Assembly: GCA_015491865.1 (NCBI GenBank)
Contig: WFVD01000013.1
Location: 1 to 64,000 of the forward strand
Direction: 5' to 3'
DNA: 64,000 nt
Source: Gammaproteobacteria bacterium
Lineage (GTDB): Bacteria > Pseudomonadota > Gammaproteobacteria > SZUA-140
Below the pieces are notes generated by a model. The model was given only the letters and a program-made list of their open reading frames with translations, made no database searches and was not told where the DNA came from. This document shows positions 1 to 64,000 of the stretch, one piece after another (the stretch's first letter is position 1; each line of letters starts with the position of its first letter). The translations under genes and the position numbers were made by a program.

Positions 1-86
1 CCAAAAGTAGAGCAATCCCGCCTCCCTTACCCACCTGGTATCTCGCGAATATACCGCTGCGAATTCAGCATGGCTGATGATGCGAT

Positions 87-293
87 TTAACTATTCACCA
101 CCGGAAAACCAAGCGCAGCAAGCTTCGGAACCAGCAGCTCACGATCGAGCATATCGCCCTGAACCTTTACCTCCCCACTGCCAACATCGACCGAGACCTG
201 GGTCACCCCCTGCATCCCCTCCAGACCGTTTTTAATATTTTCAGCACAGCCACCACACTTGATGTTGCTCACCGCGAGTATCATCTCCTGCAT
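87..293 (-). CDS. heavy-metal-associated (HMA) domain protein, CopZ-like
   Basis: A 68-residue protein consisting of a single ferredoxin-like HMA fold, the kind that carries Cu(I) or another soft metal in the cytoplasm. The metal-binding loop is C13-G-G-C16 near the N-terminus. It is followed by the usual alternation: a helix (residues 16-27), beta strands with the VSVD pattern, and an ending in LAALGFPV, typical of the last HMA helix and strand. The ATG at 293 was chosen because AGGAG lies 7 bases upstream. A longer frame to 389 adds 32 residues that do not look like HMA sequence. The gene lies 25 bases downstream of the antiporter gene and may share its transcript. No copper ATPase is nearby, so the metal is inferred only from the family. 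Confidence 0.85.
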   Translation of the reverse strand: MQEMILAVSNIKCGGCAENIKNGLEGMQGVTQVSVDVGSGEVKVQGDMLDRELLVPKLAALGFPVVNS

Positions 294-318
294 CTTCTTC
301 TCCTGCGCACAGCGCAAT

Positions 319-1290
319 TTATAGCGCCGCCTGATAAAGCCAGTACATGTAGCCACAATAGGCTGCCAGCAGCAACCCGCCTTCGACACGATTAATCTTA
401 CCCTCTCGCCCGCGAAAACCGTAGGCCATCAGCAGCAGCGCAATGGTCAGAGCGATCATCACCGGATAGTCACGTGATAGTACACCCTCAGGCACCACCG
501 ACGGGTAGATCAACCCCGGTAACGCCATCACCCCTAATATGTTAAACATATTGGAACCGATGATGTTCCCTATTGCCAGTTCATGTTCGTTCTTTAGCGC
601 ACTCATTACCGACGCCGCCAGCTCGGGCAGACTGGTACCGATGGCGATAATCGTTAACCCGATAATGAGATCACTCACGCCAAAGGCCCGGGCGATGTTG
701 ACCGCACCCCACACCAGAATATGTGAACTGGCAAAGAGCACCACCATCCCAGTCACCAGCCAGAACATCGCTCGCGGGGTCGGCATCCCTTCCGGTATTT
801 CAGCATCAAATTCGCTTGACATCAGGTCTCCACTGTCGCGCTCGCGCAGCCCCAGCCGGACGACCCAGAAGATCATCAGAAACATGCCCAGCAGAAGAAA
901 CAGACCATCACCCTGACCAAGCTCGCCATCAACTATCAATAACAGTGCCAGCACCATCACCAGCAGCAGGATTGGCAGCTCTCGTCTGATAATGCCGGAA
1001 TGCACTGTCAAAGGCACTACCAGCGCCGTCACACCCAGCACCAATGCAATATTGGTGATATTGGAACCCAGTGCATTTCCGATCGAGATACCCGGGCTGC
1101 CCTGATAAGCGGCCATGCCCGACACCAGCATTTCAGGCGCCGAGGTGCCGAAGCCGACAATGGTCAAACCCACGATTAATGGTGACACCCCAAAATTTCG
1201 CGCCGTGGCCGAAGCCCCCAGCACAAAGCGGTCCGCCCCCCATACCAACAAGATAAACCCGGCAACAACAGCAACAGATGAAAGCAGCAT
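319..1290 (-). CDS. calcium/sodium antiporter, CaCA family (YrbG-like)
   Basis: A 323-residue inner-membrane antiporter with about ten hydrophobic segments in two inverted halves, as expected for the K+-independent CaCA family. Each half carries the alpha-repeat signature: GFGTSAPEM at about residue 46 and AIGTSLPEL at about residue 217, each followed by a GN(A/I)xGSNxxN stretch. Those acidic residues bind the cation in the family. An acidic hydrophilic loop at about residues 150-170 separates the halves. The start is the ATG at 1290. No good ribosome-binding site precedes it, but the first transmembrane helix begins at once. The substrate (Ca2+ against Na+ or H+) is inferred from the family. 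Confidence 0.9.
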   Translation of the reverse strand: MLLSSVAVVAGFILLVWGADRFVLGASATARNFGVSPLIVGLTIVGFGTSAPEMLVSGMAAYQGSPGISIGNALGSNITNIALVLGVTALVVPLTVHSGIIRRELPILLLVMVLALLLIVDGELGQGDGLFLLLGMFLMIFWVVRLGLRERDSGDLMSSEFDAEIPEGMPTPRAMFWLVTGMVVLFASSHILVWGAVNIARAFGVSDLIIGLTIIAIGTSLPELAASVMSALKNEHELAIGNIIGSNMFNILGVMALPGLIYPSVVPEGVLSRDYPVMIALTIALLLMAYGFRGREGKINRVEGGLLLAAYCGYMYWLYQAAL

Positions 1291-1344
1291 ACAATTAATT
1301 ATTCTATAATTAAGTCAATTCAAAAAGGCAGCAAACACTACCAC

Positions 1345-2208
1345 TCAAGCGCCATTCGACACTGCATAATGCAGGGCGATGCCAATAAAGATGACTGCGC
1401 CAAAAACATTATTATTCAGGAAGGCGCGAAAACAGAGCAGGACATCCCTGTCACGCAGCAGGTACTGCTGATAACCGGCAAACAGCGCGGCCACAACCAG
1501 GCCGCCATAATAATACGCCCCCATTCCAAGATGCTGCCCCACAATGAGGAGCACCAGAAAAAAGAGCGCCTGTATTATACCAATAATTACCCGGTCACCG
1601 TCACCAAACAGAATGGCGGTCGATTTTACCCCGATACGCAGATCATCACGCCGATCGACCATCGCATACATCGTGTCATAAGCGGTCGCCCACAACACCG
1701 TCGCGATAAACAGCAACCACGCCTCCTTCGGTACGGTACCGGTCTGCGCCGCGAACACCATCGGCACGGCCCAGCCAAAGGCCGCCCCAAGGTAGACCTG
1801 AGGCAGATAGGTGTAGCGCTTCATAAAGGGGTAGGTGGCGGCCAGAAAGGCGGCGACAAACGACATCATGATCGTCAGTTTGTTCATCGTCAGCACCAGC
1901 GCAAAGGCGGCCAGACAGAGCACAACAAACAGTATCAGCGCCGCTTTAGGGGCGATCTTACCCGATGTGATGGGGCGGTCACGGGTGCGGCGCACTTTTG
2001 AGTCGATCTCCCGGTCGGCATAGTCATTGATCACGCAGCCTGCGGCGCGCATCAATACCACCCCGGCAACAAAGACGATCAGCACATCACTATCCGGCAC
2101 CCCTTCGGCCGCAATCCACAGCGCCCACAGCGTTGGCCACAGCAGCAAAAAGGTACCGACCGGCTTATCGAAACGCATCAGAACCAGATATTGTCTGAGG
2201 TTCGCCAT
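1345..2208 (-). CDS. ubiA: 4-hydroxybenzoate octaprenyltransferase UbiA
   Basis: A 287-residue membrane prenyltransferase that attaches the polyprenyl tail to 4-hydroxybenzoate, the second step of ubiquinone synthesis. It has about eight or nine hydrophobic helices and two Asp-rich Mg/prenyl-diphosphate motifs: NDYADREID at about residue 61 and the DRRDD segment at about residue 186. The N-terminal [21 protein letters not shown] is characteristic of UbiA. The ATG at 2208 is preferred to the TTG just before it. The gene sits downstream of ubiC, which makes the substrate. The 83 bases between them contain no clear terminator, so the pair is likely co-transcribed. Confidence 0.96.
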
Positions 2209-2291
2209 CAACAGCGCAACCCGACTATGTTTCTACTAACCAGCACCGCGCATCTCTCCAATACCTGCTTTAGAATCTGTTAACACTCAAT

Positions 2292-2858
2292 TTATCGTGC
2301 CGGAATAGTGGGCAAAAAAAACTCACTCACCAGCAGCGGCTTCTGCTCAAGACGAAATACCGAGCGCCGCCCCCACACCGCCTGCCGCTTAGCACCCGCC
2401 CCAGCTGTCGCATCATCATAAATCATCTCGTTGGGATGCACGCAGGCGATCTCCATCGGCTCGCGCACCACCCCATTTCTGGCAAACAGAAAGGCACCCA
2501 GTGGACGACTGCCGAGCTTCGACAACTGCCGCCCTGCGCCACTCATGGTGCGTGCCGGGATCACGCTACGCGCATAGACCCACGGCTGTCCCTTACAGAT
2601 CAGCTGCACCTGACGCACCATTGCATATTCGTGATGCCCCATCGCCATCGCCAGGCGCTCATTCAGCAGCGGCCGCTGCCACCGCTGCGACAGCAGCCGC
2701 ACCCGGAAGTCACCGCCACTCACCTGCTGCAGGCGCAGTGTCAGCGAGGCGCTGTCATAGAGCCAGGTTCGTAGTTGCCGCGGCAGCGTGGCGCGCAATA
2801 CATTATCCGCAGGACGCCACACCGGCTCCCGCCAAACCCCATGCCGCTTAACTTCCAA
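2292..2858 (-). CDS. ubiC: chorismate lyase UbiC
   Basis: A 188-residue cytoplasmic enzyme that converts chorismate to 4-hydroxybenzoate plus pyruvate, feeding UbiA next door. Family features are visible: a central ARSVIPARTMSG segment containing the product-binding Arg, the SRPLGAFLF stretch, and a C-terminal VWGRRSVFRLEQKPLLVSEFFLP that matches the ending WGRRS...PLL.TE.FLP of known UbiC. The only in-frame start before the conserved region is a TTG at 2858. The next in-frame ATG is about 70 residues in. The gene is slightly longer than E. coli UbiC (165 residues). Confidence 0.92.
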   Translation of the reverse strand: MEVKRHGVWREPVWRPADNVLRATLPRQLRTWLYDSASLTLRLQQVSGGDFRVRLLSQRWQRPLLNERLAMAMGHHEYAMVRQVQLICKGQPWVYARSVIPARTMSGAGRQLSKLGSRPLGAFLFARNGVVREPMEIACVHPNEMIYDDATAGAGAKRQAVWGRRSVFRLEQKPLLVSEFFLPTIPAR

Positions 2859-2902
2859 TTTTCATCTATCCCGCTGTTAAATTAAATCAAATTAATCGCG
2901 CA

Positions 2903-5059
2903 TCACACTTCGCCATAACGCGCGGCGTCGCCCAACCAGCGGCGAATAATCGGGGCCACTCGCTGCGGATAGCGCTCCATCAGCAGGCGCGCGGTGCGGT
3001 TCACATCAGGGAGCATCGCCTGATCACGCGCGATATCGGCAATACGAAACTGCAACTCACCGGTTTGACGGGTGCCGAGAATCTCACCCGGGCCGCGTAG
3101 TGCCAGATCGCGACGGGCGATCTCAAAACCGTCGCTCGTCTCCCGCATCGCCGCCAGGCGCGCCTTGCCCTGTGCCGACAGGGGGGCATGATACAGCAAA
3201 ACGCAGTGACTTTTTTCACTGCCGCGCCCCACCCGGCCACGCAACTGATGAAGCTGCGCCAGCCCCAGTCGTTCAGCATTTTCAATCACCATCAGGCTCG
3301 CGCTGGGGACATCGACGCCCACCTCGATCACCGTGGTCGCCACCAGCAGGTCGATCTCACCCGCTTTAAAGGCGGCCATCACCGCGGCTTTTTCCTGCGC
3401 CTTGAGCCGGCCATGCACCAGCGCGACGCGTAGATCCGGCAGCGCCTCGGCCAGCTGTGCGACGCTCTCTTCCGCCGCTTGGCACTGCAATGTCTCTGAC
3501 TCCTCTATCAGGGTGCAGACCCAGTAGGCCTGGCATCCGCTGCGGCACGCCTGACGGACACGCTGCACCACCTCATCGCGCCGTCCATCCGGTAGTACCA
3601 CCGTCTCGATCGGCTTACGTCCCGGCGGCAGTTCATCGATCAAAGAGAGATCAAGATCGGCGTAGGCGGTCATCGCCAGGGTGCGCGGAATCGGTGTCGC
3701 AGTCATGATCAACTGGTGCGGGAAACAGTGCTGCTGTCGCCCCTTTTCACGCAGCGCCAGCCGCTGGTGAACACCAAAACGGTGCTGCTCATCGACCACC
3801 ACAAAACCGAGTCGATCAAACACCACCTCCTCCTGAAACAGCGCGTGTGTCCCGACCACCAGCTGCGCCTCGCCACTGCGAATCTGTGCCAGCGCCGCGC
3901 TGCGCACCTTCCCCTTCGACCTGCCCGAGAGCCACGCCATCTCAATACTGAGCGGCAACAGCCACTGTGCAAAATTCTGCCGATGCTGCTCGGCCAGCAA
4001 CTCGGTTGGCGCCATCACCACCGCCTGATACCCCGCCTCCACCGCCTGCAACACCGCCAGCGCCGCCACCACTGTTTTGCCGCAGCCGACATCCCCCTGT
4101 ACCAGACGCTGCATCGGGGAGGGCTGCTGCATATCGTGGGTCACCTCATCGATCACCCGCTGCTGTGCGCCGGTCAATTGAAACGGCAACTGTGCTAGCA
4201 GCTGTTGACGCAACACCCCCTTTACCGCCAGTGAGGGGGCACGCTGCGCGCGATTCTTCTGCCGCAACTGCTGCATGCTCAGCTGCTGCGCCAGCAGCTC
4301 TTCAAAGGCGAGCCGCTGCTGCGCGGGGTGGAAACCACTCGCAAGATCACGCTGTGACGCCGCCGCCGGAGGGCGGTGCACATAGTGGATCGCCTGCGCC
4401 AGTGGCGGCAGGCCCAGCTCTGCCAGCAGCTCATCTGGCAGCAGCTCCTGCAGATGCTCTTCTCCGTCCGTGGTTGATGCGGTGCTCGCCAGCAGGCGCG
4501 ACAGCGCCTGATCTGTCAACGCCCGTATCGTCGCCTGCCGCACCCCTTCGGTGGTCGGGTAGATCGGCGTCAGCCGGGCATCAGCCGGCAGCGGTTCGTT
4601 GGGTTCAATCTCATGGTATTCGGGGTGTGTCAGCTCCAGCGTAACCTGACCGTGGCGCACTTCGCCGTAGCAGCGCAGCCAGATACCCGGCTTCAGTGCC
4701 GCCTGCTGACGCGCGCTGAAATGGAAAAAACGTAACGTGAGGGAGCCGGTGCCGTCACTGATGCGGGCCAGTAACATGCGGCGACGGCCAAAGCGCAGAT
4801 CCGACGCCTGCACCTCGCCCTGCACCAGCGCCTCTTCACCCGCCACCAGCGCACCAATCGGCACAATCCGGGTGCGGTCCTGATAGCGTAGCGGCAGGTG
4901 AAAGAGGAGATCCCACACCTGCTGAATACCCAGTCTCGCCAGCTTTTCGGCCGTTTGTGGCCCCACCCCTTTTAGATAGCGAATCGGTGCAGAGCGCGCG
5001 CTGGCGGTAGCGTCCGTTTGCGCCCCCTTTTTCACGGAAGGTAGCTCATTGGTGATCAC
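2903..5059 (-). CDS. recG: ATP-dependent DNA helicase RecG
   Basis: A 718-residue branched-DNA translocase that remodels stalled replication forks and Holliday junctions. In order: a helix-hairpin-helix-like start (YLKGVGPQTAEKLARLGI), the wedge/OB domain (about residues 60-180), then the two helicase lobes. Walker A is GDVGCGKT, motif II is DEQH (VVVDEQHRFG), motif III is MTATPIPRT, and motif VI is QLRGRVGRG. The length fits the family. The start is a GTG at 5059. It follows ridA by 35 bases in the gmk-rpoZ-spoT-ridA-recG row, a widespread gammaproteobacterial order. Confidence 0.97.
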   Translation of the reverse strand: MITNELPSVKKGAQTDATASARSAPIRYLKGVGPQTAEKLARLGIQQVWDLLFHLPLRYQDRTRIVPIGALVAGEEALVQGEVQASDLRFGRRRMLLARISDGTGSLTLRFFHFSARQQAALKPGIWLRCYGEVRHGQVTLELTHPEYHEIEPNEPLPADARLTPIYPTTEGVRQATIRALTDQALSRLLASTASTTDGEEHLQELLPDELLAELGLPPLAQAIHYVHRPPAAASQRDLASGFHPAQQRLAFEELLAQQLSMQQLRQKNRAQRAPSLAVKGVLRQQLLAQLPFQLTGAQQRVIDEVTHDMQQPSPMQRLVQGDVGCGKTVVAALAVLQAVEAGYQAVVMAPTELLAEQHRQNFAQWLLPLSIEMAWLSGRSKGKVRSAALAQIRSGEAQLVVGTHALFQEEVVFDRLGFVVVDEQHRFGVHQRLALREKGRQQHCFPHQLIMTATPIPRTLAMTAYADLDLSLIDELPPGRKPIETVVLPDGRRDEVVQRVRQACRSGCQAYWVCTLIEESETLQCQAAEESVAQLAEALPDLRVALVHGRLKAQEKAAVMAAFKAGEIDLLVATTVIEVGVDVPSASLMVIENAERLGLAQLHQLRGRVGRGSEKSHCVLLYHAPLSAQGKARLAAMRETSDGFEIARRDLALRGPGEILGTRQTGELQFRIADIARDQAMLPDVNRTARLLMERYPQRVAPIIRRWLGDAARYGEV

Positions 5060-5094
5060 ACCAGCGAGTAACGATAGGCGCTACGGCAGAGCGG

Positions 5095-5487
5095 TCAACT
5101 GCGTGCACTGAGATGCATCACCGCATCCATTTCAACCGCGGCACCACGCGGCAACGCGGCCACCTGCACCGCTGCACGTGCCGGGAACGGCACCTCAAAG
5201 TAGCGCGCCATCACCTCATTTACGGTCGCAAAACAGCCGAGGTCAGTGAGAAAGATGTTGAGTTTAACGATATCGACCATATCGCCACCCGCCGCCTGCG
5301 CTACCGCACGCAGGTTTTCAAAGACCTGCACGATCTGCGCCTCGGTATCGCCATCGACCATCTCCATCGTCTCCGCCACCAGTGGAATCTGCCCCGAAAG
5401 ATAGACCGCATCCCCCACTTTGACCGCCTGTGAATAGGTACCGATGGCACTCGGCGCCCGCTCGCTACTGATAATTTCGCGCGTCAT
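5095..5487 (-). CDS. ridA: RidA/YjgF family enamine/imine deaminase
   Basis: A 130-residue protein of the RidA family, which hydrolyses reactive 2-aminoacrylate and other enamines released by PLP enzymes. It shows the family landmarks: [20 protein letters not shown] near the N-terminus, LRAVAQAAG in the middle, and the C-terminal [23 protein letters not shown], with the conserved Arg that binds the carboxylate and the terminal Glu. The ATG at 5487 has a strong AGGAGAGG upstream. The position between spoT and recG is shared by many gammaproteobacteria. Confidence 0.95.
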
Positions 5488-5507
5488 CTTCCCCTCTCCT
5501 CTAACCG

Positions 5508-7751
5508 TTAGCCTTTAACGCGTACTATTTTTGACACCATATCAAGACTCTTCACATGGCGCATCACCCGCGCCAGGTGTACACGCCCCTGCACCGAGAT
5601 TGAAAAGGTCATCGCGCTGTATTTGCCGTCACGACCATCAATCGCGACATTATTAATGTTACTGTCCATTTCAGAAATCGCTGAGGCGATGATCGCCAGC
5701 ACCCCGCGACGATTGATCGCATCGACCCTGATATCTACCGGAAAGTCGTTTTCAATATTCGATTCCCAGCGCACATCCACCCACTTCTCCGGGCTGTTGC
5801 GAAAGTCCGCTACATTTTTACACGATTCGGTATGGACGACGATTCCGCGGCCAGCAGAGACAAAACCCTGAATTGAGTCGCCCGGAATCGGATGACAACA
5901 GCGCGCAAAGTTCACCACCATCCCTTCGGTACCGGAGATCGCGAGCGGCCGCATCTTGTTCCCTCCCAGCCAGGCAGGCATATAGCGGCTAAAGGCGTGC
6001 CTTAATGTTTGCGAACGCGACTGTGCATCCCCTTTGAACACCGGCGCTTCAGCGATACGCCGCGCCACCAGTGGCGCCGGGCGGTTACCCAGACCAATGT
6101 CTTCAAAAATATCCTCTAGTTTTTCACCACGAAACTCATCGACAATCATCTGCAGGTAACCTGGCGACAACCCGCTGAGCGACAGTGAATACCCTTTCAG
6201 TGCCTGCTCCAGCATGCGCCGCCCCAACTCTATCGACTCATCACGCCGCAGATTTTTCAGGTAATGGCGAATGTTAGTGCGCGCCTTGCCGGTCACCACA
6301 AAGTTGAGCCAGGTTGGGTTCGGCTGTGCAGCCGGAGCGGTGATGATGCGTACCGTCTGGCCATTCATTAACGGCGTACTGAGCGGCGCGAGGCGGCGCT
6401 CGATCTTCACCGCAACACAACGATTGCCGATATCGGTATGAACCGCATAGGCAAAATCCACTGCGGTGGCACCACGCGGCAGCTCCATGATTGTCCCTTT
6501 CGGGGTGAAGACATAAACCTCTTCGGGAAAGAGGTCGATCTTGACGTTTTCCAGGAATTCAAGGGAATCACCCGCACTCTTCTGCATCTCCAGCAGGCTG
6601 CGCATCCACTCACGCACCCGGCGATGAGAGCGCCCTTCAGCAAAACTGTCCTGCTCATCGTGCTGTTTATAGAGCCAGTGTGCGGCCACTCCCGCTTCAG
6701 CAAGGCGGTCCATCTCACGGGTGCGAATCTGAACCTCAATCGGCACTCCGTATGGGCCAAATAGAATGGTGTGGAGTGACTGATAGCCGTTCGCCTTGGG
6801 AATCGCAATATAGTCCTTAAACTTGCCGGGCAGCGGTTTATAGAGATTATGTACCGCACCCAGCACGCGATAACAGCTATCGACCGAATCAACCGTGATG
6901 CGAAAAGCATAGACATCAAACACCTCTGAAAAAGAGAGCTGCTTTTTCTGCATCTTCATATAAATGCTATAGAGCAGCTTCTCACGCCCTTCAACATGAC
7001 CTTCCAGCGCCTCCTCTTTCAGCCGCTCTTCAATCGCATCCTGCACTTTGGTGACGATCTCCTTACGATTGCCGCGCGCCTTGCGCACCGACTCTGCGAT
7101 CACCCGGTGGCGCATCGGATAGTATTCAGAAAAACCGAGTTCCTGAAGCTCCGTCCGCATCCCGTTCATCCCGAGACGATTGGCGATCGGCGCGTAAATT
7201 TCGAGTGTTTCGCGTGCAATACGGCGGCGTTTGTCGCTGCGCATCGCCCCGAGGGTGCGCATGTTGTGCAGCCTGTCCGCCAGTTTGATGATGATGACGC
7301 GGATATCCTGCACCATCGCCAGCAACATTTTGCGAAAATTTTCCGCCTGCGCCTCGACCTTGCTCTCAAACTCGATCTGGGTCAGCTTGCTGACACCATC
7401 AACCAGCTGCGCCACATCGTCACCAAACAGTTCGGCAACCTGCTCTTTTTCGGTCGGGGTATCTTCAATGACATCGTGCAGGATTGCCGCGATGATGCTG
7501 TCTACGTCCATCCGCATCTCTGCGAGAATGGTGGCCACCGCTAGCGGATGGCTAATATAGGGGTCGCCAGACTTACGCATCTGCCCCTGATGAGCCTGGG
7601 CACCAAAAAGATAGGCGTGGTAGATAGTGGTTAACTGCACCTCATCGAGATAACTGCCCAGCGCAGCACACAGCATCTCATACGCGCCGTCCGCGCGCGC
7701 CTCATCAGGAATGGTTATCTCGGGAAATTCGGCCGGAGCAGCGTTGCTCAA
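5508..7751 (-). CDS. spoT: bifunctional (p)ppGpp synthetase/hydrolase SpoT
   Basis: A 747-residue stringent-response enzyme. The HD hydrolase domain (about residues 45-200) is intact, with the H92-D93 pair in [11 protein letters not shown] and the SHPLAVA segment, so hydrolysis should work. The synthetase domain (about 240-370) holds the [20 protein letters not shown] region. A TGS domain starts at VYVFTPKG (about residue 410), followed by the helical and zinc-finger-like region with [11 protein letters not shown], and a C-terminal ACT domain ends in VRVKG. The start used is a TTG at 7751, with only three bases between the rpoZ stop and the spoT start. A second possible start is the ATG at 7676, which would remove a weakly conserved N-terminus. 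Confidence 0.96.
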
Positions 7752-7754
7752 GGT

Positions 7755-8048
7755 TTAGCTCGTAGCTGGAGACCAGTCACCCTGAGGTTCTAATGATGAA
7801 GCTGCATCCTGATCACCCAACAGCGCCTCTTCATCGACGATGCTCGCAGGTTTTTCTACCAGAATAGAGGCATCGACATTCCCTTCTGCAATCTCACGCA
7901 GCGCCACGACGGTCGGTTTGTCGTTTTCCCACTCCAGCGTCGCTTCGCCGCCATTTGCCAGTTGACGCGCGCGCTTGCTGGCGACCAGCACCAGTTCAAA
8001 ACGGTTATCTACATTTTCCAGGCAATCTTCTACTGTCACGCGCGCCAT
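7755..8048 (-). CDS. rpoZ: RNA polymerase omega subunit
   Basis: A 97-residue omega subunit that helps assemble RNA polymerase by holding the beta-prime chain. The N-terminus [30 protein letters not shown] is diagnostic. The acidic C-terminal tail is variable in the family and slightly longer here than in E. coli. The ATG at 8048 has GGAG 6 bases upstream. It sits immediately before spoT, the usual coupling of omega with ppGpp metabolism. Confidence 0.97.
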
Positions 8049-8102
8049 CGTTCTACTCCTAAACTGAAACTCTGAATTTTCTCATCGGGGAAACAATCGC
8101 GA

Positions 8103-8108
8103 AGTATA
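8103..8108 (-). promoter_or_regulatory. candidate -10 box for rpoZ-spoT
   Basis: On the minus strand TATACT lies in the 120-base gap between gmk and rpoZ, about 55 bases upstream of the rpoZ ATG. No convincing -35 hexamer is found at 16-18 bases spacing, so this is a weak sigma-70 call based on the -10 box alone. Confidence 0.35.
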
Positions 8109-8168
8109 GCGCCATTTTGCCCGTTCGCATATCCCCAGCCACTATTGCTCCATTCGAGCGAGCCCCTG

Positions 8169-8801
<633 letters not shown>

Positions 8802-8820
8802 TCACGCCACCTGGCGCGAC

Positions 8821-9687
8821 CTATTCGATATTCTGTACCTGCTCGCGCATCTGCTCGATCAGCACCTTCATCTCCACCGCCACTGAGCTGCTTTCGGTTG
8901 AGATCGACTTGGAGCCCAGCGTGTTCGCTTCACGGTTCAGCTCCTGCATCAGAAAATCGAGACGCCGCCCTACCGGCTCGTTTTGCTCCAGCACCCGCCG
9001 CACCTCTTGCAGGTGAACCTCGATGCGGTCCAGCTCTTCGGCTACATCACTCTTCTGTGTGATGATTGCAATCTCCTGTGCAAGGCGCTCCGCTTCCAGC
9101 CCTACCTGCAATTCCGCCACCCGTGCAACAATCCTGTCGCGCTGTGCGGTGAGGATAGCGGGCATCGCTGCGCGAACCTTAACCACTTCGGCCGCCATCG
9201 CATCGCAACGCTGCTCGATAACCGCCTTCATCCCCGCCCCCTCACGCTCGCGGGTTTCGACCAGCTCATCCAGCGCACGGTCCAGTAGTGCCAGCGTCTC
9301 TTTTTTAAGCTCGCCAGGATCCACCTCAGCACGCTGCAACACCCCCGGCCAGCGCAGGAGATCAAACGGCTGGGTGCGCGCCGGATTTTCCATCAACCCC
9401 TCAATTGTTTCGTTGGCCTGCACCAGCGAAGCGATCAGTTCGTGGTTGAGCTGCAGGCCGCTGTCGGCCACATCAACCGGCTGAAAACGTAAAAATGCCT
9501 CCACCTTGCCACGCTTGAGCCGCTTTGAAATTCGCTCCCGTGCCACCATCTCCAGCGCACGCAGCTCTTCCGGCATACGCAGTGATGCCTCCAGATAGCG
9601 GTGGTTAACCGAACGCAACTCCCAGCTCATCCCCCCCCATTCAGCCTCGCGGGTCTGGCGGGTAAAGGCCGTCATACTTCGAATCAT
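8821..9687 (-). CDS. yicC: YicC family endoribonuclease-like protein
   Basis: A 288-residue YicC protein. Members of this family have been described as single-strand RNA endonucleases. N-terminal landmarks are MIRSMTAFTR and WELRSVNHRYLE. The C-terminal DUF1732 region has VAEELDRIEVHLQEV, RRLDFLMQELNREANTLGSKS and the ending VEMKVLIEQMREQVQNIE. The ATG at 9687 was chosen because all homologues begin at MI(R)SMTAF. The open frame extends 14 codons further upstream without family similarity. It is transcribed divergently from rph, a conserved pairing. Confidence 0.95.
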   Translation of the reverse strand: MIRSMTAFTRQTREAEWGGMSWELRSVNHRYLEASLRMPEELRALEMVARERISKRLKRGKVEAFLRFQPVDVADSGLQLNHELIASLVQANETIEGLMENPARTQPFDLLRWPGVLQRAEVDPGELKKETLALLDRALDELVETREREGAGMKAVIEQRCDAMAAEVVKVRAAMPAILTAQRDRIVARVAELQVGLEAERLAQEIAIITQKSDVAEELDRIEVHLQEVRRVLEQNEPVGRRLDFLMQELNREANTLGSKSISTESSSVAVEMKVLIEQMREQVQNIE

Positions 9688-9782
9688 CGTTATTCCACCA
9701 CCTACATATTGTGTGAAGGGGCACATCATAATGCATCACGACTCACGACAACAGGAGAACCCCGCCATGGCGCAATCCGGGG

Positions 9783-9788
9783 TATAAT
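9783..9788 (+). promoter_or_regulatory. candidate -10 box for rph-rdgB
   Basis: A perfect TATAAT lies in the yicC/rph divergent gap, 39 bases before the rph ATG. The sequence just upstream is GC-rich and has no recognisable -35. The surrounding GTATAATCTGC recurs upstream of the CBS-domain gene at 53579. Confidence 0.5.
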
Positions 9789-9827
9789 CTGCACCGAATC
9801 TAATAAAAACCAGAAGGATCCATCTTT

Positions 9828-10536
<709 letters not shown>

Positions 10537-10544
<8 letters not shown>

Positions 10545-11133
10545 CAAGGTTGTACTTGCCAGCGGCAACCGGGGCAAGGTGCGCGAAATCGGCGCGCTGC
10601 TGGCCGGGCTTGATTTCGAGGTTGTACCGCAGTCCGATTTCGACCTGGCGGAGGCGGATGAGAGCGGCCTCACCTTTGTGGAAAATGCGATCATCAAGGC
10701 GCGCCATGCAGCAGATCAGACCGGGCTGGCGGCGATTGCCGATGACTCTGGACTGGCGGTCGATGCGCTTAACGGCGCACCGGGGATCTACTCATCGCGC
10801 TTTGCCGGGGTCGATGCGAGTGACCAGCAGAATCTCGACAAACTACTTTTTGAGCTAAGCGGCCTGCCCGATACTCAACGTACCGCCCGTTTTCAATGTG
10901 CGATCGTCTATATGACACACGCGGCCGACCCCACACCGATCATCTGCCAGGGGAGCTGGGAGGGGCGCATTCTATCAGAATCGCGCGGCGCTAACGGCTT
11001 TGGATATGATCCGGTATTCTATCTGCCGGATCACCACTGCACCTCAGCGGAGCTTGCACCGGCAGTCAAAAATAGCCTGAGCCACCGCGGGCAGGCGCTC
11101 AGAAAACTGCTGGCAGCACTCCAGTCCCATTAA
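10537..11133 (+). CDS. rdgB: non-canonical purine NTP pyrophosphatase RdgB/HAM1
   Basis: A 198-residue house-cleaning enzyme that hydrolyses ITP, dITP and XTP to monophosphates. The N-terminal [12 protein letters not shown] is the nucleotide-binding signature. [23 protein letters not shown] contains the catalytic Asp, and [14 protein letters not shown] and the terminal SHRGQAL are also present. The ATG at 10537, inside the last codons of rph, fits the family start. A longer frame from 10513 would add eight residues. Adjacent rph and rdgB are common in proteobacteria. Confidence 0.96.
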
Positions 11134-11256
11134 AGCGGCTCATACACCCACGGATCGGGGGTTTTCTTTCAGCAAAAAAAACACCAATATATCTAAGAGA
11201 AGCCAAAACGAATCAGCAGCGATGACGGTGTTGAGACAAGATGAAGGAGATCGACC

Positions 11257-11547
11257 ATGACGACCCCAAAAACCGCGACACTTTCAGGACTTGCCCTCGC
11301 CACACTACTTGCCAGTGGAGCCGCACTCGCCTGTAGTGCAATGGGACCGAAGACACATGTCGGTAACATCACTGAAATCGATCGAGAACAGCACACGCTG
11401 ACCATCATGGATGCAGAGACACAAAAGCCGATCACTTTTTCAGTCGATAACAAACAACTGCTGGCAATCAACAGTAGCGCTGGTCAGGTGGTGGTGCGTT
11501 ATCGCGATGGCGACAATGGCGAGCTGGTGGCGACCAGCATTCAGTAA
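11257..11547 (+). CDS. small exported protein of unknown function
   Basis: A 96-residue protein with a signal peptide. It has a Thr/Lys-containing N-terminus, the hydrophobic core LSGLALATLLASGAALA, and cleavage expected after ALA, which leaves a mature protein starting with Cys. The context ALAC fits signal peptidase I at least as well as a lipobox. The mature part (about 72 residues) is rich in beta-strand patterns (VGNITEIDREQHTLTIMD, PITFSVD, VVVRYRDGD) and looks like a small beta barrel or OB-like fold. AAGGAG lies upstream of the ATG. The family is not recognised. It sits alone between rdgB and hemW and ends at a possible terminator. Confidence 0.75.
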   Translation: MTTPKTATLSGLALATLLASGAALACSAMGPKTHVGNITEIDREQHTLTIMDAETQKPITFSVDNKQLLAINSSAGQVVVRYRDGDNGELVATSIQ

Positions 11548-11568
11548 CGCAGCGCTACACACCAGCCC

Positions 11569-11594
11569 CCTGCCGTGACGGTGGGAGGTTTTTT
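11569..11594 (+). terminator. possible rho-independent terminator after the small exported gene
   Basis: A GC-rich imperfect stem of about seven pairs (including two G-U pairs) around a three-base loop, followed after three bases by six T residues. It ends just before the GTG start of hemW, so it would separate the small exported gene from hemW. Confidence 0.4.
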
Positions 11595-11600
11595 ATAACC

Positions 11601-12788
11601 GTGAACAGAGGCAATCGTACCATTTTTAACTTCAGCGCCCTCCCCCCGCTTGCGCTCTATATTCATATTCCGTGGTGCGTACATAAATGCCCCTACTGCG
11701 ACTTCAATTCGCACGCAGTAAAAGAGACCATTCCCGAGCGGGACTACATCACGGCATTGATCAACGATCTCGACCAATGCCTGCCGAGCGTCTGGGGGCG
11801 CACGGTTGACACTATTTTTATTGGCGGTGGCACACCGAGCCTCTTCTCAAGCGAGGGGATGGATCGCCTGCTCTCCGAGGTGCGGGCGCGCCTGCCACTC
11901 GCGCCCGGCATTGAGATCACGATGGAAGCCAACCCCGGTGCAATCGAACAGGCGAAGTTTGCCGAGTTTCGCAGCGCCGGCATTAACCGCCTCTCAATCG
12001 GTATACAGAGCCTCAATGATGATCTATTACAACGGATTGGGCGTGTTCATCATGCGCGCGAGGCCTATCACGCAGTCGAGCATGCACACAGCGCAGGCTT
12101 TGAACAGATCAATCTTGACCTGATGTACGCCCTGCCAGGGCAGACATTGCCACAGGCGCTGCAGGACCTGAATAACGCACTGGCGCTCGAGCCGACCCAT
12201 CTGTCGCACTACCAGCTGACCATTGAGCCCAACACCTGGTTTCATAAACACCCGCCAGTAACACCTGACGATGAGCTTAGCTGGGCGATGCAGTCGGACT
12301 GTCAGAGCGCCCTGCGCGAGGCGGGCTTTGAACATTATGAGGTCTCTGCCTACGCTCGGCCAGACAAACAGTGCCGCCACAACATCAACTACTGGCAGTA
12401 CGGTGACTACCTCGGCATCGGTGCCGGGGCGCACGCCAAAATCACCGATGCGGCGCAGCAGAATATCACCCGCACCGCTGTGGTCAAACACCCAAGTGAC
12501 TATCTGCAACTGGCCGCAACCGAACAGCGCCATGCGACCAGAACAGTATTATCGCGTCGTGAAGTCCCGTTTGAATTTATGATGAACGCACTGCGCCTCA
12601 CGAAAGGGTTTCCTAGCAGCCTCTTCTTTGAACGCACGGGCCTGCCGCTCAGCACCATCGACCGCGCCCTGCAACGCGCAGAAGAGCAGGGGTTACTGGA
12701 ATACGGCGTGCAGGCAATACGCCCTACCGCCCACGGAGAGCGCTTTCTGAATACGCTGCTGGAGCAGTTTCTACCGACGGATAGCTAA
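11601..12788 (+). CDS. hemW: radical SAM haem chaperone HemW
   Basis: A 395-residue radical SAM protein. The iron-sulfur cluster motif is C26-x3-C30-x2-C33 in PWCVHKCPYC and is followed by DFNSH. The fourth Cys found in true oxygen-independent coproporphyrinogen oxidase (HemN) is absent, which marks it as HemW, a haem-transfer chaperone, rather than the oxidase. Other landmarks are IFIGGGTPSL, EANPG, RLSIGIQS and the HemW C-terminal winged-helix domain (about residues 300-395). It starts with GTG. Many databases still label such proteins as coproporphyrinogen oxidase. Confidence 0.92.
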   Translation: MNRGNRTIFNFSALPPLALYIHIPWCVHKCPYCDFNSHAVKETIPERDYITALINDLDQCLPSVWGRTVDTIFIGGGTPSLFSSEGMDRLLSEVRARLPLAPGIEITMEANPGAIEQAKFAEFRSAGINRLSIGIQSLNDDLLQRIGRVHHAREAYHAVEHAHSAGFEQINLDLMYALPGQTLPQALQDLNNALALEPTHLSHYQLTIEPNTWFHKHPPVTPDDELSWAMQSDCQSALREAGFEHYEVSAYARPDKQCRHNINYWQYGDYLGIGAGAHAKITDAAQQNITRTAVVKHPSDYLQLAATEQRHATRTVLSRREVPFEFMMNALRLTKGFPSSLFFERTGLPLSTIDRALQRAEEQGLLEYGVQAIRPTAHGERFLNTLLEQFLPTDS

Positions 12789-12869
12789 CCAGTCAATCGG
12801 TTATCATAAGGCGTTAACTTTTAGTCTACTTAATTTCATTCCAACATTAACTTAAAGACCAGACCAACC

Positions 12870-13709
12870 ATGACCACCATCATTCTGCAGGGGCCCCAAC
12901 TTAACCGTGACAAGGCTCACGCGATCGTCCAGCGTACCGGCGGCTCACTGACAAAGCGCACCCACCATTACCGGATCAGTGGCGCCAACAACCTGAGCAC
13001 CGCACAACTTGCCGCGCTACGCGAAGCCGCCGATTTCGACATCAATCGACTACCCGCCCGGTTTGATCCCAGACAGGTAAAGCTACTGATCACCGATATG
13101 GACTCCACCTTTATCGGCATCGAATGTATCGATGAGATCGCCGACTTTGCAAACCTCAAACCACAGGTCGCTGCCATCACTGAGTCTGCCATGCGTGGGG
13201 AGATCGACTTTGAGACCTCGCTCAACAGACGCGTCACCCTGCTTGAAGGGCTCGATACCAGCGCCTTTCAAAAGGTCTACGATGAAAGACTCAACCTCAA
13301 CCCCGGCGCGGATCTTATGCTTGCGGCCCTTAAAGAGAAAGGGATAAAAATCGCACTGGTCTCGGGTGGCTTTACCTTCTTCACCAGCCGTTTAAAAGCA
13401 CGCTGCGGCCTCGATTACACTCACGCCAATGTACTTGAAGAGATCGATGGGAAATTAACCGGCAAGGTTAAAGGGCGCATTGTTGGCGCTGAGGCAAAAG
13501 AACAATTCCTGCGCAAGCTATGCGGTGAACTTAACATCGAACTCAACCAGGCAATCGCCATGGGCGACGGTGCTAATGACCTGAAAATGATGGCAGCCGC
13601 CGGGCTCAGCATCGCCTACCACGCCAAGCCCACCGTGCAGGCCCAGGCCGATGCCGCCTTTAACTATTGCGGGCTGGATGGCCTGCTCGGCCTGCTCGAT
13701 TGCGAGTAA
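12870..13709 (+). CDS. serB: phosphoserine phosphatase SerB
   Basis: A 279-residue HAD-family enzyme for the last step of serine synthesis. The nucleophile motif is D76-M-D78-S-T. It is followed by the cap segment with ESAMRGEIDFETSLNRRV, motif II LVSGGFTFFT, the conserved Lys in PTVQAQADAAF region, and motif III AMGDGANDLKMM. The roughly 70-residue N-terminal extension corresponds to the variable or ACT-like part of SerB. It is followed by a tiny membrane ORF and greB with very short gaps. Confidence 0.95.
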   Translation: MTTIILQGPQLNRDKAHAIVQRTGGSLTKRTHHYRISGANNLSTAQLAALREAADFDINRLPARFDPRQVKLLITDMDSTFIGIECIDEIADFANLKPQVAAITESAMRGEIDFETSLNRRVTLLEGLDTSAFQKVYDERLNLNPGADLMLAALKEKGIKIALVSGGFTFFTSRLKARCGLDYTHANVLEEIDGKLTGKVKGRIVGAEAKEQFLRKLCGELNIELNQAIAMGDGANDLKMMAAAGLSIAYHAKPTVQAQADAAFNYCGLDGLLGLLDCE

Positions 13710-13715
13710 CAGCGC

Positions 13716-13805
13716 ATGGCATACCTGGTATTAATTGAACTGACCCTTTTTGCCATTGCAGCCGGCATCGCCTACTGGGTAGTACGTCATCTCAAACAAG
13801 ATTAA
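13716..13805 (+). CDS. putative 29-residue single-pass membrane peptide
   Basis: ATG at 13716 to TAA at 13803-13805, fitted exactly between the serB stop (6 bases away) and the greB start (2 bases away). The product is mostly one hydrophobic helix (about residues 4-22, with an internal Glu at position 8), closed by a positively charged tail (RHLKQD). No strong ribosome-binding site is visible, so translation would depend on coupling to serB. The clean packing between two genes and the textbook positive-inside tail argue for a real gene. The short length argues for caution. Confidence 0.45.
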   Translation: MAYLVLIELTLFAIAAGIAYWVVRHLKQD

Positions 13806-13807
13806 CA

Positions 13808-14299
13808 ATGTCACGCTATCGCCCACCTCAACCACCATCATCACTTTACATCACACCCGAAGGTTACACCGCGCTAGATGATGAACTAAAGGCGCTATGG
13901 AAACGCCGGCACGATGTAGTGGCGGCGCTCTCTGCTGCAGCGGCAGAGGGTGATCGCTCTGAAAATGCAGAATATATCTACCGCAAAAAAGAGCTGCGCG
14001 GTATCGACCGCCGTATTCGCTATCTACAGAAACGGCTGCCTGACTTCAAGGTCGTGCATAACAAACCTGCAACAAGGGATCGCATCTTTTTTGGCGCGTG
14101 GGTCACGCTTGAGAACGGTGATGGCTCTGAGGTGACCTACCGTATCGTCGGTGCCGATGAGACCAACCCGCAACGGGGTTTTATCAGCATCGATTCACCA
14201 GTGGCCAGGACGCTGTTAAAAAAAGCGATCAATGATGAGGTGCGGGTCAAAACACCCAGCGGTGAACAGTGTTTTATTGTGAGTGCAATACGCTATTAA
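13808..14299 (+). CDS. greB: transcript cleavage factor GreB
   Basis: A 163-residue factor that enters the RNA polymerase secondary channel and stimulates cleavage of backtracked RNA. The N-terminal coiled coil (about residues 8-80) carries the acidic tip in DRSENAEYIYRKKELR, where Asp and Glu position the Mg ion. YRKKELRGIDRRIRYLQKRL is typical of GreB rather than GreA. The C-terminal FKBP-like domain ends with the GEQCFIVSAIRY segment. The start ATG lies two bases after the small membrane ORF. Confidence 0.95.
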   Translation: MSRYRPPQPPSSLYITPEGYTALDDELKALWKRRHDVVAALSAAAAEGDRSENAEYIYRKKELRGIDRRIRYLQKRLPDFKVVHNKPATRDRIFFGAWVTLENGDGSEVTYRIVGADETNPQRGFISIDSPVARTLLKKAINDEVRVKTPSGEQCFIVSAIRY

Positions 14300-14760
14300 G
14301 CAGGCTTATTTGATAACCGTTTCGTTGAACCAGGCTAAGAAAAGGCATGAGGTTTGTGAGCAGTTTAATCAATAAAACAGCTTGATACTATTGACCATCT
14401 TCCCTTAACAACGGGTTAACAACAGCATTCTCGAATAAAACAACAATATCCTCAAAAAAACCTTTATTTAAGCGTGATTGAACATATCTACAGTCACATA
14501 TTCCAGCTGTATTAATACCTGAAAAATGGGCGAAAGAACTATTTGACAATAGAAGCAATTGCTAACAGAGTGCCGTTAACTGCCGATAATTAAGAAGCAC
14601 CATAAATACCCCATTGCCTGTAAAGAGTCAGTCATCTATATCAATCATTTATTGGCGGCGCAACCACTAAGGAAAACCATGATTTATAGCAATACCACTA
14701 TCAACAGAAAGCCTGCGCTGCCGTTACAATGCAGAGAATGCTAAGCCCGTTTTTTTCACT
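14300..14760 (+). other. 461-base AT-rich intergenic region upstream of the PAS kinase
   Basis: More AT-rich than the surrounding genes, with no ORF above 60 codons. It contains a small inverted repeat (TTAAC at 14405-14409 with GTTAA at 14415-14419), a TTGACA at about 14544 without a matching -10 at the right distance, and a 21-codon ORF with a good ribosome-binding site described separately. No recognisable RNA gene or greB terminator is seen. Confidence 0.5.
14679..14744 (+). CDS. possible 21-residue upstream ORF (leader peptide)
   Basis: ATG at 14679 preceded by AAGGA at 5 bases, ending at TAA 14742-14744, 16 bases before the kinase ATG. The kinase itself has no visible ribosome-binding site. 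The peptide is polar, ends in CREC, and resembles no known leader. It may couple translation into the kinase or may be chance. Confidence 0.3.
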   Translation: MIYSNTTINRKPALPLQCREC

Positions 14761-16584
14761 ATGAAATTGCGTTTCAAACTATTATTACCGATCATCGCTT
14801 CACTGGGTGCCTTTGCAATATTCCTGTTCGGCTACTGGGAGCCTATCCTGATCGAGAAAGAGCGCTCGCTTGTTATCAATGGTGAGAAACATGTGCTCGC
14901 TTCTCTTGAGGCGGGCCTCGCCCGCTCACTACTGGCGGGTGACCTCGCTGAGATTCAGGCAACGCTAAACCATCAAATGCAGCTACACAGCTATGACTGG
15001 ATCTCACTAACATTAACAGACAGTGAAAACCGGCAACTTTACAAAAACAGTAATCAGGAAAAGAGTGCGACTGAAGAGGGGATGTATATATTTTTTGAGC
15101 AGCCGGTGCGCTGGGATAGTACCGAGCTGGCAAGGTTGCAGCTAACTATCAATATAGAGGCCGAGATGGGCGCTATTGATAAACATATCGATAGTCTTAA
15201 TCATAGTCTAGCACTCTTTTTTCTGTTGATGATGTCATCCATCTACCTGCTGCTGGATACTATTTTCAGGAAACCGTTAACCAGACTACAGTGTGCCATC
15301 ACAAGCCTTGAAAAAGGCAACTTTGACTGCGAACTACCTGTTCGTGAAAGTGCTGATGAGATAGGGGCACTAACAGATGCATTTAAAAATATGCATTCTG
15401 CATTAATGCTCTCAAAGAGGGAGCAGGAAGAGGCGTTGCTGACGGCTCGGGAGAGTGAAGCCCGCTATAAGTCAGTGATTGAAAATGTTATCGACGGCAT
15501 TGTTCTAATCGACACAAAAGGCACCATTATCTCCTGTAATTCCGAACTCCAGAAGATTTTTGGTTTCCATGAAGAGGAACTCATCGGCCATAAAGTAAAC
15601 CTGCTCATGCCACCGGATGAAAGTTCGGAGCATGACCATCACCTAAGTCGCTACATAGAAACGGGCAAAGCAAAAATCATTGGCGTTGGGAGAGAGCTAA
15701 AAGGGCGGCGTAAAGATGGCACTATATTTCCTGTTGACCTTGGCATCAGTGAAATCCATGAGCATGGAAAACAGCAGTTCGTTGGTGTGATAAGGGATAT
15801 CACCGAACGCAAAAAAATAGAGCTAACGCTGATTGAGTCGCGCGAACAGGCGGAAGCCGCTCTGAAAGCCAAGAGCGAATTCTTAGCCATGATGAGCCAT
15901 GAGCTGCGCACACCACTCAACGGTGTCATCGGCATGGTACAGCTCATGCGCGATAGCGGGCTGAATGAAGAGCAGCTTGAACAGCTCAGCGTCATTAATG
16001 ACTCCAGCCACGCACTGCTGACCATTATTGATGAGATTCTTGACCTCACAAAAATAGAGGGTGGTCGTCTTACGATTAAATCAGAGCCTTTTAATGTTGA
16101 GGCACTGATTGATGCCATTCAAACTTTACTCGCGCCACAGGCCGCTGAAAAAGGGCTCAAATTCTCTGCGACACTGGAGAGCGACTGCTCCGGAGCGGTG
16201 GTTGGTGATGCTGGCCGAGTGCGTCAGGTGCTGTTAAATCTAATCGGTAACGCCATCAAATTCACTGAGAAAGGGAACGTCTCACTGGAAGCTACCTGCC
16301 GGCCGGTTAACGCTAACAAAATAGCGCTGCACATCTCAATTATTGATAGCGGTATCGGCATTAGCGATGAAGATCAGGCGATGTTATTTCAGGTGTTTTC
16401 ACAGATCGACAGCTCAAGCACCCGCCGCTATAGCGGCACCGGCCTTGGTCTTGCGATCAGCAAGCAGTTAATCGATCTGATGGGAGGGGAGATTGGTATG
16501 CAGAGTAATCAGGATGGTGGTTCCACGTTCTGGATCAGATTAACCTTGCCACTCGCTGAGCAGGGATCAGACAGCAACGGCTAA
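14761..16584 (+). CDS. orphan membrane sensor histidine kinase, HAMP plus FixL-like PAS
   Basis: A 607-residue sensor kinase. TM1 is at about residues 7-24, with a periplasmic loop of about 125 residues and TM2 at about 150-166. A HAMP linker at about 168-220 contains the family end [18 protein letters not shown] domain follows at about 236-350. The dimerisation/phospho-acceptor domain has H380 in [12 protein letters not shown]. The ATPase domain has [16 protein letters not shown] and [10 protein letters not shown]. No receiver domain is fused and no response regulator lies nearby. The PAS core keeps H291, R297 and R311 in the spacing of the haem-binding PAS of FixL, so haem-based gas sensing is possible but not shown. 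Its TAA overlaps the stop codon of convergent trmB. Confidence 0.9.
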
Positions 16585-17288
16585 GCAGTTCGTTCAAATA
16601 GCAAGTCCCACACCCCGTGGCCTAGCCGGTGGCCACGCTTCTCAAATTTTGTAAGTGGGCGGAACTCAGGGCGTGGTGCATATTCGCCATGTGCGATAGC
16701 GTTCTTATAACCCGGCGCACTGCTCATCACTGCCATCATATGTTCTGCGTAAGGGTACCAGTCTGTCGCCATATGAATCACTCCGCCGCGTTTTAGCTTT
16801 TCACCGATCAGTGCCACAAAACCGGGCTGTATAATGCGTCGCTTATGGTGGCGTTTTTTATGCCAGGGATCAGGGAAGAAAAGCTGCAGGCGGTCGAGGC
16901 TGTTGTCTGGAATCATCTGCTCGAGGACCACCACAGCATCTTCGTTGATCACCCGCACGTTACTCAATTGATGTTCACCAACCTGACGCAACAGGCTGCC
17001 GACACCGGGGCGGTAGACTTCTATGCCGAGGTAATCATTTTCAGGGTGCGCGGCCGCCATCGCGATCAGTGACTCACCCATGCCAAAACCGATTTCAAGG
17101 ATACGCGCCGCGCCGCGCCCAAACTCAGCGTCGAGATCGAGCATCTCGCTACTCGCTTCAATACCACAACTCGGCCACTGCGCTTCTAACCCACGCCGCT
17201 GCCCCTCCGTCAGGCGACCTTCACGCCGCATAAAGCTACGCACCTTGCGCAGGGTAGTATTGCCCGGCCTGGTTATTTTACTGTTCAC
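16581..17288 (-). CDS. trmB: tRNA (guanine-N7)-methyltransferase TrmB
   Basis: A 235-residue SAM-dependent enzyme that makes m7G46 in tRNA. Visible motifs: [12 protein letters not shown] (SAM binding), [31 protein letters not shown] (the tRNA-methyltransferase signature), and the C-terminal [21 protein letters not shown] with the conserved T.(Y/F)E.RG pattern. The N-terminal RGRMTKGQ-like stretch is RRGLTEGQ-like here ([14 protein letters not shown]). It starts with GTG. It is 53 bases downstream of thiG, a frequent pairing. Confidence 0.95.
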
Positions 17289-17341
17289 AACTGCCGTCGA
17301 GGTAGATAACTCATGGTGCTGGTAAAAGGTGTCGTCGTGCC

Positions 17342-18166
17342 TTAAAAGAATGTTCCATCAAGCGGCGATGAGGCGCTGGCAAAACGTTTACGGGGAATGC
17401 GCCCGGCAAGGTAGGCCTCACGCCCCGCTTCAACCGCCTTCTTCATTGCTGCGGCCATCAGCACCGGGTGATCAGCGGCGGCAATTGCGGTATTCATCAA
17501 CACACCATCGCAGCCCAGCTCCATCGCAATCGCCGCATCAGAGGCCGTACCGACACCAGCGTCGACCAGAATTGGCACACTGGCATTTTCAACGATGGTA
17601 CGGATGTTATAAGGGTTGCGGATACCCAGCCCTGAACCGATCGGTGCCGCCAGCGGCATTACGGCAACCGCCCCCATCTCTTCAAGCTGCCGGGCCGCAA
17701 TCGGATCGTCGTTGGTATAGACCATCACCTTGAACCCCTCTTTTACCAATGTCTCAAGCGCAATGTAGGTCTGTTGCAGATCAGGGTAGAGTGTTTTTTC
17801 ATCGCCCAGTACTTCGAGCTTTACTAAATTATGGCCATCAAGCAGTTCACGCGCCAGGCGACAGGTTCTAATCGCATCATCTGCGGTGTAACACATGGCG
17901 GTGTTGGGCAGAAGGGTGTAGTTCTCCGGTGAGATCACATCCAGCAGATTCGGCTCATCCTGGTGCTGCCCAATGTTGGTACGCCGTACCGCAACGGTCA
18001 CAATCTGCGCACCACTCGCCTCTGTTGCAAGCCGGGTCTCTTCGAGATCTCTGTATTTGCCGCTACCTGTCAGCAGTCGTGCGTGGTATTCAACGCCGTC
18101 GATTACCAGAGAATCATTGCCTGATTGCGTAGCGGCGCCCTGCGCGCCGGCGGTCGCTCTGCTCAT
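17342..18166 (-). CDS. thiG: thiazole synthase ThiG
   Basis: A 274-residue TIM-barrel enzyme that forms the thiazole phosphate of thiamin from deoxyxylulose phosphate, dehydroglycine and the thiocarboxylate of ThiS. Seen: [20 protein letters not shown], the Schiff-base Lys region [20 protein letters not shown], and [29 protein letters not shown]. The first 15 or so residues ([16 protein letters not shown]) are an extension. thiS usually precedes thiG, but here only 42 bases separate the start from the 3' end of tRNA-Met and no thiS-like ORF is found. The sulfur carrier must be encoded elsewhere. Confidence 0.95.
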
Positions 18167-18208
18167 ACCCGGACCCCGAATAAATTGTTAAAACTAAACT
18201 AAAGTAGA

Positions 18209-18285
18209 TGGTGGCTATGGGTGGACTTGAACCACCGACTTCAGCATTATGAATGCTGCGCTCTAACCAGCTGAGCTACATAGCC
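18209..18285 (-). tRNA. tRNA-Met (anticodon CAT)
   Basis: A 77-base cloverleaf on the minus strand. The acceptor GGCTATG pairs with CATAGCC and the 3' CCA is encoded. The D arm is GCTC/GAGC, the anticodon stem CAGCA/TGCTG encloses TT-CAT-AA, and the T arm contains GGTTCAAGTCC. The acceptor begins with a G-C pair and the anticodon stem lacks the three G-C pairs of initiator tRNA, so this is the elongator type. A tRNA-Ile carrying a lysidine-modified CAT cannot be fully excluded. Confidence 0.93.
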
Positions 18286-18343
18286 AGAATTCAGATAAAA
18301 GGGCAAAGGGTACAGATCAAACCCCATCGCCCGAAGAAGCGGG

Positions 18344-18349
18344 ATTATA
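18344..18349 (-). promoter_or_regulatory. candidate -10 box for tRNA-Met
   Basis: Perfect TATAAT on the minus strand, about 60 bases upstream of the tRNA. It is followed by a GC-rich CCCGC discriminator-like stretch often found at stable-RNA promoters. The -35 region (TTCCAA at 18 bases) is poor. The transcript would run on into thiG. Confidence 0.5.
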
Positions 18350-18392
18350 CGATAAAAACCAGCTTGATTGGAACCTCCTTTTCCCTGCATTT

Positions 18393-19484
18393 TTATACAT
18401 TGAAACGAAAATGGATCACATCTCCATCCTGCACAATGTAATCCTTCCCTTCAAGGCGCCACTTACCGGCCTCTTTTGCTCCTTGCTCGCCGCGGTTCGT
18501 AATGTAATCATCATAGGCGACCACCTCGGCACGAATAAAGCCGCGTTCAAAGTCGGTATGAATCACACCCGCCGCCTGAGGGGCCGTTGCGCCGACCTTT
18601 ACCGTCCAGGCGCGCACCTCTTTCTCTCCCGCGGTAAAATAGGTTTGCAGGCCAAGCAGTTCATAACCGGCTCGAATAACGCGATCTAACCCCGGCTCTT
18701 CCAACCCCAGATCAGCCATAAATTCGCCTTTCTCTTCATCAGAAAGCTCTGCAATCTCCGCCTCAATCGCAGCACAGACCGGCACGACAACTGCTCCCTC
18801 ACTTGCGGCGCGCTCACGCACCAGATCCAGCCATGGGTTATCGGTAAAACCATCATCGGCAACATTGGCGATATACATTGTCGGCTTTATCGTGAGCAGG
18901 TGAAGATCATAGAGTGCCGCACGTTGATCGGCATCTAGCCCCATCGAGCGAACTGGTGCGCTGGTATCCAGATGGTCACGCACCTTCTCTAGCAGCCCCT
19001 TTTTTGCGATCGCCTCTTTGTCGCCGCTCTTGGTCTGCTTAGCAACACGCAGGATCGCTTTTTCGACAGAATCCATATCGGCCAGCGCCAGCTCGGTATC
19101 GATGGTCTCGATATCACGCAACGGATCAATACTCCCTTCCACATGGGTAATATCATCATCTTCAAAGCAGCGCACTACATGGCCAATCGCATGGGTCTCA
19201 CGGATATTGGCAAGAAACTTGTTTCCCAGCCCTTCTCCTTTGGAGGCGCCTGCGACCAGGCCGGCAATGTCGACAAATTCCATTGTCGTCGGCAACACCT
19301 GCTGTGGGTTCACAATCTCAGCTAGCGCTTCCAGACGAGGGTCTGGCATCGGCACCACCCCCACATTGGGTTCAATGGTACAGAAAGGGTAGTTGGCCGA
19401 TTCAATACCTGCCTGTGTCAACGCATTAAAGAGCGTTGATTTACCAACGTTTGGAAGGCCAACTATGCCGCACTTAAATCCCAT
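18393..19484 (-). CDS. ychF: ribosome-associated ATPase YchF
   Basis: A 363-residue Obg-family P-loop protein that hydrolyses ATP rather than GTP. The N-terminus [23 protein letters not shown] is diagnostic. The G3 region is [19 protein letters not shown], lacking the usual catalytic Gln, and the G4 NKxD is replaced by a NVAD-type motif, as in other YchF. A coiled-coil arm lies at about residues 130-200. The C-terminal TGS domain ends in [18 protein letters not shown]. It follows pth by 30 bases, the standard order. Confidence 0.97.
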
Positions 19485-19514
19485 GGAGTATTCCCGTTAT
19501 CTACACTCGCAGAC

Positions 19515-20108
19515 TTATGTCGCGGGTTTTTTGCTATGCAGGCGATTCATCGCCTTTTCAAATTCACCATCCAGAAACTGCGGTAGCACATCCATCGCTT
19601 CATCAATCGCATCGAGGATCAGCTCTCGCTCACGCCGCGAGGGATCATCCAGCACAAAGTCGGCAACCTGATCACTCTGTCCCGGGTGACCAATGCCGAT
19701 GCGCAGGCGCATAAACGCGTTATTACCACCAAAGGCCTTAATGATGTCACGCAGGCCGTTATGTCCACCATGGCCACCGCCCTTTTTAAAACGGGCCACA
19801 CCAGGCGGTAGATCAAGCTCATCATGTACCACCAGGATTCTTTCAATGGGAATCCTGTAATACTTTGCCAGTGAGGTCACCGACTGGCCACAACGGTTCA
19901 TATAGGTTGCAGGCTTCAATAACCAGCCGCGGTGGCCATCAAGCAGCGTCTTGCAGGTCTCCCCCAGAAAACGTGGCGCAGGCTTAAAAAGCCCCTGACA
20001 GCGCTGCGCGTAGGTGTCAACCAGCCAGAAGCCAGCATTATGCCTTGTCTTTTCATAAGCGGGGCCTGGATTACCCAGACCCACGATGAGATCAATCTGT
20101 GTTGCCAC
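19515..20108 (-). CDS. pth: peptidyl-tRNA hydrolase
   Basis: A 197-residue hydrolase that releases peptides from prematurely dropped peptidyl-tRNA. The catalytic His is in KTRHNAGFWLVD (about residue 23), and the essential Asn and Asp lie in PATYMNRCGQSV and VVHDELDLPPG. GGGHGGHNGLRDI and RLRIGIGHPG are family hallmarks. The start is a GTG at 20108 with AAGGA upstream. It lies between rplY and ychF. Confidence 0.96.
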   Translation of the reverse strand: MATQIDLIVGLGNPGPAYEKTRHNAGFWLVDTYAQRCQGLFKPAPRFLGETCKTLLDGHRGWLLKPATYMNRCGQSVTSLAKYYRIPIERILVVHDELDLPPGVARFKKGGGHGGHNGLRDIIKAFGGNNAFMRLRIGIGHPGQSDQVADFVLDDPSRRERELILDAIDEAMDVLPQFLDGEFEKAMNRLHSKKPAT

Positions 20109-20158
20109 GGCTGTCAGTCCTTTTCCAGCTGTAGTAAAGCGGTGGGGCCAGATCGGGC

Positions 20159-20806
20159 TTAGGCCTCTTCGCCTTCCGCATCACCTGCATCAGGTGCGAC
20201 AGGGGCACCGCTTTCAACTTCCGCTACCACCTTGGGCATATGGATCGCCGCCACAGAAAGGTCATGGTCAGAACCATGAGTCAGTGCAACCAGCTCCACG
20301 CCTGCGGGTAGCTTAAGGTCAGACAGGTGCAGCGTTTCATCAAGGTTCACGCCCGAAAGGTCGGCTTCGATAAATTCTGGCAGATCCTTTGGTAGACAGA
20401 GGATCTCAACATCGTTTGCCAGATGAGAAACAACGCCACCCGCTTTAACACCAACGGAGATATCTTCACCAATAAAGTGAATCGGCACATTCATGCGGAG
20501 CTTTTCATTTTCATTAATGCGTAACAGGTCAACATGAATAATACTGGGTTTGTATGGGTGGCGTTGCAGATCTTTTAATACTGCCTTTTCAGCCTTTCCA
20601 TCAACGTTGACAGTTAAAATGTGCGAATAGAACGCCTCATTTTCCAGGCTCTGTAACAGCTTGTTGTGCTGTAGCGTCAGTGAGACCGCATCCTTACCAG
20701 CACCGTACAGTACTGCTGGCACTTTGTTGTCACGACGTAGGCGGCGGCTCGCACCCTTCCCCTTGTCCTGACGGGTTTCTGCATTTAGCTCAAAACTTGA
20801 AGCCAT
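20159..20806 (-). CDS. rplY: 50S ribosomal protein L25, general-stress Ctc form
   Basis: A 215-residue L25 of the long (CTC) type. The 5S rRNA-binding N-terminal domain (about residues 1-95) has ASRRLRRDNKVPAVLYG, and the TL5/CTC C-terminal beta domain (about 100-190) has HVDLLRIN and VNVPIHF-like stretches. The last 20 residues are acidic and Ala-rich. The ATG at 20806 has GGAG at 7 bases and matches the family start. A longer frame to 20911 runs across the terminator region and is not used. The terminator after prs implies a separate rplY promoter. Confidence 0.96.
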   Translation of the reverse strand: MASSFELNAETRQDKGKGASRRLRRDNKVPAVLYGAGKDAVSLTLQHNKLLQSLENEAFYSHILTVNVDGKAEKAVLKDLQRHPYKPSIIHVDLLRINENEKLRMNVPIHFIGEDISVGVKAGGVVSHLANDVEILCLPKDLPEFIEADLSGVNLDETLHLSDLKLPAGVELVALTHGSDHDLSVAAIHMPKVVAEVESGAPVAPDAGDAEGEEA

Positions 20807-20887
20807 TTTATTTCTCCAAAAATTAACAGGCGTCTTTAAATAGTATTGCCTGTACACCGCCCCCGCGACCTGGTTTGGTGTTACCAC

Positions 20888-20915
20888 AAAAAAATCAGCG
20901 GCAGTTGCCACTGAT
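20888..20915 (-). terminator. strong rho-independent terminator between prs and rplY
   Basis: On the minus strand a nine-pair stem (ATCAGTGGC with GCCGCTGAT, one G-U pair) closes an AACT loop and is followed directly by seven T residues. It lies 47 bases after the prs stop and about 80 bases before the rplY start. Confidence 0.88.
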
Positions 20916-20961
20916 CACAAATTCAAATTGCTACCACGCTACTGCCGTTACTGGCGATTTC

Positions 20962-21900
20962 TTAATCCATATACATAGAGCTGACAGACTCTTCGGCGCT
21001 GATACGGCGCATCGTTTCGGCCAGCATATCGGCAACACTTAACTGGCGAATGCGCCCACACTCATACGCATCCTGGCGCAACGGGATGGTATCTGTTACC
21101 ACCAGCTCGTCCAGCTCTGAGGCTGAAATTCGCTCGACTGCACTCCCCGATAAGATGGGGTGAGTGCAGTAGGCAACCACTTTTGAGGCGCCATGCTCTT
21201 TCAGCACTCGTGCCGCTTCGCAGAGGGTGCCAGCGGTATCGACCATGTCATCGACCAGGATGCAGGTGCGCCCGGTGACATCACCGATAATGTTCATCAC
21301 CTTTGCTTCATTCGGCCCCGGACGTCGTTTATCGACAATCGCCAGATCCGCGCCATCAAGCCGTTTTGCCAGTGCGCGCGCACGAACCACACCGCCTACA
21401 TCCGGTGATACCACCATCATATCCGGGTGTTTCTGACGCCAGATGTCGCTCAGCAATACCGGCGACGCATAGACGTTATCCACCGGCATCGTAAAGAAAC
21501 CCTGGATCTGATCCGCATGCAGGTCGATGGTTAATACCCGATCGACACCAACCGAGGTGATCATATCGGCCACGACGCGCGCACTTATCGGCACTCGGGC
21601 TGCGCGCGGTCGTCGATCCTGACGAGAGTAGCCAAAATAGGGTATCACCGCAGTGATACGATCTGCTGATGAGCGGCGCAACGCATCCACCATCACCAGC
21701 AGTTCCATCAGGTTATCATTGGTGGGCGCACAGGTGGGCTGTACAATAAAAACATCCTTGCCCCGGACATTCTCCATCACCTCAACGGCCACCTCGCCAT
21801 CGCTAAAACGGTTAACATTCGCCTTGCCTAACGGCAGGTGCAGGTAACGTGCGATCGACTGAGCTAACTGCGGGTGAGCATTACCACCGAAGACCATCAT
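20962..21900 (-). CDS. prs: ribose-phosphate pyrophosphokinase
   Basis: A 312-residue enzyme making PRPP from ribose 5-phosphate and ATP. Seen: LMVF-like start [62 protein letters not shown] (ATP loop), [13 protein letters not shown], and the PRPP loop [14 protein letters not shown]. The start is a choice. The frame opens with a TTG at 21969, which has AGGT upstream and would add 23 residues. The ATG at 21900 matches the family length (about 315) but has no visible ribosome-binding site. It lies downstream of tRNA-Gln and ispE. Confidence 0.95.
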
Positions 21901-22028
21901 ACGGCTATCAGAAGCATCATACCCGCCTGTTATTCCGAGCAAGCCGAAACGTGATTTGGAATAGCCCAAGGTGTTTACCTATTTGTTGCTGATGCGCCGT
22001 GTCACACAGACACAACAACATTATAAAA

Positions 22029-22103
22029 TGGCTGGGGCGCCAGGATTCGAACCTGGGTATGCTAGGATCAAAACCTAGTGCCTAGCCTCTTGGCGACGCC
22101 CCA
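22029..22103 (-). tRNA. tRNA-Gln (anticodon TTG)
   Basis: A 75-base cloverleaf. The acceptor TGGGGCG pairs with CGCCCCA and CCA is encoded. The anticodon stem CTAGG/CCTAG encloses TT-TTG-AT, and the T arm is CCAGG-TTCGAAT-CCTGG. The first acceptor pair is the weak U-A typical of tRNA-Gln. It lies 12 bases after the ispE stop, so it must be processed from the ispE transcript. The ispE-tRNA-Gln-prs order is conserved in gammaproteobacteria. Confidence 0.95.
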
Positions 22104-22115
22104 TTTGTGGCCTGT

Positions 22116-22994
22116 TCAGACCGTACAACACTTCACTTCCCCGCTACAGAGTGGAGAGCGATTCATCCCTTTCGCGACAAACCCCTGCCATCCAGCTGAA
22201 ATGGCGTCGTGTAGCGCCCGCTGCGCCTGAGCCTGCTCATTAAACGGCGCAAACACGCAGGCACCCGTGCCGCTCATCCTCGCGGGCGCATATTTTAACA
22301 GGAAATCCAGCGCGTTAGCTACTGGTGGGAAGCGTTTTTTCACAACCGCTTCACACACGTTGATCCCCTGCCCTGCAAGAAAGTGCGATATTGTGAGGGG
22401 ATGGCAATCGCGTGTCAAATCGGGCGCAGTAAAAACCTGTGCCGTCGCCACCGAGCAGGCGGGCGTAATCACCAGGTACCACGGCTCTGCCGGAGCCAGA
22501 TCACCCTCCAGCGGGGTTATCAGTTCACCCACCCCCTCCGCCCACGCCGCCCTGCCGCGCACAAAGACAGGCACATCTGCCCCTAGCTGCAGCCCGAGCG
22601 CTGCCAGCTGATCGACTGTCACGCCAAGCTCACACAGCTCATTGAGTGCGACCAGTGTGGTGGCGGCATTTGAACTGCCGCCACCCAGCCCCCCGCCCAT
22701 CGGCAAACGTTTATCGACCTCAATATCAACACCTCGCCTGCAATCGGCGTATTCCAGCAATAATCTGGCCGCACGCACCACCAGATCCTGCTCCGATGGT
22801 ACGCCGGGCAGATCGCTGGTGCGTCGCACCTCGCCATCGTCACGTAGGGTAAACATGAGTTCGTCGCCGTAGTCGAGAAACTGAAACACCGTCTGCAGCT
22901 GGTGGTAACCGTCTGTGCGACGGCCAGTGATATGTAAAAAGAGGTTCAGCTTGGCCGGTGCAGGCCAACGTTTAGTCGTAGATTCTATCTTCAT
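22116..22994 (-). CDS. ispE: 4-diphosphocytidyl-2-C-methyl-D-erythritol kinase IspE
   Basis: A 292-residue GHMP-family kinase of the MEP isoprenoid pathway. [32 protein letters not shown] is the N-terminal substrate-binding signature with the catalytic Lys. The glycine-rich ATP loop is [15 protein letters not shown], with the catalytic Asp in LGADVPVF. The C-terminal [12 protein letters not shown] motif closes the fold. The start is the ATG at 22994. Confidence 0.95.
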
Positions 22995-23046
22995 ACACTC
23001 GGCTCTATGATCTGAGGCCTTTGCAGGATACAGGTACGAAAGGAAA

Positions 23047-23154
23047 ATGAGCGACTATTTTTCTGATGATGGCAGAAAACGCGGTTATTACCTTTATTTA
23101 CTCCTGATTGTATCGTGCAAAGCGCTCAATCTATCTCTATTTCAGGCTCGGTAG
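23047..23154 (+). CDS. possible 35-residue hydrophobic ORF, opposite strand
   Basis: ATG at 23047 with AAAGGAAA directly upstream. The 35-codon frame has a polar charged start (about 13 residues) and a hydrophobic [11 protein letters not shown] stretch. It runs into the 3' end of lolB on the other strand by 18 bases. No similarity is recognised. The good ribosome-binding site is the only support. Confidence 0.2.
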
Positions 23155-23856
23155 CGAGAGACGTGCAGCCGCATCAACCATCGTCCGTGGCGCAACAGCG
23201 GCCTGCCAGCGGTCGATAACCAGTCGCACTCGCAGATCATCACGGGTCAGCACCATCTTTTGAGGCAGCTCTAACGTGTTGGTCGATTTGTAACGCTGAT
23301 AGTCGATACGCCAACCAGACTGCTCTAGCCACTGTAACCGCCCCTGCTCATCAAGCCCTTTAGTGAAGGGAGGCGTCGCCTGCGCTGCAATTACCGGCGC
23401 AGGAAGCCCCACCAGCCAGTAACGTAACCCTGCCACTGGCACCGACCAGCCGAGTTCTTCATCGAGCAGCGCTGAGAGATTGGCCGCCGATAGCACGCGG
23501 TTATCCGGCAGATAGAGCGAAGCGGACAACGCATCTCCCTTAAGCTGTGCAATGCGCAGCCCCAGCAGCGATGAAAAACGGACATCAAATGCCGCTGCCC
23601 GCTGCTGCCAATGAAGGCTGGCACTCCAGGAGTCCTGCGCGCGCTTCACCGCAATGCGCCCCCCCAGCTCCCAGCCAGAGAGTTTACTTAGCTGCGCATG
23701 ATGTGCCGCCCAGCGCTGATCGATCACTTCAGGGGTCACCACCGGCGCAACGGGGCGGCTGGCACAGCCTGTAACCAGTGCCGCCAACAGGAGCACAAAC
23801 AGTCCGCAACTCAGGCGGCCCAACTCTCTACTGCTAATGAGTGAGAATAAAGGCAT
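23137..23856 (-). CDS. lolB: outer-membrane lipoprotein assembly factor LolB
   Basis: A 239-residue lipoprotein that receives lipoproteins from LolA and inserts them in the outer membrane. The lipobox is LVTGC with Cys at residue 31. The mature part has the LolB pattern: WELGGRIAVKRAQDSWSASLHWQQR, FDVRFSSLLGLRIAQLKGD, a YWLVGLPAP segment, and LPQKMVLTRDDLRVRLVIDRW. The frame is open to 23934. The ATG at 23856 gives a signal peptide of normal length. lolB next to ispE is a conserved arrangement. Confidence 0.92.
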   Translation of the reverse strand: MPLFSLISSRELGRLSCGLFVLLLAALVTGCASRPVAPVVTPEVIDQRWAAHHAQLSKLSGWELGGRIAVKRAQDSWSASLHWQQRAAAFDVRFSSLLGLRIAQLKGDALSASLYLPDNRVLSAANLSALLDEELGWSVPVAGLRYWLVGLPAPVIAAQATPPFTKGLDEQGRLQWLEQSGWRIDYQRYKSTNTLELPQKMVLTRDDLRVRLVIDRWQAAVAPRTMVDAAARLSLPSLK

Positions 23857-23946
23857 CACAACCACTGGAAATAGCTCATTTCGAATCGAGGCCATTGAGA
23901 CCTCTGCACGGTTCCTGTCGTTCGCTCGCGTCACGATACCGCACAG

Positions 23947-25704
23947 CTAGTTTTTTAGAAAACGCTGCATGATATTCAGCAAACGTTTATCGCCCGGCGC
24001 AATCTCCAGCGCCTGTTTCCAGATCTCACGGGCATCCTCCTGCTCACCATTCACCCACAGCACCTCACCCAGATGCGCCGCCACTTCAGGGTCCAGACTG
24101 ATTTCAAGTGATCTACGCAGCATTTTAATCGCCTCATTGTATCGACCCAGCCGATAGAGTACCCACCCCATGCTATCGAGGATTGCATTATCATTCGGGC
24201 GCAGCTCCAACGCGCGCTTCACATAAGCGTACGCCTCCTGATAACGGTCAGTGCGATCGGCCAGGGTGTAACCCAGCGCATTGAGCGCGTCCGCATTGTT
24301 GGCATCCAGTTCGAGAATCTGTTTCAGATCTCGCTCTGCAAGGTCTATGAAATCGAGTCGTTCAGCCGCCAGTGCTCTCGCATAAAGCAGCGGCACACTC
24401 TTCGGCATCTCAATCAGGGCATGCTCATAAAGCCTCAGCGCCTCCTGATGCTGCTCTGCACCACGCAGGATCTCCCCCTCCACCAGAAAGAGGCGCTGCC
24501 GCTGTGCCGGCGCGCTCACATGCAGTGAGTGCAGGTACTGACGCGCCTTATCAATATCGCCAAGCTGCGATGAGATCATCGCCTGTCGCACCCGCGCCTC
24601 GACCAGATTATCACCACGCGTCACAAAGCTGTAATGCGCTAATGCAGCCTCTCGGCTCCCTCTCAGCTCCTCTAACTGGCCCAGATAGAAGCGTGCGTCA
24701 TCGACACGCTGACCGCTCTCCCGCGCCTGGTTGAGGTAATCATAGGCCTCATCCTGCCGCTCCAGCTGCAGTGCCAGCAACCCCAGTGCAAACAGTACAT
24801 CGACATCCCCTGGTGCCTGTTTTATGACGACCTTGTACTGCTTAAAGGCTTCATCATAATCACGAACGTCAACCAATTGGCGAGCATAGGTCAGGCGCAG
24901 TACCGTTTCGTCTGGCAAAAACCTGACCTGCTTTTCGAGATAGGCAACCGCGCCATCTTTATCACCGCCAAGCTGTATAATCCGTGCCTGCAGCAGAATA
25001 GCACTGGCATTCCTGGGGTTCAGGTGCAGGCTGCGTTTGATGCCCGCATCCGCCTTATCAAGTATATTGGCGCGCAGTGCCAGGTGTGCGTAAGCGTGCC
25101 ACGCCGCATAACGCTCCTGATGAGACTGAACCAGTCGCTCCATCACCAGTAGCGCACTTTGCACATCCTGCTCACGACTAAGCAGTGAGGCAACCAGCAT
25201 AAAGCCGCGTTCAGTGCCATCATTTTCCTGCGCCAGCACATATTCAAGGTGCTCTAACGCCTTTTCTGGCTGACCAATACGGATATATGCTGCCGAAACC
25301 GCCTGTCGCGCCATCAGATTAGCGGGATCGATCGAGACCCATAGCTGCGCCGCCTGCAGCGCCGCCTGCTTGTCGCGCACAAAGATCGCGATGCGTGTCG
25401 CTTTTGCTGCCAGCCGTGGATCACCCGTCTGTTTTGCAAGGCGATAATATTGCGTCAAGCCAACCGCATAGTGGCCGCGCTGCAGTGCAGTCTCGGCCAC
25501 CAGTAGCTGGTATAAGATATCGGGGGTCATCTCAACCGCAGGTAACTCAACGCGATATTCGGCATCGACCGGCCGCTCAGCTGGCGCGCTATCGGTCAAT
25601 TTCTGTGGAGCCACCTGGCCTGGGGTCACTGCACAGCCTGCCAGCGTCAGCAATAAGGTGGTTGAGCAGAGACCCAGCCAGCGATTTCTAATCGACAGAT
25701 TCAT
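23947..25704 (-). CDS. TPR-repeat outer-membrane lipoprotein
   Basis: A 585-residue lipoprotein with the lipobox LAGC at Cys24 and Ala at +2, which predicts outer-membrane sorting. It is built almost wholly of tetratricopeptide repeats (about residues 60-570). Examples are GQPEKALEHLEYVLAQENDG, ALNALGYTLADRTDRYQEAYAYVKRALELRPND and LGRYNEAIKMLRRSLEISLDPEVAAHLGEVL. A TPR protein of this size beside lolB and divergent from hemA is common in non-enteric gammaproteobacteria. A scaffold role in the envelope is inferred, and no specific function is known to me. Confidence 0.88.
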   Translation of the reverse strand: MNLSIRNRWLGLCSTTLLLTLAGCAVTPGQVAPQKLTDSAPAERPVDAEYRVELPAVEMTPDILYQLLVAETALQRGHYAVGLTQYYRLAKQTGDPRLAAKATRIAIFVRDKQAALQAAQLWVSIDPANLMARQAVSAAYIRIGQPEKALEHLEYVLAQENDGTERGFMLVASLLSREQDVQSALLVMERLVQSHQERYAAWHAYAHLALRANILDKADAGIKRSLHLNPRNASAILLQARIIQLGGDKDGAVAYLEKQVRFLPDETVLRLTYARQLVDVRDYDEAFKQYKVVIKQAPGDVDVLFALGLLALQLERQDEAYDYLNQARESGQRVDDARFYLGQLEELRGSREAALAHYSFVTRGDNLVEARVRQAMISSQLGDIDKARQYLHSLHVSAPAQRQRLFLVEGEILRGAEQHQEALRLYEHALIEMPKSVPLLYARALAAERLDFIDLAERDLKQILELDANNADALNALGYTLADRTDRYQEAYAYVKRALELRPNDNAILDSMGWVLYRLGRYNEAIKMLRRSLEISLDPEVAAHLGEVLWVNGEQEDAREIWKQALEIAPGDKRLLNIMQRFLKN

Positions 25705-25903
25705 TCCTTAGTTATAGCCCCGCTTAAAATCATATTTTGTGAAAAATCATACAATTTGCATACCATATGAACAATTAATGGGGACAACCACACCATTTTT
25801 CCATAAAATCGGTCAACTTTGATAGCGTAACAGGTTAGTATTACTTCTCCATCACATAACTTGGTGGTTTAATAATTTTTATTGTGGCAACAGTTAGGTA
25901 AAC

Positions 25904-27160
25904 ATGGCACTTCTTGCCGTCGGACTCAATCATAAAACAGCACCGGTTCAGATTCGCGAACGGGTGGCGTTCGCCCCTGACCAGCTCCCAGATACGTTAC
26001 GTAACCTGGCGGCGCAGACCAACATCAGTGAGGCGGCCATTCTCTCGACCTGCAATCGCACCGAGATGCTCTGCTGTGCAGAGACGGCCGACAGCGAAAT
26101 CATCATCGAGTGGCTGCGCGAGCACCGTCAATTTGCAGCGGATGAGCTGAACCCTTATATGTACACCCATCCGGAACAGATGGCCGTGCGCCACATGTTA
26201 CGGGTAGCGAGCGGCCTCGACTCACTGGTACTCGGAGAGCCTCAGATCCTTGGTCAGCTGAAGGACGCCTACACGACCGCCAAAGATGCCGGCACGGTTG
26301 GCACCCAGCTTAGCAAACTATTTGAATACACATTTTCAGTAGCCAAACAGGTGCGCACCGACACCGCGATTGGCGCCAGTCCGGTTTCAGTAGCCTTTTC
26401 AGCCGTCAGCCTCTCAAAGCAGATCTTTAGTGATCTTAAAGAGCACACCGCGCTACTGATCGGCGCGGGGGAGACAATAGAGCTTGCCGCTCGCCACCTA
26501 AAGGAGAGCGGCATTAAACGACTGATCATCGCCAATCGGACCCTTGCCCGGGCCGAGGCGCTGGTCAAGGAGCTGGAGGGGTTTGCAATCACGCTGAGTG
26601 AAATCCCGGCCCACCTAGCCGAGGCTGACATCGTCATCTCATCTACCGCCAGCCCGCTGCCGATCCTCGGCAAAGGAGCAGTGGAACGTGCGATCAAGGC
26701 GCGCAAGCATCAACCAATCCTGATGGTCGATATTGCGGTACCGCGCGACATTGAAGAGGAGGTGGGCGAGCTGGATGATATCTACCTCTACACCGTTGAT
26801 GATCTTCAGGAGATCATTGATGAAGGGCTGCGTTCTCGCCAGGAGGCAGCGCTACAGGCGGAAGAGATTATCGACACCCAGGTAACCCACTTTATGGGCT
26901 GGCTACGCTCACTCGATGCCGTCTCCACCATTCGCTGCTATCGCAGTAAGATCGATCTTATTCGCGAGGCCGAGCTAACAAAAGCCAGGCGGATGCTGGC
27001 ACAGGGTAACGACCCTGAAAAGGTGCTCACGCAGCTGGCGCGAGGATTAACTAATAAAATCATCCACACGCCCAGCGCACAGATGAAACAGGCCGGCTTC
27101 GATGGGCGTTCAGATCTGCTGGATGCGGCGCGCGAACTGCTCGACCTCGACATCCCTTAA
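25904..27160 (+). CDS. hemA: glutamyl-tRNA reductase
   Basis: A 418-residue enzyme that makes glutamate-1-semialdehyde from Glu-tRNA, the first committed step of haem synthesis. The nucleophile is C50 in STCNRTEM. GLDSLVLGEPQILGQLK and the NADPH fold IGAGETIELAARHL follow, then VDIAVPRDIEEEV and a C-terminal dimerisation helix. The ATG at 25904 is preceded by AGGT. Divergent from the TPR gene across a 199-base gap where no sure promoter could be picked. Confidence 0.96.
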   Translation: MALLAVGLNHKTAPVQIRERVAFAPDQLPDTLRNLAAQTNISEAAILSTCNRTEMLCCAETADSEIIIEWLREHRQFAADELNPYMYTHPEQMAVRHMLRVASGLDSLVLGEPQILGQLKDAYTTAKDAGTVGTQLSKLFEYTFSVAKQVRTDTAIGASPVSVAFSAVSLSKQIFSDLKEHTALLIGAGETIELAARHLKESGIKRLIIANRTLARAEALVKELEGFAITLSEIPAHLAEADIVISSTASPLPILGKGAVERAIKARKHQPILMVDIAVPRDIEEEVGELDDIYLYTVDDLQEIIDEGLRSRQEAALQAEEIIDTQVTHFMGWLRSLDAVSTIRCYRSKIDLIREAELTKARRMLAQGNDPEKVLTQLARGLTNKIIHTPSAQMKQAGFDGRSDLLDAARELLDLDIP

Positions 27161-27180
27161 ACCAGGTCAATTGAAACCCG

Positions 27181-28263
27181 ATGAAAGAGTCTATCGTTTT
27201 TAAACTGGAGTCGATCTCCGACCGCCTGCAGGAGCTTGATGCACTGCTGGCAGACCCCGATACCATTAATAACCAGAATAAATTTCGTGAATTGTCGATG
27301 GAGTACGCACAGATCACACCGATCGTCAACAGCTTTCGCCAGTACCAGTCACTTCTTGAAGATATCGAAGCAGCCCAGGAGATGATGCAGGAAGAGGATA
27401 CCGAGATGCGCGCCATGGCTGAAGATGAGGTCAACGATGCTCAGGCCCAACTGGCCACAATCGAAAAAGAGATTCAGACCCTGCTGCTGCCGGTTGATCC
27501 GCACGACAGCGCTAATGTCTTTCTCGAAATTCGCGCCGGTACTGGTGGCGATGAGGCTGCGATCTTTGCCGGCGATCTGTTTCGCATGTATTCACAATAT
27601 GCAGAGGCTAACCGCTGGGAGATCGAAATCATCAGTTGCAGCGAAGGAGAGCATGGCGGCTATCGTGAAGTGATCTCGCGCATCAGTGGCAAGGGTGTCT
27701 ACTCAAAACTCAAATTTGAATCGGGCGCACACCGAGTACAGCGCGTACCCGCTACCGAGTCACAAGGGCGCATCCACACCTCAGCCTGTACCGTTGCGGT
27801 CTTACCTGAGCCTGATGAGATCGAACAGACCGACATCAAACCCAGTGATCTTAAGGTAGACACCTTTCGCGCCTCAGGCGCCGGTGGACAACATGTCAAT
27901 AAGACCGACTCTGCCATTCGCATCACCCACATCCCATCCGGGATCATCATCGAATGTCAGGATGAACGCTCGCAACATAAAAACCGTGCCCGTGCGATGT
28001 CGCTGCTGCAGGCGAAGCTGCTGGCAGGCGCACAGGAGAAACAGGCGGCGGAGACTGCCGAGGCGCGGAAATCACTGGTCGGCAGTGGCGACCGCTCTGA
28101 GCGCATCCGCACCTACAATTTTCCGCAAGGCCGCATGACCGATCACCGCATCAATCTCACCCTCTATAAGTTAGATGAGATCATGGCCGGCAACCTGGCG
28201 CAGGTAATCAACCCGTTGATCAATGAATACCAGGCAGAACAGCTTGCCGCGCTGGCTGATTAG
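27181..28263 (+). CDS. prfA: peptide chain release factor 1
   Basis: A 360-residue factor that ends translation at UAA and UAG. The RF1 anticodon tripeptide PAT lies in [14 protein letters not shown], and the catalytic GGQ is in [16 protein letters not shown]. The N-terminal coiled domain (about residues 1-100) and the C-terminal [17 protein letters not shown] match RF1. It starts 20 bases after hemA, in the conserved hemA-prfA-prmC operon. Confidence 0.97.
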
Positions 28264-28295
28264 ATTAGCGCCGCACTACGGCTCGCGACCACGCC

Positions 28296-29144
28296 ATGAC
28301 CTCAATCCGCAACGCGCTCAATAATGCTGCAACTACCTTGGTCAGTTTTGATGGTGCCATGTTCGAAAGTGAGCTGCTGCTCGCGCACCTGTTAAAAAAA
28401 TCACGCACCTGGCTGCACACCTGGCCGGAGCGGGAGTTAAGCAAGGCAGAGCTACACGCCTTTAAAGTGTTAGTCGAACGACGTTTAAAGGGGGAGCCAT
28501 CTGCCTACATCACTGGCGAACGTGAGTTCTGGTCACTGTCGCTGCACGTCACCGCAGATACATTGATTCCACGCCCCGAGAGTGAGCTATTAGTCGAACT
28601 TGCGCTGGCACACATCCCGCACGATCAACCGTGCAACATTGCAGACCTCGGCACTGGCAGCGGGGCGATTGCACTCGCGATCGCCAGTGAGCGCCCACAA
28701 AGTCACATCGTTGCTGTCGACTTATCGGCAGCGGCATTGACCGTTGCAGAGGGCAACCGTAACAGGCATGCACTCAGTAACGTCACGCTCATCCAGGGTG
28801 ACTGGCTCACGCCGTTAAACCGAGACTCTTTCCGCGTGATCGTCTCAAATCCGCCCTACATCTGTGAAGATGACCGCCATCTCAACCAGGGCGACCTCCC
28901 TTTTGAACCGCGCAGTGCGCTGGTCGCAATGGAGAATGGCCTGCGGGACATTCGCAGGATCATTACCAGCAGCAGGGAGCGGCTGGATATTGATGGCTGG
29001 CTACTCATCGAGCATGGCTATGACCAGTCCCTCGATGTTATGCAACTATTTAAGGCCCACGGTTACCACAATATCACCACCCACCAGGATCTCAGCGGAC
29101 AACCTCGCGTTGTCGCCGGGCAACACCACCCAACAGACAGTTAA
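28296..29144 (+). CDS. prmC: release factor glutamine methyltransferase PrmC
   Basis: A 282-residue SAM-dependent methyltransferase that methylates the Gln of the GGQ motif in release factors, including the PrfA encoded just upstream. Features: an N-terminal helical bundle (about residues 1-75), IPRPESELLVELAL, the SAM motif ADLGTGSGAIALA, and the catalytic NPPY in VSNPPYICED. The start is the ATG at 28296. Confidence 0.96.
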   Translation: MTSIRNALNNAATTLVSFDGAMFESELLLAHLLKKSRTWLHTWPERELSKAELHAFKVLVERRLKGEPSAYITGEREFWSLSLHVTADTLIPRPESELLVELALAHIPHDQPCNIADLGTGSGAIALAIASERPQSHIVAVDLSAAALTVAEGNRNRHALSNVTLIQGDWLTPLNRDSFRVIVSNPPYICEDDRHLNQGDLPFEPRSALVAMENGLRDIRRIITSSRERLDIDGWLLIEHGYDQSLDVMQLFKAHGYHNITTHQDLSGQPRVVAGQHHPTDS

Positions 29145-29155
29145 ATAGCCACGAC

Positions 29156-29584
29156 ATGTCCAGCAATACCATCGAAAAGCTCGTGCTACCACGCACCCTC
29201 ATCAACCAGTTATTGACCCATGCCCAGCGTGGCGATGAAAAAGAGGTCTGCGGTTTTATCGCTAGCCGGGGCGGTAAGCCAACCAGAACATACGCCATTA
29301 AAAATGTCGCGAAGCAGGCAACGCATCGTTTTGAAATGGAACCTGCGGCACAGATTCAGGCTATAAAAGAGATGCGGGAGCAGGGGGAAGCGCTCTTTGC
29401 GATCTACCACTCGCACCCCACATCACCCGCCGCGCCATCACAGATCGATATCGATGAGTTCAGTTACCCCGACGCATTGAGCCTGATTATCTCTCTAAGC
29501 ACGCGGGGTGTATTAGAGATACGTGCCTATCGAATGGTGAAGGAGTACGCCGCCGAAGTGGCCATTGAAACTGGCTCGTCATAA
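29156..29584 (+). CDS. JAMM/MPN+ metalloprotease (M67 family)
   Basis: A 142-residue single-domain protein with a complete JAMM zinc site: E30 in EKEVCGF, then H85-S-H87, seven residues, S95-x2-D98. All catalytic positions are present, so it should be active as an isopeptidase-like metalloprotease. Bacterial relatives cleave extensions from ThiS/MoaD-like sulfur carriers and are often found with a MoeB/ThiF E1-like gene. None is present here: the gene is the last of the hemA-prfA-prmC row and faces a convergent cluster. The target is therefore unknown. Confidence 0.85.
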   Translation: MSSNTIEKLVLPRTLINQLLTHAQRGDEKEVCGFIASRGGKPTRTYAIKNVAKQATHRFEMEPAAQIQAIKEMREQGEALFAIYHSHPTSPAAPSQIDIDEFSYPDALSLIISLSTRGVLEIRAYRMVKEYAAEVAIETGSS

Positions 29585-29684
29585 CAGAACCAACACCAGC
29601 CTGTTCAGGAACGCTGAAACAACTCAACAAAGGGCGGAAAAATTTTATTCTTACCCCGTCAGGCCCGCCAGCTTTTATCCAGAC

Positions 29685-30668
29685 CTATGAGGGTAGAAAC
29701 TCAATCGGATAGGTGACCGTTACCTCTTCAACATCTTTTTCGCCAAAATCAAACTGCTTGATACGGGAGAGAATACGACGCTCAAGCTTCGAATTCTTGA
29801 GTTCACTTGAAAGTATTTTAACCCCCACCACCTTACCCGATGGTGCGATCACAATCTCAAGCATGATCATCCCTTTTAAGCCGGGATCTTTGCGGCGCTC
29901 ACGATTGTAAATCGAAAACAACTTGCTTTTGTTACGATCAAAGACCATCGTAATCTCTTCTTCACTACGCATATTCGCCCTCGATTTGAGGTGATCTGCC
30001 TGCGCAGTTTCAAGTGAAGATTCAACCTTGGCATGCTGCAGGGCATCCAGTTCGGTCTGTGTTAACCCCACATCACTCTTAAATTTCGCTTCATTAACAC
30101 CACCACTGCTCTTGCTCACCTTTGCCGTCAATAGTGACTTGCTCACAGAGGCCGTTTTGTTATGCCCACCACTGGCCAGCTTTTTACCCCTACTTTTCAC
30201 AACAACGCTCTGCAGGTCGGAAGTATCCATCAAGTCTGCCAGCCCTTTACTCAGCTCAAGCAGGCCACTCTTCTGCGCCTTCTCGCGTGCCGCTTTCTGT
30301 TTGTTCGTGAGAGGCTTTTTCCTGGGCTCGGCCTTCTTCTTAAGCGATTTCTTTAAACTCTTTTTGGGCTTCTCAACCTTCTTTTCAACCTTTTTCTTAG
30401 GCTTTGGTTTTGGCCTGGGTTTTGGTTTCGGCCTGGGTTTGATGGCCTCTATCTTTTTAGGCTTTGGTTTCTGCCCAACAAATTTAGCAATACGATCAGG
30501 TACCACATGCGCCTTTCGCTCTACCTTTGGTACTTTGATTGTCTGCATGTAAAAAACAGCACTAAACATCAATATTAATAAGACAACCGCCATAATTTTA
30601 AACTTGCGGTCATCATCACGGCTGGATCTCCAGGAGAGGGCGAGCTCTTTGTATGAGATAGTCGTCAT
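29685..30668 (-). CDS. TonB-like energy-transducer protein
   Basis: A 327-residue protein. It has a 22-residue cytoplasmic start, one transmembrane helix at about residues 25-43 (MAVVLLILMFSAVFYM), a Lys/Pro-rich region (about 65-135, KPRPKPKP-type runs) as in TonB spacers, a polar linker, and a C-terminal TonB-type domain (about 240-327) with MIMLEIVIAPSGKVVGVKI and VTVTYPIEFLPS. The C-terminal domain resembles those called AgmX/PglI or TonB. AGGGGA precedes the ATG. It is the last gene of an ExbB-ExbD-ExbD-TonB row and probably links the proton channel to an envelope partner. No TonB-dependent receptor is nearby, so iron uptake is not implied. Confidence 0.85.
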   Translation of the reverse strand: MTTISYKELALSWRSSRDDDRKFKIMAVVLLILMFSAVFYMQTIKVPKVERKAHVVPDRIAKFVGQKPKPKKIEAIKPRPKPKPRPKPKPKKKVEKKVEKPKKSLKKSLKKKAEPRKKPLTNKQKAAREKAQKSGLLELSKGLADLMDTSDLQSVVVKSRGKKLASGGHNKTASVSKSLLTAKVSKSSGGVNEAKFKSDVGLTQTELDALQHAKVESSLETAQADHLKSRANMRSEEEITMVFDRNKSKLFSIYNRERRKDPGLKGMIMLEIVIAPSGKVVGVKILSSELKNSKLERRILSRIKQFDFGEKDVEEVTVTYPIEFLPS

Positions 30669-30676
30669 ACTATCCC

Positions 30677-31177
30677 CTAATTTTTCGACCTGGCTTTCTG
30701 CACTGCGGCAAAGGAGATCCTGGTATAGTTTGCCTCACGGCAGGAACTAAGGATCTTACTGAGCACTGCGTATGGTGTCTTCTGGTCACCAATAATAGTG
30801 ACATTGCGCGCCCTCTTTTCCACCTGGGAAAACTGCGCTTTACCTGCCTCAAAATTCAGCTCATCCATAAGCGGCTGAATCAGTGGCTCTTCACTTGCAG
30901 CAACATCAAGCGTCGATGCAACCCTGCGGCCCTGCACCAGGATATCCTGACCACTGACCGAGATCACTAATGTCTCTTTTGGGATAGCAGTAGAAATGGA
31001 GGTGGGCAGACGAATCTCTTTACTGGTGTGCAACTGCTGCACATTGGAAGAACTCACCAGCAGAAAAAAGACCAGAATTGTAAAGATGTCCATTAACGAC
31101 ACCAGGTTTAAGCCGGGCTGTTTTTTACGCTGATGGTGGCGCTCCATCCGCTTTGCACGCCGTGAGAGCTCTTTCAT
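30677..31177 (-). CDS. ExbD/TolR-family proton-channel subunit, Asp present
   Basis: A 166-residue protein with a basic cytoplasmic N-terminus, one transmembrane helix at about residues 26-44, and a periplasmic domain. D30 in LVSLMDIFTILVFFLLV is at the position of the proton-binding Asp25 of E. coli ExbD. The C-terminal domain has the AVLSKILSSCREANYTRISFAAVQKA pattern of ExbD/TolR. It overlaps the preceding exbD-like gene by four bases and lies 8 bases before the TonB-like gene. GGGAG precedes the ATG. Confidence 0.9.
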   Translation of the reverse strand: MKELSRRAKRMERHHQRKKQPGLNLVSLMDIFTILVFFLLVSSSNVQQLHTSKEIRLPTSISTAIPKETLVISVSGQDILVQGRRVASTLDVAASEEPLIQPLMDELNFEAGKAQFSQVEKRARNVTIIGDQKTPYAVLSKILSSCREANYTRISFAAVQKARSKN

Positions 31178-31692
31178 TTTTTCGCTCCCACTTCAGCTGC
31201 CGAAAGCGGCAGCGCATCACCAATCGCAATATCGGGAAACAGCTCGACCGTTTCAAGCGTTGTAATGTTAACAACATCGGCACTTCTCACGCGGTCCATC
31301 ACCTGCACCAGCGTCTGGTATTCAATATCGGGCTCTAACAGCAGGGTGATATTCACCTCATCAGGAAAGCGGCTTTTAATCTCAACCAGGAGTTCGCTAA
31401 AGGCGTTCCAGTCGGTGGCCGCTTCGCTACGTTTAAAGCGTTTAATCAGCCCCAGTCGACGATCCTGTACATCAAAACTGTCCTGGCGAATAACCAGCTC
31501 AAGCTCGAGTTTAACCTTCTCTTCTTTCTGGGCCTGCGCATCTTTTGGTGGGAGATTCAACTCTATTACTGTCATCCGCGAGAAGACAGCCGTCACTAAC
31601 AGGAACGGCACCAGAATCACCATCAGATTCATAAATGCGGTGATATTGAGTTCTGCAGCTTCTTTTTTGTGATGTCTACGTCTTATACGCAT
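31174..31692 (-). CDS. ExbD/TolR-family subunit with Asn in place of the channel Asp
   Basis: A 172-residue paralogue of the neighbouring ExbD. The transmembrane segment (about residues 17-37) begins ELNITAFMNLMVILVPFLLV. Aligned to E. coli ExbD INVTPFIDVM, the proton-carrying Asp is replaced by N22, and a Pro (P29) lies mid-helix. The periplasmic part is complete, with the LVQVMDRVRSADVVNITTLETVELFPD pattern. If real, this subunit cannot carry protons by itself and may work only as a heterodimer with the Asp-containing ExbD, or may have a structural role. The overlap with the next gene supports equal expression. Confidence 0.88.
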   Translation of the reverse strand: MRIRRRHHKKEAAELNITAFMNLMVILVPFLLVTAVFSRMTVIELNLPPKDAQAQKEEKVKLELELVIRQDSFDVQDRRLGLIKRFKRSEAATDWNAFSELLVEIKSRFPDEVNITLLLEPDIEYQTLVQVMDRVRSADVVNITTLETVELFPDIAIGDALPLSAAEVGAKK

Positions 31693-31794
31693 ATCGATTC
31701 CACATCTCTATTCCGATTCTGCCCCGGCTGCTATGCAATCCTGTTACGGCTGGCGTTAACAACAGAACGACTCGCTTACAACCATACCAGCTGA

Positions 31795-32424
31795 CTACTG
31801 TCTGTAATCCTGTTCACTCACAATATTCAGGCATTTAACTGCCACCATCTCTAGCTCATCCACCAGATGAGCTGTCTTAGTCGCTAGATAAGAGTGTAAA
31901 AACAACATCGGAATCGCTGCGATCAGGCCAAATGCTGTGGTGTTCATCGCAACGGAAATACTGGCGGAAAGGAGATCCGCTTTTTCAGCCGGGTCGGCAG
32001 CAGCGACCGCTGTAAATGCTTCGATCAAACCAATAATGGTGCCCAGCAGCCCTAGCAATGTTGCGATGTTGGCATACGTTGCCAGGTAATGGGTGCGCTG
32101 TTCCAGGTCGGGAATCACCTCCATCATCCCCTCCTCCATCGCGGTTTCGAGGTCGCTGCGTCGTCGGGTCTGCCCCAGACGTGAAAAACCGTAACTCAGC
32201 ATGTGAGCCATGGGCGTCTTATTGTTAGCTGTGATCTCTACCGCTTTATCAAACTCGTTTTTCTTCAGCAACGGTACCAGCTCTGCCCAGACCTTATTGG
32301 AGTTACGCTGAGTTGAGCTAAGATATAGATAGCGCTCCAGTGCAATTGCCATACCCAGCGCCAGTACGGCGAGGATGGGGTACATGAACGGCCCACCTGT
32401 CTGAAAGAAACTTACTACCTCCAT
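31795..32424 (-). CDS. MotA/TolQ/ExbB-family proton-channel protein
   Basis: A 209-residue inner-membrane protein with three transmembrane helices: about residues 12-30, about 118-142 (IATLLGLLGTIIGLIEAF) and about 155-180 (MNTTAFGLIAAIPMLFLHSY). The conserved Thr residues in helices 2 and 3 that face the ExbD Asp are present (GTIIG and NTTAFG). A cytoplasmic loop lies between helices 1 and 2. GGAG precedes the ATG. It forms the channel part with the two ExbD proteins. The three following genes begin after a 102-base gap. Confidence 0.92.
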   Translation of the reverse strand: MEVVSFFQTGGPFMYPILAVLALGMAIALERYLYLSSTQRNSNKVWAELVPLLKKNEFDKAVEITANNKTPMAHMLSYGFSRLGQTRRRSDLETAMEEGMMEVIPDLEQRTHYLATYANIATLLGLLGTIIGLIEAFTAVAAADPAEKADLLSASISVAMNTTAFGLIAAIPMLFLHSYLATKTAHLVDELEMVAVKCLNIVSEQDYRQ

Positions 32425-32588
32425 GACTCACTCCTTAAAAATACACATGAATATCTTGAAAAAGTTACCGGGCAGACATTATTCGACCCTGAATCCCGAC
32501 ATAAATAGCCGTCACATAAAGCGCTCACCTTATGCAGCTGCTCACATTCTAATTCGAGTATTCTGAATCGAGAAGCGGTTGCACCCAT
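32415..32588 (-). CDS. possible 57-residue Cys-containing ORF in the cluster gap
   Basis: The gap between the small exported gene and exbB holds one fair ORF, ATG at 32588 to TAG at 32415, overlapping the exbB start by ten bases. It encodes five Cys residues and a short helical start (RFRILELECEQLHKVSAL). A GTG lies two codons upstream. No ribosome-binding site is seen and no family is recognised, so this may be chance. Confidence 0.2.
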   Translation of the reverse strand: MGATASRFRILELECEQLHKVSALCDGYLCRDSGSNNVCPVTFSRYSCVFLRSESWR

Positions 32589-32705
32589 CGCCACTTCACT
32601 ATCATCAACACTGCACAGGGATGGCTCCCTCGTCTGCCAATATCGCGCTCTTATTGTTATATCGACCGTTCAGAAAGTGGCTAAAATAAAATTCCATGCG
32701 AACAG

Positions 32706-33026
32706 CTAACGCAACGATACGCCCTCATCATTCATATCAGGCATAACAGGCTTTATACGCCGTTCACTTAAGCTGTATAACATAATATCCTGCTCCTGAA
32801 CGCGGCGTATTGTTTCAACCTCCTGCCATGGAACGATATAAAGGATCTGTGGCAGCTCTTTATTGCCGCGAATCTGAACCCCATCCAGATTAATCACATC
32901 ATCTGCTATCACTGCCCTGATATCGGCCTGAGCGGCTGTCTCACTGCGCTCTTCAGCATAGGCGCTATTCGCTAACAGCAGCGCCATCCCGGCAAATAAC
33001 CCGCCCATGTAACGATTAACTTTCAT
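32706..33026 (-). CDS. small exported protein of the ExbB/TPR cluster
   Basis: A 106-residue protein with a signal peptide (MGGLFAGMALLLANSAYA, cleavage after AYA). The mature part of about 82 residues contains LDGVQIRGNKELPQILYIVPWQ, a segment that looks conserved, and a C-terminal half with basic and acidic residues. The ATG at 33026 overlaps the end of the upstream TPR gene (ATGAAAGTTAA). I do not recognise the family. Its coupling to an outer-membrane TPR lipoprotein suggests a periplasmic partner. Confidence 0.75.
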   Translation of the reverse strand: MKVNRYMGGLFAGMALLLANSAYAEERSETAAQADIRAVIADDVINLDGVQIRGNKELPQILYIVPWQEVETIRRVQEQDIMLYSLSERRIKPVMPDMNDEGVSLR

Positions 33027-33618
33027 CACTACCCTCATCCGGTGCAAGTTGCCCTTCAAGTTCTCTCACCCAGGAACGCGTCGCTTCATCTTCACCATCA
33101 ATCAGCTCAAGGTAGCGATTATAATGGAACACCGCCTTCTCAAGGTTCTGATAATAAGTGTCGAACAGCAATGCAAGATTGTAATGAGAATTAGCGTGCT
33201 GCCGATCTTTCGCCAGCGACGCCTGGTAATGTTTGAGCGCCAGCGGAGCATCGCGCCTTTGATGTGCGATTAACCCCAGCAGGTAATCAGCCACATTAAT
33301 CTCTGGCTGTAGCACCAGCGCCTTCTCTGCCGCCTGTTGTGCGCGATCCCACTCACCACGACGAAAATGGATCAGGCCGATATTGACCCACGGCATACCC
33401 GCCTGCGGATGGCGCTGCGCCAGCCCCCGTAGCAGCGCTTCGGCGATGACAGGCTTACCCTCATTAAGCGCTGTAATCGCAGCACTCATGTCCACTTCTG
33501 TTTCACTTTCGGCCTGCTGTTGCGAAGCCTCCTGCACAACATGCTCTGGTGTACCGGCGCAGCCAGCCAGTAGCAGTAGCGCTATCATTAGCGATAAATA
33601 ATTACTCCGCATACGCAT
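33016..33618 (-). CDS. TPR outer-membrane lipoprotein
   Basis: A 200-residue lipoprotein with the lipobox LLAGC at Cys20 and Ala at +2, which predicts outer-membrane location. Four or five TPR units span about residues 50-185: PWVNIGLIHFRRGEWDRAQQAAEKALVLQPE, DYLLGLIAHQRRDAPLALKHYQASLAKD, and a LEKAVFHYNRYLEL end. The C-terminus is acidic. It overlaps both neighbours (17 bases with the large TPR gene, 11 with the small exported gene), so the three are translated together. AAGGTGG precedes the ATG. Confidence 0.85.
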   Translation of the reverse strand: MRMRSNYLSLMIALLLLAGCAGTPEHVVQEASQQQAESETEVDMSAAITALNEGKPVIAEALLRGLAQRHPQAGMPWVNIGLIHFRRGEWDRAQQAAEKALVLQPEINVADYLLGLIAHQRRDAPLALKHYQASLAKDRQHANSHYNLALLFDTYYQNLEKAVFHYNRYLELIDGEDEATRSWVRELEGQLAPDEGSDES

Positions 33619-36412
33619 CCACCTTTAGCGCTCTTGCGTATCGCGCGGGGAAGATGTTTCTTAAACGGCTGTAACTCTTCTGGCTCCAGCCATTAAAAAT
33701 ACCCTGATTAATATGCGCCAGCGTAGACTCATGAATCTCAATCGCTTTCTCTTCTACAGGAAAGGCAAGATCCTCCAGCCCAATTTCATACTGCTCCATC
33801 TCATCCTCGTTCAACCCTTCTGGGCGTGCGGAGTCGAGTACCGCGCGGCTAAAACCGTAATACATTTCGGCAATCGAAAAGAGTGATTCTGTCATAATCT
33901 CCGGGCTATGATGTTCATAGGCTGAGGTATAAAGCGATCGCGCCCAGTCCATCGCCTCCTTTTTCTTTTTCAGGTGAATCTTTAGCGGCTGGCGTATTTT
34001 AAGTTTATTAAACGCAACCATCTTCTCACGCGCCAGACGCACTTTAGCCGTCGCGGTAATATGGTTCGTTCGGTCGCTCTTCACCTGCGCATCAGCCGCT
34101 GCGTCTGCCTTACGTATCTTTGATGCCCAGATATCGCCGCGACGCGTATCACCCATCGCATCATTCATCACCATAAGTTTATGGAGTGCCTCTAAATACT
34201 GAGGGAACGGCTCCTGATAGGACTCGACATAGCGCTGGTAGGTTCTAATCGCAGCCGGGATATCTTTTAATGACTCATACAGTTCAGCAGACTGCCAGAG
34301 CGCGGCCATCTTCACCTCTGGATCCTTTTCAATATCATAGAGCTCTTCAAGGATTTGTGCCGCATTCGCATGCTGCCCGGCATTAATATAGGCCACCGAG
34401 AGGATCCTGGTCACATCATCGCGATGTTGATGCTGTGGGTACTGACTTCTAAAGCGGTTTCCATAATTGATCACCTCCAGCCATGATTCACTACTCATCG
34501 CCAACGTAAGCGCATCGTAAAGCCCTTTAGGAGCAATCTCCGATTCGCCGGCAAGGGATGCTATTCGCTCAAACTTCTTCCTCGCCGCCTCATCATTTCC
34601 TGCTGCGCGTTCCAGCTCAGCCTGCTTGTAGATTGTCAACGCCAGGCGATCTTCTATCTTCTTCTTTCTTGCGTCGCCAGGGGGTAAGGCACGTATCAAA
34701 TAGAGAAACGTCGCCTCCGCTTTCGCAAATTTCGAGAGATTAAAATAGGACTCCGCCTTGATCTGGTTAATCTCATAACGCACATCGCGTGCACTGACAT
34801 TTTCTAGCAGGCTAGTGATGTTGACCGCCTGGTGATACCTGGCACCTGCAAATGCCATCTCTGCCGCTCGCAACACAATTCGCTCAGAACGCAGATCATC
34901 TGGATAGGTACGCTTAAAGAGCAGCGCATGTTTAATGTAGCGCGTACGCCACACCACCTGCTGGGGGCCGCTATACTTTGAATAGAGGCGCTCAGACAGA
35001 ACAACCGTTGCATACGCGGCCCGTTGATCAACAATGGTGCCGTTGCGATAGGCGACCCGCTCATAATGACCAATCGCCTTCTCATACTGCTCCTCTTCTG
35101 CCAACAGATCGGCATATGCATAGTTCACATTATCTTCCAGCGCGGTTTCTGCATAATGTGCCAGATAGCGCTCATACCACATGCTGGCCAGTTTGAATGA
35201 ATCTTTCCGGGGGGCAGACTGATATTGATTATGAAAATAACTCGCCAGTGAATGAATATTACTTCGCAGGTGTGGTGATATCGCCGCTAACAGGCGTTTG
35301 TCTTTACCTTTCCAGTAGGGTGCTGCCGGATTATAACGCTGGTAAAAATGGTCCGCCGCCTGATAAAAGTTATCAAAGAAACCACTTCGCTCCCAGGTGC
35401 TTACCACGCGGAACTCCATCTGCGGTAGATATCGCGAAGTCGGGTGGCGCGCAGCGAACTGCTTTAATACGGCAACAACATCCGAGTAACGCTTCTGTGC
35501 CAGATAGATATCTGCTAACTGCGTATAAATATGGTAAGAAAACTTTGCTGAGCGTGTTTGATTAAAATAATCAGCCAGCGCCTGATGATCTTCCATATAT
35601 GAGAAGTTCAGCGCCATCGCATAAAAATAGGCGTTGAAGTGCTCGTCCTTCTTTCTTTTCTCAGCATTGGTAGCATCGCGATAGGCTGCGGCGACCATCA
35701 GGTCATCTACCGCCGCCCGATACTCCTGCAACTTGAATCTTGACCAACCGCGCTTAAAATAGGCCTTTTCAAAGAAGACCATATTATCCGACGCCTCTAT
35801 CACCCTGGTGTAGCGAATCGCTGCATCTTCATAATCACCAATTACAAAGGCATCTTCCGCCAGGCGAAACTGTGCCTCAAGATAAAAACGCGAACCAGGA
35901 TGTCTCGTCACCAGATGGTCAAGTGCTTCCGCTGACTTCTCATGCCTGCCTAACTGATTTGAGATCATCGCCAGGCGATACAGTACTTCATCATTGTTGC
36001 CAATGTCCGGGTAATCACGCAGCGAAGTTTCCAGTAGCTCCATCGTTCGCTCCAGCTTTATTCGATTTTGCTCTTCCTTCCTGGCCGCGAGCTGCTCATC
36101 GCTCAACGGCTCCTGACTGTCATCTATTTTGAGCTCTTCTAACTCAGCCTCAAGCTCCAGGTCGGCAAGGCGGCTAAGTGCAATCGAACGAAAACGATCC
36201 CCCTTTTCAGCTTGCTGCACATAGGCAGTATAGGCTTGATAGATATCAACCTCTACCGCCGCTTCCGTCCCCTTTTCATCAAGCGGGAGCGCTTCAATAC
36301 GGCTCTCACGGTCAAGATCTGCCACGGTCAGTTCACGCTCTTTCATCGCACAGCCAGCAAACATAACACCGCATAGTGTGAGTAAAATAACTTTCACAGT
36401 ATTAGTCGTCAC
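33602..36412 (-). CDS. large TPR outer-membrane lipoprotein
   Basis: A 936-residue lipoprotein with the lipobox MFAGC at Cys21 and Ala at +2. Most of the chain is a TPR-type helical solenoid, with units such as LGRHEKSAEALDHLVTRHPGSRFYLEAQFRLAEDAF and GQHANAAQILEELYDIEKDPEVKMAALWQSAELYE. The C-terminal third contains more charged helices. It starts with GTG inside the last codons of the preceding TPR gene. No enzyme motif is seen. By position it would be a large outer-membrane scaffold facing the periplasm and serving the ExbB/ExbD/TonB-like complex. Confidence 0.85.
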   Translation of the reverse strand: MTTNTVKVILLTLCGVMFAGCAMKERELTVADLDRESRIEALPLDEKGTEAAVEVDIYQAYTAYVQQAEKGDRFRSIALSRLADLELEAELEELKIDDSQEPLSDEQLAARKEEQNRIKLERTMELLETSLRDYPDIGNNDEVLYRLAMISNQLGRHEKSAEALDHLVTRHPGSRFYLEAQFRLAEDAFVIGDYEDAAIRYTRVIEASDNMVFFEKAYFKRGWSRFKLQEYRAAVDDLMVAAAYRDATNAEKRKKDEHFNAYFYAMALNFSYMEDHQALADYFNQTRSAKFSYHIYTQLADIYLAQKRYSDVVAVLKQFAARHPTSRYLPQMEFRVVSTWERSGFFDNFYQAADHFYQRYNPAAPYWKGKDKRLLAAISPHLRSNIHSLASYFHNQYQSAPRKDSFKLASMWYERYLAHYAETALEDNVNYAYADLLAEEEQYEKAIGHYERVAYRNGTIVDQRAAYATVVLSERLYSKYSGPQQVVWRTRYIKHALLFKRTYPDDLRSERIVLRAAEMAFAGARYHQAVNITSLLENVSARDVRYEINQIKAESYFNLSKFAKAEATFLYLIRALPPGDARKKKIEDRLALTIYKQAELERAAGNDEAARKKFERIASLAGESEIAPKGLYDALTLAMSSESWLEVINYGNRFRSQYPQHQHRDDVTRILSVAYINAGQHANAAQILEELYDIEKDPEVKMAALWQSAELYESLKDIPAAIRTYQRYVESYQEPFPQYLEALHKLMVMNDAMGDTRRGDIWASKIRKADAAADAQVKSDRTNHITATAKVRLAREKMVAFNKLKIRQPLKIHLKKKKEAMDWARSLYTSAYEHHSPEIMTESLFSIAEMYYGFSRAVLDSARPEGLNEDEMEQYEIGLEDLAFPVEEKAIEIHESTLAHINQGIFNGWSQKSYSRLRNIFPARYARALKVDAYAE

Positions 36413-37820
36413 GTTTCAGCCCCGTATCAAACATCTGAACTAATCCAAAACGAGACTGGCTAAGGTAACTGGCCAGACGTTCACGGCGCGCTAACATATA
36501 AGCTCTCACCATCGCCTCTACAACGGCTGTGTACTCGTTATAGAGCGTTCTGATCTGCTGGTAGTAGTAGCGATCCTGCGCGAACATCTCGCTACGCACC
36601 AGGAAAATACCCAGATTTTTCATATTATCAAACAGTGAACGCGCCTCAGGAAACTCACGTATCAGATTAATATCACTGGCGAGATCAAATACGGATTCAC
36701 TATCAAGCGTCTGGTTAAGAAAGCTATCAACATCTTTGATTCGCTCCGTATAATAATCCACAGCGCTACTGTATGCCGTAGACGCTGCGCGCAGGTGGCG
36801 ACTCCGGGCTAATATATAAGCGTTTAGCAGGTGCGCTTCATCGACGGCCAGATCTGTCGACCCCTTCTCTTGCAGTATCGCTGTATAGCTAAGCGCCCTT
36901 GTATAATCTCCCTGCCTGGCAGCTGCAAAGGCGACGCCGAGTAACGCGCGATTAAAATAGCGGCTCTTCGTCGAGACCCGTCCAAACGCCTCGCGAGCAG
37001 CCGCGTACTCTTTATTCTCCAGAAAATGATAGCCCGACATCAGGGTGAGATAATCTCGCATCTCGTTCGGCACCTGTAACAGTTCGCTGGACAGGTGCGC
37101 CTGCAGCTGTTTTGTCTGCTCTAATGTTCCATCACGATTCAACTGCGCTGAGACCTTGTTCAAGGTTGCATACAGTTGATACTCGGAGCCTGGCGTGACC
37201 AGGCGGTAGTATGAAATTGCTTCTGTATAACGCCCCTCGTGCTGCAGCGACACGCCGTACATTAGATTGTAAAGATCCAGATGTGCAGCGGAGATTTTTC
37301 CCTTTGAGATCTGGCGTAGCGCCTTCAGGCATTGCGCCCATTCATTACGTCGAAAATGAAATTTGGCAAACATATAAGCGGTGTTGGTCGCCTGAAACTC
37401 AAGCCCTGTTTTTTTGATGTGGTCAAAAAGCTCATTCGCCATCTGCCACTCATTATGATCCAGCATCAGCTGAATAAACCCCATGATGGTGCCTCGTCTC
37501 ACCTGCTTTAGCACCAGCTCCTTGTTTTGGTAGATCGTAGCAATCGCCCGAATCGGCTCTTCATCCGCCAGGTATTTGCGCACCTTCATCTCCAGCTGCA
37601 TCGGCCCCACCAGGGTCTCAAGACGCATCGGTCCACTCACGGCCTGAGCACCATCGGGATCAACATAGTTGTCGTAGAGTTCGGCTGACAGCGCACGGTA
37701 ACGCTGATCAAGCTCTTTAAGCTGTTTGGCGAGCGCGGGCGAGGTCTCTGCCTGCAATGCCGCGGCGGGCAATAGAGAGACCAGTATGAAGCAGACTGTG
37801 GTTGCTATTTTCGTAATCAT
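36402..37820 (-). CDS. periplasmic TPR-like helical repeat protein
   Basis: A 472-residue protein with a cleavable signal peptide (IATTVCFILVSLLPAAALQA). The mature chain is alpha-helical with TPR-like units (about residues 100-340), for example GRYTEAISYYRLVTPGSEYQLYATLNKV and EYAAAREAFGRVSTKSRYFNRALLGVAFAAARQGDYTRALSY. It has a terminal helical region with many Arg and Tyr residues. No Cys at the cleavage site, so it is soluble in the periplasm. It is the first gene of the cluster, overlaps the large TPR gene by 11 bases, and begins after the gatB terminator region. Confidence 0.82.
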   Translation of the reverse strand: MITKIATTVCFILVSLLPAAALQAETSPALAKQLKELDQRYRALSAELYDNYVDPDGAQAVSGPMRLETLVGPMQLEMKVRKYLADEEPIRAIATIYQNKELVLKQVRRGTIMGFIQLMLDHNEWQMANELFDHIKKTGLEFQATNTAYMFAKFHFRRNEWAQCLKALRQISKGKISAAHLDLYNLMYGVSLQHEGRYTEAISYYRLVTPGSEYQLYATLNKVSAQLNRDGTLEQTKQLQAHLSSELLQVPNEMRDYLTLMSGYHFLENKEYAAAREAFGRVSTKSRYFNRALLGVAFAAARQGDYTRALSYTAILQEKGSTDLAVDEAHLLNAYILARSRHLRAASTAYSSAVDYYTERIKDVDSFLNQTLDSESVFDLASDINLIREFPEARSLFDNMKNLGIFLVRSEMFAQDRYYYQQIRTLYNEYTAVVEAMVRAYMLARRERLASYLSQSRFGLVQMFDTGLKRDD

Positions 37821-38113
37821 TCAATTCGTTGTACTTTACACATACGACACCACCAGGCGGCGCTTTAGCTGGCTAGTGAGACCGCCCTCAACCAGAACAA
37901 CGAGAGATTCAATCCTGAAAACGGGCCATGCCATCTATCTGAAAACCATTCATAAAGTGATTAATGGCGACACCTTACAAAAGCATTAACGGCAAATTAA
38001 ATAAAAAAATAAGCCGTTAGCGGTGCAAGCACCACCATTAATCAGATCACAAAGCGGCTAAATTGATCCAGGCGCACCACACTTCGGGCGAGGCGAATAG
38101 ACAGAAGCCCTCC
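37821..38113 (-). other. 293-base gap between gatB and the TPR cluster
   Basis: Holds an inverted repeat, TAACGGC (37987-37993) with GCCGTTA (38013-38019), flanking an A/T-rich 19-base loop, and a short GGTG/CACC hairpin just upstream of it on the minus strand. Followed by T-rich sequence in the gatB direction, this could act as the gatCAB terminator. The promoter of the TPR cluster should lie between here and 37820, but no convincing hexamers were found. Confidence 0.35.
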
Positions 38114-39550
38114 CTATCCAGCCAGTTTCTGCTTCAGCAACTCATTTACCTGTGCCGGGTTAGCCTTACCCTGTGTCGCTTTCATCACCTGCCCCACAAA
38201 AAAACCAAACAGTTTCTCCTTTCCGGCGCGGTACTGCTCCACCTGCCCGGGATTACTGGCGATAATCTCGTCGATTATCTTCTCAATCGCACCACTGTCG
38301 GTCACCTGTTTGAGTCCTTTCTGCTCAATGATGGTGTCGGCATCGCCCTCACCATTCCACATGCATTCAAACACCTGCTTGGCGATCTTACCGGAGATGG
38401 TGTTGTCGTTGATGCGTCGCAACATCCCTCCCAGCAATTCGGCCGACACCGGACTTTCAGCAATCTCTTTGCCCACCCTGTTCAGCGCACCCAGCAGATC
38501 CCCCATCACCCAGTTCGCGGTGCGTCTGGCATCATCACCGGCTACCTTTACAGCCTCTTCAAAATAATCTGCCAGTTCACGGCTTGCCGTTAAAACCCCC
38601 GCTTCATATTCACCCAGACCAAGCTCAGCGATAAAGCGCCCTTTTCTGGCATCGGGTAGCTCTGGCAGTGATTGCCGCACAGCCTCTATATACGCCTCAT
38701 CAATTTCCAGCGGCAACAGATCGGGGTCGGGAAAATAGCGGTAATCAAACGCCTCTTCTTTGGAGCGCATCGAACGTGTTTCATCTTTATCGGAATCATA
38801 AAGCCGGGTCTCCTGCACCACCTTGCCGCCCCCTTCGATCAGGTCGATCTGGCGCTCGACCTCAATATTGATGGCGCGTTCAACAAAACGGAAAGAGTTG
38901 AGGTTTTTGATCTCGGAGCGCGTCCCCAGCGCCGCCTGCCCCATTGGGCGTACCGAGACATTGGCATCGCAGCGGAATGAACCCTCCTGCATATTGCCGT
39001 CGCAGATCTCCAGGTACTGCACCAGCGAGTGGACCTTTTTCATATAGGCGACCGCCTCTTTGGCGCTGCGCAGATCCGGCTCGGAGACGATCTCCAGCAG
39101 CGGCGTACCGGCGCGGTTAAGATCGATCCCGGTCGAGCCGTGAAAATCTTCGTGCAACGACTTGCCTGCATCCTCTTCGAGATGGGCACGCGTCACCCCG
39201 ATCACCCGCGGCGCTTTACCTTCAACCTGAATCTCCAGCTGGCCCACACCCACCACCGGCAGCTCAAACTGGCTGATCTGATACCCTTTGGGCAGGTCCG
39301 GATAGAAATAATTTTTGCGCGCAAAGACCGAGCGTGGCGTGATCTGTGCATCGATCGCCAGCCCAAACTTGACCGCCATGCGCACCGCCTCCCTGTTTAA
39401 CACTGGCAGAACCCCCGGCAGGCCGAGATCGACCGCGCACGCCTGCGTATTGGGGGCGGCGCCGTAAGCGGTCGAGGCACCTGAAAATATTTTTGATCTG
39501 GTCGCAAGCTGGGCGTGAATCTCCAGCCCGATGACAACTTCCCATTCCAT
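38114..39550 (-). CDS. gatB: Asp-tRNA(Asn)/Glu-tRNA(Gln) amidotransferase subunit B
   Basis: A 478-residue subunit that binds and activates the mischarged tRNA. Seen: [25 protein letters not shown], the Zn/kinase core [42 protein letters not shown]-type ([14 protein letters not shown]) and [12 protein letters not shown]. The C-terminal YqeY-type tail (about residues 400-478) ends in [13 protein letters not shown]. It is the last gene of gatC-gatA-gatB. Confidence 0.97.
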
Positions 39551-39562
39551 CTAATACGCCCC

Positions 39563-41017
39563 TTACTGAAATTCTGCTGGCACCTGCAGATGCCAGTCGG
39601 TCGCCTGCTGATATTGATGCGCCACATTAAGCAGGCGTGACTCTTCAAAATAGTTACCGATCACCTGTAGCCCCACCGGCAGCCCATCAACAAACCCAGC
39701 CGGGATTGAAGCGGCAGGCAGACCCGCCATATTGACCGCAATGGTGTAGATATCGGAAAGGTACATCGTCACCGGGTCATCCGCCTTTTCACCCAGCTTG
39801 AAGGCGGTGCTCGGTGCCGTCGGCCCCATGATCACATCGACCGTTTCAAATGCGGCGCGGAAATCCTCGCTGATCAGGCGACGAATCTTCTGCGCCTTCA
39901 GATAGTAGGCGTCGTAATATCCGGCTGAAAGAACATAAGTGCCGATCATGATGCGACGTTTCACCTCAGCACCAAACCCTTCACCACGCGAGCGTGTGTA
40001 AAGATCGAACAGATCTTTGGGATCATCGCAGCGGTGACCAAAACGGACCCCGTCAAAACGTGAAAGATTGGTCGAACACTCCGCCGGCGCCACCACATAG
40101 TAGGTTGGCACAGCCAGTGCAGTGTTGGGCAGAGATATCTCTTTCACTACCGCGCCCAACGCCTCGTACGCCTGGATCGCACTCTCGATCACGCGCGCAA
40201 TGCTGTCATCCAGCCCGCCGTCAAAATACTCTTTCGGCAGGCCAATCTTTAACCCTTCGATGCTGTTAGTGAGTTCGGCTGTGTAGTCCGGCACCTCTCG
40301 CTCAACACTGGTCGAGTCACGCTCATCAAAACCGGCCATCACATTCATCAGCAGCGCAGCATCTTCGGCGCTATAGGTGACAGGCCCCGCCTGATCGAGG
40401 CTTGAAGCAAAGGCGATCATGCCGTATCGCGACACCCGTCCGTAGGTTGGCTTCAACCCGGTCAGACCACACAACGCTGCGGGCTGGCGAATTGAACCGC
40501 CGGTGTCAGTGCCGGTGGCTGCCGGCGCAAGCCTCGCGGCTACCGCCGCAACAGAGCCGCCGGACGAACCGCCCGGCACTCGCCCCTGGTCCCACGGATT
40601 TTTCACCGCACCGTAATAGCTGGTCTCGTTTGACGAGCCCATCGCAAACTCATCCATATTGCTCTTACCCAGCATCACCGCTCCCGCCGCAGCAAACTTT
40701 GCGGTGCAGGTCGATTCATACGGGGCGATAAAATTATCGAGCATCTTTGATCCGCAGGTGGTCTTCACCCCCTCGGTACAGAAAATATCTTTGTGGGCGA
40801 TCGGAATCCCGGTGAGCGGTGTGGCATCCCCCTCTTTTAACCGCCGGTCAGCCGTCGCCGCCGCTTCAAGCGCCTGCGCCTCAGTAATCGAGATATAGCA
40901 GTTCAACGCAGGGTTGTGCTGTTTGATGCGCGCCAGAAATAGCGTGGTCAACTCCACGCTGGAGATCTCACCACTGCGTAGCGCAGCACTCAATTGAGCA
41001 ATAGTTTTAGTATGCAT
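39563..41017 (-). CDS. gatA: Asp-tRNA(Asn)/Glu-tRNA(Gln) amidotransferase subunit A
   Basis: A 484-residue amidase-signature enzyme that releases ammonia from glutamine. The Ser-cisSer-Lys triad is visible: Lys in PIAHKDIFC, the cis-Ser in GGSIRQPA, and the nucleophile in TDTGGSIR, within the amidase signature [26 protein letters not shown]. It lies 60 bases downstream of gatC and 12 upstream of gatB. Confidence 0.97.
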
Positions 41018-41077
41018 AACGATAATATAAAGGCCGTGTCGTGGATGGTTAACGCTGAACAGACGAGGTAGACATGG

Positions 41078-41365
41078 TCACTCGATCACTTTGGGAACAA
41101 GATAGAGGCCCGCCTCCACCTGCGGAGCCAGCGCCTGAAACCTGTCGCGCTGATCGACCTCCGTCACCTCATCGGGGCGCAGGCGCTGTGCCGCATCGAG
41201 TGGATGCGCCATCGGCACCACGCGATCGGTATCGACCTCGTTCATCTGCTCAACCAGTGCGAGAATATTCGACAGGTTGTCCACATACTGCGGCACATCT
41301 GCCTCATCAATCTCCAGCCGCGCAAGCAGCGCAACTTTTGTGATATCGGTCTGATCCACTGACAT
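41078..41365 (-). CDS. gatC: Asp-tRNA(Asn)/Glu-tRNA(Gln) amidotransferase subunit C
   Basis: A 95-residue subunit that clamps GatA to GatB. The pattern is typical: VALLARLEIDEADVPQYVDNLSNILALVEQMNEVDT at the N-terminus, then PMAHPLDAAQRLRPDEV and the terminal EAGLYLVPKVIE. It leads the gatCAB row and is divergent from mreB. Confidence 0.96.
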   Translation of the reverse strand: MSVDQTDITKVALLARLEIDEADVPQYVDNLSNILALVEQMNEVDTDRVVPMAHPLDAAQRLRPDEVTEVDQRDRFQALAPQVEAGLYLVPKVIE

Positions 41366-41602
41366 AACTTACCCCTCTCACCGGAACCCATATTCCGAAC
41401 AACGATTCAATAAAGATCAAGGGCAGCGAATTTACCATATTCGGGCTGTTTGCTGAAAAATATTCGTGCTGCGATCGCTGTTAAACAGATAAAATATCCA
41501 CAGAATTAAATTATCAATCAGCTCCGCCGAATAACGTAGGGAGTGTTCTCGGCCGATATCACCAGCGCTTAACCTTGACTAAGCAGGCGCGCCCTAACAC
41601 GC

Positions 41603-41631
41603 TTGCTCTAATAGCCCCTCGCTGCTAGAGT
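41603..41631 (+). promoter_or_regulatory. candidate sigma-70 promoter for mreB
   Basis: TTGCTC (41603-41608), a 17-base spacer, and TAGAGT (41626-41631) preceded by TGC, giving an extended -10. It lies 35 bases before the mreB ATG, in the 300-base gap shared with divergent gatC. Confidence 0.5.
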
Positions 41632-41647
41632 ATTTCCGATTACTTAG

Positions 41648-42715
<1,068 letters not shown>

Positions 42716-42865
42716 CGGCAACGCTATTAAATCGTACCAGCGCCCATTGAGCGGCGCGTATCATAGCAAGGAGAGGGCGCAATTCCAGGGCGATGGATGC
42801 GTCCTCAGGCAACCGGAGCAGTGCAGCCGGCTTAAAGTGATTGAGTATCGTCTGAGAGGTTCCCT

Positions 42866-43750
42866 ATAAAACCCCTATTTGTCCAAGGGCCATCCACCAC
42901 GCTGCGCCTGATCATCCTGATATCGCTATCCATCACCATGATGGTAATGGATCACCGCCAGCAGCATATGGAAAACGTCCGCAGCGTCCTTACAACTGCG
43001 ATCTATCCGATTCAGTACGTGATTAATCTGCCTGCCGGCATCGGTGAGTGGCTTACGGACTCACTCTCGTCGCGCCAGACCCTGCTCGATCAGAATAACA
43101 GCCTGCGCTCACAGCAGTTTCTCTACGACACTCAACTACAGAAACTCGACGCACTGGCAGCTGAAAATATGCGCCTGCGCGCACTGCTCGACTCATCCAT
43201 CAAAGTGAACGACCGCGTACTGATCGCAGAGCTGCTATCGGTCGATATGAGACCCTTCTCGCAGCAGGTGGTGATCAGCAAGGGTTCACGCAACGGGGTT
43301 TATCGTGGCCAACCGATCCTCGACGCCAGCGGCATCCTCGGGCAGGTGGTGCATGTTTCACCATTTAATAGCACCGCGATGCTCATCACCGACCCCAGCC
43401 ATGCGCTCCCTGTACAGGTCAACCGCAGCGGCCAGCGTGCAATCGCTGTGGGTACCGGTGAGTCTAATCGCCTCGAACTGCCACATCTGCCCAACAACGC
43501 CGATATCGAGGTGGGGGATCTGCTGGTCACCTCTGGCCTGGGCGGGCGCTTCCCTCCGGGTTACCCCGCTGCGCGCGTGACTGTTGTCACCCGTAATCCA
43601 GGTCAGCCGTTTGCTGAGGTGCAGGCAGAGCCGACCGGAAAACTGGAGAGTGCGCGCGAGGTGCTTCTTGTGTGGAACAACCCACCCGAGGCCGCTGACC
43701 AAAAACGTGCTGCGATCACTGATGAGAACAACGAGGAAACAGCCCCGTGA
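42866..43750 (+). CDS. mreC: rod-shape-determining protein MreC (ATA start likely)
   Basis: A 294-residue periplasmic scaffold with one N-terminal membrane helix, a coiled coil (about residues 70-110) and two beta domains. The first ATG in frame (42938) would delete the membrane anchor. Reading upstream, the frame encodes KPLFVQGPSTTLRLIILISLSITMM, which matches the MreC N-terminus (E. coli MKPIFSRGPS). The codon where Met is expected is ATA at 42866, with GAGAGG 6 bases upstream and an in-frame stop at 42842. No ATG, GTG or TTG lies between. So an AUA start, or a base error, is inferred. The stop overlaps the GTG of mreD. Confidence 0.9.
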   Translation: MKPLFVQGPSTTLRLIILISLSITMMVMDHRQQHMENVRSVLTTAIYPIQYVINLPAGIGEWLTDSLSSRQTLLDQNNSLRSQQFLYDTQLQKLDALAAENMRLRALLDSSIKVNDRVLIAELLSVDMRPFSQQVVISKGSRNGVYRGQPILDASGILGQVVHVSPFNSTAMLITDPSHALPVQVNRSGQRAIAVGTGESNRLELPHLPNNADIEVGDLLVTSGLGGRFPPGYPAARVTVVTRNPGQPFAEVQAEPTGKLESAREVLLVWNNPPEAADQKRAAITDENNEETAP

Positions 43751-44235
43751 TCCAGAAAAAGGCGCGTGGCAGCGAGATTATCGCCTTCAGTTTTATCGCT
43801 GCGCTCGCACTGACCGTCTTTCCGCTGCCGGAGTGGCTATCGGTCGCCCGCCCGGAGTGGGTGACGCTTGTCTTAATCTACTGGTGCATGGCGCTACCCA
43901 ACCGGGTCGGGGTCGGCATTGCGTGGGGAGTCGGCCTGATCCTTGATGTCCTACGGGTCGGCCTGCTCGGTCAGAATGCGCTCATCCTCTGTATCATCGC
44001 CTACATCACACTCAAGCTATATCAGCGTCTGCGCGTCTTTCCGCTCTGGCAACAGGCGCTGAGTGTCTTTGCGCTGGTATCACTTAGCCAGATGCTGATC
44101 CTGTGGGTTAAAGGCATCACAGGGCAGTCGATCGATATCTGGACCTACTGGCTCCCCTCAATCAGCAGCATGATTGCGTGGCCACTGGTCTTTATCACGA
44201 TGCGTGCGTTACGCAGAAAATTTAAGGTTTCATAG
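43747..44235 (+). CDS. mreD: rod-shape-determining protein MreD
   Basis: A 162-residue inner-membrane protein with five hydrophobic helices, as in MreD. Landmarks: LPEWLSVARPEWVTLVLIYWCMALPNRVG and WGVGLILDVLRVGLLGQNALILCIIAYI. The GTG start overlaps the mreC TGA (GTGA), indicating coupled translation. Confidence 0.93.
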   Translation: MIQKKARGSEIIAFSFIAALALTVFPLPEWLSVARPEWVTLVLIYWCMALPNRVGVGIAWGVGLILDVLRVGLLGQNALILCIIAYITLKLYQRLRVFPLWQQALSVFALVSLSQMLILWVKGITGQSIDIWTYWLPSISSMIAWPLVFITMRALRRKFKVS

Positions 44236-44298
44236 GTGCTGGCGATGCGGCAATCGACCCCCCCATCCCAGAATACCCGGTGCGCTGACTAATCAGTC

Positions 44299-46146
44299 AT
44301 GGTACGCCAGCGCATTAAGGATCACATCCGTGAGAGCCGCATCTTCAATGAACGTGCGGCGATTGCACTTGCGATTGTGATCATCATGATCTTTGTGATT
44401 CTCGCGCGCCTTGTCTATCTACAGATCATCAGCCACGAGCATTTCACGACCCTGGCAGAGGATAATCGCGTCAGCATCGTGCCGATACCGCCCACCCGCG
44501 GTCTGATTTATGATCGCAACGGCACCATCCTCGCACAGAATGTACCCGCCTTCAGTCTTGAGATTGTGCCGGAACGGGTCGCCGATATGGATCAGACGAT
44601 CCAGGCGTTAAGTGAAATTATTGAGATTAGTGACGACCATATCAAGCGTTTTAAAAAACAGCAGCGGCAAAAAAGCGCTTTCCGCAGTATCCCGCTACGC
44701 ACCCACCTTAATGAGGTTGAAGTGGCACGTTTCGCTGCCAGTCGCCACCTCTTTCCCGGTGTCGAGATCGAAGCACGACTGGTGCGGGACTACCCCTACA
44801 GCCATCTCACCGCCCATGTCATCGGCTATGTCGGGCGCATAAATGTTAACGAGCTCAAAAAAGTAGACGCCTCAAACTATAGTGCAACCCACCACATCGG
44901 TAAGCTCGGCATTGAGAAGTTCTATGAAGATCAGCTGCACGGCACCGTGGGATTCAAAAATATCGAAACCAATGTGATGGGACGCACCATTCGAACACTG
45001 GAGCAGAGACTGCCGGTACCAGGTGATGACCTCTACCTGACTATCGACATCGAGCTGCAGCAGGCTGCCAGCAAGGCGCTTGGCGATCATCGCGGAGCGG
45101 CAATTGCGATCGATCCGCGCAACGGTGATGTGCTGGCGATGGTCAGCCAACCCAGTTACGACCCAAATCCGTTTGTTGTCGGCATCGACTCAAAAAGTTA
45201 CCGCGCATTGCAAAATGATATCGACAATCCGCTGTTTGACCGCGCGCTGCGGGGACAGTACCCCCCCGGCTCCACCATTAAACCCCTGGTGGGGCTGGCG
45301 GGACTTGAGAATGGCAAGGCAAGCATCAATGAGAGCGTCTTCTGTCCCGGCTGGTTTTCACTTAAAGGGGACGACCACCGATACCGTGACTGGAAGAAGG
45401 AGGGGCATGGCGTCACCTCGCTGGAAAAGGCGATTGTGCAGTCATGCGATGTCTATTTTTATGACCTGTCGCTTAAGCTGGGGATCGATGCGATGAGTGA
45501 CTACCTTGCTCAGTTCGGCCTGGGGCAGAAGACAAACATCGACCTCCCTGGCGAGCTGGCAGGCATCCTCCCTTCGAGCCACTGGAAGCGTCAGAAGAAG
45601 GGACTGCCGTGGTATACCGGTGAAACATTGATCAGCGGCATCGGCCAGGGTTACAACCTGACCACCCCGCTACAGCTCGCCTCGGCCACCGCCACCCTCG
45701 CCAGTCGCGGCCTCCACTCGCAACCGCGTATCGTTAAGGCGATTGCTAACAGCCGTAATAACGAGCCACAACCCGTGCCGCTGGTACAGCAGGAACGCCA
45801 CCACATCGCCTCCGATGAGAATTGGGAATACACGGTAAACACGATGGTCAGGGCGGTCCACAGCCCACGCGGTACGGCGCGCACCATCAGCCATAACATT
45901 CCATTTAAGATTGCTGGTAAAACGGGCACTGCGCAGGTTTTTGGTATCAAACAGGATGAAGAGTATGTAAAAGAGGATGTTGCGGAGCGGCTGCGTGACC
46001 ACGCCCTGTTTATCGCCTTTGCACCGTCAGATAAACCTGAAATCGCCATTGCGGTGGTTGTTGAAAATGGCGGCAGTGGCGGTACGGTGGCGGCACCGGT
46101 CGCACGCAAAATCATCGATCAATTTTTCCTCTCTAAATCGAAATAG
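44299..46146 (+). CDS. mrdA: penicillin-binding protein 2 (elongation transpeptidase)
   Basis: A 615-residue class B penicillin-binding protein. Its N-terminal membrane helix spans about residues 20-42, and the pedestal domain contains the PPTRGLIYDRNG motif. The transpeptidase domain has S325-T-I-K328 in YPPGSTIKPL, S382-C-D384 (the PBP2 version of SxN), and KTGTAQ at about residue 541. It cross-links lateral wall together with RodA. Follows mreD in the standard order. Confidence 0.97.
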   Translation: MVRQRIKDHIRESRIFNERAAIALAIVIIMIFVILARLVYLQIISHEHFTTLAEDNRVSIVPIPPTRGLIYDRNGTILAQNVPAFSLEIVPERVADMDQTIQALSEIIEISDDHIKRFKKQQRQKSAFRSIPLRTHLNEVEVARFAASRHLFPGVEIEARLVRDYPYSHLTAHVIGYVGRINVNELKKVDASNYSATHHIGKLGIEKFYEDQLHGTVGFKNIETNVMGRTIRTLEQRLPVPGDDLYLTIDIELQQAASKALGDHRGAAIAIDPRNGDVLAMVSQPSYDPNPFVVGIDSKSYRALQNDIDNPLFDRALRGQYPPGSTIKPLVGLAGLENGKASINESVFCPGWFSLKGDDHRYRDWKKEGHGVTSLEKAIVQSCDVYFYDLSLKLGIDAMSDYLAQFGLGQKTNIDLPGELAGILPSSHWKRQKKGLPWYTGETLISGIGQGYNLTTPLQLASATATLASRGLHSQPRIVKAIANSRNNEPQPVPLVQQERHHIASDENWEYTVNTMVRAVHSPRGTARTISHNIPFKIAGKTGTAQVFGIKQDEEYVKEDVAERLRDHALFIAFAPSDKPEIAIAVVVENGGSGGTVAAPVARKIIDQFFLSKSK

Positions 46147-46151
46147 CACTT

Positions 46152-47288
46152 ATGATCAAGGCAAAAAACAACGACTATACGCAGTGGGGTGAGCGCCGCC
46201 AGTCACGCATGTTCACCCGCGGACTCCATCTGGATATTCCGCTACTGCTTGCCATCATCATTCTTTCTACTGTTGGGCTGGCGATTCTCTATAGCGCCAG
46301 CGGCCAGAGTGAGGCGATCATCATGCGCCAGCTCATGCGCCTGGGGCTGGCCTTTGCCGTGATGATTGTTGTCGCACAGATCCCACCGCACCATATTCAG
46401 CTGTGGGCACCGTGGGCCTTTGGGCTGGGGCTGGGACTGCTGGCCGCGGTGCTGTTGATTGGCGATGAAGGCAAGGGGGCGCAGCGCTGGCTCGACCTCG
46501 GCTTCTTCCGTTTTCAACCGTCGGAGATCATGAAACTTGCCGTGCCAGTGATGGTGGCGTGGTACCTCGCCGACAACCCGACCCCACCATCGCTCAAAAA
46601 TATCTTTATCGCCTGCCTGCTGATCATCGTACCGGTGCTGTTGATCGCCAAGCAGCCGGACCTTGGCACCTCGATACTGATCGCAAGCTCCGGTTGTTTT
46701 GTACTACTGCTATCGGGGGTTCGCTGGAAACATGTCTGCATCTTTATGGCGCTGATCGCTACCAGCGCACCGCTACTCTGGTTCAACCTGCACGCCTATC
46801 AAAAGGCGCGCGTGATGACATTCCTTAACCCGGAAAACGACCCCCTCGGCACAGGCTACCATATCATTCAGTCAAAGATCGCCATCGGTTCTGGCGGCCT
46901 TTACGGCAAGGGGTGGTTAAACGGCTCCCAGTCTCACCTCGAGTTTCTCCCCGAACGGACCACCGACTTTATCTTCTCGGTCTTCAGTGAAGAGTTTGGT
47001 TTTATCGGCATTATCTGCCTACTGGCCCTCTATCTCTTTATTGTGATCCGCGGCCTCTATATCGCTACCCAGGCACAGGGCACCTTCACCCGCCTGCTCG
47101 GTGGCAGTCTGATTCTGACCTTCTTCGTCTATACGTTTGTTAATATAGGGATGGTCTCGGGGCTGCTGCCGGTAGTGGGGCTACCGCTTCCACTCATCAG
47201 TTATGGCGGCACCTCGATGGTGACGATGATGGCCGGCTTTGGTCTCCTGATGTCGATCCACACCCACCGCCGTCTGCTATCAAATTAA
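46152..47288 (+). CDS. mrdB: peptidoglycan glycosyltransferase RodA
   Basis: A 378-residue SEDS-family polymerase with ten membrane helices. Signatures: LDLGFFRFQPSEIMKLAVP, the catalytic Asp in KQPDLGTSILI, FLNPENDPLGTGYHIIQSKIAIGSGGLYGKGW, FLPERTTDFIFSVFSEEFGFIG, and PVVGLPLPLISYGGTSMVT. Starts 6 bases after mrdA. Confidence 0.97.
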   Translation: MIKAKNNDYTQWGERRQSRMFTRGLHLDIPLLLAIIILSTVGLAILYSASGQSEAIIMRQLMRLGLAFAVMIVVAQIPPHHIQLWAPWAFGLGLGLLAAVLLIGDEGKGAQRWLDLGFFRFQPSEIMKLAVPVMVAWYLADNPTPPSLKNIFIACLLIIVPVLLIAKQPDLGTSILIASSGCFVLLLSGVRWKHVCIFMALIATSAPLLWFNLHAYQKARVMTFLNPENDPLGTGYHIIQSKIAIGSGGLYGKGWLNGSQSHLEFLPERTTDFIFSVFSEEFGFIGIICLLALYLFIVIRGLYIATQAQGTFTRLLGGSLILTFFVYTFVNIGMVSGLLPVVGLPLPLISYGGTSMVTMMAGFGLLMSIHTHRRLLSN

Positions 47289-47317
47289 CAGACCAATCAC
47301 TTTAGAGAACACATTTG

Positions 47318-48355
47318 ATGACTGCTTCACGACCAGCCCTGATGATGTCACTTAACGTGCTGCTGATACTCGCCCTCCCCTTCTCTGTCGCAGCCATTGC
47401 CGCAGACAACCCCTTTGCTCAACGCGCTGATGTGCAGCAATTTATCGATAAGATGGTGCACAAGCATCAGTTTGATCGCGCGGCTGTGACACAGCTACTG
47501 AGCGAGGCGACGCTAAAAACAGAGATCATCAAGGCGATCACCCGCCCTTACGAAAGCAAACCGTGGTACCAGTATCGCCCGATCTTTGTGACTGAAAAAC
47601 GGATCGCACGTGGCCTTCAGTTCTGGCAGGAAAATAGCGCGACACTGCTGCGCGCAGAAGAGCAGTATGGCGTACCGCCAGAGATCATCACGGCGATCAT
47701 CGGTATTGAATCCTTTTACGGCCGGTACAAAGGGCGCTATCGTGTGCTCGATTCACTGGTCACACTCGGCTTTGACTACCCCAGACGCGGCAAATTTTTT
47801 CGCTCAGAGCTGGAACATTATCTCCTGATGACGCGCGATGAAAAGATCGACCCGCGCAGCATGAAGGGCTCTTATGCCGGTGCGATGGGGCAACCACAAT
47901 TTATCGCCAGCAGCTATCGTGAATATGCGGTTGACTTCAATAACGATGGCCGGCGTGATCTGTGGTATAACACCGATGATGCCATCGGCAGTGTTGCCAA
48001 TTATTTTCGACGCCACGCCTGGCAGCCTGGTGCACCGGTCGCCAGCAGGGCGAGCGTCAGCGGCCGCGCCTTTAAAAAGCTGATCAGAAAGCGCCTCAAA
48101 CCAGAGATCACCCTGGATCAGCTTATCGCAGGCGGCGTGACAATCGATGAGATGCCCGATGACATCGTCCCTGCATCGACAAAGGCGACCCTGTTTGAAC
48201 TAAAAACCCGCTCAGGCCATGAATACTGGGTTGGCTACCGTAATTTCTATGTTATTTCGCGCTACAATCACAGTGCGCTTTACTCAATGGCAGTCTTTCA
48301 GCTCGCCACGGAGCTACGTAAACAGCACGATGCGGCCGTTGTAAAATTGAACTAA
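47318..48355 (+). CDS. mltB: lytic murein transglycosylase B
   Basis: A 345-residue MltB-type lytic transglycosylase. Signal sequence VLLILALPFSVAAIAA without a lipobox, so a soluble form. Catalytic Glu in ITAIIGIESFYGRYKGRYRVLDSLVTLGFDYPRR. GSYAGAMGQPQFIASSYREYAVDFNNDGRRDLW is the family core. The ATG at 47318 is preferred to an adjoining TTG. Encoded between rodA and rlpA, as in many gammaproteobacteria. Confidence 0.95.
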   Translation: MTASRPALMMSLNVLLILALPFSVAAIAADNPFAQRADVQQFIDKMVHKHQFDRAAVTQLLSEATLKTEIIKAITRPYESKPWYQYRPIFVTEKRIARGLQFWQENSATLLRAEEQYGVPPEIITAIIGIESFYGRYKGRYRVLDSLVTLGFDYPRRGKFFRSELEHYLLMTRDEKIDPRSMKGSYAGAMGQPQFIASSYREYAVDFNNDGRRDLWYNTDDAIGSVANYFRRHAWQPGAPVASRASVSGRAFKKLIRKRLKPEITLDQLIAGGVTIDEMPDDIVPASTKATLFELKTRSGHEYWVGYRNFYVISRYNHSALYSMAVFQLATELRKQHDAAVVKLN

Positions 48356-48402
48356 GCGACGTTATCCACCACTAAACAGTAAGCAGCACCTTATTTCAGC
48401 TC

Positions 48403-49326
48403 ATGACCGTTAATCGATATTGCCAGATCATCGCCCTCACATTTCCGCTACTACTCAGCGGCTGTGGCACGCTGCCAGGTGGCGGGTCGAGCTTTTTTAC
48501 CCGCCAGGATAGCGCGCCATCACAGCCGGTCGATCTCTCCCACGTCACCAATGCAGTGCCTCGGGTGGAGCCACTCAGTCGCTACGGCAACCCAGACTCC
48601 TACGTTGTCTTTGGCAAGCGCTACTATGTGAAGAAGAGTGGCCTCAACCATGTCGAGCGCGGTGTCGCTTCATGGTACGGCACCAAATTTCACGGCAAGC
48701 GAACCTCCAGCGGTGAACCCTACGACATGCTGGCAATGACCGCCGCACATAAAAGCCTGCCACTGCCCACCTATGCAGAGGTCACCAACCTGACCAATGG
48801 GCGCACGATCATCGTTAAAATCAATGACCGCGGCCCATTCAAAAAGAATCGCATCATCGATCTCTCTTACGCGGCAGCGGTAAAGCTGGGGATCGACAAG
48901 GCCGGTACAGGGCTGGTGGAGGTTCGCACAATCGACCCATCCGCACCAGCCTCACCCACCGCGCAGAGCGCTGCACAGGGTGATGAAAGTCTGAAACTGC
49001 CACCCCAAACTCAACCTGCCATCGCAAAAAGTAGGCTGCCATCACAGGCGAACAAGCTGAAGCGCATTCTCCCAGGGCAGTCTGTCGGTATCTATCTACA
49101 GGTAGGGGCCTTTGGTGATCGCCTGAATGCCGAGAACCTGCGCGCCCGCATTCGTGATATTGAAACCCTGCCTGCCGCTAAAGTGAACGTCACTAAAGGG
49201 GTTAAGGCTGAGGTGTCGATTTTTCGTGTCCGCATCGGCCCCATTGATAATGTCCACGAGGCCGATCAACTCATCAAGCGCCTTGCCAAATTCGGCATCG
49301 AAAACCCTCACGTCATCATCAATTAA
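48403..49326 (+). CDS. rlpA: RlpA-like septal lytic transglycosylase/lipoprotein
   Basis: A 307-residue lipoprotein with the lipobox LLSGC at Cys21. The double-psi beta-barrel (about residues 75-165) carries GVASWYGTKFHGKRTSSGEPYDM, AAHKSLPLPT and VKINDRGPFKKNRIIDLS, with the catalytic Asp and His-type residues of RlpA. A C-terminal SPOR domain (about 228-305) has VGIYLQVGAFGDRLNAENLRARI and binds denuded septal glycan. Between mltB and dacA, as expected. Confidence 0.95.
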   Translation: MTVNRYCQIIALTFPLLLSGCGTLPGGGSSFFTRQDSAPSQPVDLSHVTNAVPRVEPLSRYGNPDSYVVFGKRYYVKKSGLNHVERGVASWYGTKFHGKRTSSGEPYDMLAMTAAHKSLPLPTYAEVTNLTNGRTIIVKINDRGPFKKNRIIDLSYAAAVKLGIDKAGTGLVEVRTIDPSAPASPTAQSAAQGDESLKLPPQTQPAIAKSRLPSQANKLKRILPGQSVGIYLQVGAFGDRLNAENLRARIRDIETLPAAKVNVTKGVKAEVSIFRVRIGPIDNVHEADQLIKRLAKFGIENPHVIIN

Positions 49327-49445
49327 CGCGCTTGAAATCGATCGAACTGAACGCTATTTCAAATCAGGGTGAACAGCCGCAGCAGCGCTAGAATTTGTTA
49401 GACTATGAGCTGTTGTTTAAAGTCAGATCCTGGAGAGCTCACTTC

Positions 49446-50663
49446 GTGAACCAAACTATTTCCCCTACCCTCAGCAATGCGATGCGCCTGCATGGTCGTG
49501 CGCGCCTCTTTTTTTCGATCACCCGCCGCACAACGGGGGTTGTCGTGATGCTACTGGCCGGCCTGCTGACGTTCTCCGTTGCAAGCGCAGCGATGCCGAC
49601 ACCCAATGTACCTGAAGTCTCTGCACGCGGTTACCTGTTGCAGGATTTTAATAGCGGCCAGATCATCGCCGAAAAAAACGCACATGAACAGATGGAGCCC
49701 GCCAGCCTGACCAAGCTGATGACAGCCCACATCGTCTTCCATGAGCTACGTTCAGGCAACCTGCAACTGACCAGTGAGGTGCTGATTAGTGAAAAGGCGT
49801 GGCGGATGAAAGGCTCCAAAATGTTTATTGAGGTTAACAAACGTGTTTCAGTAGAAGATTTATTAAAAGGGATGATCATCCAGTCCGGCAATGATGCCAG
49901 TGTTGCGCTTGCTGAACATATCGCCGGTAGTGAAGAGGCCTTTGCCTCATTGATGAATCACCACGCAGAAAAACTGGGCATGAAAAATACACATTTTGTT
50001 AACAGCACCGGCATGCCCGCTAATGACCACTACACAACCGCTTTCGACCTTGCACTACTCACCAGGGCGCTGATCGCTGAGTTCCCCGAGTACTACAGGT
50101 GGTACTCAATCAAAGAGTTTACCTATAACGATATTCGCCAGCATAATCGCAACACCTTGCTTTGGCGCGACAAATATGTCGATGGCGTAAAAACCGGCCA
50201 TACCGACTCAGCGGGTTACTGCCTTATCTCATCGGCACTACGTGATGATATGCGCCTGATTTCAGTCGTGCTCGGCACAAAAAGCAAAGAGGCCCGCGCC
50301 AAAGAGAGTCAGAAACTACTCAATTACGGCTTCCGTTTTTTCGAGACCCGCAAGCTCTACAGTGCCAACAGCCAGCTCACCACAACGCGCATCTGGAAAG
50401 GGGCAACAGAACAGCTGCCGCTGGGGCTTGTGGAAGATCTCTATATTACGATCCCACGCGGCCGTTATGATAACCTCAACGCCTCAATGAAGATCGATAC
50501 TCAGATCATGGCCCCTGTCACCAAAGGGAGCCAGCATGGGGTTGTCGATATCTCACTCGACGGCAACGCCGTCGTTGAACGCCCACTGGTTGCGTTGCAG
50601 GCCGTTGAGGAGGGCAGCCTGCTGCAGCGACTCTCCGATGAATTCTCACTATTATTTGAATAG
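49446..50663 (+). CDS. dacA: D-alanyl-D-alanine carboxypeptidase (PBP5/6 type)
   Basis: A 405-residue class C penicillin-binding protein that removes the terminal D-Ala. Active-site motifs: SLTK in EPASLTKLMTAH, SGN in QSGNDASVALAEH, and KTG in DGVKTGHTDSAGYCL. A signal peptide ends at SVASA, and the C-terminal beta domain is followed by an amphipathic anchor LLQRLSDEFSLLFE. The GTG at 49446 has GGAG upstream. The ATG at 49482 is a shorter choice and still leaves a signal peptide. Confidence 0.95.
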   Translation: MNQTISPTLSNAMRLHGRARLFFSITRRTTGVVVMLLAGLLTFSVASAAMPTPNVPEVSARGYLLQDFNSGQIIAEKNAHEQMEPASLTKLMTAHIVFHELRSGNLQLTSEVLISEKAWRMKGSKMFIEVNKRVSVEDLLKGMIIQSGNDASVALAEHIAGSEEAFASLMNHHAEKLGMKNTHFVNSTGMPANDHYTTAFDLALLTRALIAEFPEYYRWYSIKEFTYNDIRQHNRNTLLWRDKYVDGVKTGHTDSAGYCLISSALRDDMRLISVVLGTKSKEARAKESQKLLNYGFRFFETRKLYSANSQLTTTRIWKGATEQLPLGLVEDLYITIPRGRYDNLNASMKIDTQIMAPVTKGSQHGVVDISLDGNAVVERPLVALQAVEEGSLLQRLSDEFSLLFE

Positions 50664-51539
50664 ATGGCCATGGGCTCAATCTGCTACTTAAACGGCACAT
50701 ACCAGGTGACAGACGAGGCGCGCATCTCGCCGCTTGATCGCGGCTTCATCTTTGGTGACGGTATCTATGAGGTCATTCCCGTTTATGGTGGCCGCTTATT
50801 TCGCCTCGATGAACATCTGCAGCGGCTCGATGACAACCTTGCTGAGGTTCGTATCAAACAGCCATTGAAGCGAGAGCAGTGGAAAGAGGTCTTAAACGAG
50901 ATTGTCACTCGTAACCAGAAGGCCCATGGCACAGAGCAGTCGGTCTATCTGCAGGTGACGCGGGGCGTGGCGGAACGTGACCACGGTTTTCCCAACAGCC
51001 ACGTTGAAGCGACGCTGTTCATCATGAGTTCACCATTAAAACCCCTACCCGCTGATGTTGCAGAGAAGGGGGTCGCGGCGATCACCCATGAAGATATTCG
51101 CTGGAAAAACTGTCACATTAAAAGTACCTCGCTGCTCGGTAATATCCTGTTACGGCAGTACGCCTATGATGCGCACGCTGCTGAAGCGATCCTGATTCGC
51201 GATGGTGAGGTGACAGAAGGGGCGGCGAGCAACCTCTTTGCCATCATCGATGGCGTATTGATCACGCCACCGAAAGGGCCGTTACTGCTGCCCGGTATTA
51301 CTCGCGACCTGATTCTGGAACTGGCGCAACAGCATCAGGTCGCAGCCTGTGAGGCCTTCATCGCCCCGGCGCAGCTAAAGGGTGCCGAGGAGATCTGGCT
51401 CACCAGTTCAACCAAAGAGATTCTGCCGGTCACAACCCTCAACGGCAATGCGGTGAATGATGGCAAACCCGGCAGGCGGTGGCGAGAGATGAATCACCAT
51501 TATCAGGCCTATAAACAGCAGTTACGAGACAGCCCATGA
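50664..51539 (+). CDS. dat: D-amino acid aminotransferase (class IV PLP enzyme)
   Basis: A 291-residue fold-type IV aminotransferase. Seen: ISPLDRGFIFGDGIYEVIPVYGGRLFRLDEHLQRL, the PLP-Lys segment EDIRWKNCHIKSTSLLGNILL, and EGAASNLFAIIDGVLITPPKGPLLLPGITRDLILELA. The substrate, D-alanine/D-glutamate exchange, is inferred from similarity and from dacA next door. A branched-chain aminotransferase is less likely. Starts directly after the dacA stop and overlaps ybeD by four bases. Confidence 0.88.
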   Translation: MAMGSICYLNGTYQVTDEARISPLDRGFIFGDGIYEVIPVYGGRLFRLDEHLQRLDDNLAEVRIKQPLKREQWKEVLNEIVTRNQKAHGTEQSVYLQVTRGVAERDHGFPNSHVEATLFIMSSPLKPLPADVAEKGVAAITHEDIRWKNCHIKSTSLLGNILLRQYAYDAHAAEAILIRDGEVTEGAASNLFAIIDGVLITPPKGPLLLPGITRDLILELAQQHQVAACEAFIAPAQLKGAEEIWLTSSTKEILPVTTLNGNAVNDGKPGRRWREMNHHYQAYKQQLRDSP

Positions 51540-51808
51540 GCGATGAAAAGAGAGAGACGTTACTCGAGTTCCCCTGTGAGTTCCCGATCAAGGCGATTGG
51601 CAAACAGCGCGATGATCTGGATGAGATTGTTTTTGCCCTCGTCAACAAACATGTTGACGACCTGGGTGAAGGCGCCGTTCGCGCTCGCCCCAGCAGCAAA
51701 GGGAATTACTGTGCGATCACGATCACCTTTACCGCAACTAGTCAGGCCCAGCTTGATGCCATCTACTGCGATCTCAGCAGCTGTGAGCAGATCACGATGG
51801 TGCTGTAA
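51536..51808 (+). CDS. ybeD: YbeD/DUF493 family protein
   Basis: A 90-residue ACT-like small protein. TLLEFPCEFPIKAIGKQRDDLDEIVFALVNKHV and SSKGNYCAITITFTATSQAQLDAIY match DUF493. Regulates lipoate genes by proposal only. Its constant place between dacA/dat and lipB is seen here too. Confidence 0.93.
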   Translation: MSDEKRETLLEFPCEFPIKAIGKQRDDLDEIVFALVNKHVDDLGEGAVRARPSSKGNYCAITITFTATSQAQLDAIYCDLSSCEQITMVL

Positions 51809-51817
51809 CAGCGCAGC

Positions 51818-52465
51818 ATGAGCACACTGAAGCTGCGCCAGCTCGGCCATCAGCCATACGAGATCACCTGGCATGCGATGCAGGCGTTTACCGAACAGCG
51901 CAACCGGACGACTGTCGATGAGATCTGGTGCGTCGAGCACCCGCCTGTTTTCACCCTTGGCCGTGCAGGCAGAGGTGAACATATTCATCATGCCGGCGAG
52001 GTGCCCGTCATCCATGTTGACCGTGGCGGCCAGGTTACCTACCACGGCCCCGGTCAGGTGGTAATCTACCTGCTGATTGATCTACGTCGCCGCAGCTGGG
52101 GGATTCGCCAGCTGGTTTCGCTGATCGAAGAGGCGATCATCGAGATGCTCGCCAGCCATCAGATAGTCGCCGAGACTCAGGCGGGCGCACCCGGTGTCTA
52201 TGTCAATGGTGAGAAGATCGCCGCGCTCGGCATGCGGGTTCGTAAAGGGTGCACCTTCCACGGGCTCAGCCTGAACGTCGCGATGGCGCTAGCCCCTTTT
52301 TCACAGATTGACCCCTGCGGATACCCCGGACTCGCCGTCACCCAGAGCTCTGCGTTAAGCGACCTGAATGATCCCGCACAGGCAGAGCGGGATCTACTCA
52401 CCCATCTGACACGCCTGCTGGAGTACGATACAATCGAGACCTTTCAGGCCTTACCCGATAAGTAG
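51818..52465 (+). CDS. lipB: lipoyl(octanoyl) transferase LipB
   Basis: A 215-residue acyltransferase moving octanoate from ACP to lipoyl domains. Family motif VDRGGQVTYHGPGQVVIYLLIDL, catalytic Lys in GEKIAALGMRV, GLSLNVAMAL, and the nucleophile Cys in DPCGYPGLAVT. Encoded 10 bases after ybeD. Confidence 0.97.
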   Translation: MSTLKLRQLGHQPYEITWHAMQAFTEQRNRTTVDEIWCVEHPPVFTLGRAGRGEHIHHAGEVPVIHVDRGGQVTYHGPGQVVIYLLIDLRRRSWGIRQLVSLIEEAIIEMLASHQIVAETQAGAPGVYVNGEKIAALGMRVRKGCTFHGLSLNVAMALAPFSQIDPCGYPGLAVTQSSALSDLNDPAQAERDLLTHLTRLLEYDTIETFQALPDK

Positions 52466-52536
52466 TGGTGCGCCATCATTTCCAGCAGATTAACGCATAG
52501 CGGGATCTGAGCCGCTGAACAGCAGACAACAACGCT

Positions 52537-53496
52537 ATGAGCAATCAAAAAAAAGCCCCCTCAACCCGCAACCCGCTAAAAGGGGAGTCTAAGGTTTCAC
52601 GCATCCCGATCAAGGTTGAACCGACCATTAACCCACTGCGCAAACCCAGATGGATCCGTGCAACAGCGGGTAGCACCCCGCGGGTCGCTGAGTTAAAGGC
52701 GATCCTCAAAAATAATAACCTCCATACCGTCTGTGAAGAGGCTGCCTGCCCCAACCTTGGAGAATGTTTCAGCCACGGCACCGCCACCTTCATGATTATG
52801 GGTGATATCTGCACCCGACGCTGCCCCTTTTGCGACGTTGCCCACGGTAAACCGAAACCGCTCGATGAGCATGAACCCCTCAACCTCGCCAGAACCATCG
52901 AGGCGATGGCACTCTCCTATGTTGTCATCACATCGGTAGACCGGGATGACCTGCGTGACGGCGGCTCTGCCCACTTTGTTGCCTGCATTGAAGCCGTTAG
53001 AGCGCACTCCCCTGCCACCCGCATTGAGGTACTGGTACCCGACTTTCGTGGCCGTATGACACGCGCACTGGAGATCATGGCGCAGGCTCCCCCTGATGTC
53101 TTTAATCACAACCTTGAAACCGTACCTCGCCTTTACAAACAGGCGCGTCCCGGTGCCGATTACCTCTGGTCACTCGACCTGCTACAGCAGTTCAAGGAGC
53201 AGCACCCCACGGTTCCCACTAAATCGGGCCTGATGCTCGGCCTCGGCGAGACCATCGAAGAGATCCACCAGGTAATGCATGACCTGCGCGCACACGGTTG
53301 CAATATGCTCACCCTTGGTCAGTATCTGCAACCTAGTAAGTTTCATCTTCCGGTTGTGCGCTATGTTGAGCCAGACGAGTTCGATGATCTGGCATTAGAG
53401 GCGCGCGAGATGGGGTTCGATAACGTTGCCAGCGGCCCGATGGTGCGCTCCTCCTATCATGCCGACCTGCAGGCCGCAGGCGAAGCGGTAAAATAA
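52537..53496 (+). CDS. lipA: lipoyl synthase LipA
   Basis: A 319-residue radical SAM enzyme that inserts two sulfur atoms into the octanoyl chain. Auxiliary cluster motif [12 protein letters not shown] and radical SAM cluster motif [12 protein letters not shown] are intact. [32 protein letters not shown] and the C-terminal [15 protein letters not shown] with the Ser ligand complete the family pattern. Follows lipB after 71 bases. Confidence 0.97.
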
Positions 53497-53579
53497 AAGC
53501 CCCCTTCCACCGCGCCTTTTCAGCACGAAAAATGGCTCAGCATCACCCCCACTCAGGCAATTGAGCATAATCCCTAAAG

Positions 53580-53659
53580 TATAATCTGCGCCGTAGGTTG
53601 ATATAAACCGAACAGTATTGCATGAACTAAAGGGTTTTTTATTTTTACACGCTCATGCA
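53580..53659 (+). promoter_or_regulatory. candidate -10 box and inverted repeat upstream of the CBS gene
   Basis: TATAAT at 53580-53585 in a GTATAATCTGC context shared with the rph promoter region. Further down, TGCATGA (53619-53625) and TCATGCA (53653-53659) form an inverted repeat around a T-rich 27-base loop. It could be an operator, or part of the lipA terminator region. No -35 is clear. Confidence 0.35.
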
Positions 53660-53712
53660 TAATATCGAATATATCATTTTGACTTATTCTGGTTTCCATG
53701 GAGGATCAAACC

Positions 53713-54309
53713 ATGCACCGCACCTATCGCGCGCTGCCCTGTAAAAAATTTACACCCGGTACGACACTACGTCGTCCGACATTGGCAAAAGAGGTGAGCG
53801 TTACCCTTAATGATCCTGCCAGATTAGTGATGACAGATTTTGCAGATGTCATCCCCATCACAGAGCTGCCCACATTATCGCTGCCTGAAGCCAATGACAG
53901 AATGATCGCCTACGGTGTACGTCTACTCTTTGTTACAAAAAATGATGACACCATATTAGGCCTGGTGACTGCCAACGATATTCTGGGCGAACGCCCAATC
54001 AAATATATCCAGAAGTATGGTGGCTGTTTTAATGAAATCACCGTTAACGATGTGATGACAAAACGATCTGAGATTGAAGCGATCTCATTCGATGATCTAT
54101 GCAACGCATCCGTTGGCCAGATCATTGAGACCATGAAGATCTTTAACCGCCAGCATGCGCTTGTGCTAGAGGGTGACGGCGACGCCTCTGTCGTCCGGGG
54201 ACTTCTATCCACCACCCGGATTAGCCAGCAACTCGGGATCCAGATTGAACCCTCCAATCAGGCGCGTACTTTTCAGGAACTGGAGTCTGTTCTCATCTCA
54301 GCGGCGTAG
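53713..54309 (+). CDS. CBS-domain protein
   Basis: A 198-residue cytoplasmic protein with two CBS modules: about residues 30-95 (VMTDFADVIPITELPTLSLPEANDRMIAYGVRLLFVT and LGLVTANDILGERPI) and about 108-180 (VNDVMTKRSEIEAISFDDL and IFNRQHALVLEG). Such pairs usually bind adenosine ligands. No catalytic domain is attached, so a regulatory role is inferred. The ATG at 53713 is preferred because GGAGGA lies 7 bases upstream. An earlier ATG at 53698 lacks one. Confidence 0.82.
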   Translation: MHRTYRALPCKKFTPGTTLRRPTLAKEVSVTLNDPARLVMTDFADVIPITELPTLSLPEANDRMIAYGVRLLFVTKNDDTILGLVTANDILGERPIKYIQKYGGCFNEITVNDVMTKRSEIEAISFDDLCNASVGQIIETMKIFNRQHALVLEGDGDASVVRGLLSTTRISQQLGIQIEPSNQARTFQELESVLISAA

Positions 54310-54371
54310 CACACGGCCGATAAACCCCGCTTTATCTAAAACGGAACAGGTGGGCTATACAACGACACAGG

Positions 54372-55586
54372 CTACAGCCGCCCGCGCGCATCCAGCATCG
54401 AAAAACCGATCAATCCTGGTTCAATATCTCTGCTCAGCGCGATCACTTTGAACAGCTCCCCCATCTCATGCGGCATCGTCAGCCTCTTTACCGCCTGCGC
54501 CTCTATCACCTGCTCTTCACGGGTGGTTTTCTTGGCGGACTCAGCCAGCAATGCCATTAACCCGCTACCCAGCAGGAAATGTGCCTGCGAGGTGTAGCCG
54601 GCCACATCAAGTCCGGCTGCAACTGCGCGCTCTGCAATCGCGGTAAAATCGACATGCGCGGTAACATCTTGCAGCCCTGGCAAAATCAGTGGGTCACTAT
54701 GCGCCTGATGGCGGTAGTGGCACATCACGGTGCCTTCCTTGCGCTCAGGGATATAGTACTCATGCCGTGGAAACCCGTAATCGATTAACAGTACCGCCCC
54801 TTGCTCAAGTATCGCGGCAATCGTGCCCACCCAGTCGGCAGCGGCTAAATTAATCTCAGAAATATAGTCGGCATCGAACAGTTCAGCACCGCACTCATTG
54901 ATAATATGAGCGGTGGCAGCGGTGAGGCGCGCTTCACTCATTTCCCCATCACACCAGATGAAACGTTCACCATCCCAGCCAACATAACGTTCAACAGGGT
55001 TCTCGGGGTCAAAGCGCACCAGATGTACCGGCATCGCATCGAGTAGCTCATTGGCCAGCACAACACCTTTAAAACCACTCGCCGGCAGCGTATCTAGCCA
55101 TTGAATACGCGCCATCAGATGTGGCACCTCCCGCTGCAGATGGTCGCGCTGCCGCTGCCGCAGATCGGCACTCAGATCAAGAATGTAGTAGCGTTCAGGC
55201 AGGCAGTCCAGGCGCTCCAGTTCGCGCAACACCTCACACGCCATCGCCCCGGAGCCGGCGCCCACTTCCAGGATCTCACCACCACCGATCCCCTGCAGCA
55301 CCTGCTGGCATTGACGTGCGATACATTGTGAAAAGAGCGGGGAAATCTCTGGTGCGGTGATGAAATCCCCCACCGCACCGATCTTATGCGCGCCGGCGCT
55401 GTAGTAGCCAAGAGCTGGCGCGTGCAGAATCAACGCCATGTAACGAACAAAAGGGATTTTGCCACCCTGCTGTTTGATCTCGTCGATTATCAATTCAGCA
55501 AGCTGCCTGCTATGGGCGATGGTCTGTTCGTCCAGCTCGCCCAGCTTTAACCTGCCGGCTTCAGAATTTGGCCTGTTTCGATTCAC
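54372..55586 (-). CDS. SAM-dependent methyltransferase, MidA/NDUFAF7 family
   Basis: A 404-residue class I methyltransferase of the COG1565 family. IPFVRYMALILHAPALGYYSAGAHKIGAVGDFITAPEISPLFSQCIA is the family N-terminus, and the SAM motif is ILEVGAGSGAMACEVL. GVVLANELLDAMPVHLVRF and LLIDYGFPRHEYY are also diagnostic. Eukaryotic members methylate an Arg of respiratory complex I. The bacterial target is not established. Starts with GTG at 55586. Convergent with the CBS gene across 62 bases holding a small GATAAA/TTTATC hairpin. Confidence 0.88.
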   Translation of the reverse strand: MNRNRPNSEAGRLKLGELDEQTIAHSRQLAELIIDEIKQQGGKIPFVRYMALILHAPALGYYSAGAHKIGAVGDFITAPEISPLFSQCIARQCQQVLQGIGGGEILEVGAGSGAMACEVLRELERLDCLPERYYILDLSADLRQRQRDHLQREVPHLMARIQWLDTLPASGFKGVVLANELLDAMPVHLVRFDPENPVERYVGWDGERFIWCDGEMSEARLTAATAHIINECGAELFDADYISEINLAAADWVGTIAAILEQGAVLLIDYGFPRHEYYIPERKEGTVMCHYRHQAHSDPLILPGLQDVTAHVDFTAIAERAVAAGLDVAGYTSQAHFLLGSGLMALLAESAKKTTREEQVIEAQAVKRLTMPHEMGELFKVIALSRDIEPGLIGFSMLDARGRL

Positions 55587-55670
55587 TTTGCTTTATACTC
55601 ATTAATGGTCGCCGCCTTGAATACTCAAGGCCGATGACGCAGTTTAACAGAGTTACAAACAGGGGATGCA

Positions 55671-56426
55671 GTGAGCGACAATCGAGATGACCTTTCCGGT
55701 AAGGTGGCACTGATCACAGGCGCGGCAAGGCGTGTGGGTGCTGTCATTGCACGCGCACTACACCGTGAGGGGATGAACCTGGCGCTCCATTATCACACCT
55801 CACATAAAGAGGCGCGCGCACTGCAGCGTGAACTCAATGAGAGACGTGAAGCCTCTGTGGTACTGATTCAGGCCGATCTATTACAGACCACAAAACTCGC
55901 GGCGGTTGTCAAGGAGGCCACCTCACGCTGGAAGCGGCTCGATGTACTGATCAACAACGCCTCAACGTTCTATCCCACCCCCATTGGCAGCGTAACCGAA
56001 GCGCAGTGGGATAATCTGCTGGGGACCAATCTTAAGGCACCTTTTTTTCTATCACAGGCGGCGGCAAGGCACCTCAAACAGCAGCGCGGCTCTATCATCA
56101 ACATTGTGGATATCCACGGCGAGCGGCCGCTCAAGGAACACCCGGTCTACTGTACCGCCAAAGCGGGGCTAGTCATGCTCTCCAAAGCGCTGGCGCGTGA
56201 ACTGGGGCCTGAGGTACGGGTCAATGCGATCGCCCCCGGTGCCATTCTGTGGCCTGAAAAAGGGATCGATGATGTCACCAAAAAGCGTATCCTTTCGCGC
56301 ACCACGCTGAAGCGCCAGGGTTCGCCAGATGATATTGCGCGTGCAGCGCTGTTTCTGATTCGTGATGCCGGTTATGTGAGTGGGCAGACGATTGCGGTGG
56401 ATGGTGGGCGTTCGCTGAGCGATTAA
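55671..56426 (+). CDS. pteridine reductase (SDR family)
   Basis: A 251-residue short-chain dehydrogenase. The NADPH motif is TGAARRVG, whose Arg residues favour NADPH and are typical of pteridine reductases, with INNAST and the active-site Y-x3-K in VYCTAKAGL. The aspartate segment INIVDIHGERPLKEHPVY is characteristic of the pteridine reductase group rather than FabG. It probably reduces dihydrofolate or dihydrobiopterin-type substrates. The folK-folB pair next door supports a folate role. GTG start with AGGGG upstream. Confidence 0.85.
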   Translation: MSDNRDDLSGKVALITGAARRVGAVIARALHREGMNLALHYHTSHKEARALQRELNERREASVVLIQADLLQTTKLAAVVKEATSRWKRLDVLINNASTFYPTPIGSVTEAQWDNLLGTNLKAPFFLSQAAARHLKQQRGSIINIVDIHGERPLKEHPVYCTAKAGLVMLSKALARELGPEVRVNAIAPGAILWPEKGIDDVTKKRILSRTTLKRQGSPDDIARAALFLIRDAGYVSGQTIAVDGGRSLSD

Positions 56427-56440
56427 CAGGCGCTGAGACC

Positions 56441-56947
56441 TTACCAGTCGAAAGTAACCGCCGTTAGCGGCTGCAGGGAGTGATCAAACTGCTGCCACAT
56501 TGCTGCCAGACTCTGCTCTCTTAGTGGGTGGATGAGTTCACCGGAAAGCTCCGCCAGCGGTCTCAATACAAAGGCCTGCGTTTCAATCTCGTCGCGCGGC
56601 AGTTGCAGCTTGCCCTGGTGCAGCACCACGTCATCATATAGTAGCAGATCAATATCGAGGGTGCGTGGGCCAAAGCTCGATAGTGAGCGGTCACGCTGAT
56701 GCATATCCTCAAACTGTCGCAGCGTGACCCCGAGTGCATCAATGCTCAGCTCCGTTTCAAAGCGCACCACCAGGTTATAAAAGGGCTCGCCATCAAACCC
56801 AACCGCAGCACTCTCATAAACGGACGACATCACCACGTTTCTAAAGCGTTCACACAGCGCGTTTACCCCGGAGCGGATATTATATTCGCGCTCAATATTA
56901 CTCCCAACCCCCACATGGACCAGATGCCCTCGGATCGTTGGTACCAT
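56441..56947 (-). CDS. folK: hydroxymethyl-dihydropterin pyrophosphokinase FolK
   Basis: A 168-residue kinase of folate synthesis. HVGVGSNIEREYNIRSGVNAL at the start, FYNLVVRFETELS, and the catalytic RDRSLSSFGPRTLDIDLLLYDDVVL with the two Asp that bind Mg. PRDEIETQAFVLRPLAEL follows. The ATG at 56947 is chosen. It starts 2 bases after folB ends. A TTG eight codons earlier is unlikely. Confidence 0.95.
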   Translation of the reverse strand: MVPTIRGHLVHVGVGSNIEREYNIRSGVNALCERFRNVVMSSVYESAAVGFDGEPFYNLVVRFETELSIDALGVTLRQFEDMHQRDRSLSSFGPRTLDIDLLLYDDVVLHQGKLQLPRDEIETQAFVLRPLAELSGELIHPLREQSLAAMWQQFDHSLQPLTAVTFDW

Positions 56948-56948
56948 C

Positions 56949-57305
56949 TCAGCTCTTCTCTCCCCGCTCAATGATCACCCCGACCCCACTGGCGCCACGG
57001 ATTGCACCGACTTTATCAAGCCGTACCCGTACCCAGCAGACACCGAACTCTTCAAGAATGATCGCGGCGACCCGTTCGGCCAGGGTCTCGACCAGCTGAA
57101 AGCTGCTCCCTTCAACAAAGCTGATGATCCGTTTGGAGAGCCGTTTGTAGTCGAGGGTGTCATCGATCAGATCGCTCGCTGCTGCCCTGCGGATATCTGT
57201 TGCCATATCGAGATCAAAACTAATGGTCTGTTTGATTTCACGCTCCCAGTCAAAGATGCCGATGACGGTTTCGATCTTAAGGTCTCGCAGGTAGATTATA
57301 TCCAT
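56949..57305 (-). CDS. folB: dihydroneopterin aldolase FolB
   Basis: A 118-residue enzyme of the tetrahydrobiopterin-fold group, which cleaves dihydroneopterin before the FolK step. MDIIYLRDLKIETVIGIFDWER, LDYKRLSKRIISFVEGSSFQLVETLAERVA (catalytic Glu) and VRLDKVGAIRGASGVGVIIER are typical. Paired with folK. Divergent from plsY, a conserved layout. Confidence 0.96.
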   Translation of the reverse strand: MDIIYLRDLKIETVIGIFDWEREIKQTISFDLDMATDIRRAAASDLIDDTLDYKRLSKRIISFVEGSSFQLVETLAERVAAIILEEFGVCWVRVRLDKVGAIRGASGVGVIIERGEKS

Positions 57306-57401
57306 AACAAAAGGTCAGTATTAATAAGTGAATCCGGGGTGGTATCATACAAGTTCTTCTAGCAATAGATTCAGTTTAGCAGCATATAAACGAGCGCCAC
57401 A

Positions 57402-58040
57402 ATGATCACTGCCTCAATCACCATCGTTCTCGCCTACCTGGTGGGCTCGCTTTCTACCGCCATCATCACCTGTAAACTCACCGGCCTGCCAGACCCTCGC
57501 GGTCAGGGCTCGGGTAACCCTGGGGCGACCAATGTACTGCGCTTCGGCGGTAAAAAGATCGCCATCATCGTGTTACTCGGCGACATGATAAAAGGCCTAT
57601 TGCCTGTGGCGGTGGTCAGCCTGATGGGCGCTTCGCCACTGCTGGTTGCATTAACAGGTGCTGCTGCGTTTCTGGGGCACCTCTATCCTGTTTTCTTTAG
57701 CTTCAAAGGAGGCAAGGGGGTCGCAACGGCGCTCGGGGTGATCCTGGCTATCTCATGGCCAGCAGGGTTCACCGTGCTCGCTGTCTGGCTGCTGGTGGCG
57801 TTTACGCTGCGCTATTCATCACTCGCGGCGCTCTGCGCTTCCGTTTCTGCGCCACTGATCGTCTGGCTCTATCGCCCCGATATTGAACTGCTGGTGATGA
57901 TGATCGGCATGAGTCTGCTGCTGGTGTGGCGCCATCGTTCCAATATACAGAACCTGAAACGGGGCAGAGAATCCAGAATTGGGCAGAAGAAAGAAAACGC
58001 TTCAACAGACTCAGACAACAGCGAATCAAAAGAGGGTTAA
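57402..58040 (+). CDS. plsY: glycerol-3-phosphate acyltransferase PlsY
   Basis: A 212-residue membrane enzyme that acylates glycerol 3-phosphate using acyl phosphate. Three signatures are present: YLVGSLSTAIITCKL, then DPRGQGSGNPGATNVLRFGGK, and GHLYPVFFSFKGGKGVATALGV. About five membrane helices. The last 30 residues are charged, Ser/Asn-rich and poorly conserved. Ends 17 bases from the convergent tsaD stop. Confidence 0.95.
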   Translation: MITASITIVLAYLVGSLSTAIITCKLTGLPDPRGQGSGNPGATNVLRFGGKKIAIIVLLGDMIKGLLPVAVVSLMGASPLLVALTGAAAFLGHLYPVFFSFKGGKGVATALGVILAISWPAGFTVLAVWLLVAFTLRYSSLAALCASVSAPLIVWLYRPDIELLVMMIGMSLLLVWRHRSNIQNLKRGRESRIGQKKENASTDSDNSESKEG

Positions 58041-58057
58041 TCCACTCTGCGCTGCAG

Positions 58058-59071
58058 TTATAGCGCTGTCACTGTATCCATTGGCCAGCGCGCGCGCGCC
58101 TCAAACGCAGGCGGCTCCCTCTCACCCGCCTGCAATCTCAGACAGCCCGCATAGGCGATCATCGCCCCGTTATCGGTACAGAATTTCAACCGCGGGTAGG
58201 CGACCTGCGCCCGCTCTTTCAACGCCAGTCTATCCAGCCGCTCACGTAGCGCGCGATTGGCACTGACACCACCGGCCACGACCAGCTGTTTAATTCCCGT
58301 TTCGCGGATTGCGCGCTGGCACTTGATCGCCAGCGTTTCAACTGCCGCCGTCTGAAAGGCGAGCGCGATGTCAGCACGTGTCTGCTCTGTTATCTCATTG
58401 GCGTGCAGGGTGTTCATCGCAAAGGTCTTTAGCCCGCTAAAACTAAAATCAAGGCCGGGGCGACCGGTCATCGGGCGTGGGAACCTAAACCGCGTACCAT
58501 CTCCTTTGGTTGCGATCTGCTCCAATGCCGGGCCGCCGGGATATCCAAGATCGAGCAGCTTGGCAGTTTTATCAAACGCCTCGCCGACAGCATCATCAAG
58601 GGACTCGCCGATAATCTGATACCGGCCAACGCCTTCGACCGTAATCAACATCGTATGACCGCCCGAGACCAGTAGCGCAATAAATGGAAAAGGAGGTGGA
58701 TTCTCCTCCAGCATCGGCGCAAGAAGATGCCCTTCGAGATGATGCACACCAACGGCGGGTAGATTCCACCCCCATGCAAGGCTACGCCCGATGGCGGCAC
58801 CAACCAACAGCGCGCCGACCAGCCCAGGGCCTGCGGTATAGGCGATGCCATCGATCTGTTCACGCGTGGTGTCGGCCTGTTGCATCGCTTCACGAATCAG
58901 TGGCAACAGTTTACGCACGTGGTCACGCGAGGCCAGTTCAGGCACCACTCCACCGTATTCTGCATGCATCGCCACCTGACTGTAGAGCAGATCAGAAAGC
59001 AGCCCGCGCTCACTGTCATAGATCGCCACGCCCGTCTCATCGCAGGAGGTCTCAATCCCAAGCACTCTCAT
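58058..59071 (-). CDS. tsaD: tRNA N6-adenosine threonylcarbamoyltransferase TsaD
   Basis: A 337-residue enzyme that makes t6A37 in tRNAs reading ANN codons. [19 protein letters not shown] at the start, the metal-binding [26 protein letters not shown], and the ATP segment [16 protein letters not shown] are all present. ATG at 59071 chosen from family alignment. AGAGGT lies 10 bases upstream. The frame opens 14 codons earlier. Confidence 0.96.
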
Positions 59072-59215
59072 CAAACTATTACACCTCTCTTTGCTATCGT
59101 CACCGTGTGACATTATAGCGATGCTATCCTTCAGCTGCTTTATGATTTGCCGAAAAAGAGAGATATACTACGCGCTCTGCAAAAATTCACTGACTAAATG
59201 GCTGAATAGATAACG

Positions 59216-60520
59216 ATGACAAACCTTGCGATCCAGATTAAAGGGCTGACCAAGATATATCCGCCCGATAACAGAGCCGTTGATACGCTCGACCTCGAAA
59301 TCAAGGCGGGCGAGATCATGGCGTTACTCGGCCCAAATGGCGCGGGTAAAAGTACAACCATTCGTGCCGCCTCAACCCTGTGCGGCTTTGATGAAGGAAA
59401 AGTGGTGGTTGCTGGTTTTGATGTTGATACCCACTCGCTTGAAGTTCGACAGGCGATCGGCGTGGTGGCACAGCAGACGGGAATCGATTATTTTCTCACC
59501 GGACGAGAAAACATGGTACTGCAAGGGCATCTCTACCGGATGAAAAGGAGCGATATCAACAGCCGTATCGAAGAACTCGCCCGCTATTTTGAACTCGATA
59601 GCAGTATCGACAATCTCGTCAGCACCTACTCTGGTGGCATGCGTAGAAAACTCGATATCGCCTGCGCGTTGATTCATCGCCCTGAAATCCTCTTTCTTGA
59701 TGAACCAACACTGGGACTCGATATCAAGAACCGAAAAATTCTGTGGAAACATATCGACAAACTCAATAAAGAGTTTGGTCTGACAATTTTGCTCACCACT
59801 CACTATCTGGAGGAGGCCGATAATCTCTCTCATCAAGTGGCCATCATCAACAACGGCCAAGTGCAGGTCGTTGATACACCCGATGCGCTAAAGAACAGTA
59901 TCCATGGTGATTCCATTACTGTCAGCTTTGATGATGTTGGCAAAAATGAGCAGGCTTTCTTTCACTATGCGCAACAGCAATCCTATATTAAAGGCTCCAC
60001 CTGGGAAGATAACAAATTACACCTCTATGTTGAGAATGGGGGGGCCAACGTTGCAGCACTGATGGCAATCGCCACTGAAAACCAGGCGCAGATCACCAAC
60101 CTTTCACTCTCCCGCCCCACACTCGATGATGTCTTCCTTAAATATACCGGCACCAGCATCCTTGAAACCAAAGAAGAGGAGGGTGATGAGTGGTGGAAAC
60201 AGTGGGCCGGTAAAGGTGGCAACACCGGCAAATGGAAAAGTCAGTGGGGCGCTGGCGACTCAGCAGAAGATGGTGAAGAGCAGTCATGGAAAAACAGCGA
60301 CTGGCTAAAAGAGAGTGAAGACGGCAAAAACATCGGCACTCAGAAACGAGAGGAGGCGCAGTGGCAACAGGATAGCTGGTCGGGGCAACAGCAAGGTGCC
60401 AATAAAAATGACGGCAGCAACACGACTGATGAGCAAGGCTCACAACAGTGGGATCCATCACAACAGGGCAACTGGCAAAATAACGAGTGGAATAAAAACA
60501 AAGACGGCGGAGAGAAATAA
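59216..60520 (+). CDS. ABC-2 exporter ATPase with Trp-rich repetitive tail
   Basis: A 434-residue protein. Residues 1-310 are a normal DrrA/CcmA-like ATPase: Walker A G39-PNGAGKS-T47, signature YSGGMRRKLDIA at 138, Walker B FLDEPTLGLD at 160, H-loop H196. Residues about 319-434 are unlike any ATPase domain I know. They are almost free of aliphatic residues, rich in G, Q, N, K, E, D and S, and hold 12 Trp arranged mostly as pairs 3-5 residues apart: W327/W330, W340/W344, W358/W363, W383/W388, W420/W425. The frame is intact, and the permease gene starts 3 bases after the stop, so the tail is not read-through. It is predicted disordered and cytoplasmic. Substrate unknown. Confidence 0.9.
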   Translation: MTNLAIQIKGLTKIYPPDNRAVDTLDLEIKAGEIMALLGPNGAGKSTTIRAASTLCGFDEGKVVVAGFDVDTHSLEVRQAIGVVAQQTGIDYFLTGRENMVLQGHLYRMKRSDINSRIEELARYFELDSSIDNLVSTYSGGMRRKLDIACALIHRPEILFLDEPTLGLDIKNRKILWKHIDKLNKEFGLTILLTTHYLEEADNLSHQVAIINNGQVQVVDTPDALKNSIHGDSITVSFDDVGKNEQAFFHYAQQQSYIKGSTWEDNKLHLYVENGGANVAALMAIATENQAQITNLSLSRPTLDDVFLKYTGTSILETKEEEGDEWWKQWAGKGGNTGKWKSQWGAGDSAEDGEEQSWKNSDWLKESEDGKNIGTQKREEAQWQQDSWSGQQQGANKNDGSNTTDEQGSQQWDPSQQGNWQNNEWNKNKDGGEK

Positions 60521-60523
60521 TCC

Positions 60524-61276
60524 ATGCTTGCAGATACATGGCACCTGTTTAATAAATATATGCGCATCACCATGCGTATGCCGATGTGGACACTGTTCAC
60601 ACTGATCCAGCCACTCATCTGGCTACTGATTTTTGGGCAACTGTTTAAAGACTTTGTACAGCTTGGCGATGAAGACTATATGGCTTTCATGGTGCCGGGC
60701 ATTCTGGTAATGACGGTACTGTTTGGCTCCTCATGGTCCGGAGTAAGCCTGTTGCGAGAGATTACGGCAGGCACCGTAGATAAGATGCTGGTCTCTCCAG
60801 TGTCGCGCATCGCGATAGTGCTGAGCCGCGTACTACACTCATCGGCACAGGTGATTGCACAGGCATTCATTATGTTGCTGGTGGCGTGGATACTGGGGGC
60901 AACACTCAATATGAGTCCGCTCTACTTACTGATGGCAATGGTGATTGTACTGCTACTGGGCATCGGTTTTGCCGCCCTCTCAAATGGTTTTGCGATTGCG
61001 CTACAGCGCGAAGAACCACTGGTCATGATCGGCAACCTGATGACGTTACCCCTGATCTTCTTTTCATCCGCACTGGTTCCTGAACAGTTTATGCCAGACT
61101 GGATTCAGCTGATCTCCGCAGTCAACCCGATCAGTTATGCGGTAGATGCCATCCGTGCCGTACTGAGCACCACACCGGATATGGCGATCTTTGGAAAAGG
61201 ACTAGTGGTATTAACCATCTTTGCAGGTGCCTCCCTTGCCTGGGCGGTAACAGCGTTTAATGCACTAAGGGATTAG
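60524..61276 (+). CDS. ABC-2 type transporter permease
   Basis: A 250-residue membrane protein with six hydrophobic helices and the ABC-2 pattern FMVPGILVMTVLFGSSWSGVSLLREITAGTVDKMLVSPVSR, plus PLIFFSSALVPEQFMPDWIQLISAVNPISYAVDAIRAVL. It pairs with the ATPase three bases upstream to form a DrrAB-like exporter. The substrate cannot be read from the sequence. Confidence 0.93.
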   Translation: MLADTWHLFNKYMRITMRMPMWTLFTLIQPLIWLLIFGQLFKDFVQLGDEDYMAFMVPGILVMTVLFGSSWSGVSLLREITAGTVDKMLVSPVSRIAIVLSRVLHSSAQVIAQAFIMLLVAWILGATLNMSPLYLLMAMVIVLLLGIGFAALSNGFAIALQREEPLVMIGNLMTLPLIFFSSALVPEQFMPDWIQLISAVNPISYAVDAIRAVLSTTPDMAIFGKGLVVLTIFAGASLAWAVTAFNALRD

Positions 61277-61352
61277 TGCCCGTAAGCTATGCAACACTAA
61301 AACCCATCAGGCGAGCAGGCACCAGAAAGGGCGTATTACGCATATCATTCGA

Positions 61353-64000
61353 CTAGAATAGTAGATTAAAACCAACTGTTAGCGCATTCCGCTTTGAACC
61401 AGTGAGCGAGGTGCTTTGTAACAAAAAGCCATCATCAAACTCTGCCTGGGTTAATGTTGTCCTGATCCCTAGATTAGAAACGGTTCTCACATAGGCATAA
61501 CTAGTAAAAATCCTGATTTTACGGCTCATCCAGTAAGCAAGCCCGGCAGAGAAATTGTGAGTACTGTTTTTGCGATAACCAAGAAAGTTGGTATATGAGT
61601 CTCGATTAACATAGCGGGTAAGCGTATAGCCATACCCAATATTGCCCGTCATTCCACTCTTGAAACGGTGCTCAAGCCTCAGATTCAGTTGATGACTACG
61701 ATAAGCGTAATCACTGGCTTCAATCTCAGTATTATCATTTCGATTATAACTGTAGCCGAGTTTAACATTCATCCGGTCACTAATATTCTGACTGATATCA
61801 CCACCCAGGCGTAATGATTCTGAACTAAAAAGGTTATTCGTATCCGAGACAAAATCTGTCTGTGACAATGAGAGAGTAAACCCTGTCATCACCTTATCGC
61901 CAGAAAACAGGTCATATAATTTCCTAAACTTGGCCCTGGTCATGATCTCTGAAAAGAAAATACTCGTTGAACTACTACGCAGCTCTGTTAGCAACCCCTT
62001 CGAACTTCTCTTGGTGTAGCCACCGATCATGGTATAACGTCCAGGTGTCATGGTTGCCGACAGGCTATTACTCGTATTTAAGAAATCAAACTGCCCTTTA
62101 TGATAAACTGAATATGTTGGCGATGAGCTCAGGCGCAAACGCAATCCATTTTTCATCTTATACTGGTATGAGAGATTAAATGACATATCAGACCTTAGCT
62201 CAGCACCGCTGTTGGCAATGGTATCATCCGCTATCGTATTATCATCTGAAGTGATAGAGTAGCCCATACTGGCAGTCATCCCTTTTATCTTCTTTTCTGC
62301 GGCGAACAGGCGCGCCTTCACATCATTTGCCATCTCCTCACTCGGATTGTCCTGCAATATCTTTCGGTATTCACTAATGGCATCTTCTTCCTGATTTAGC
62401 CTTTCCAGTGTTCCAGCCAGGCTCAGCCGCGCACCAAAATTACCAGGTGAAAGCCTCACCACGTTCTCATAGGAGTCCACCGCTTTTAAAAAAGCTTCCT
62501 CACGCGAATAAATTAAACCAAGGTAATAATAAGCCAGCACATTATCTGGCCGTTCAGCAATCATCTCTTTAAATTCTCGCTCGGCAATCCCTAACGCACC
62601 TTCATTAAAACTCTTCTTTGCGACAGCAAGACGAAGAGATCTGACCATTGATGCTGTCTGCTCAGGTTCAGTACTAAGCATTACTCCTTTTGCGTAAGCT
62701 GATATTGCATCATCAAACTTCCCGATCTCACTTGCGATTGCTGCCTTTATAGCAATAATTCTCAGATCATCAGGACTCAGCTCTGCTGCCGTTGATATTG
62801 ACTCATACGCCTCCTCCTTGCGCTTAGCCTGCATATAAAACTGTGCCAACTTGAAATATGCATCAATATCTTTGGGATTATTTTCAATCCTTTCCAGCAG
62901 AAAAGCCTCGATCACTTCCGCCTTTTCTGTTTCCGACATTTTCTCGAAAACCTCATCGCCACTCATAGCCTCACCACTGATATCCATCAATGTTTTTTCC
63001 GCTTCAGCGGCATACCTTGTACCCTTACCCTCCTTGATAATTTCCTCCAGCAGATCAACTGCAAGCCCCGTCTGTTTAGAGAGTAAATAGAGTCCTGCAA
63101 GCTGAGACTTTGCCTCAAGGTGATTAGGTACTATTGATAATATTTTCTGGTAATTCTCTTCAGCAAGTTTATATCGGCCCAGCTGTGTATTTGATCTTGC
63201 CATTAACATCAGCGCGGGCAGGCTGTTAGGGTTGATTGCAATAACAGCTTTTAGAATATCGAGTGCATCCTGATGATTACCACTTGAGGCGATTAGATTC
63301 GCCTCGATAATGCCGAGTCGCTCCTGCGCCCTTTTTCCAACTGCACTACTGGCACCCAGGTTAACAGCTGTTTCAAGGTTTTCAATTGCCTTAGAGATTT
63401 CACCCTTACGCTCGTAGATGCTTGCTAAATTCAAGTATGCGTTTGCGTACCTGGGGTTAATTTCAATAACCTTCTCAAACTCAACCTGAGCCTCATCCAT
63501 TTTCCGTAGAAAAAAATAACCAAGCCCCAGACTATATCTAATCAAATAATCATCTGGATATTTCTGAATAAGCCGGGAAAATATAGGCAGTGCCTTGTCA
63601 ATCTGCCCACCTCTTGCCAGTTTTGTTGCGGTCAGAAATTCAATTTTCTTTACCGCCTCCTGGTGATCTTTTGAGCCGGGCAGCGAAAGCCCACCAATCT
63701 GCTGAAAAATACGTATTGCATCATCATATTGAAGCCTGAATTCATATGAATATGCCAGTGACTTATAGTATTCGATATTGTCAGGTGCAAGCGCTATCGA
63801 CCTCTTTAAATGCTCAACACCTTCATGAAAGCGCCCCATCCGAACAAGAATGACACCGGCCTTGGCATGCGCCTCAGCATTATCTTTATCTACGGATAGA
63901 ATCGTATTTAGCAAGCTCAATGCACCCGAAAGATTACCACTCTCAAATGCTTTCTGGACCTCCCCAAGCCGTGAGGCACTCTGATTTTTGAGTTCAGTCA
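61353..64000 (-). CDS. TPR-repeat plus outer-membrane beta-barrel protein (5' end cut off)
   Basis: At least 882 residues are encoded. The frame stays open to the window edge, so the N-terminus lies outside. Residues up to about 545 (counted from the TTG at 63920) are some fourteen TPR units, for example ANAYLNLASIYERKGEISKAIENLETAVNL. From about 560 the sequence changes to alternating strands with aromatic and glycine girdles (SFNLSYQYKMKNGLRLRLSSSPTYS, NVKLGYSYNRNDNTEIEASD, GNIGYGYTLTRYVNRDS) and ends in a C-terminal Phe (LTVGFNLLF), the outer-membrane barrel signal. It could be a BcsC/PgaA-like exporter of polysaccharide, but no partner gene is in view. Confidence 0.82.
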   Translation of the reverse strand, partial: TELKNQSASRLGEVQKAFESGNLSGALSLLNTILSVDKDNAEAHAKAGVILVRMGRFHEGVEHLKRSIALAPDNIEYYKSLAYSYEFRLQYDDAIRIFQQIGGLSLPGSKDHQEAVKKIEFLTATKLARGGQIDKALPIFSRLIQKYPDDYLIRYSLGLGYFFLRKMDEAQVEFEKVIEINPRYANAYLNLASIYERKGEISKAIENLETAVNLGASSAVGKRAQERLGIIEANLIASSGNHQDALDILKAVIAINPNSLPALMLMARSNTQLGRYKLAEENYQKILSIVPNHLEAKSQLAGLYLLSKQTGLAVDLLEEIIKEGKGTRYAAEAEKTLMDISGEAMSGDEVFEKMSETEKAEVIEAFLLERIENNPKDIDAYFKLAQFYMQAKRKEEAYESISTAAELSPDDLRIIAIKAAIASEIGKFDDAISAYAKGVMLSTEPEQTASMVRSLRLAVAKKSFNEGALGIAEREFKEMIAERPDNVLAYYYLGLIYSREEAFLKAVDSYENVVRLSPGNFGARLSLAGTLERLNQEEDAISEYRKILQDNPSEEMANDVKARLFAAEKKIKGMTASMGYSITSDDNTIADDTIANSGAELRSDMSFNLSYQYKMKNGLRLRLSSSPTYSVYHKGQFDFLNTSNSLSATMTPGRYTMIGGYTKRSSKGLLTELRSSSTSIFFSEIMTRAKFRKLYDLFSGDKVMTGFTLSLSQTDFVSDTNNLFSSESLRLGGDISQNISDRMNVKLGYSYNRNDNTEIEASDYAYRSHQLNLRLEHRFKSGMTGNIGYGYTLTRYVNRDSYTNFLGYRKNSTHNFSAGLAYWMSRKIRIFTSYAYVRTVSNLGIRTTLTQAEFDDGFLLQSTSLTGSKRNALTVGFNLLF

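Follow-up and report, generated by a model that had tools for sequence, protein, structure and literature searches.

An apparently undescribed tryptophan-rich tail on the ATPase of an otherwise ordinary DrrAB-type exporter

Introduction

Among described ABC transporters, the closest to the system studied here are the DrrA/DrrB exporters (TIGR01188 and PF13732; TIGR01247), in which an ATPase domain is followed by a DrrA-type C-terminal domain and is encoded in one operon with an ABC-2 permease. We analyzed a gene pair with all of these features in a 64,000-nucleotide stretch of gammaproteobacterial DNA, referred to here as the window, whose ATPase continues past its C-terminal domain into a polar tail rich in Trp. 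In the Wzt-type ABC-2 ATPases, the C-terminal substrate-binding domain is a folded, carbohydrate-binding one. The Trp tail resembles it in extending the ATPase at the C terminus and, as we infer, in possibly capturing substrate, but it differs in looking unstructured by composition and, in the case of the window tail, in matching neither a Pfam domain nor a PDB chain.

Paired Trp are also a feature of the trpzip hairpins, which are designed peptides with two Trp pairs in a W-ENGK-W spacing around a turn. The GW/WG hooks for Argonaute resemble the Trp tail in being polar and in having numerous spaced Trp with little conservation of the spacers (PMC10991848). However, these hooks belong to eukaryotic RNA silencing, and the likeness is one of composition, with no sequence relation claimed. 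The Trp tail is apparently an undescribed part of an otherwise ordinary exporter: no Trp-rich extension of an ABC ATPase came up in a literature search, no library searched contains a description of the tail, and a PHROGs search gave nothing useful.

Results

Exporter pair and composition of the window tail

The ATPase gene was found intact (Table 1). Within its first two domains, both PF00005 (E 1.7e-28) and PF13732 (E 1.2e-8) scored over the Pfam cut-off, and the cut-off of TIGR01188 was narrowly exceeded (314.2 bits against 312.45). The permease gene starts 3 bases past the ATPase stop and adjoins the ATPase gene at nearly all loci compared. The pair thus combines a DrrA1-3-like C-terminal domain with an ABC-2 permease in the same operon, and, judged from sequence, the two genes encode an ordinary ABC-2 exporter of the DrrAB type. 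The permease was under the cut-off of TIGR01247 (drrB).

Table 1. Coordinates of the exporter genes and of the tail elements in the window
Feature	Coordinates	Strand	Residues	Remarks
ABC ATPase open reading frame	59216-60520	+		434 aa, intact
ABC-2 ATPase domain and DrrA-type C-terminal domain	59216..60148	+	1-311	PF00005, PF13732, TIGR01188
Linker from ATPase to tail core, short, acidic	60149..60184	+	312-323	alignment A1
Invariant tail core DEWWKQWAGKGGNTGKWKSQW	60185..60247	+	324-344	WWxxWAGK in 24/24 orthologues; profile A2 E 7.4e-17
Putative worn repeat element 1, WKNSDW	60287..60304	+	358-363	position and spacing match WQGNEW of sister genera; conserved within genus
Putative worn repeat element 2, WQQDSW	60362..60379	+	383-388	W-x4-W spacing
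Single Trp	60449..60451	+	412	kept in 88% of genus members
Putative worn repeat element 3, WQNNEW	60473..60490	+	420-425	both Trp kept in 8/8 genus members
ABC-2 permease, partner of the ATPase	60524..61276	+		250 aa; PF01061 E 5.5e-32

According to the initial annotation, residues 319 to 434 of this protein include 12 Trp and hardly anything aliphatic, and this was confirmed: Trp occupies positions 326, 327, 330, 340, 344, 358, 363, 383, 388, 412, 420 and 425. Val, Met and Cys are absent from the final 119 residues, which include only two Leu and a single Ile and are otherwise dominated by G, Q, E, K, N, D and S. All five of the Trp pairs that it had quoted are present in the tail, but its W-[KQ]-x(1-3)-W consensus mixes two elements. 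W327-KQ-W330 and W340-KSQ-W344 are parts of a separate conserved core (WWKQWAGKGGNTGKWKSQW) lying outside the repeat, and the repeat proper consists of the three W-x4-W pairs listed in Table 1, each with a spacing of 5. Within the window tail alone, close pairing of Trp was not significant (P 0.23) and the presence of three or more equal Trp gaps was marginal (P 0.036); the significance of the spacing thus comes from the relatives.

Tail anatomy across lineages

In 23 lineages, 12 to 15 residues separate the WW of the core from the YTG at the end of the C-terminal domain. Every tail opens with WWx[QK]WAGK and a Gly-rich linker, to which nearly all tails add W-x(2-3)-W. Beyond this core lies a lineage-specific region of about 55 to 300 residues that is very different between lineages; it is polar, mostly net acidic, has about one Trp per ten residues and is often built of tandem units. 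In the sister genera of the window's family, the unit is a tandem 22-residue repeat, WQGNEWVDKDGKPKGDWGxDPN, and single tails have as many as seven WxGNxW elements. Other units were WTKEEMEEWWKNKGQ in family f22, WTEEETAQWQNKQWSPEEMESWQKQ in G099 and DWQNNEWNKxKDSPPDDWKKW in G094, and the tails of other lineages were W and Q rich with no clear unit. The second half of the 22-residue unit is absent from most lineages, including that of the window. Despite these differences in sequence, whole tails had 8 to 15% Trp in every lineage, with 0 to 6% ILVMF and no Cys.

The commonest Trp spacing was W-x4-W, with 47 gaps of 5 observed versus 11.9 expected in 22 lineages, a count in which tandem copies inside one tail are non-independent. 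The motif W-x-[GN]-[NST]-[EDQK]-W, which had 33 occurrences distributed over 9 of 23 lineages (shuffled tails, mean 0.35 and maximum 3), may be ancestral, since it is found in families f1, f76 and f81. Compared with these sequences, WKNSDW, WQQDSW and WQNNEW of the window look like worn copies of the WQGNEW element of the sister genera. WKNSDW and WQNNEW would represent the surviving form of the motif, and the hexamer WQNNEW recurs in another family (G094, L156). WQQDSW, in which the first Trp is kept in half of eight genus members and the second in all, would be a more degenerate copy. The spacing around a candidate two-residue turn (GN, NN or NS) is that of the trpzip peptides, and by this analogy each W-x-[GN]-[NST]-x-W pair might form a small hairpin.

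Distribution and origin of the tail

In a sample of 369 genomes of the class, the tail-core profile A2 matched 26, once per genome. Orthologues were searched with the ATPase domain alone at a cut-off of E 1e-95 or better, on which their count depends. This search retrieved 24 of the 369 genomes, including the window's own, the remaining 23 proteins being 55 to 94% identical to it. All 24 genomes were among the 26 matched by the tail profile, so that 24/24 orthologues carry the tail. Both additional profile matches were rejected, as the one in G340 was another protein and the one in G277 lay in a frame that holds two stops. Thus, no orthologue without the tail was found. A search of 398 genomes from across the phylum revealed neither an additional orthologue nor an intermediate down to E 1e-62, and plasmid searches returned distant DrrA proteins only, from which the tail was absent; many of the searched genomes are fragmented assemblies.

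A scan of named genomes with patterns shared by ABC ATPases in general yielded nothing but DrrA-type ATPases from outside the clade (approximately 36 to 48% identity). We used these as an outgroup control, of which 41/80 were readable by the motif used. These 41 proteins stopped a median of 24 residues past the C-terminal domain and had hardly any Trp there (5 per 1025 residues), whereas members of the Trp-tail subfamily have a Trp core and a tail of 77 to 319 residues. In a tree that excluded the tail, the 34 tail-bearing ATPases formed one clade with a support of 100/100. The Trp-tail relatives span nine bacterial families, and the simplest reading of the sequence data is that the tail was gained once.

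In one genome, the contig starts within the Trp tail and the tail frame shifts inside the repeats (L212, G019:C205:1-3742). This change of frame is either an assembly fault or a real frameshift; the repeats may break assemblies.

Selection on the tail

In the eight genomes of the genus, conservation in the tail was 95% at Trp positions versus 71% overall (permutation P 0.0009); past the core, the values were 91% and 64% (P 0.009). Within the genus, the ATPase had a median dN/dS of 0.03, as compared with 0.01 in the core and 0.16 in the remainder of the tail, ratios that are rough because dS was about 1.5, near saturation, and the usable pairs were 10 and 14 of 28 for the two tail parts. From these comparisons we conclude that the tail is a real part of the protein under purifying selection. 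The earlier description of the tail as a tandem, worn repeat, as opposed to random low complexity, is supported by this selection and by the unworn 22-residue repeat of the sister genera. A missing tail in homologues or a Trp content varying freely among close relatives had been named as evidence against that description, and neither was seen, the first among the orthologues and the second in the range of Trp density per lineage and in the preferential conservation of Trp.

Genomic surroundings

At most loci, the ATPase-permease pair lies between a divergent gene, which we take from its sequence to be tsaD, and a convergent block encoding a TPR protein of ~900 aa, a protein of ~300 aa, an HAE3/MMPL-type RND transporter, a DUF1302 protein and LolA-like/DUF1329 proteins. 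In the window, the block opposite the ABC pair occupies 61353-64000 on the minus strand and continues to about G000:C13:70500 (L199). The ~300-aa protein encoded between the TPR and RND genes was seen at 21 loci (L160:11877-12776 on the minus strand and relatives) and had no Pfam or NCBIfam match.

Of the 24 class genomes with a Trp-tailed ATPase, 23 also had an RND orthologue (at least 51% identity), which was absent from the class genomes lacking that ATPase. From this co-occurrence one might suspect a pathway for lipids or hydrophobes of the envelope, although it may reflect only shared descent. We rejected it as proof of a shared function, since descent alone could produce it, since the RND orthologue is missing from G322, which has the ABC pair, and since the RND gene occurs with no ABC pair detected in G010, G016 and G017. 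The absence of the pair is uncertain at least for G016, where the contig stops inside the TPR gene. A link to sulfur oxidation was dropped, as no dsrA scored over the cut-off. In two genomes of family f75 (L141, L142), the pair sits in a different neighborhood, among genes that, judged from their sequence starts, are presumably fxsA-, dsbD-, aroQ- and accB/accC-like. The ATPase and permease genes thus behave as a stable unit.

Discussion

Tryptophan is costly to synthesize and seldom enriched in polar, apparently unstructured regions; the Trp of the tail therefore probably do something. In our opinion, the chances are about even that the tail is a multivalent arm of Trp "stickers on a string" on the cytosolic side, serving substrate capture or transporter clustering. 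The tail would be cytosolic, since it follows an ABC ATPase, and its composition suggests that it is mostly unstructured. The Trp/Lys core would fix the arm at the transporter by packing on the ATPase, on the permease or against the membrane interface, and the repeated Trp would offer many weak, interchangeable aromatic contacts. Through these contacts, the export substrate (or its carrier) could become concentrated locally, or neighboring transporters could be linked. Capture appears somewhat more likely than clustering, two roles that sequence cannot separate, and none of the present results points to RNA as a ligand of the tail. Consistent with the notion of stickers, repeat units vary by lineage and spacers turn over fast while the Trp density stays; on the other hand, the repeat of the sister genera is regular enough to fold.

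A membrane-interface anchor is an unlikely alternative in our view. The Trp/Lys core (WWKQW...WKKW) would then form short amphipathic stretches in the inner-leaflet interface that keep the ATPase close to the membrane or regulate it there, and the rest of the tail would be a loosely constrained extension contacting lipid head groups. Trp favors membrane interfaces, and the core, a Gly linker flanked by many Trp and Lys, is nearly unchanged across lineages. By analogy only, a Trp-bearing hairpin peptide from a choline-binding repeat becomes an amphipathic helix on micelles (PMC4471590 and PMC8268221). An anchor confined to the core, however, needs neither the net acidic character that most of the tail shows in most lineages nor its conserved Trp.

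The tail could also act as a docking hook for one cytosolic protein, with each Trp element entering pockets of the partner as the GW/WG repeats do on Argonaute. The recurrence of the W-x4-W spacing would fit such a hook, as would the combination of many Trp, a polar, apparently unstructured tail and fast-changing spacers, which recalls the AGO-hook proteins (PMC10991848). Yet no co-conserved gene for a soluble partner was found beside the pair, whose neighbors in most families are envelope proteins, and the sequence and spacing of the units change more across lineages than a fixed pair of pockets suggests. We thus hold this explanation to be quite improbable.

It is highly doubtful that the tail is a folded ligand-binding module, in which the 22-residue repeats of the sister genera would form a row of beta-hairpins with ligands between the Trp and the window genus would have a decayed version. 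The idea comes from a weak likeness of these Trp/Gly units to choline-binding repeats (PF19085; CbpL, PDB 4cnl, PMC5137146). Indeed, the sister tail L011 matched the choline-binding protein chain 4cnl (E 5e-4), and PF19085 matched 3/6 sister tails (best E 0.0084), whereas nine shuffled tails had no Pfam match and one had no PDB match. Nevertheless, every Pfam match was under the curated cut-off (15.9 versus 27 bits for L011), the individual 4cnl stretches had E values of 1.5 and 0.03 with high bias, and the L012 tail matched no choline-binding chain. AlphaFold placed putative strands in the repeats of the sister genera, but at low confidence (pLDDT 45), and a Foldseek search with the sister tail gave no match; the model of the window protein was too poor to use. 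Moreover, a fold built on the 22-residue unit would be at odds with the absence of its second half from most lineages, and the window tail did not match PF19085. Membership in the choline-binding repeats was rejected, being under the Pfam cut-off and absent from most lineages; in contrast to these surface proteins, the Trp tail is presumably cytosolic, and the window genus and most families lack the likeness.

Finally, copy number and unit sequence vary strongly among lineages, as a functionless low-complexity tail expanding neutrally by repeat slippage would, but this reading is very improbable and appears largely refuted by the conservation data, given the lack of any loss among the orthologues, the dN/dS past the core, the preferential retention of a residue with a single codon (TGG) and the narrow range of Trp density.

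Returning to the multivalent Trp arm, we propose tentatively, and with less than even confidence, that these proteins represent an undescribed class of ABC exporters, in which a disordered, fast-evolving tail of Trp stickers, fastened by an invariant Trp/Lys core, would collect substrate or bring transporters together on the cytosolic side. If true, exporters would be able to recruit through multivalent weak binding, with no folded domain needed. The exporter itself is ordinary, but the tail offers a clear example from nature in which composition persists and sequence does not: within one clade and with no loss among the 24 orthologues, length varies about four-fold at a Trp density of 8 to 15%. 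Short and long as well as worn and unworn tails provide material for testing how a disordered aromatic tail may serve a transporter.
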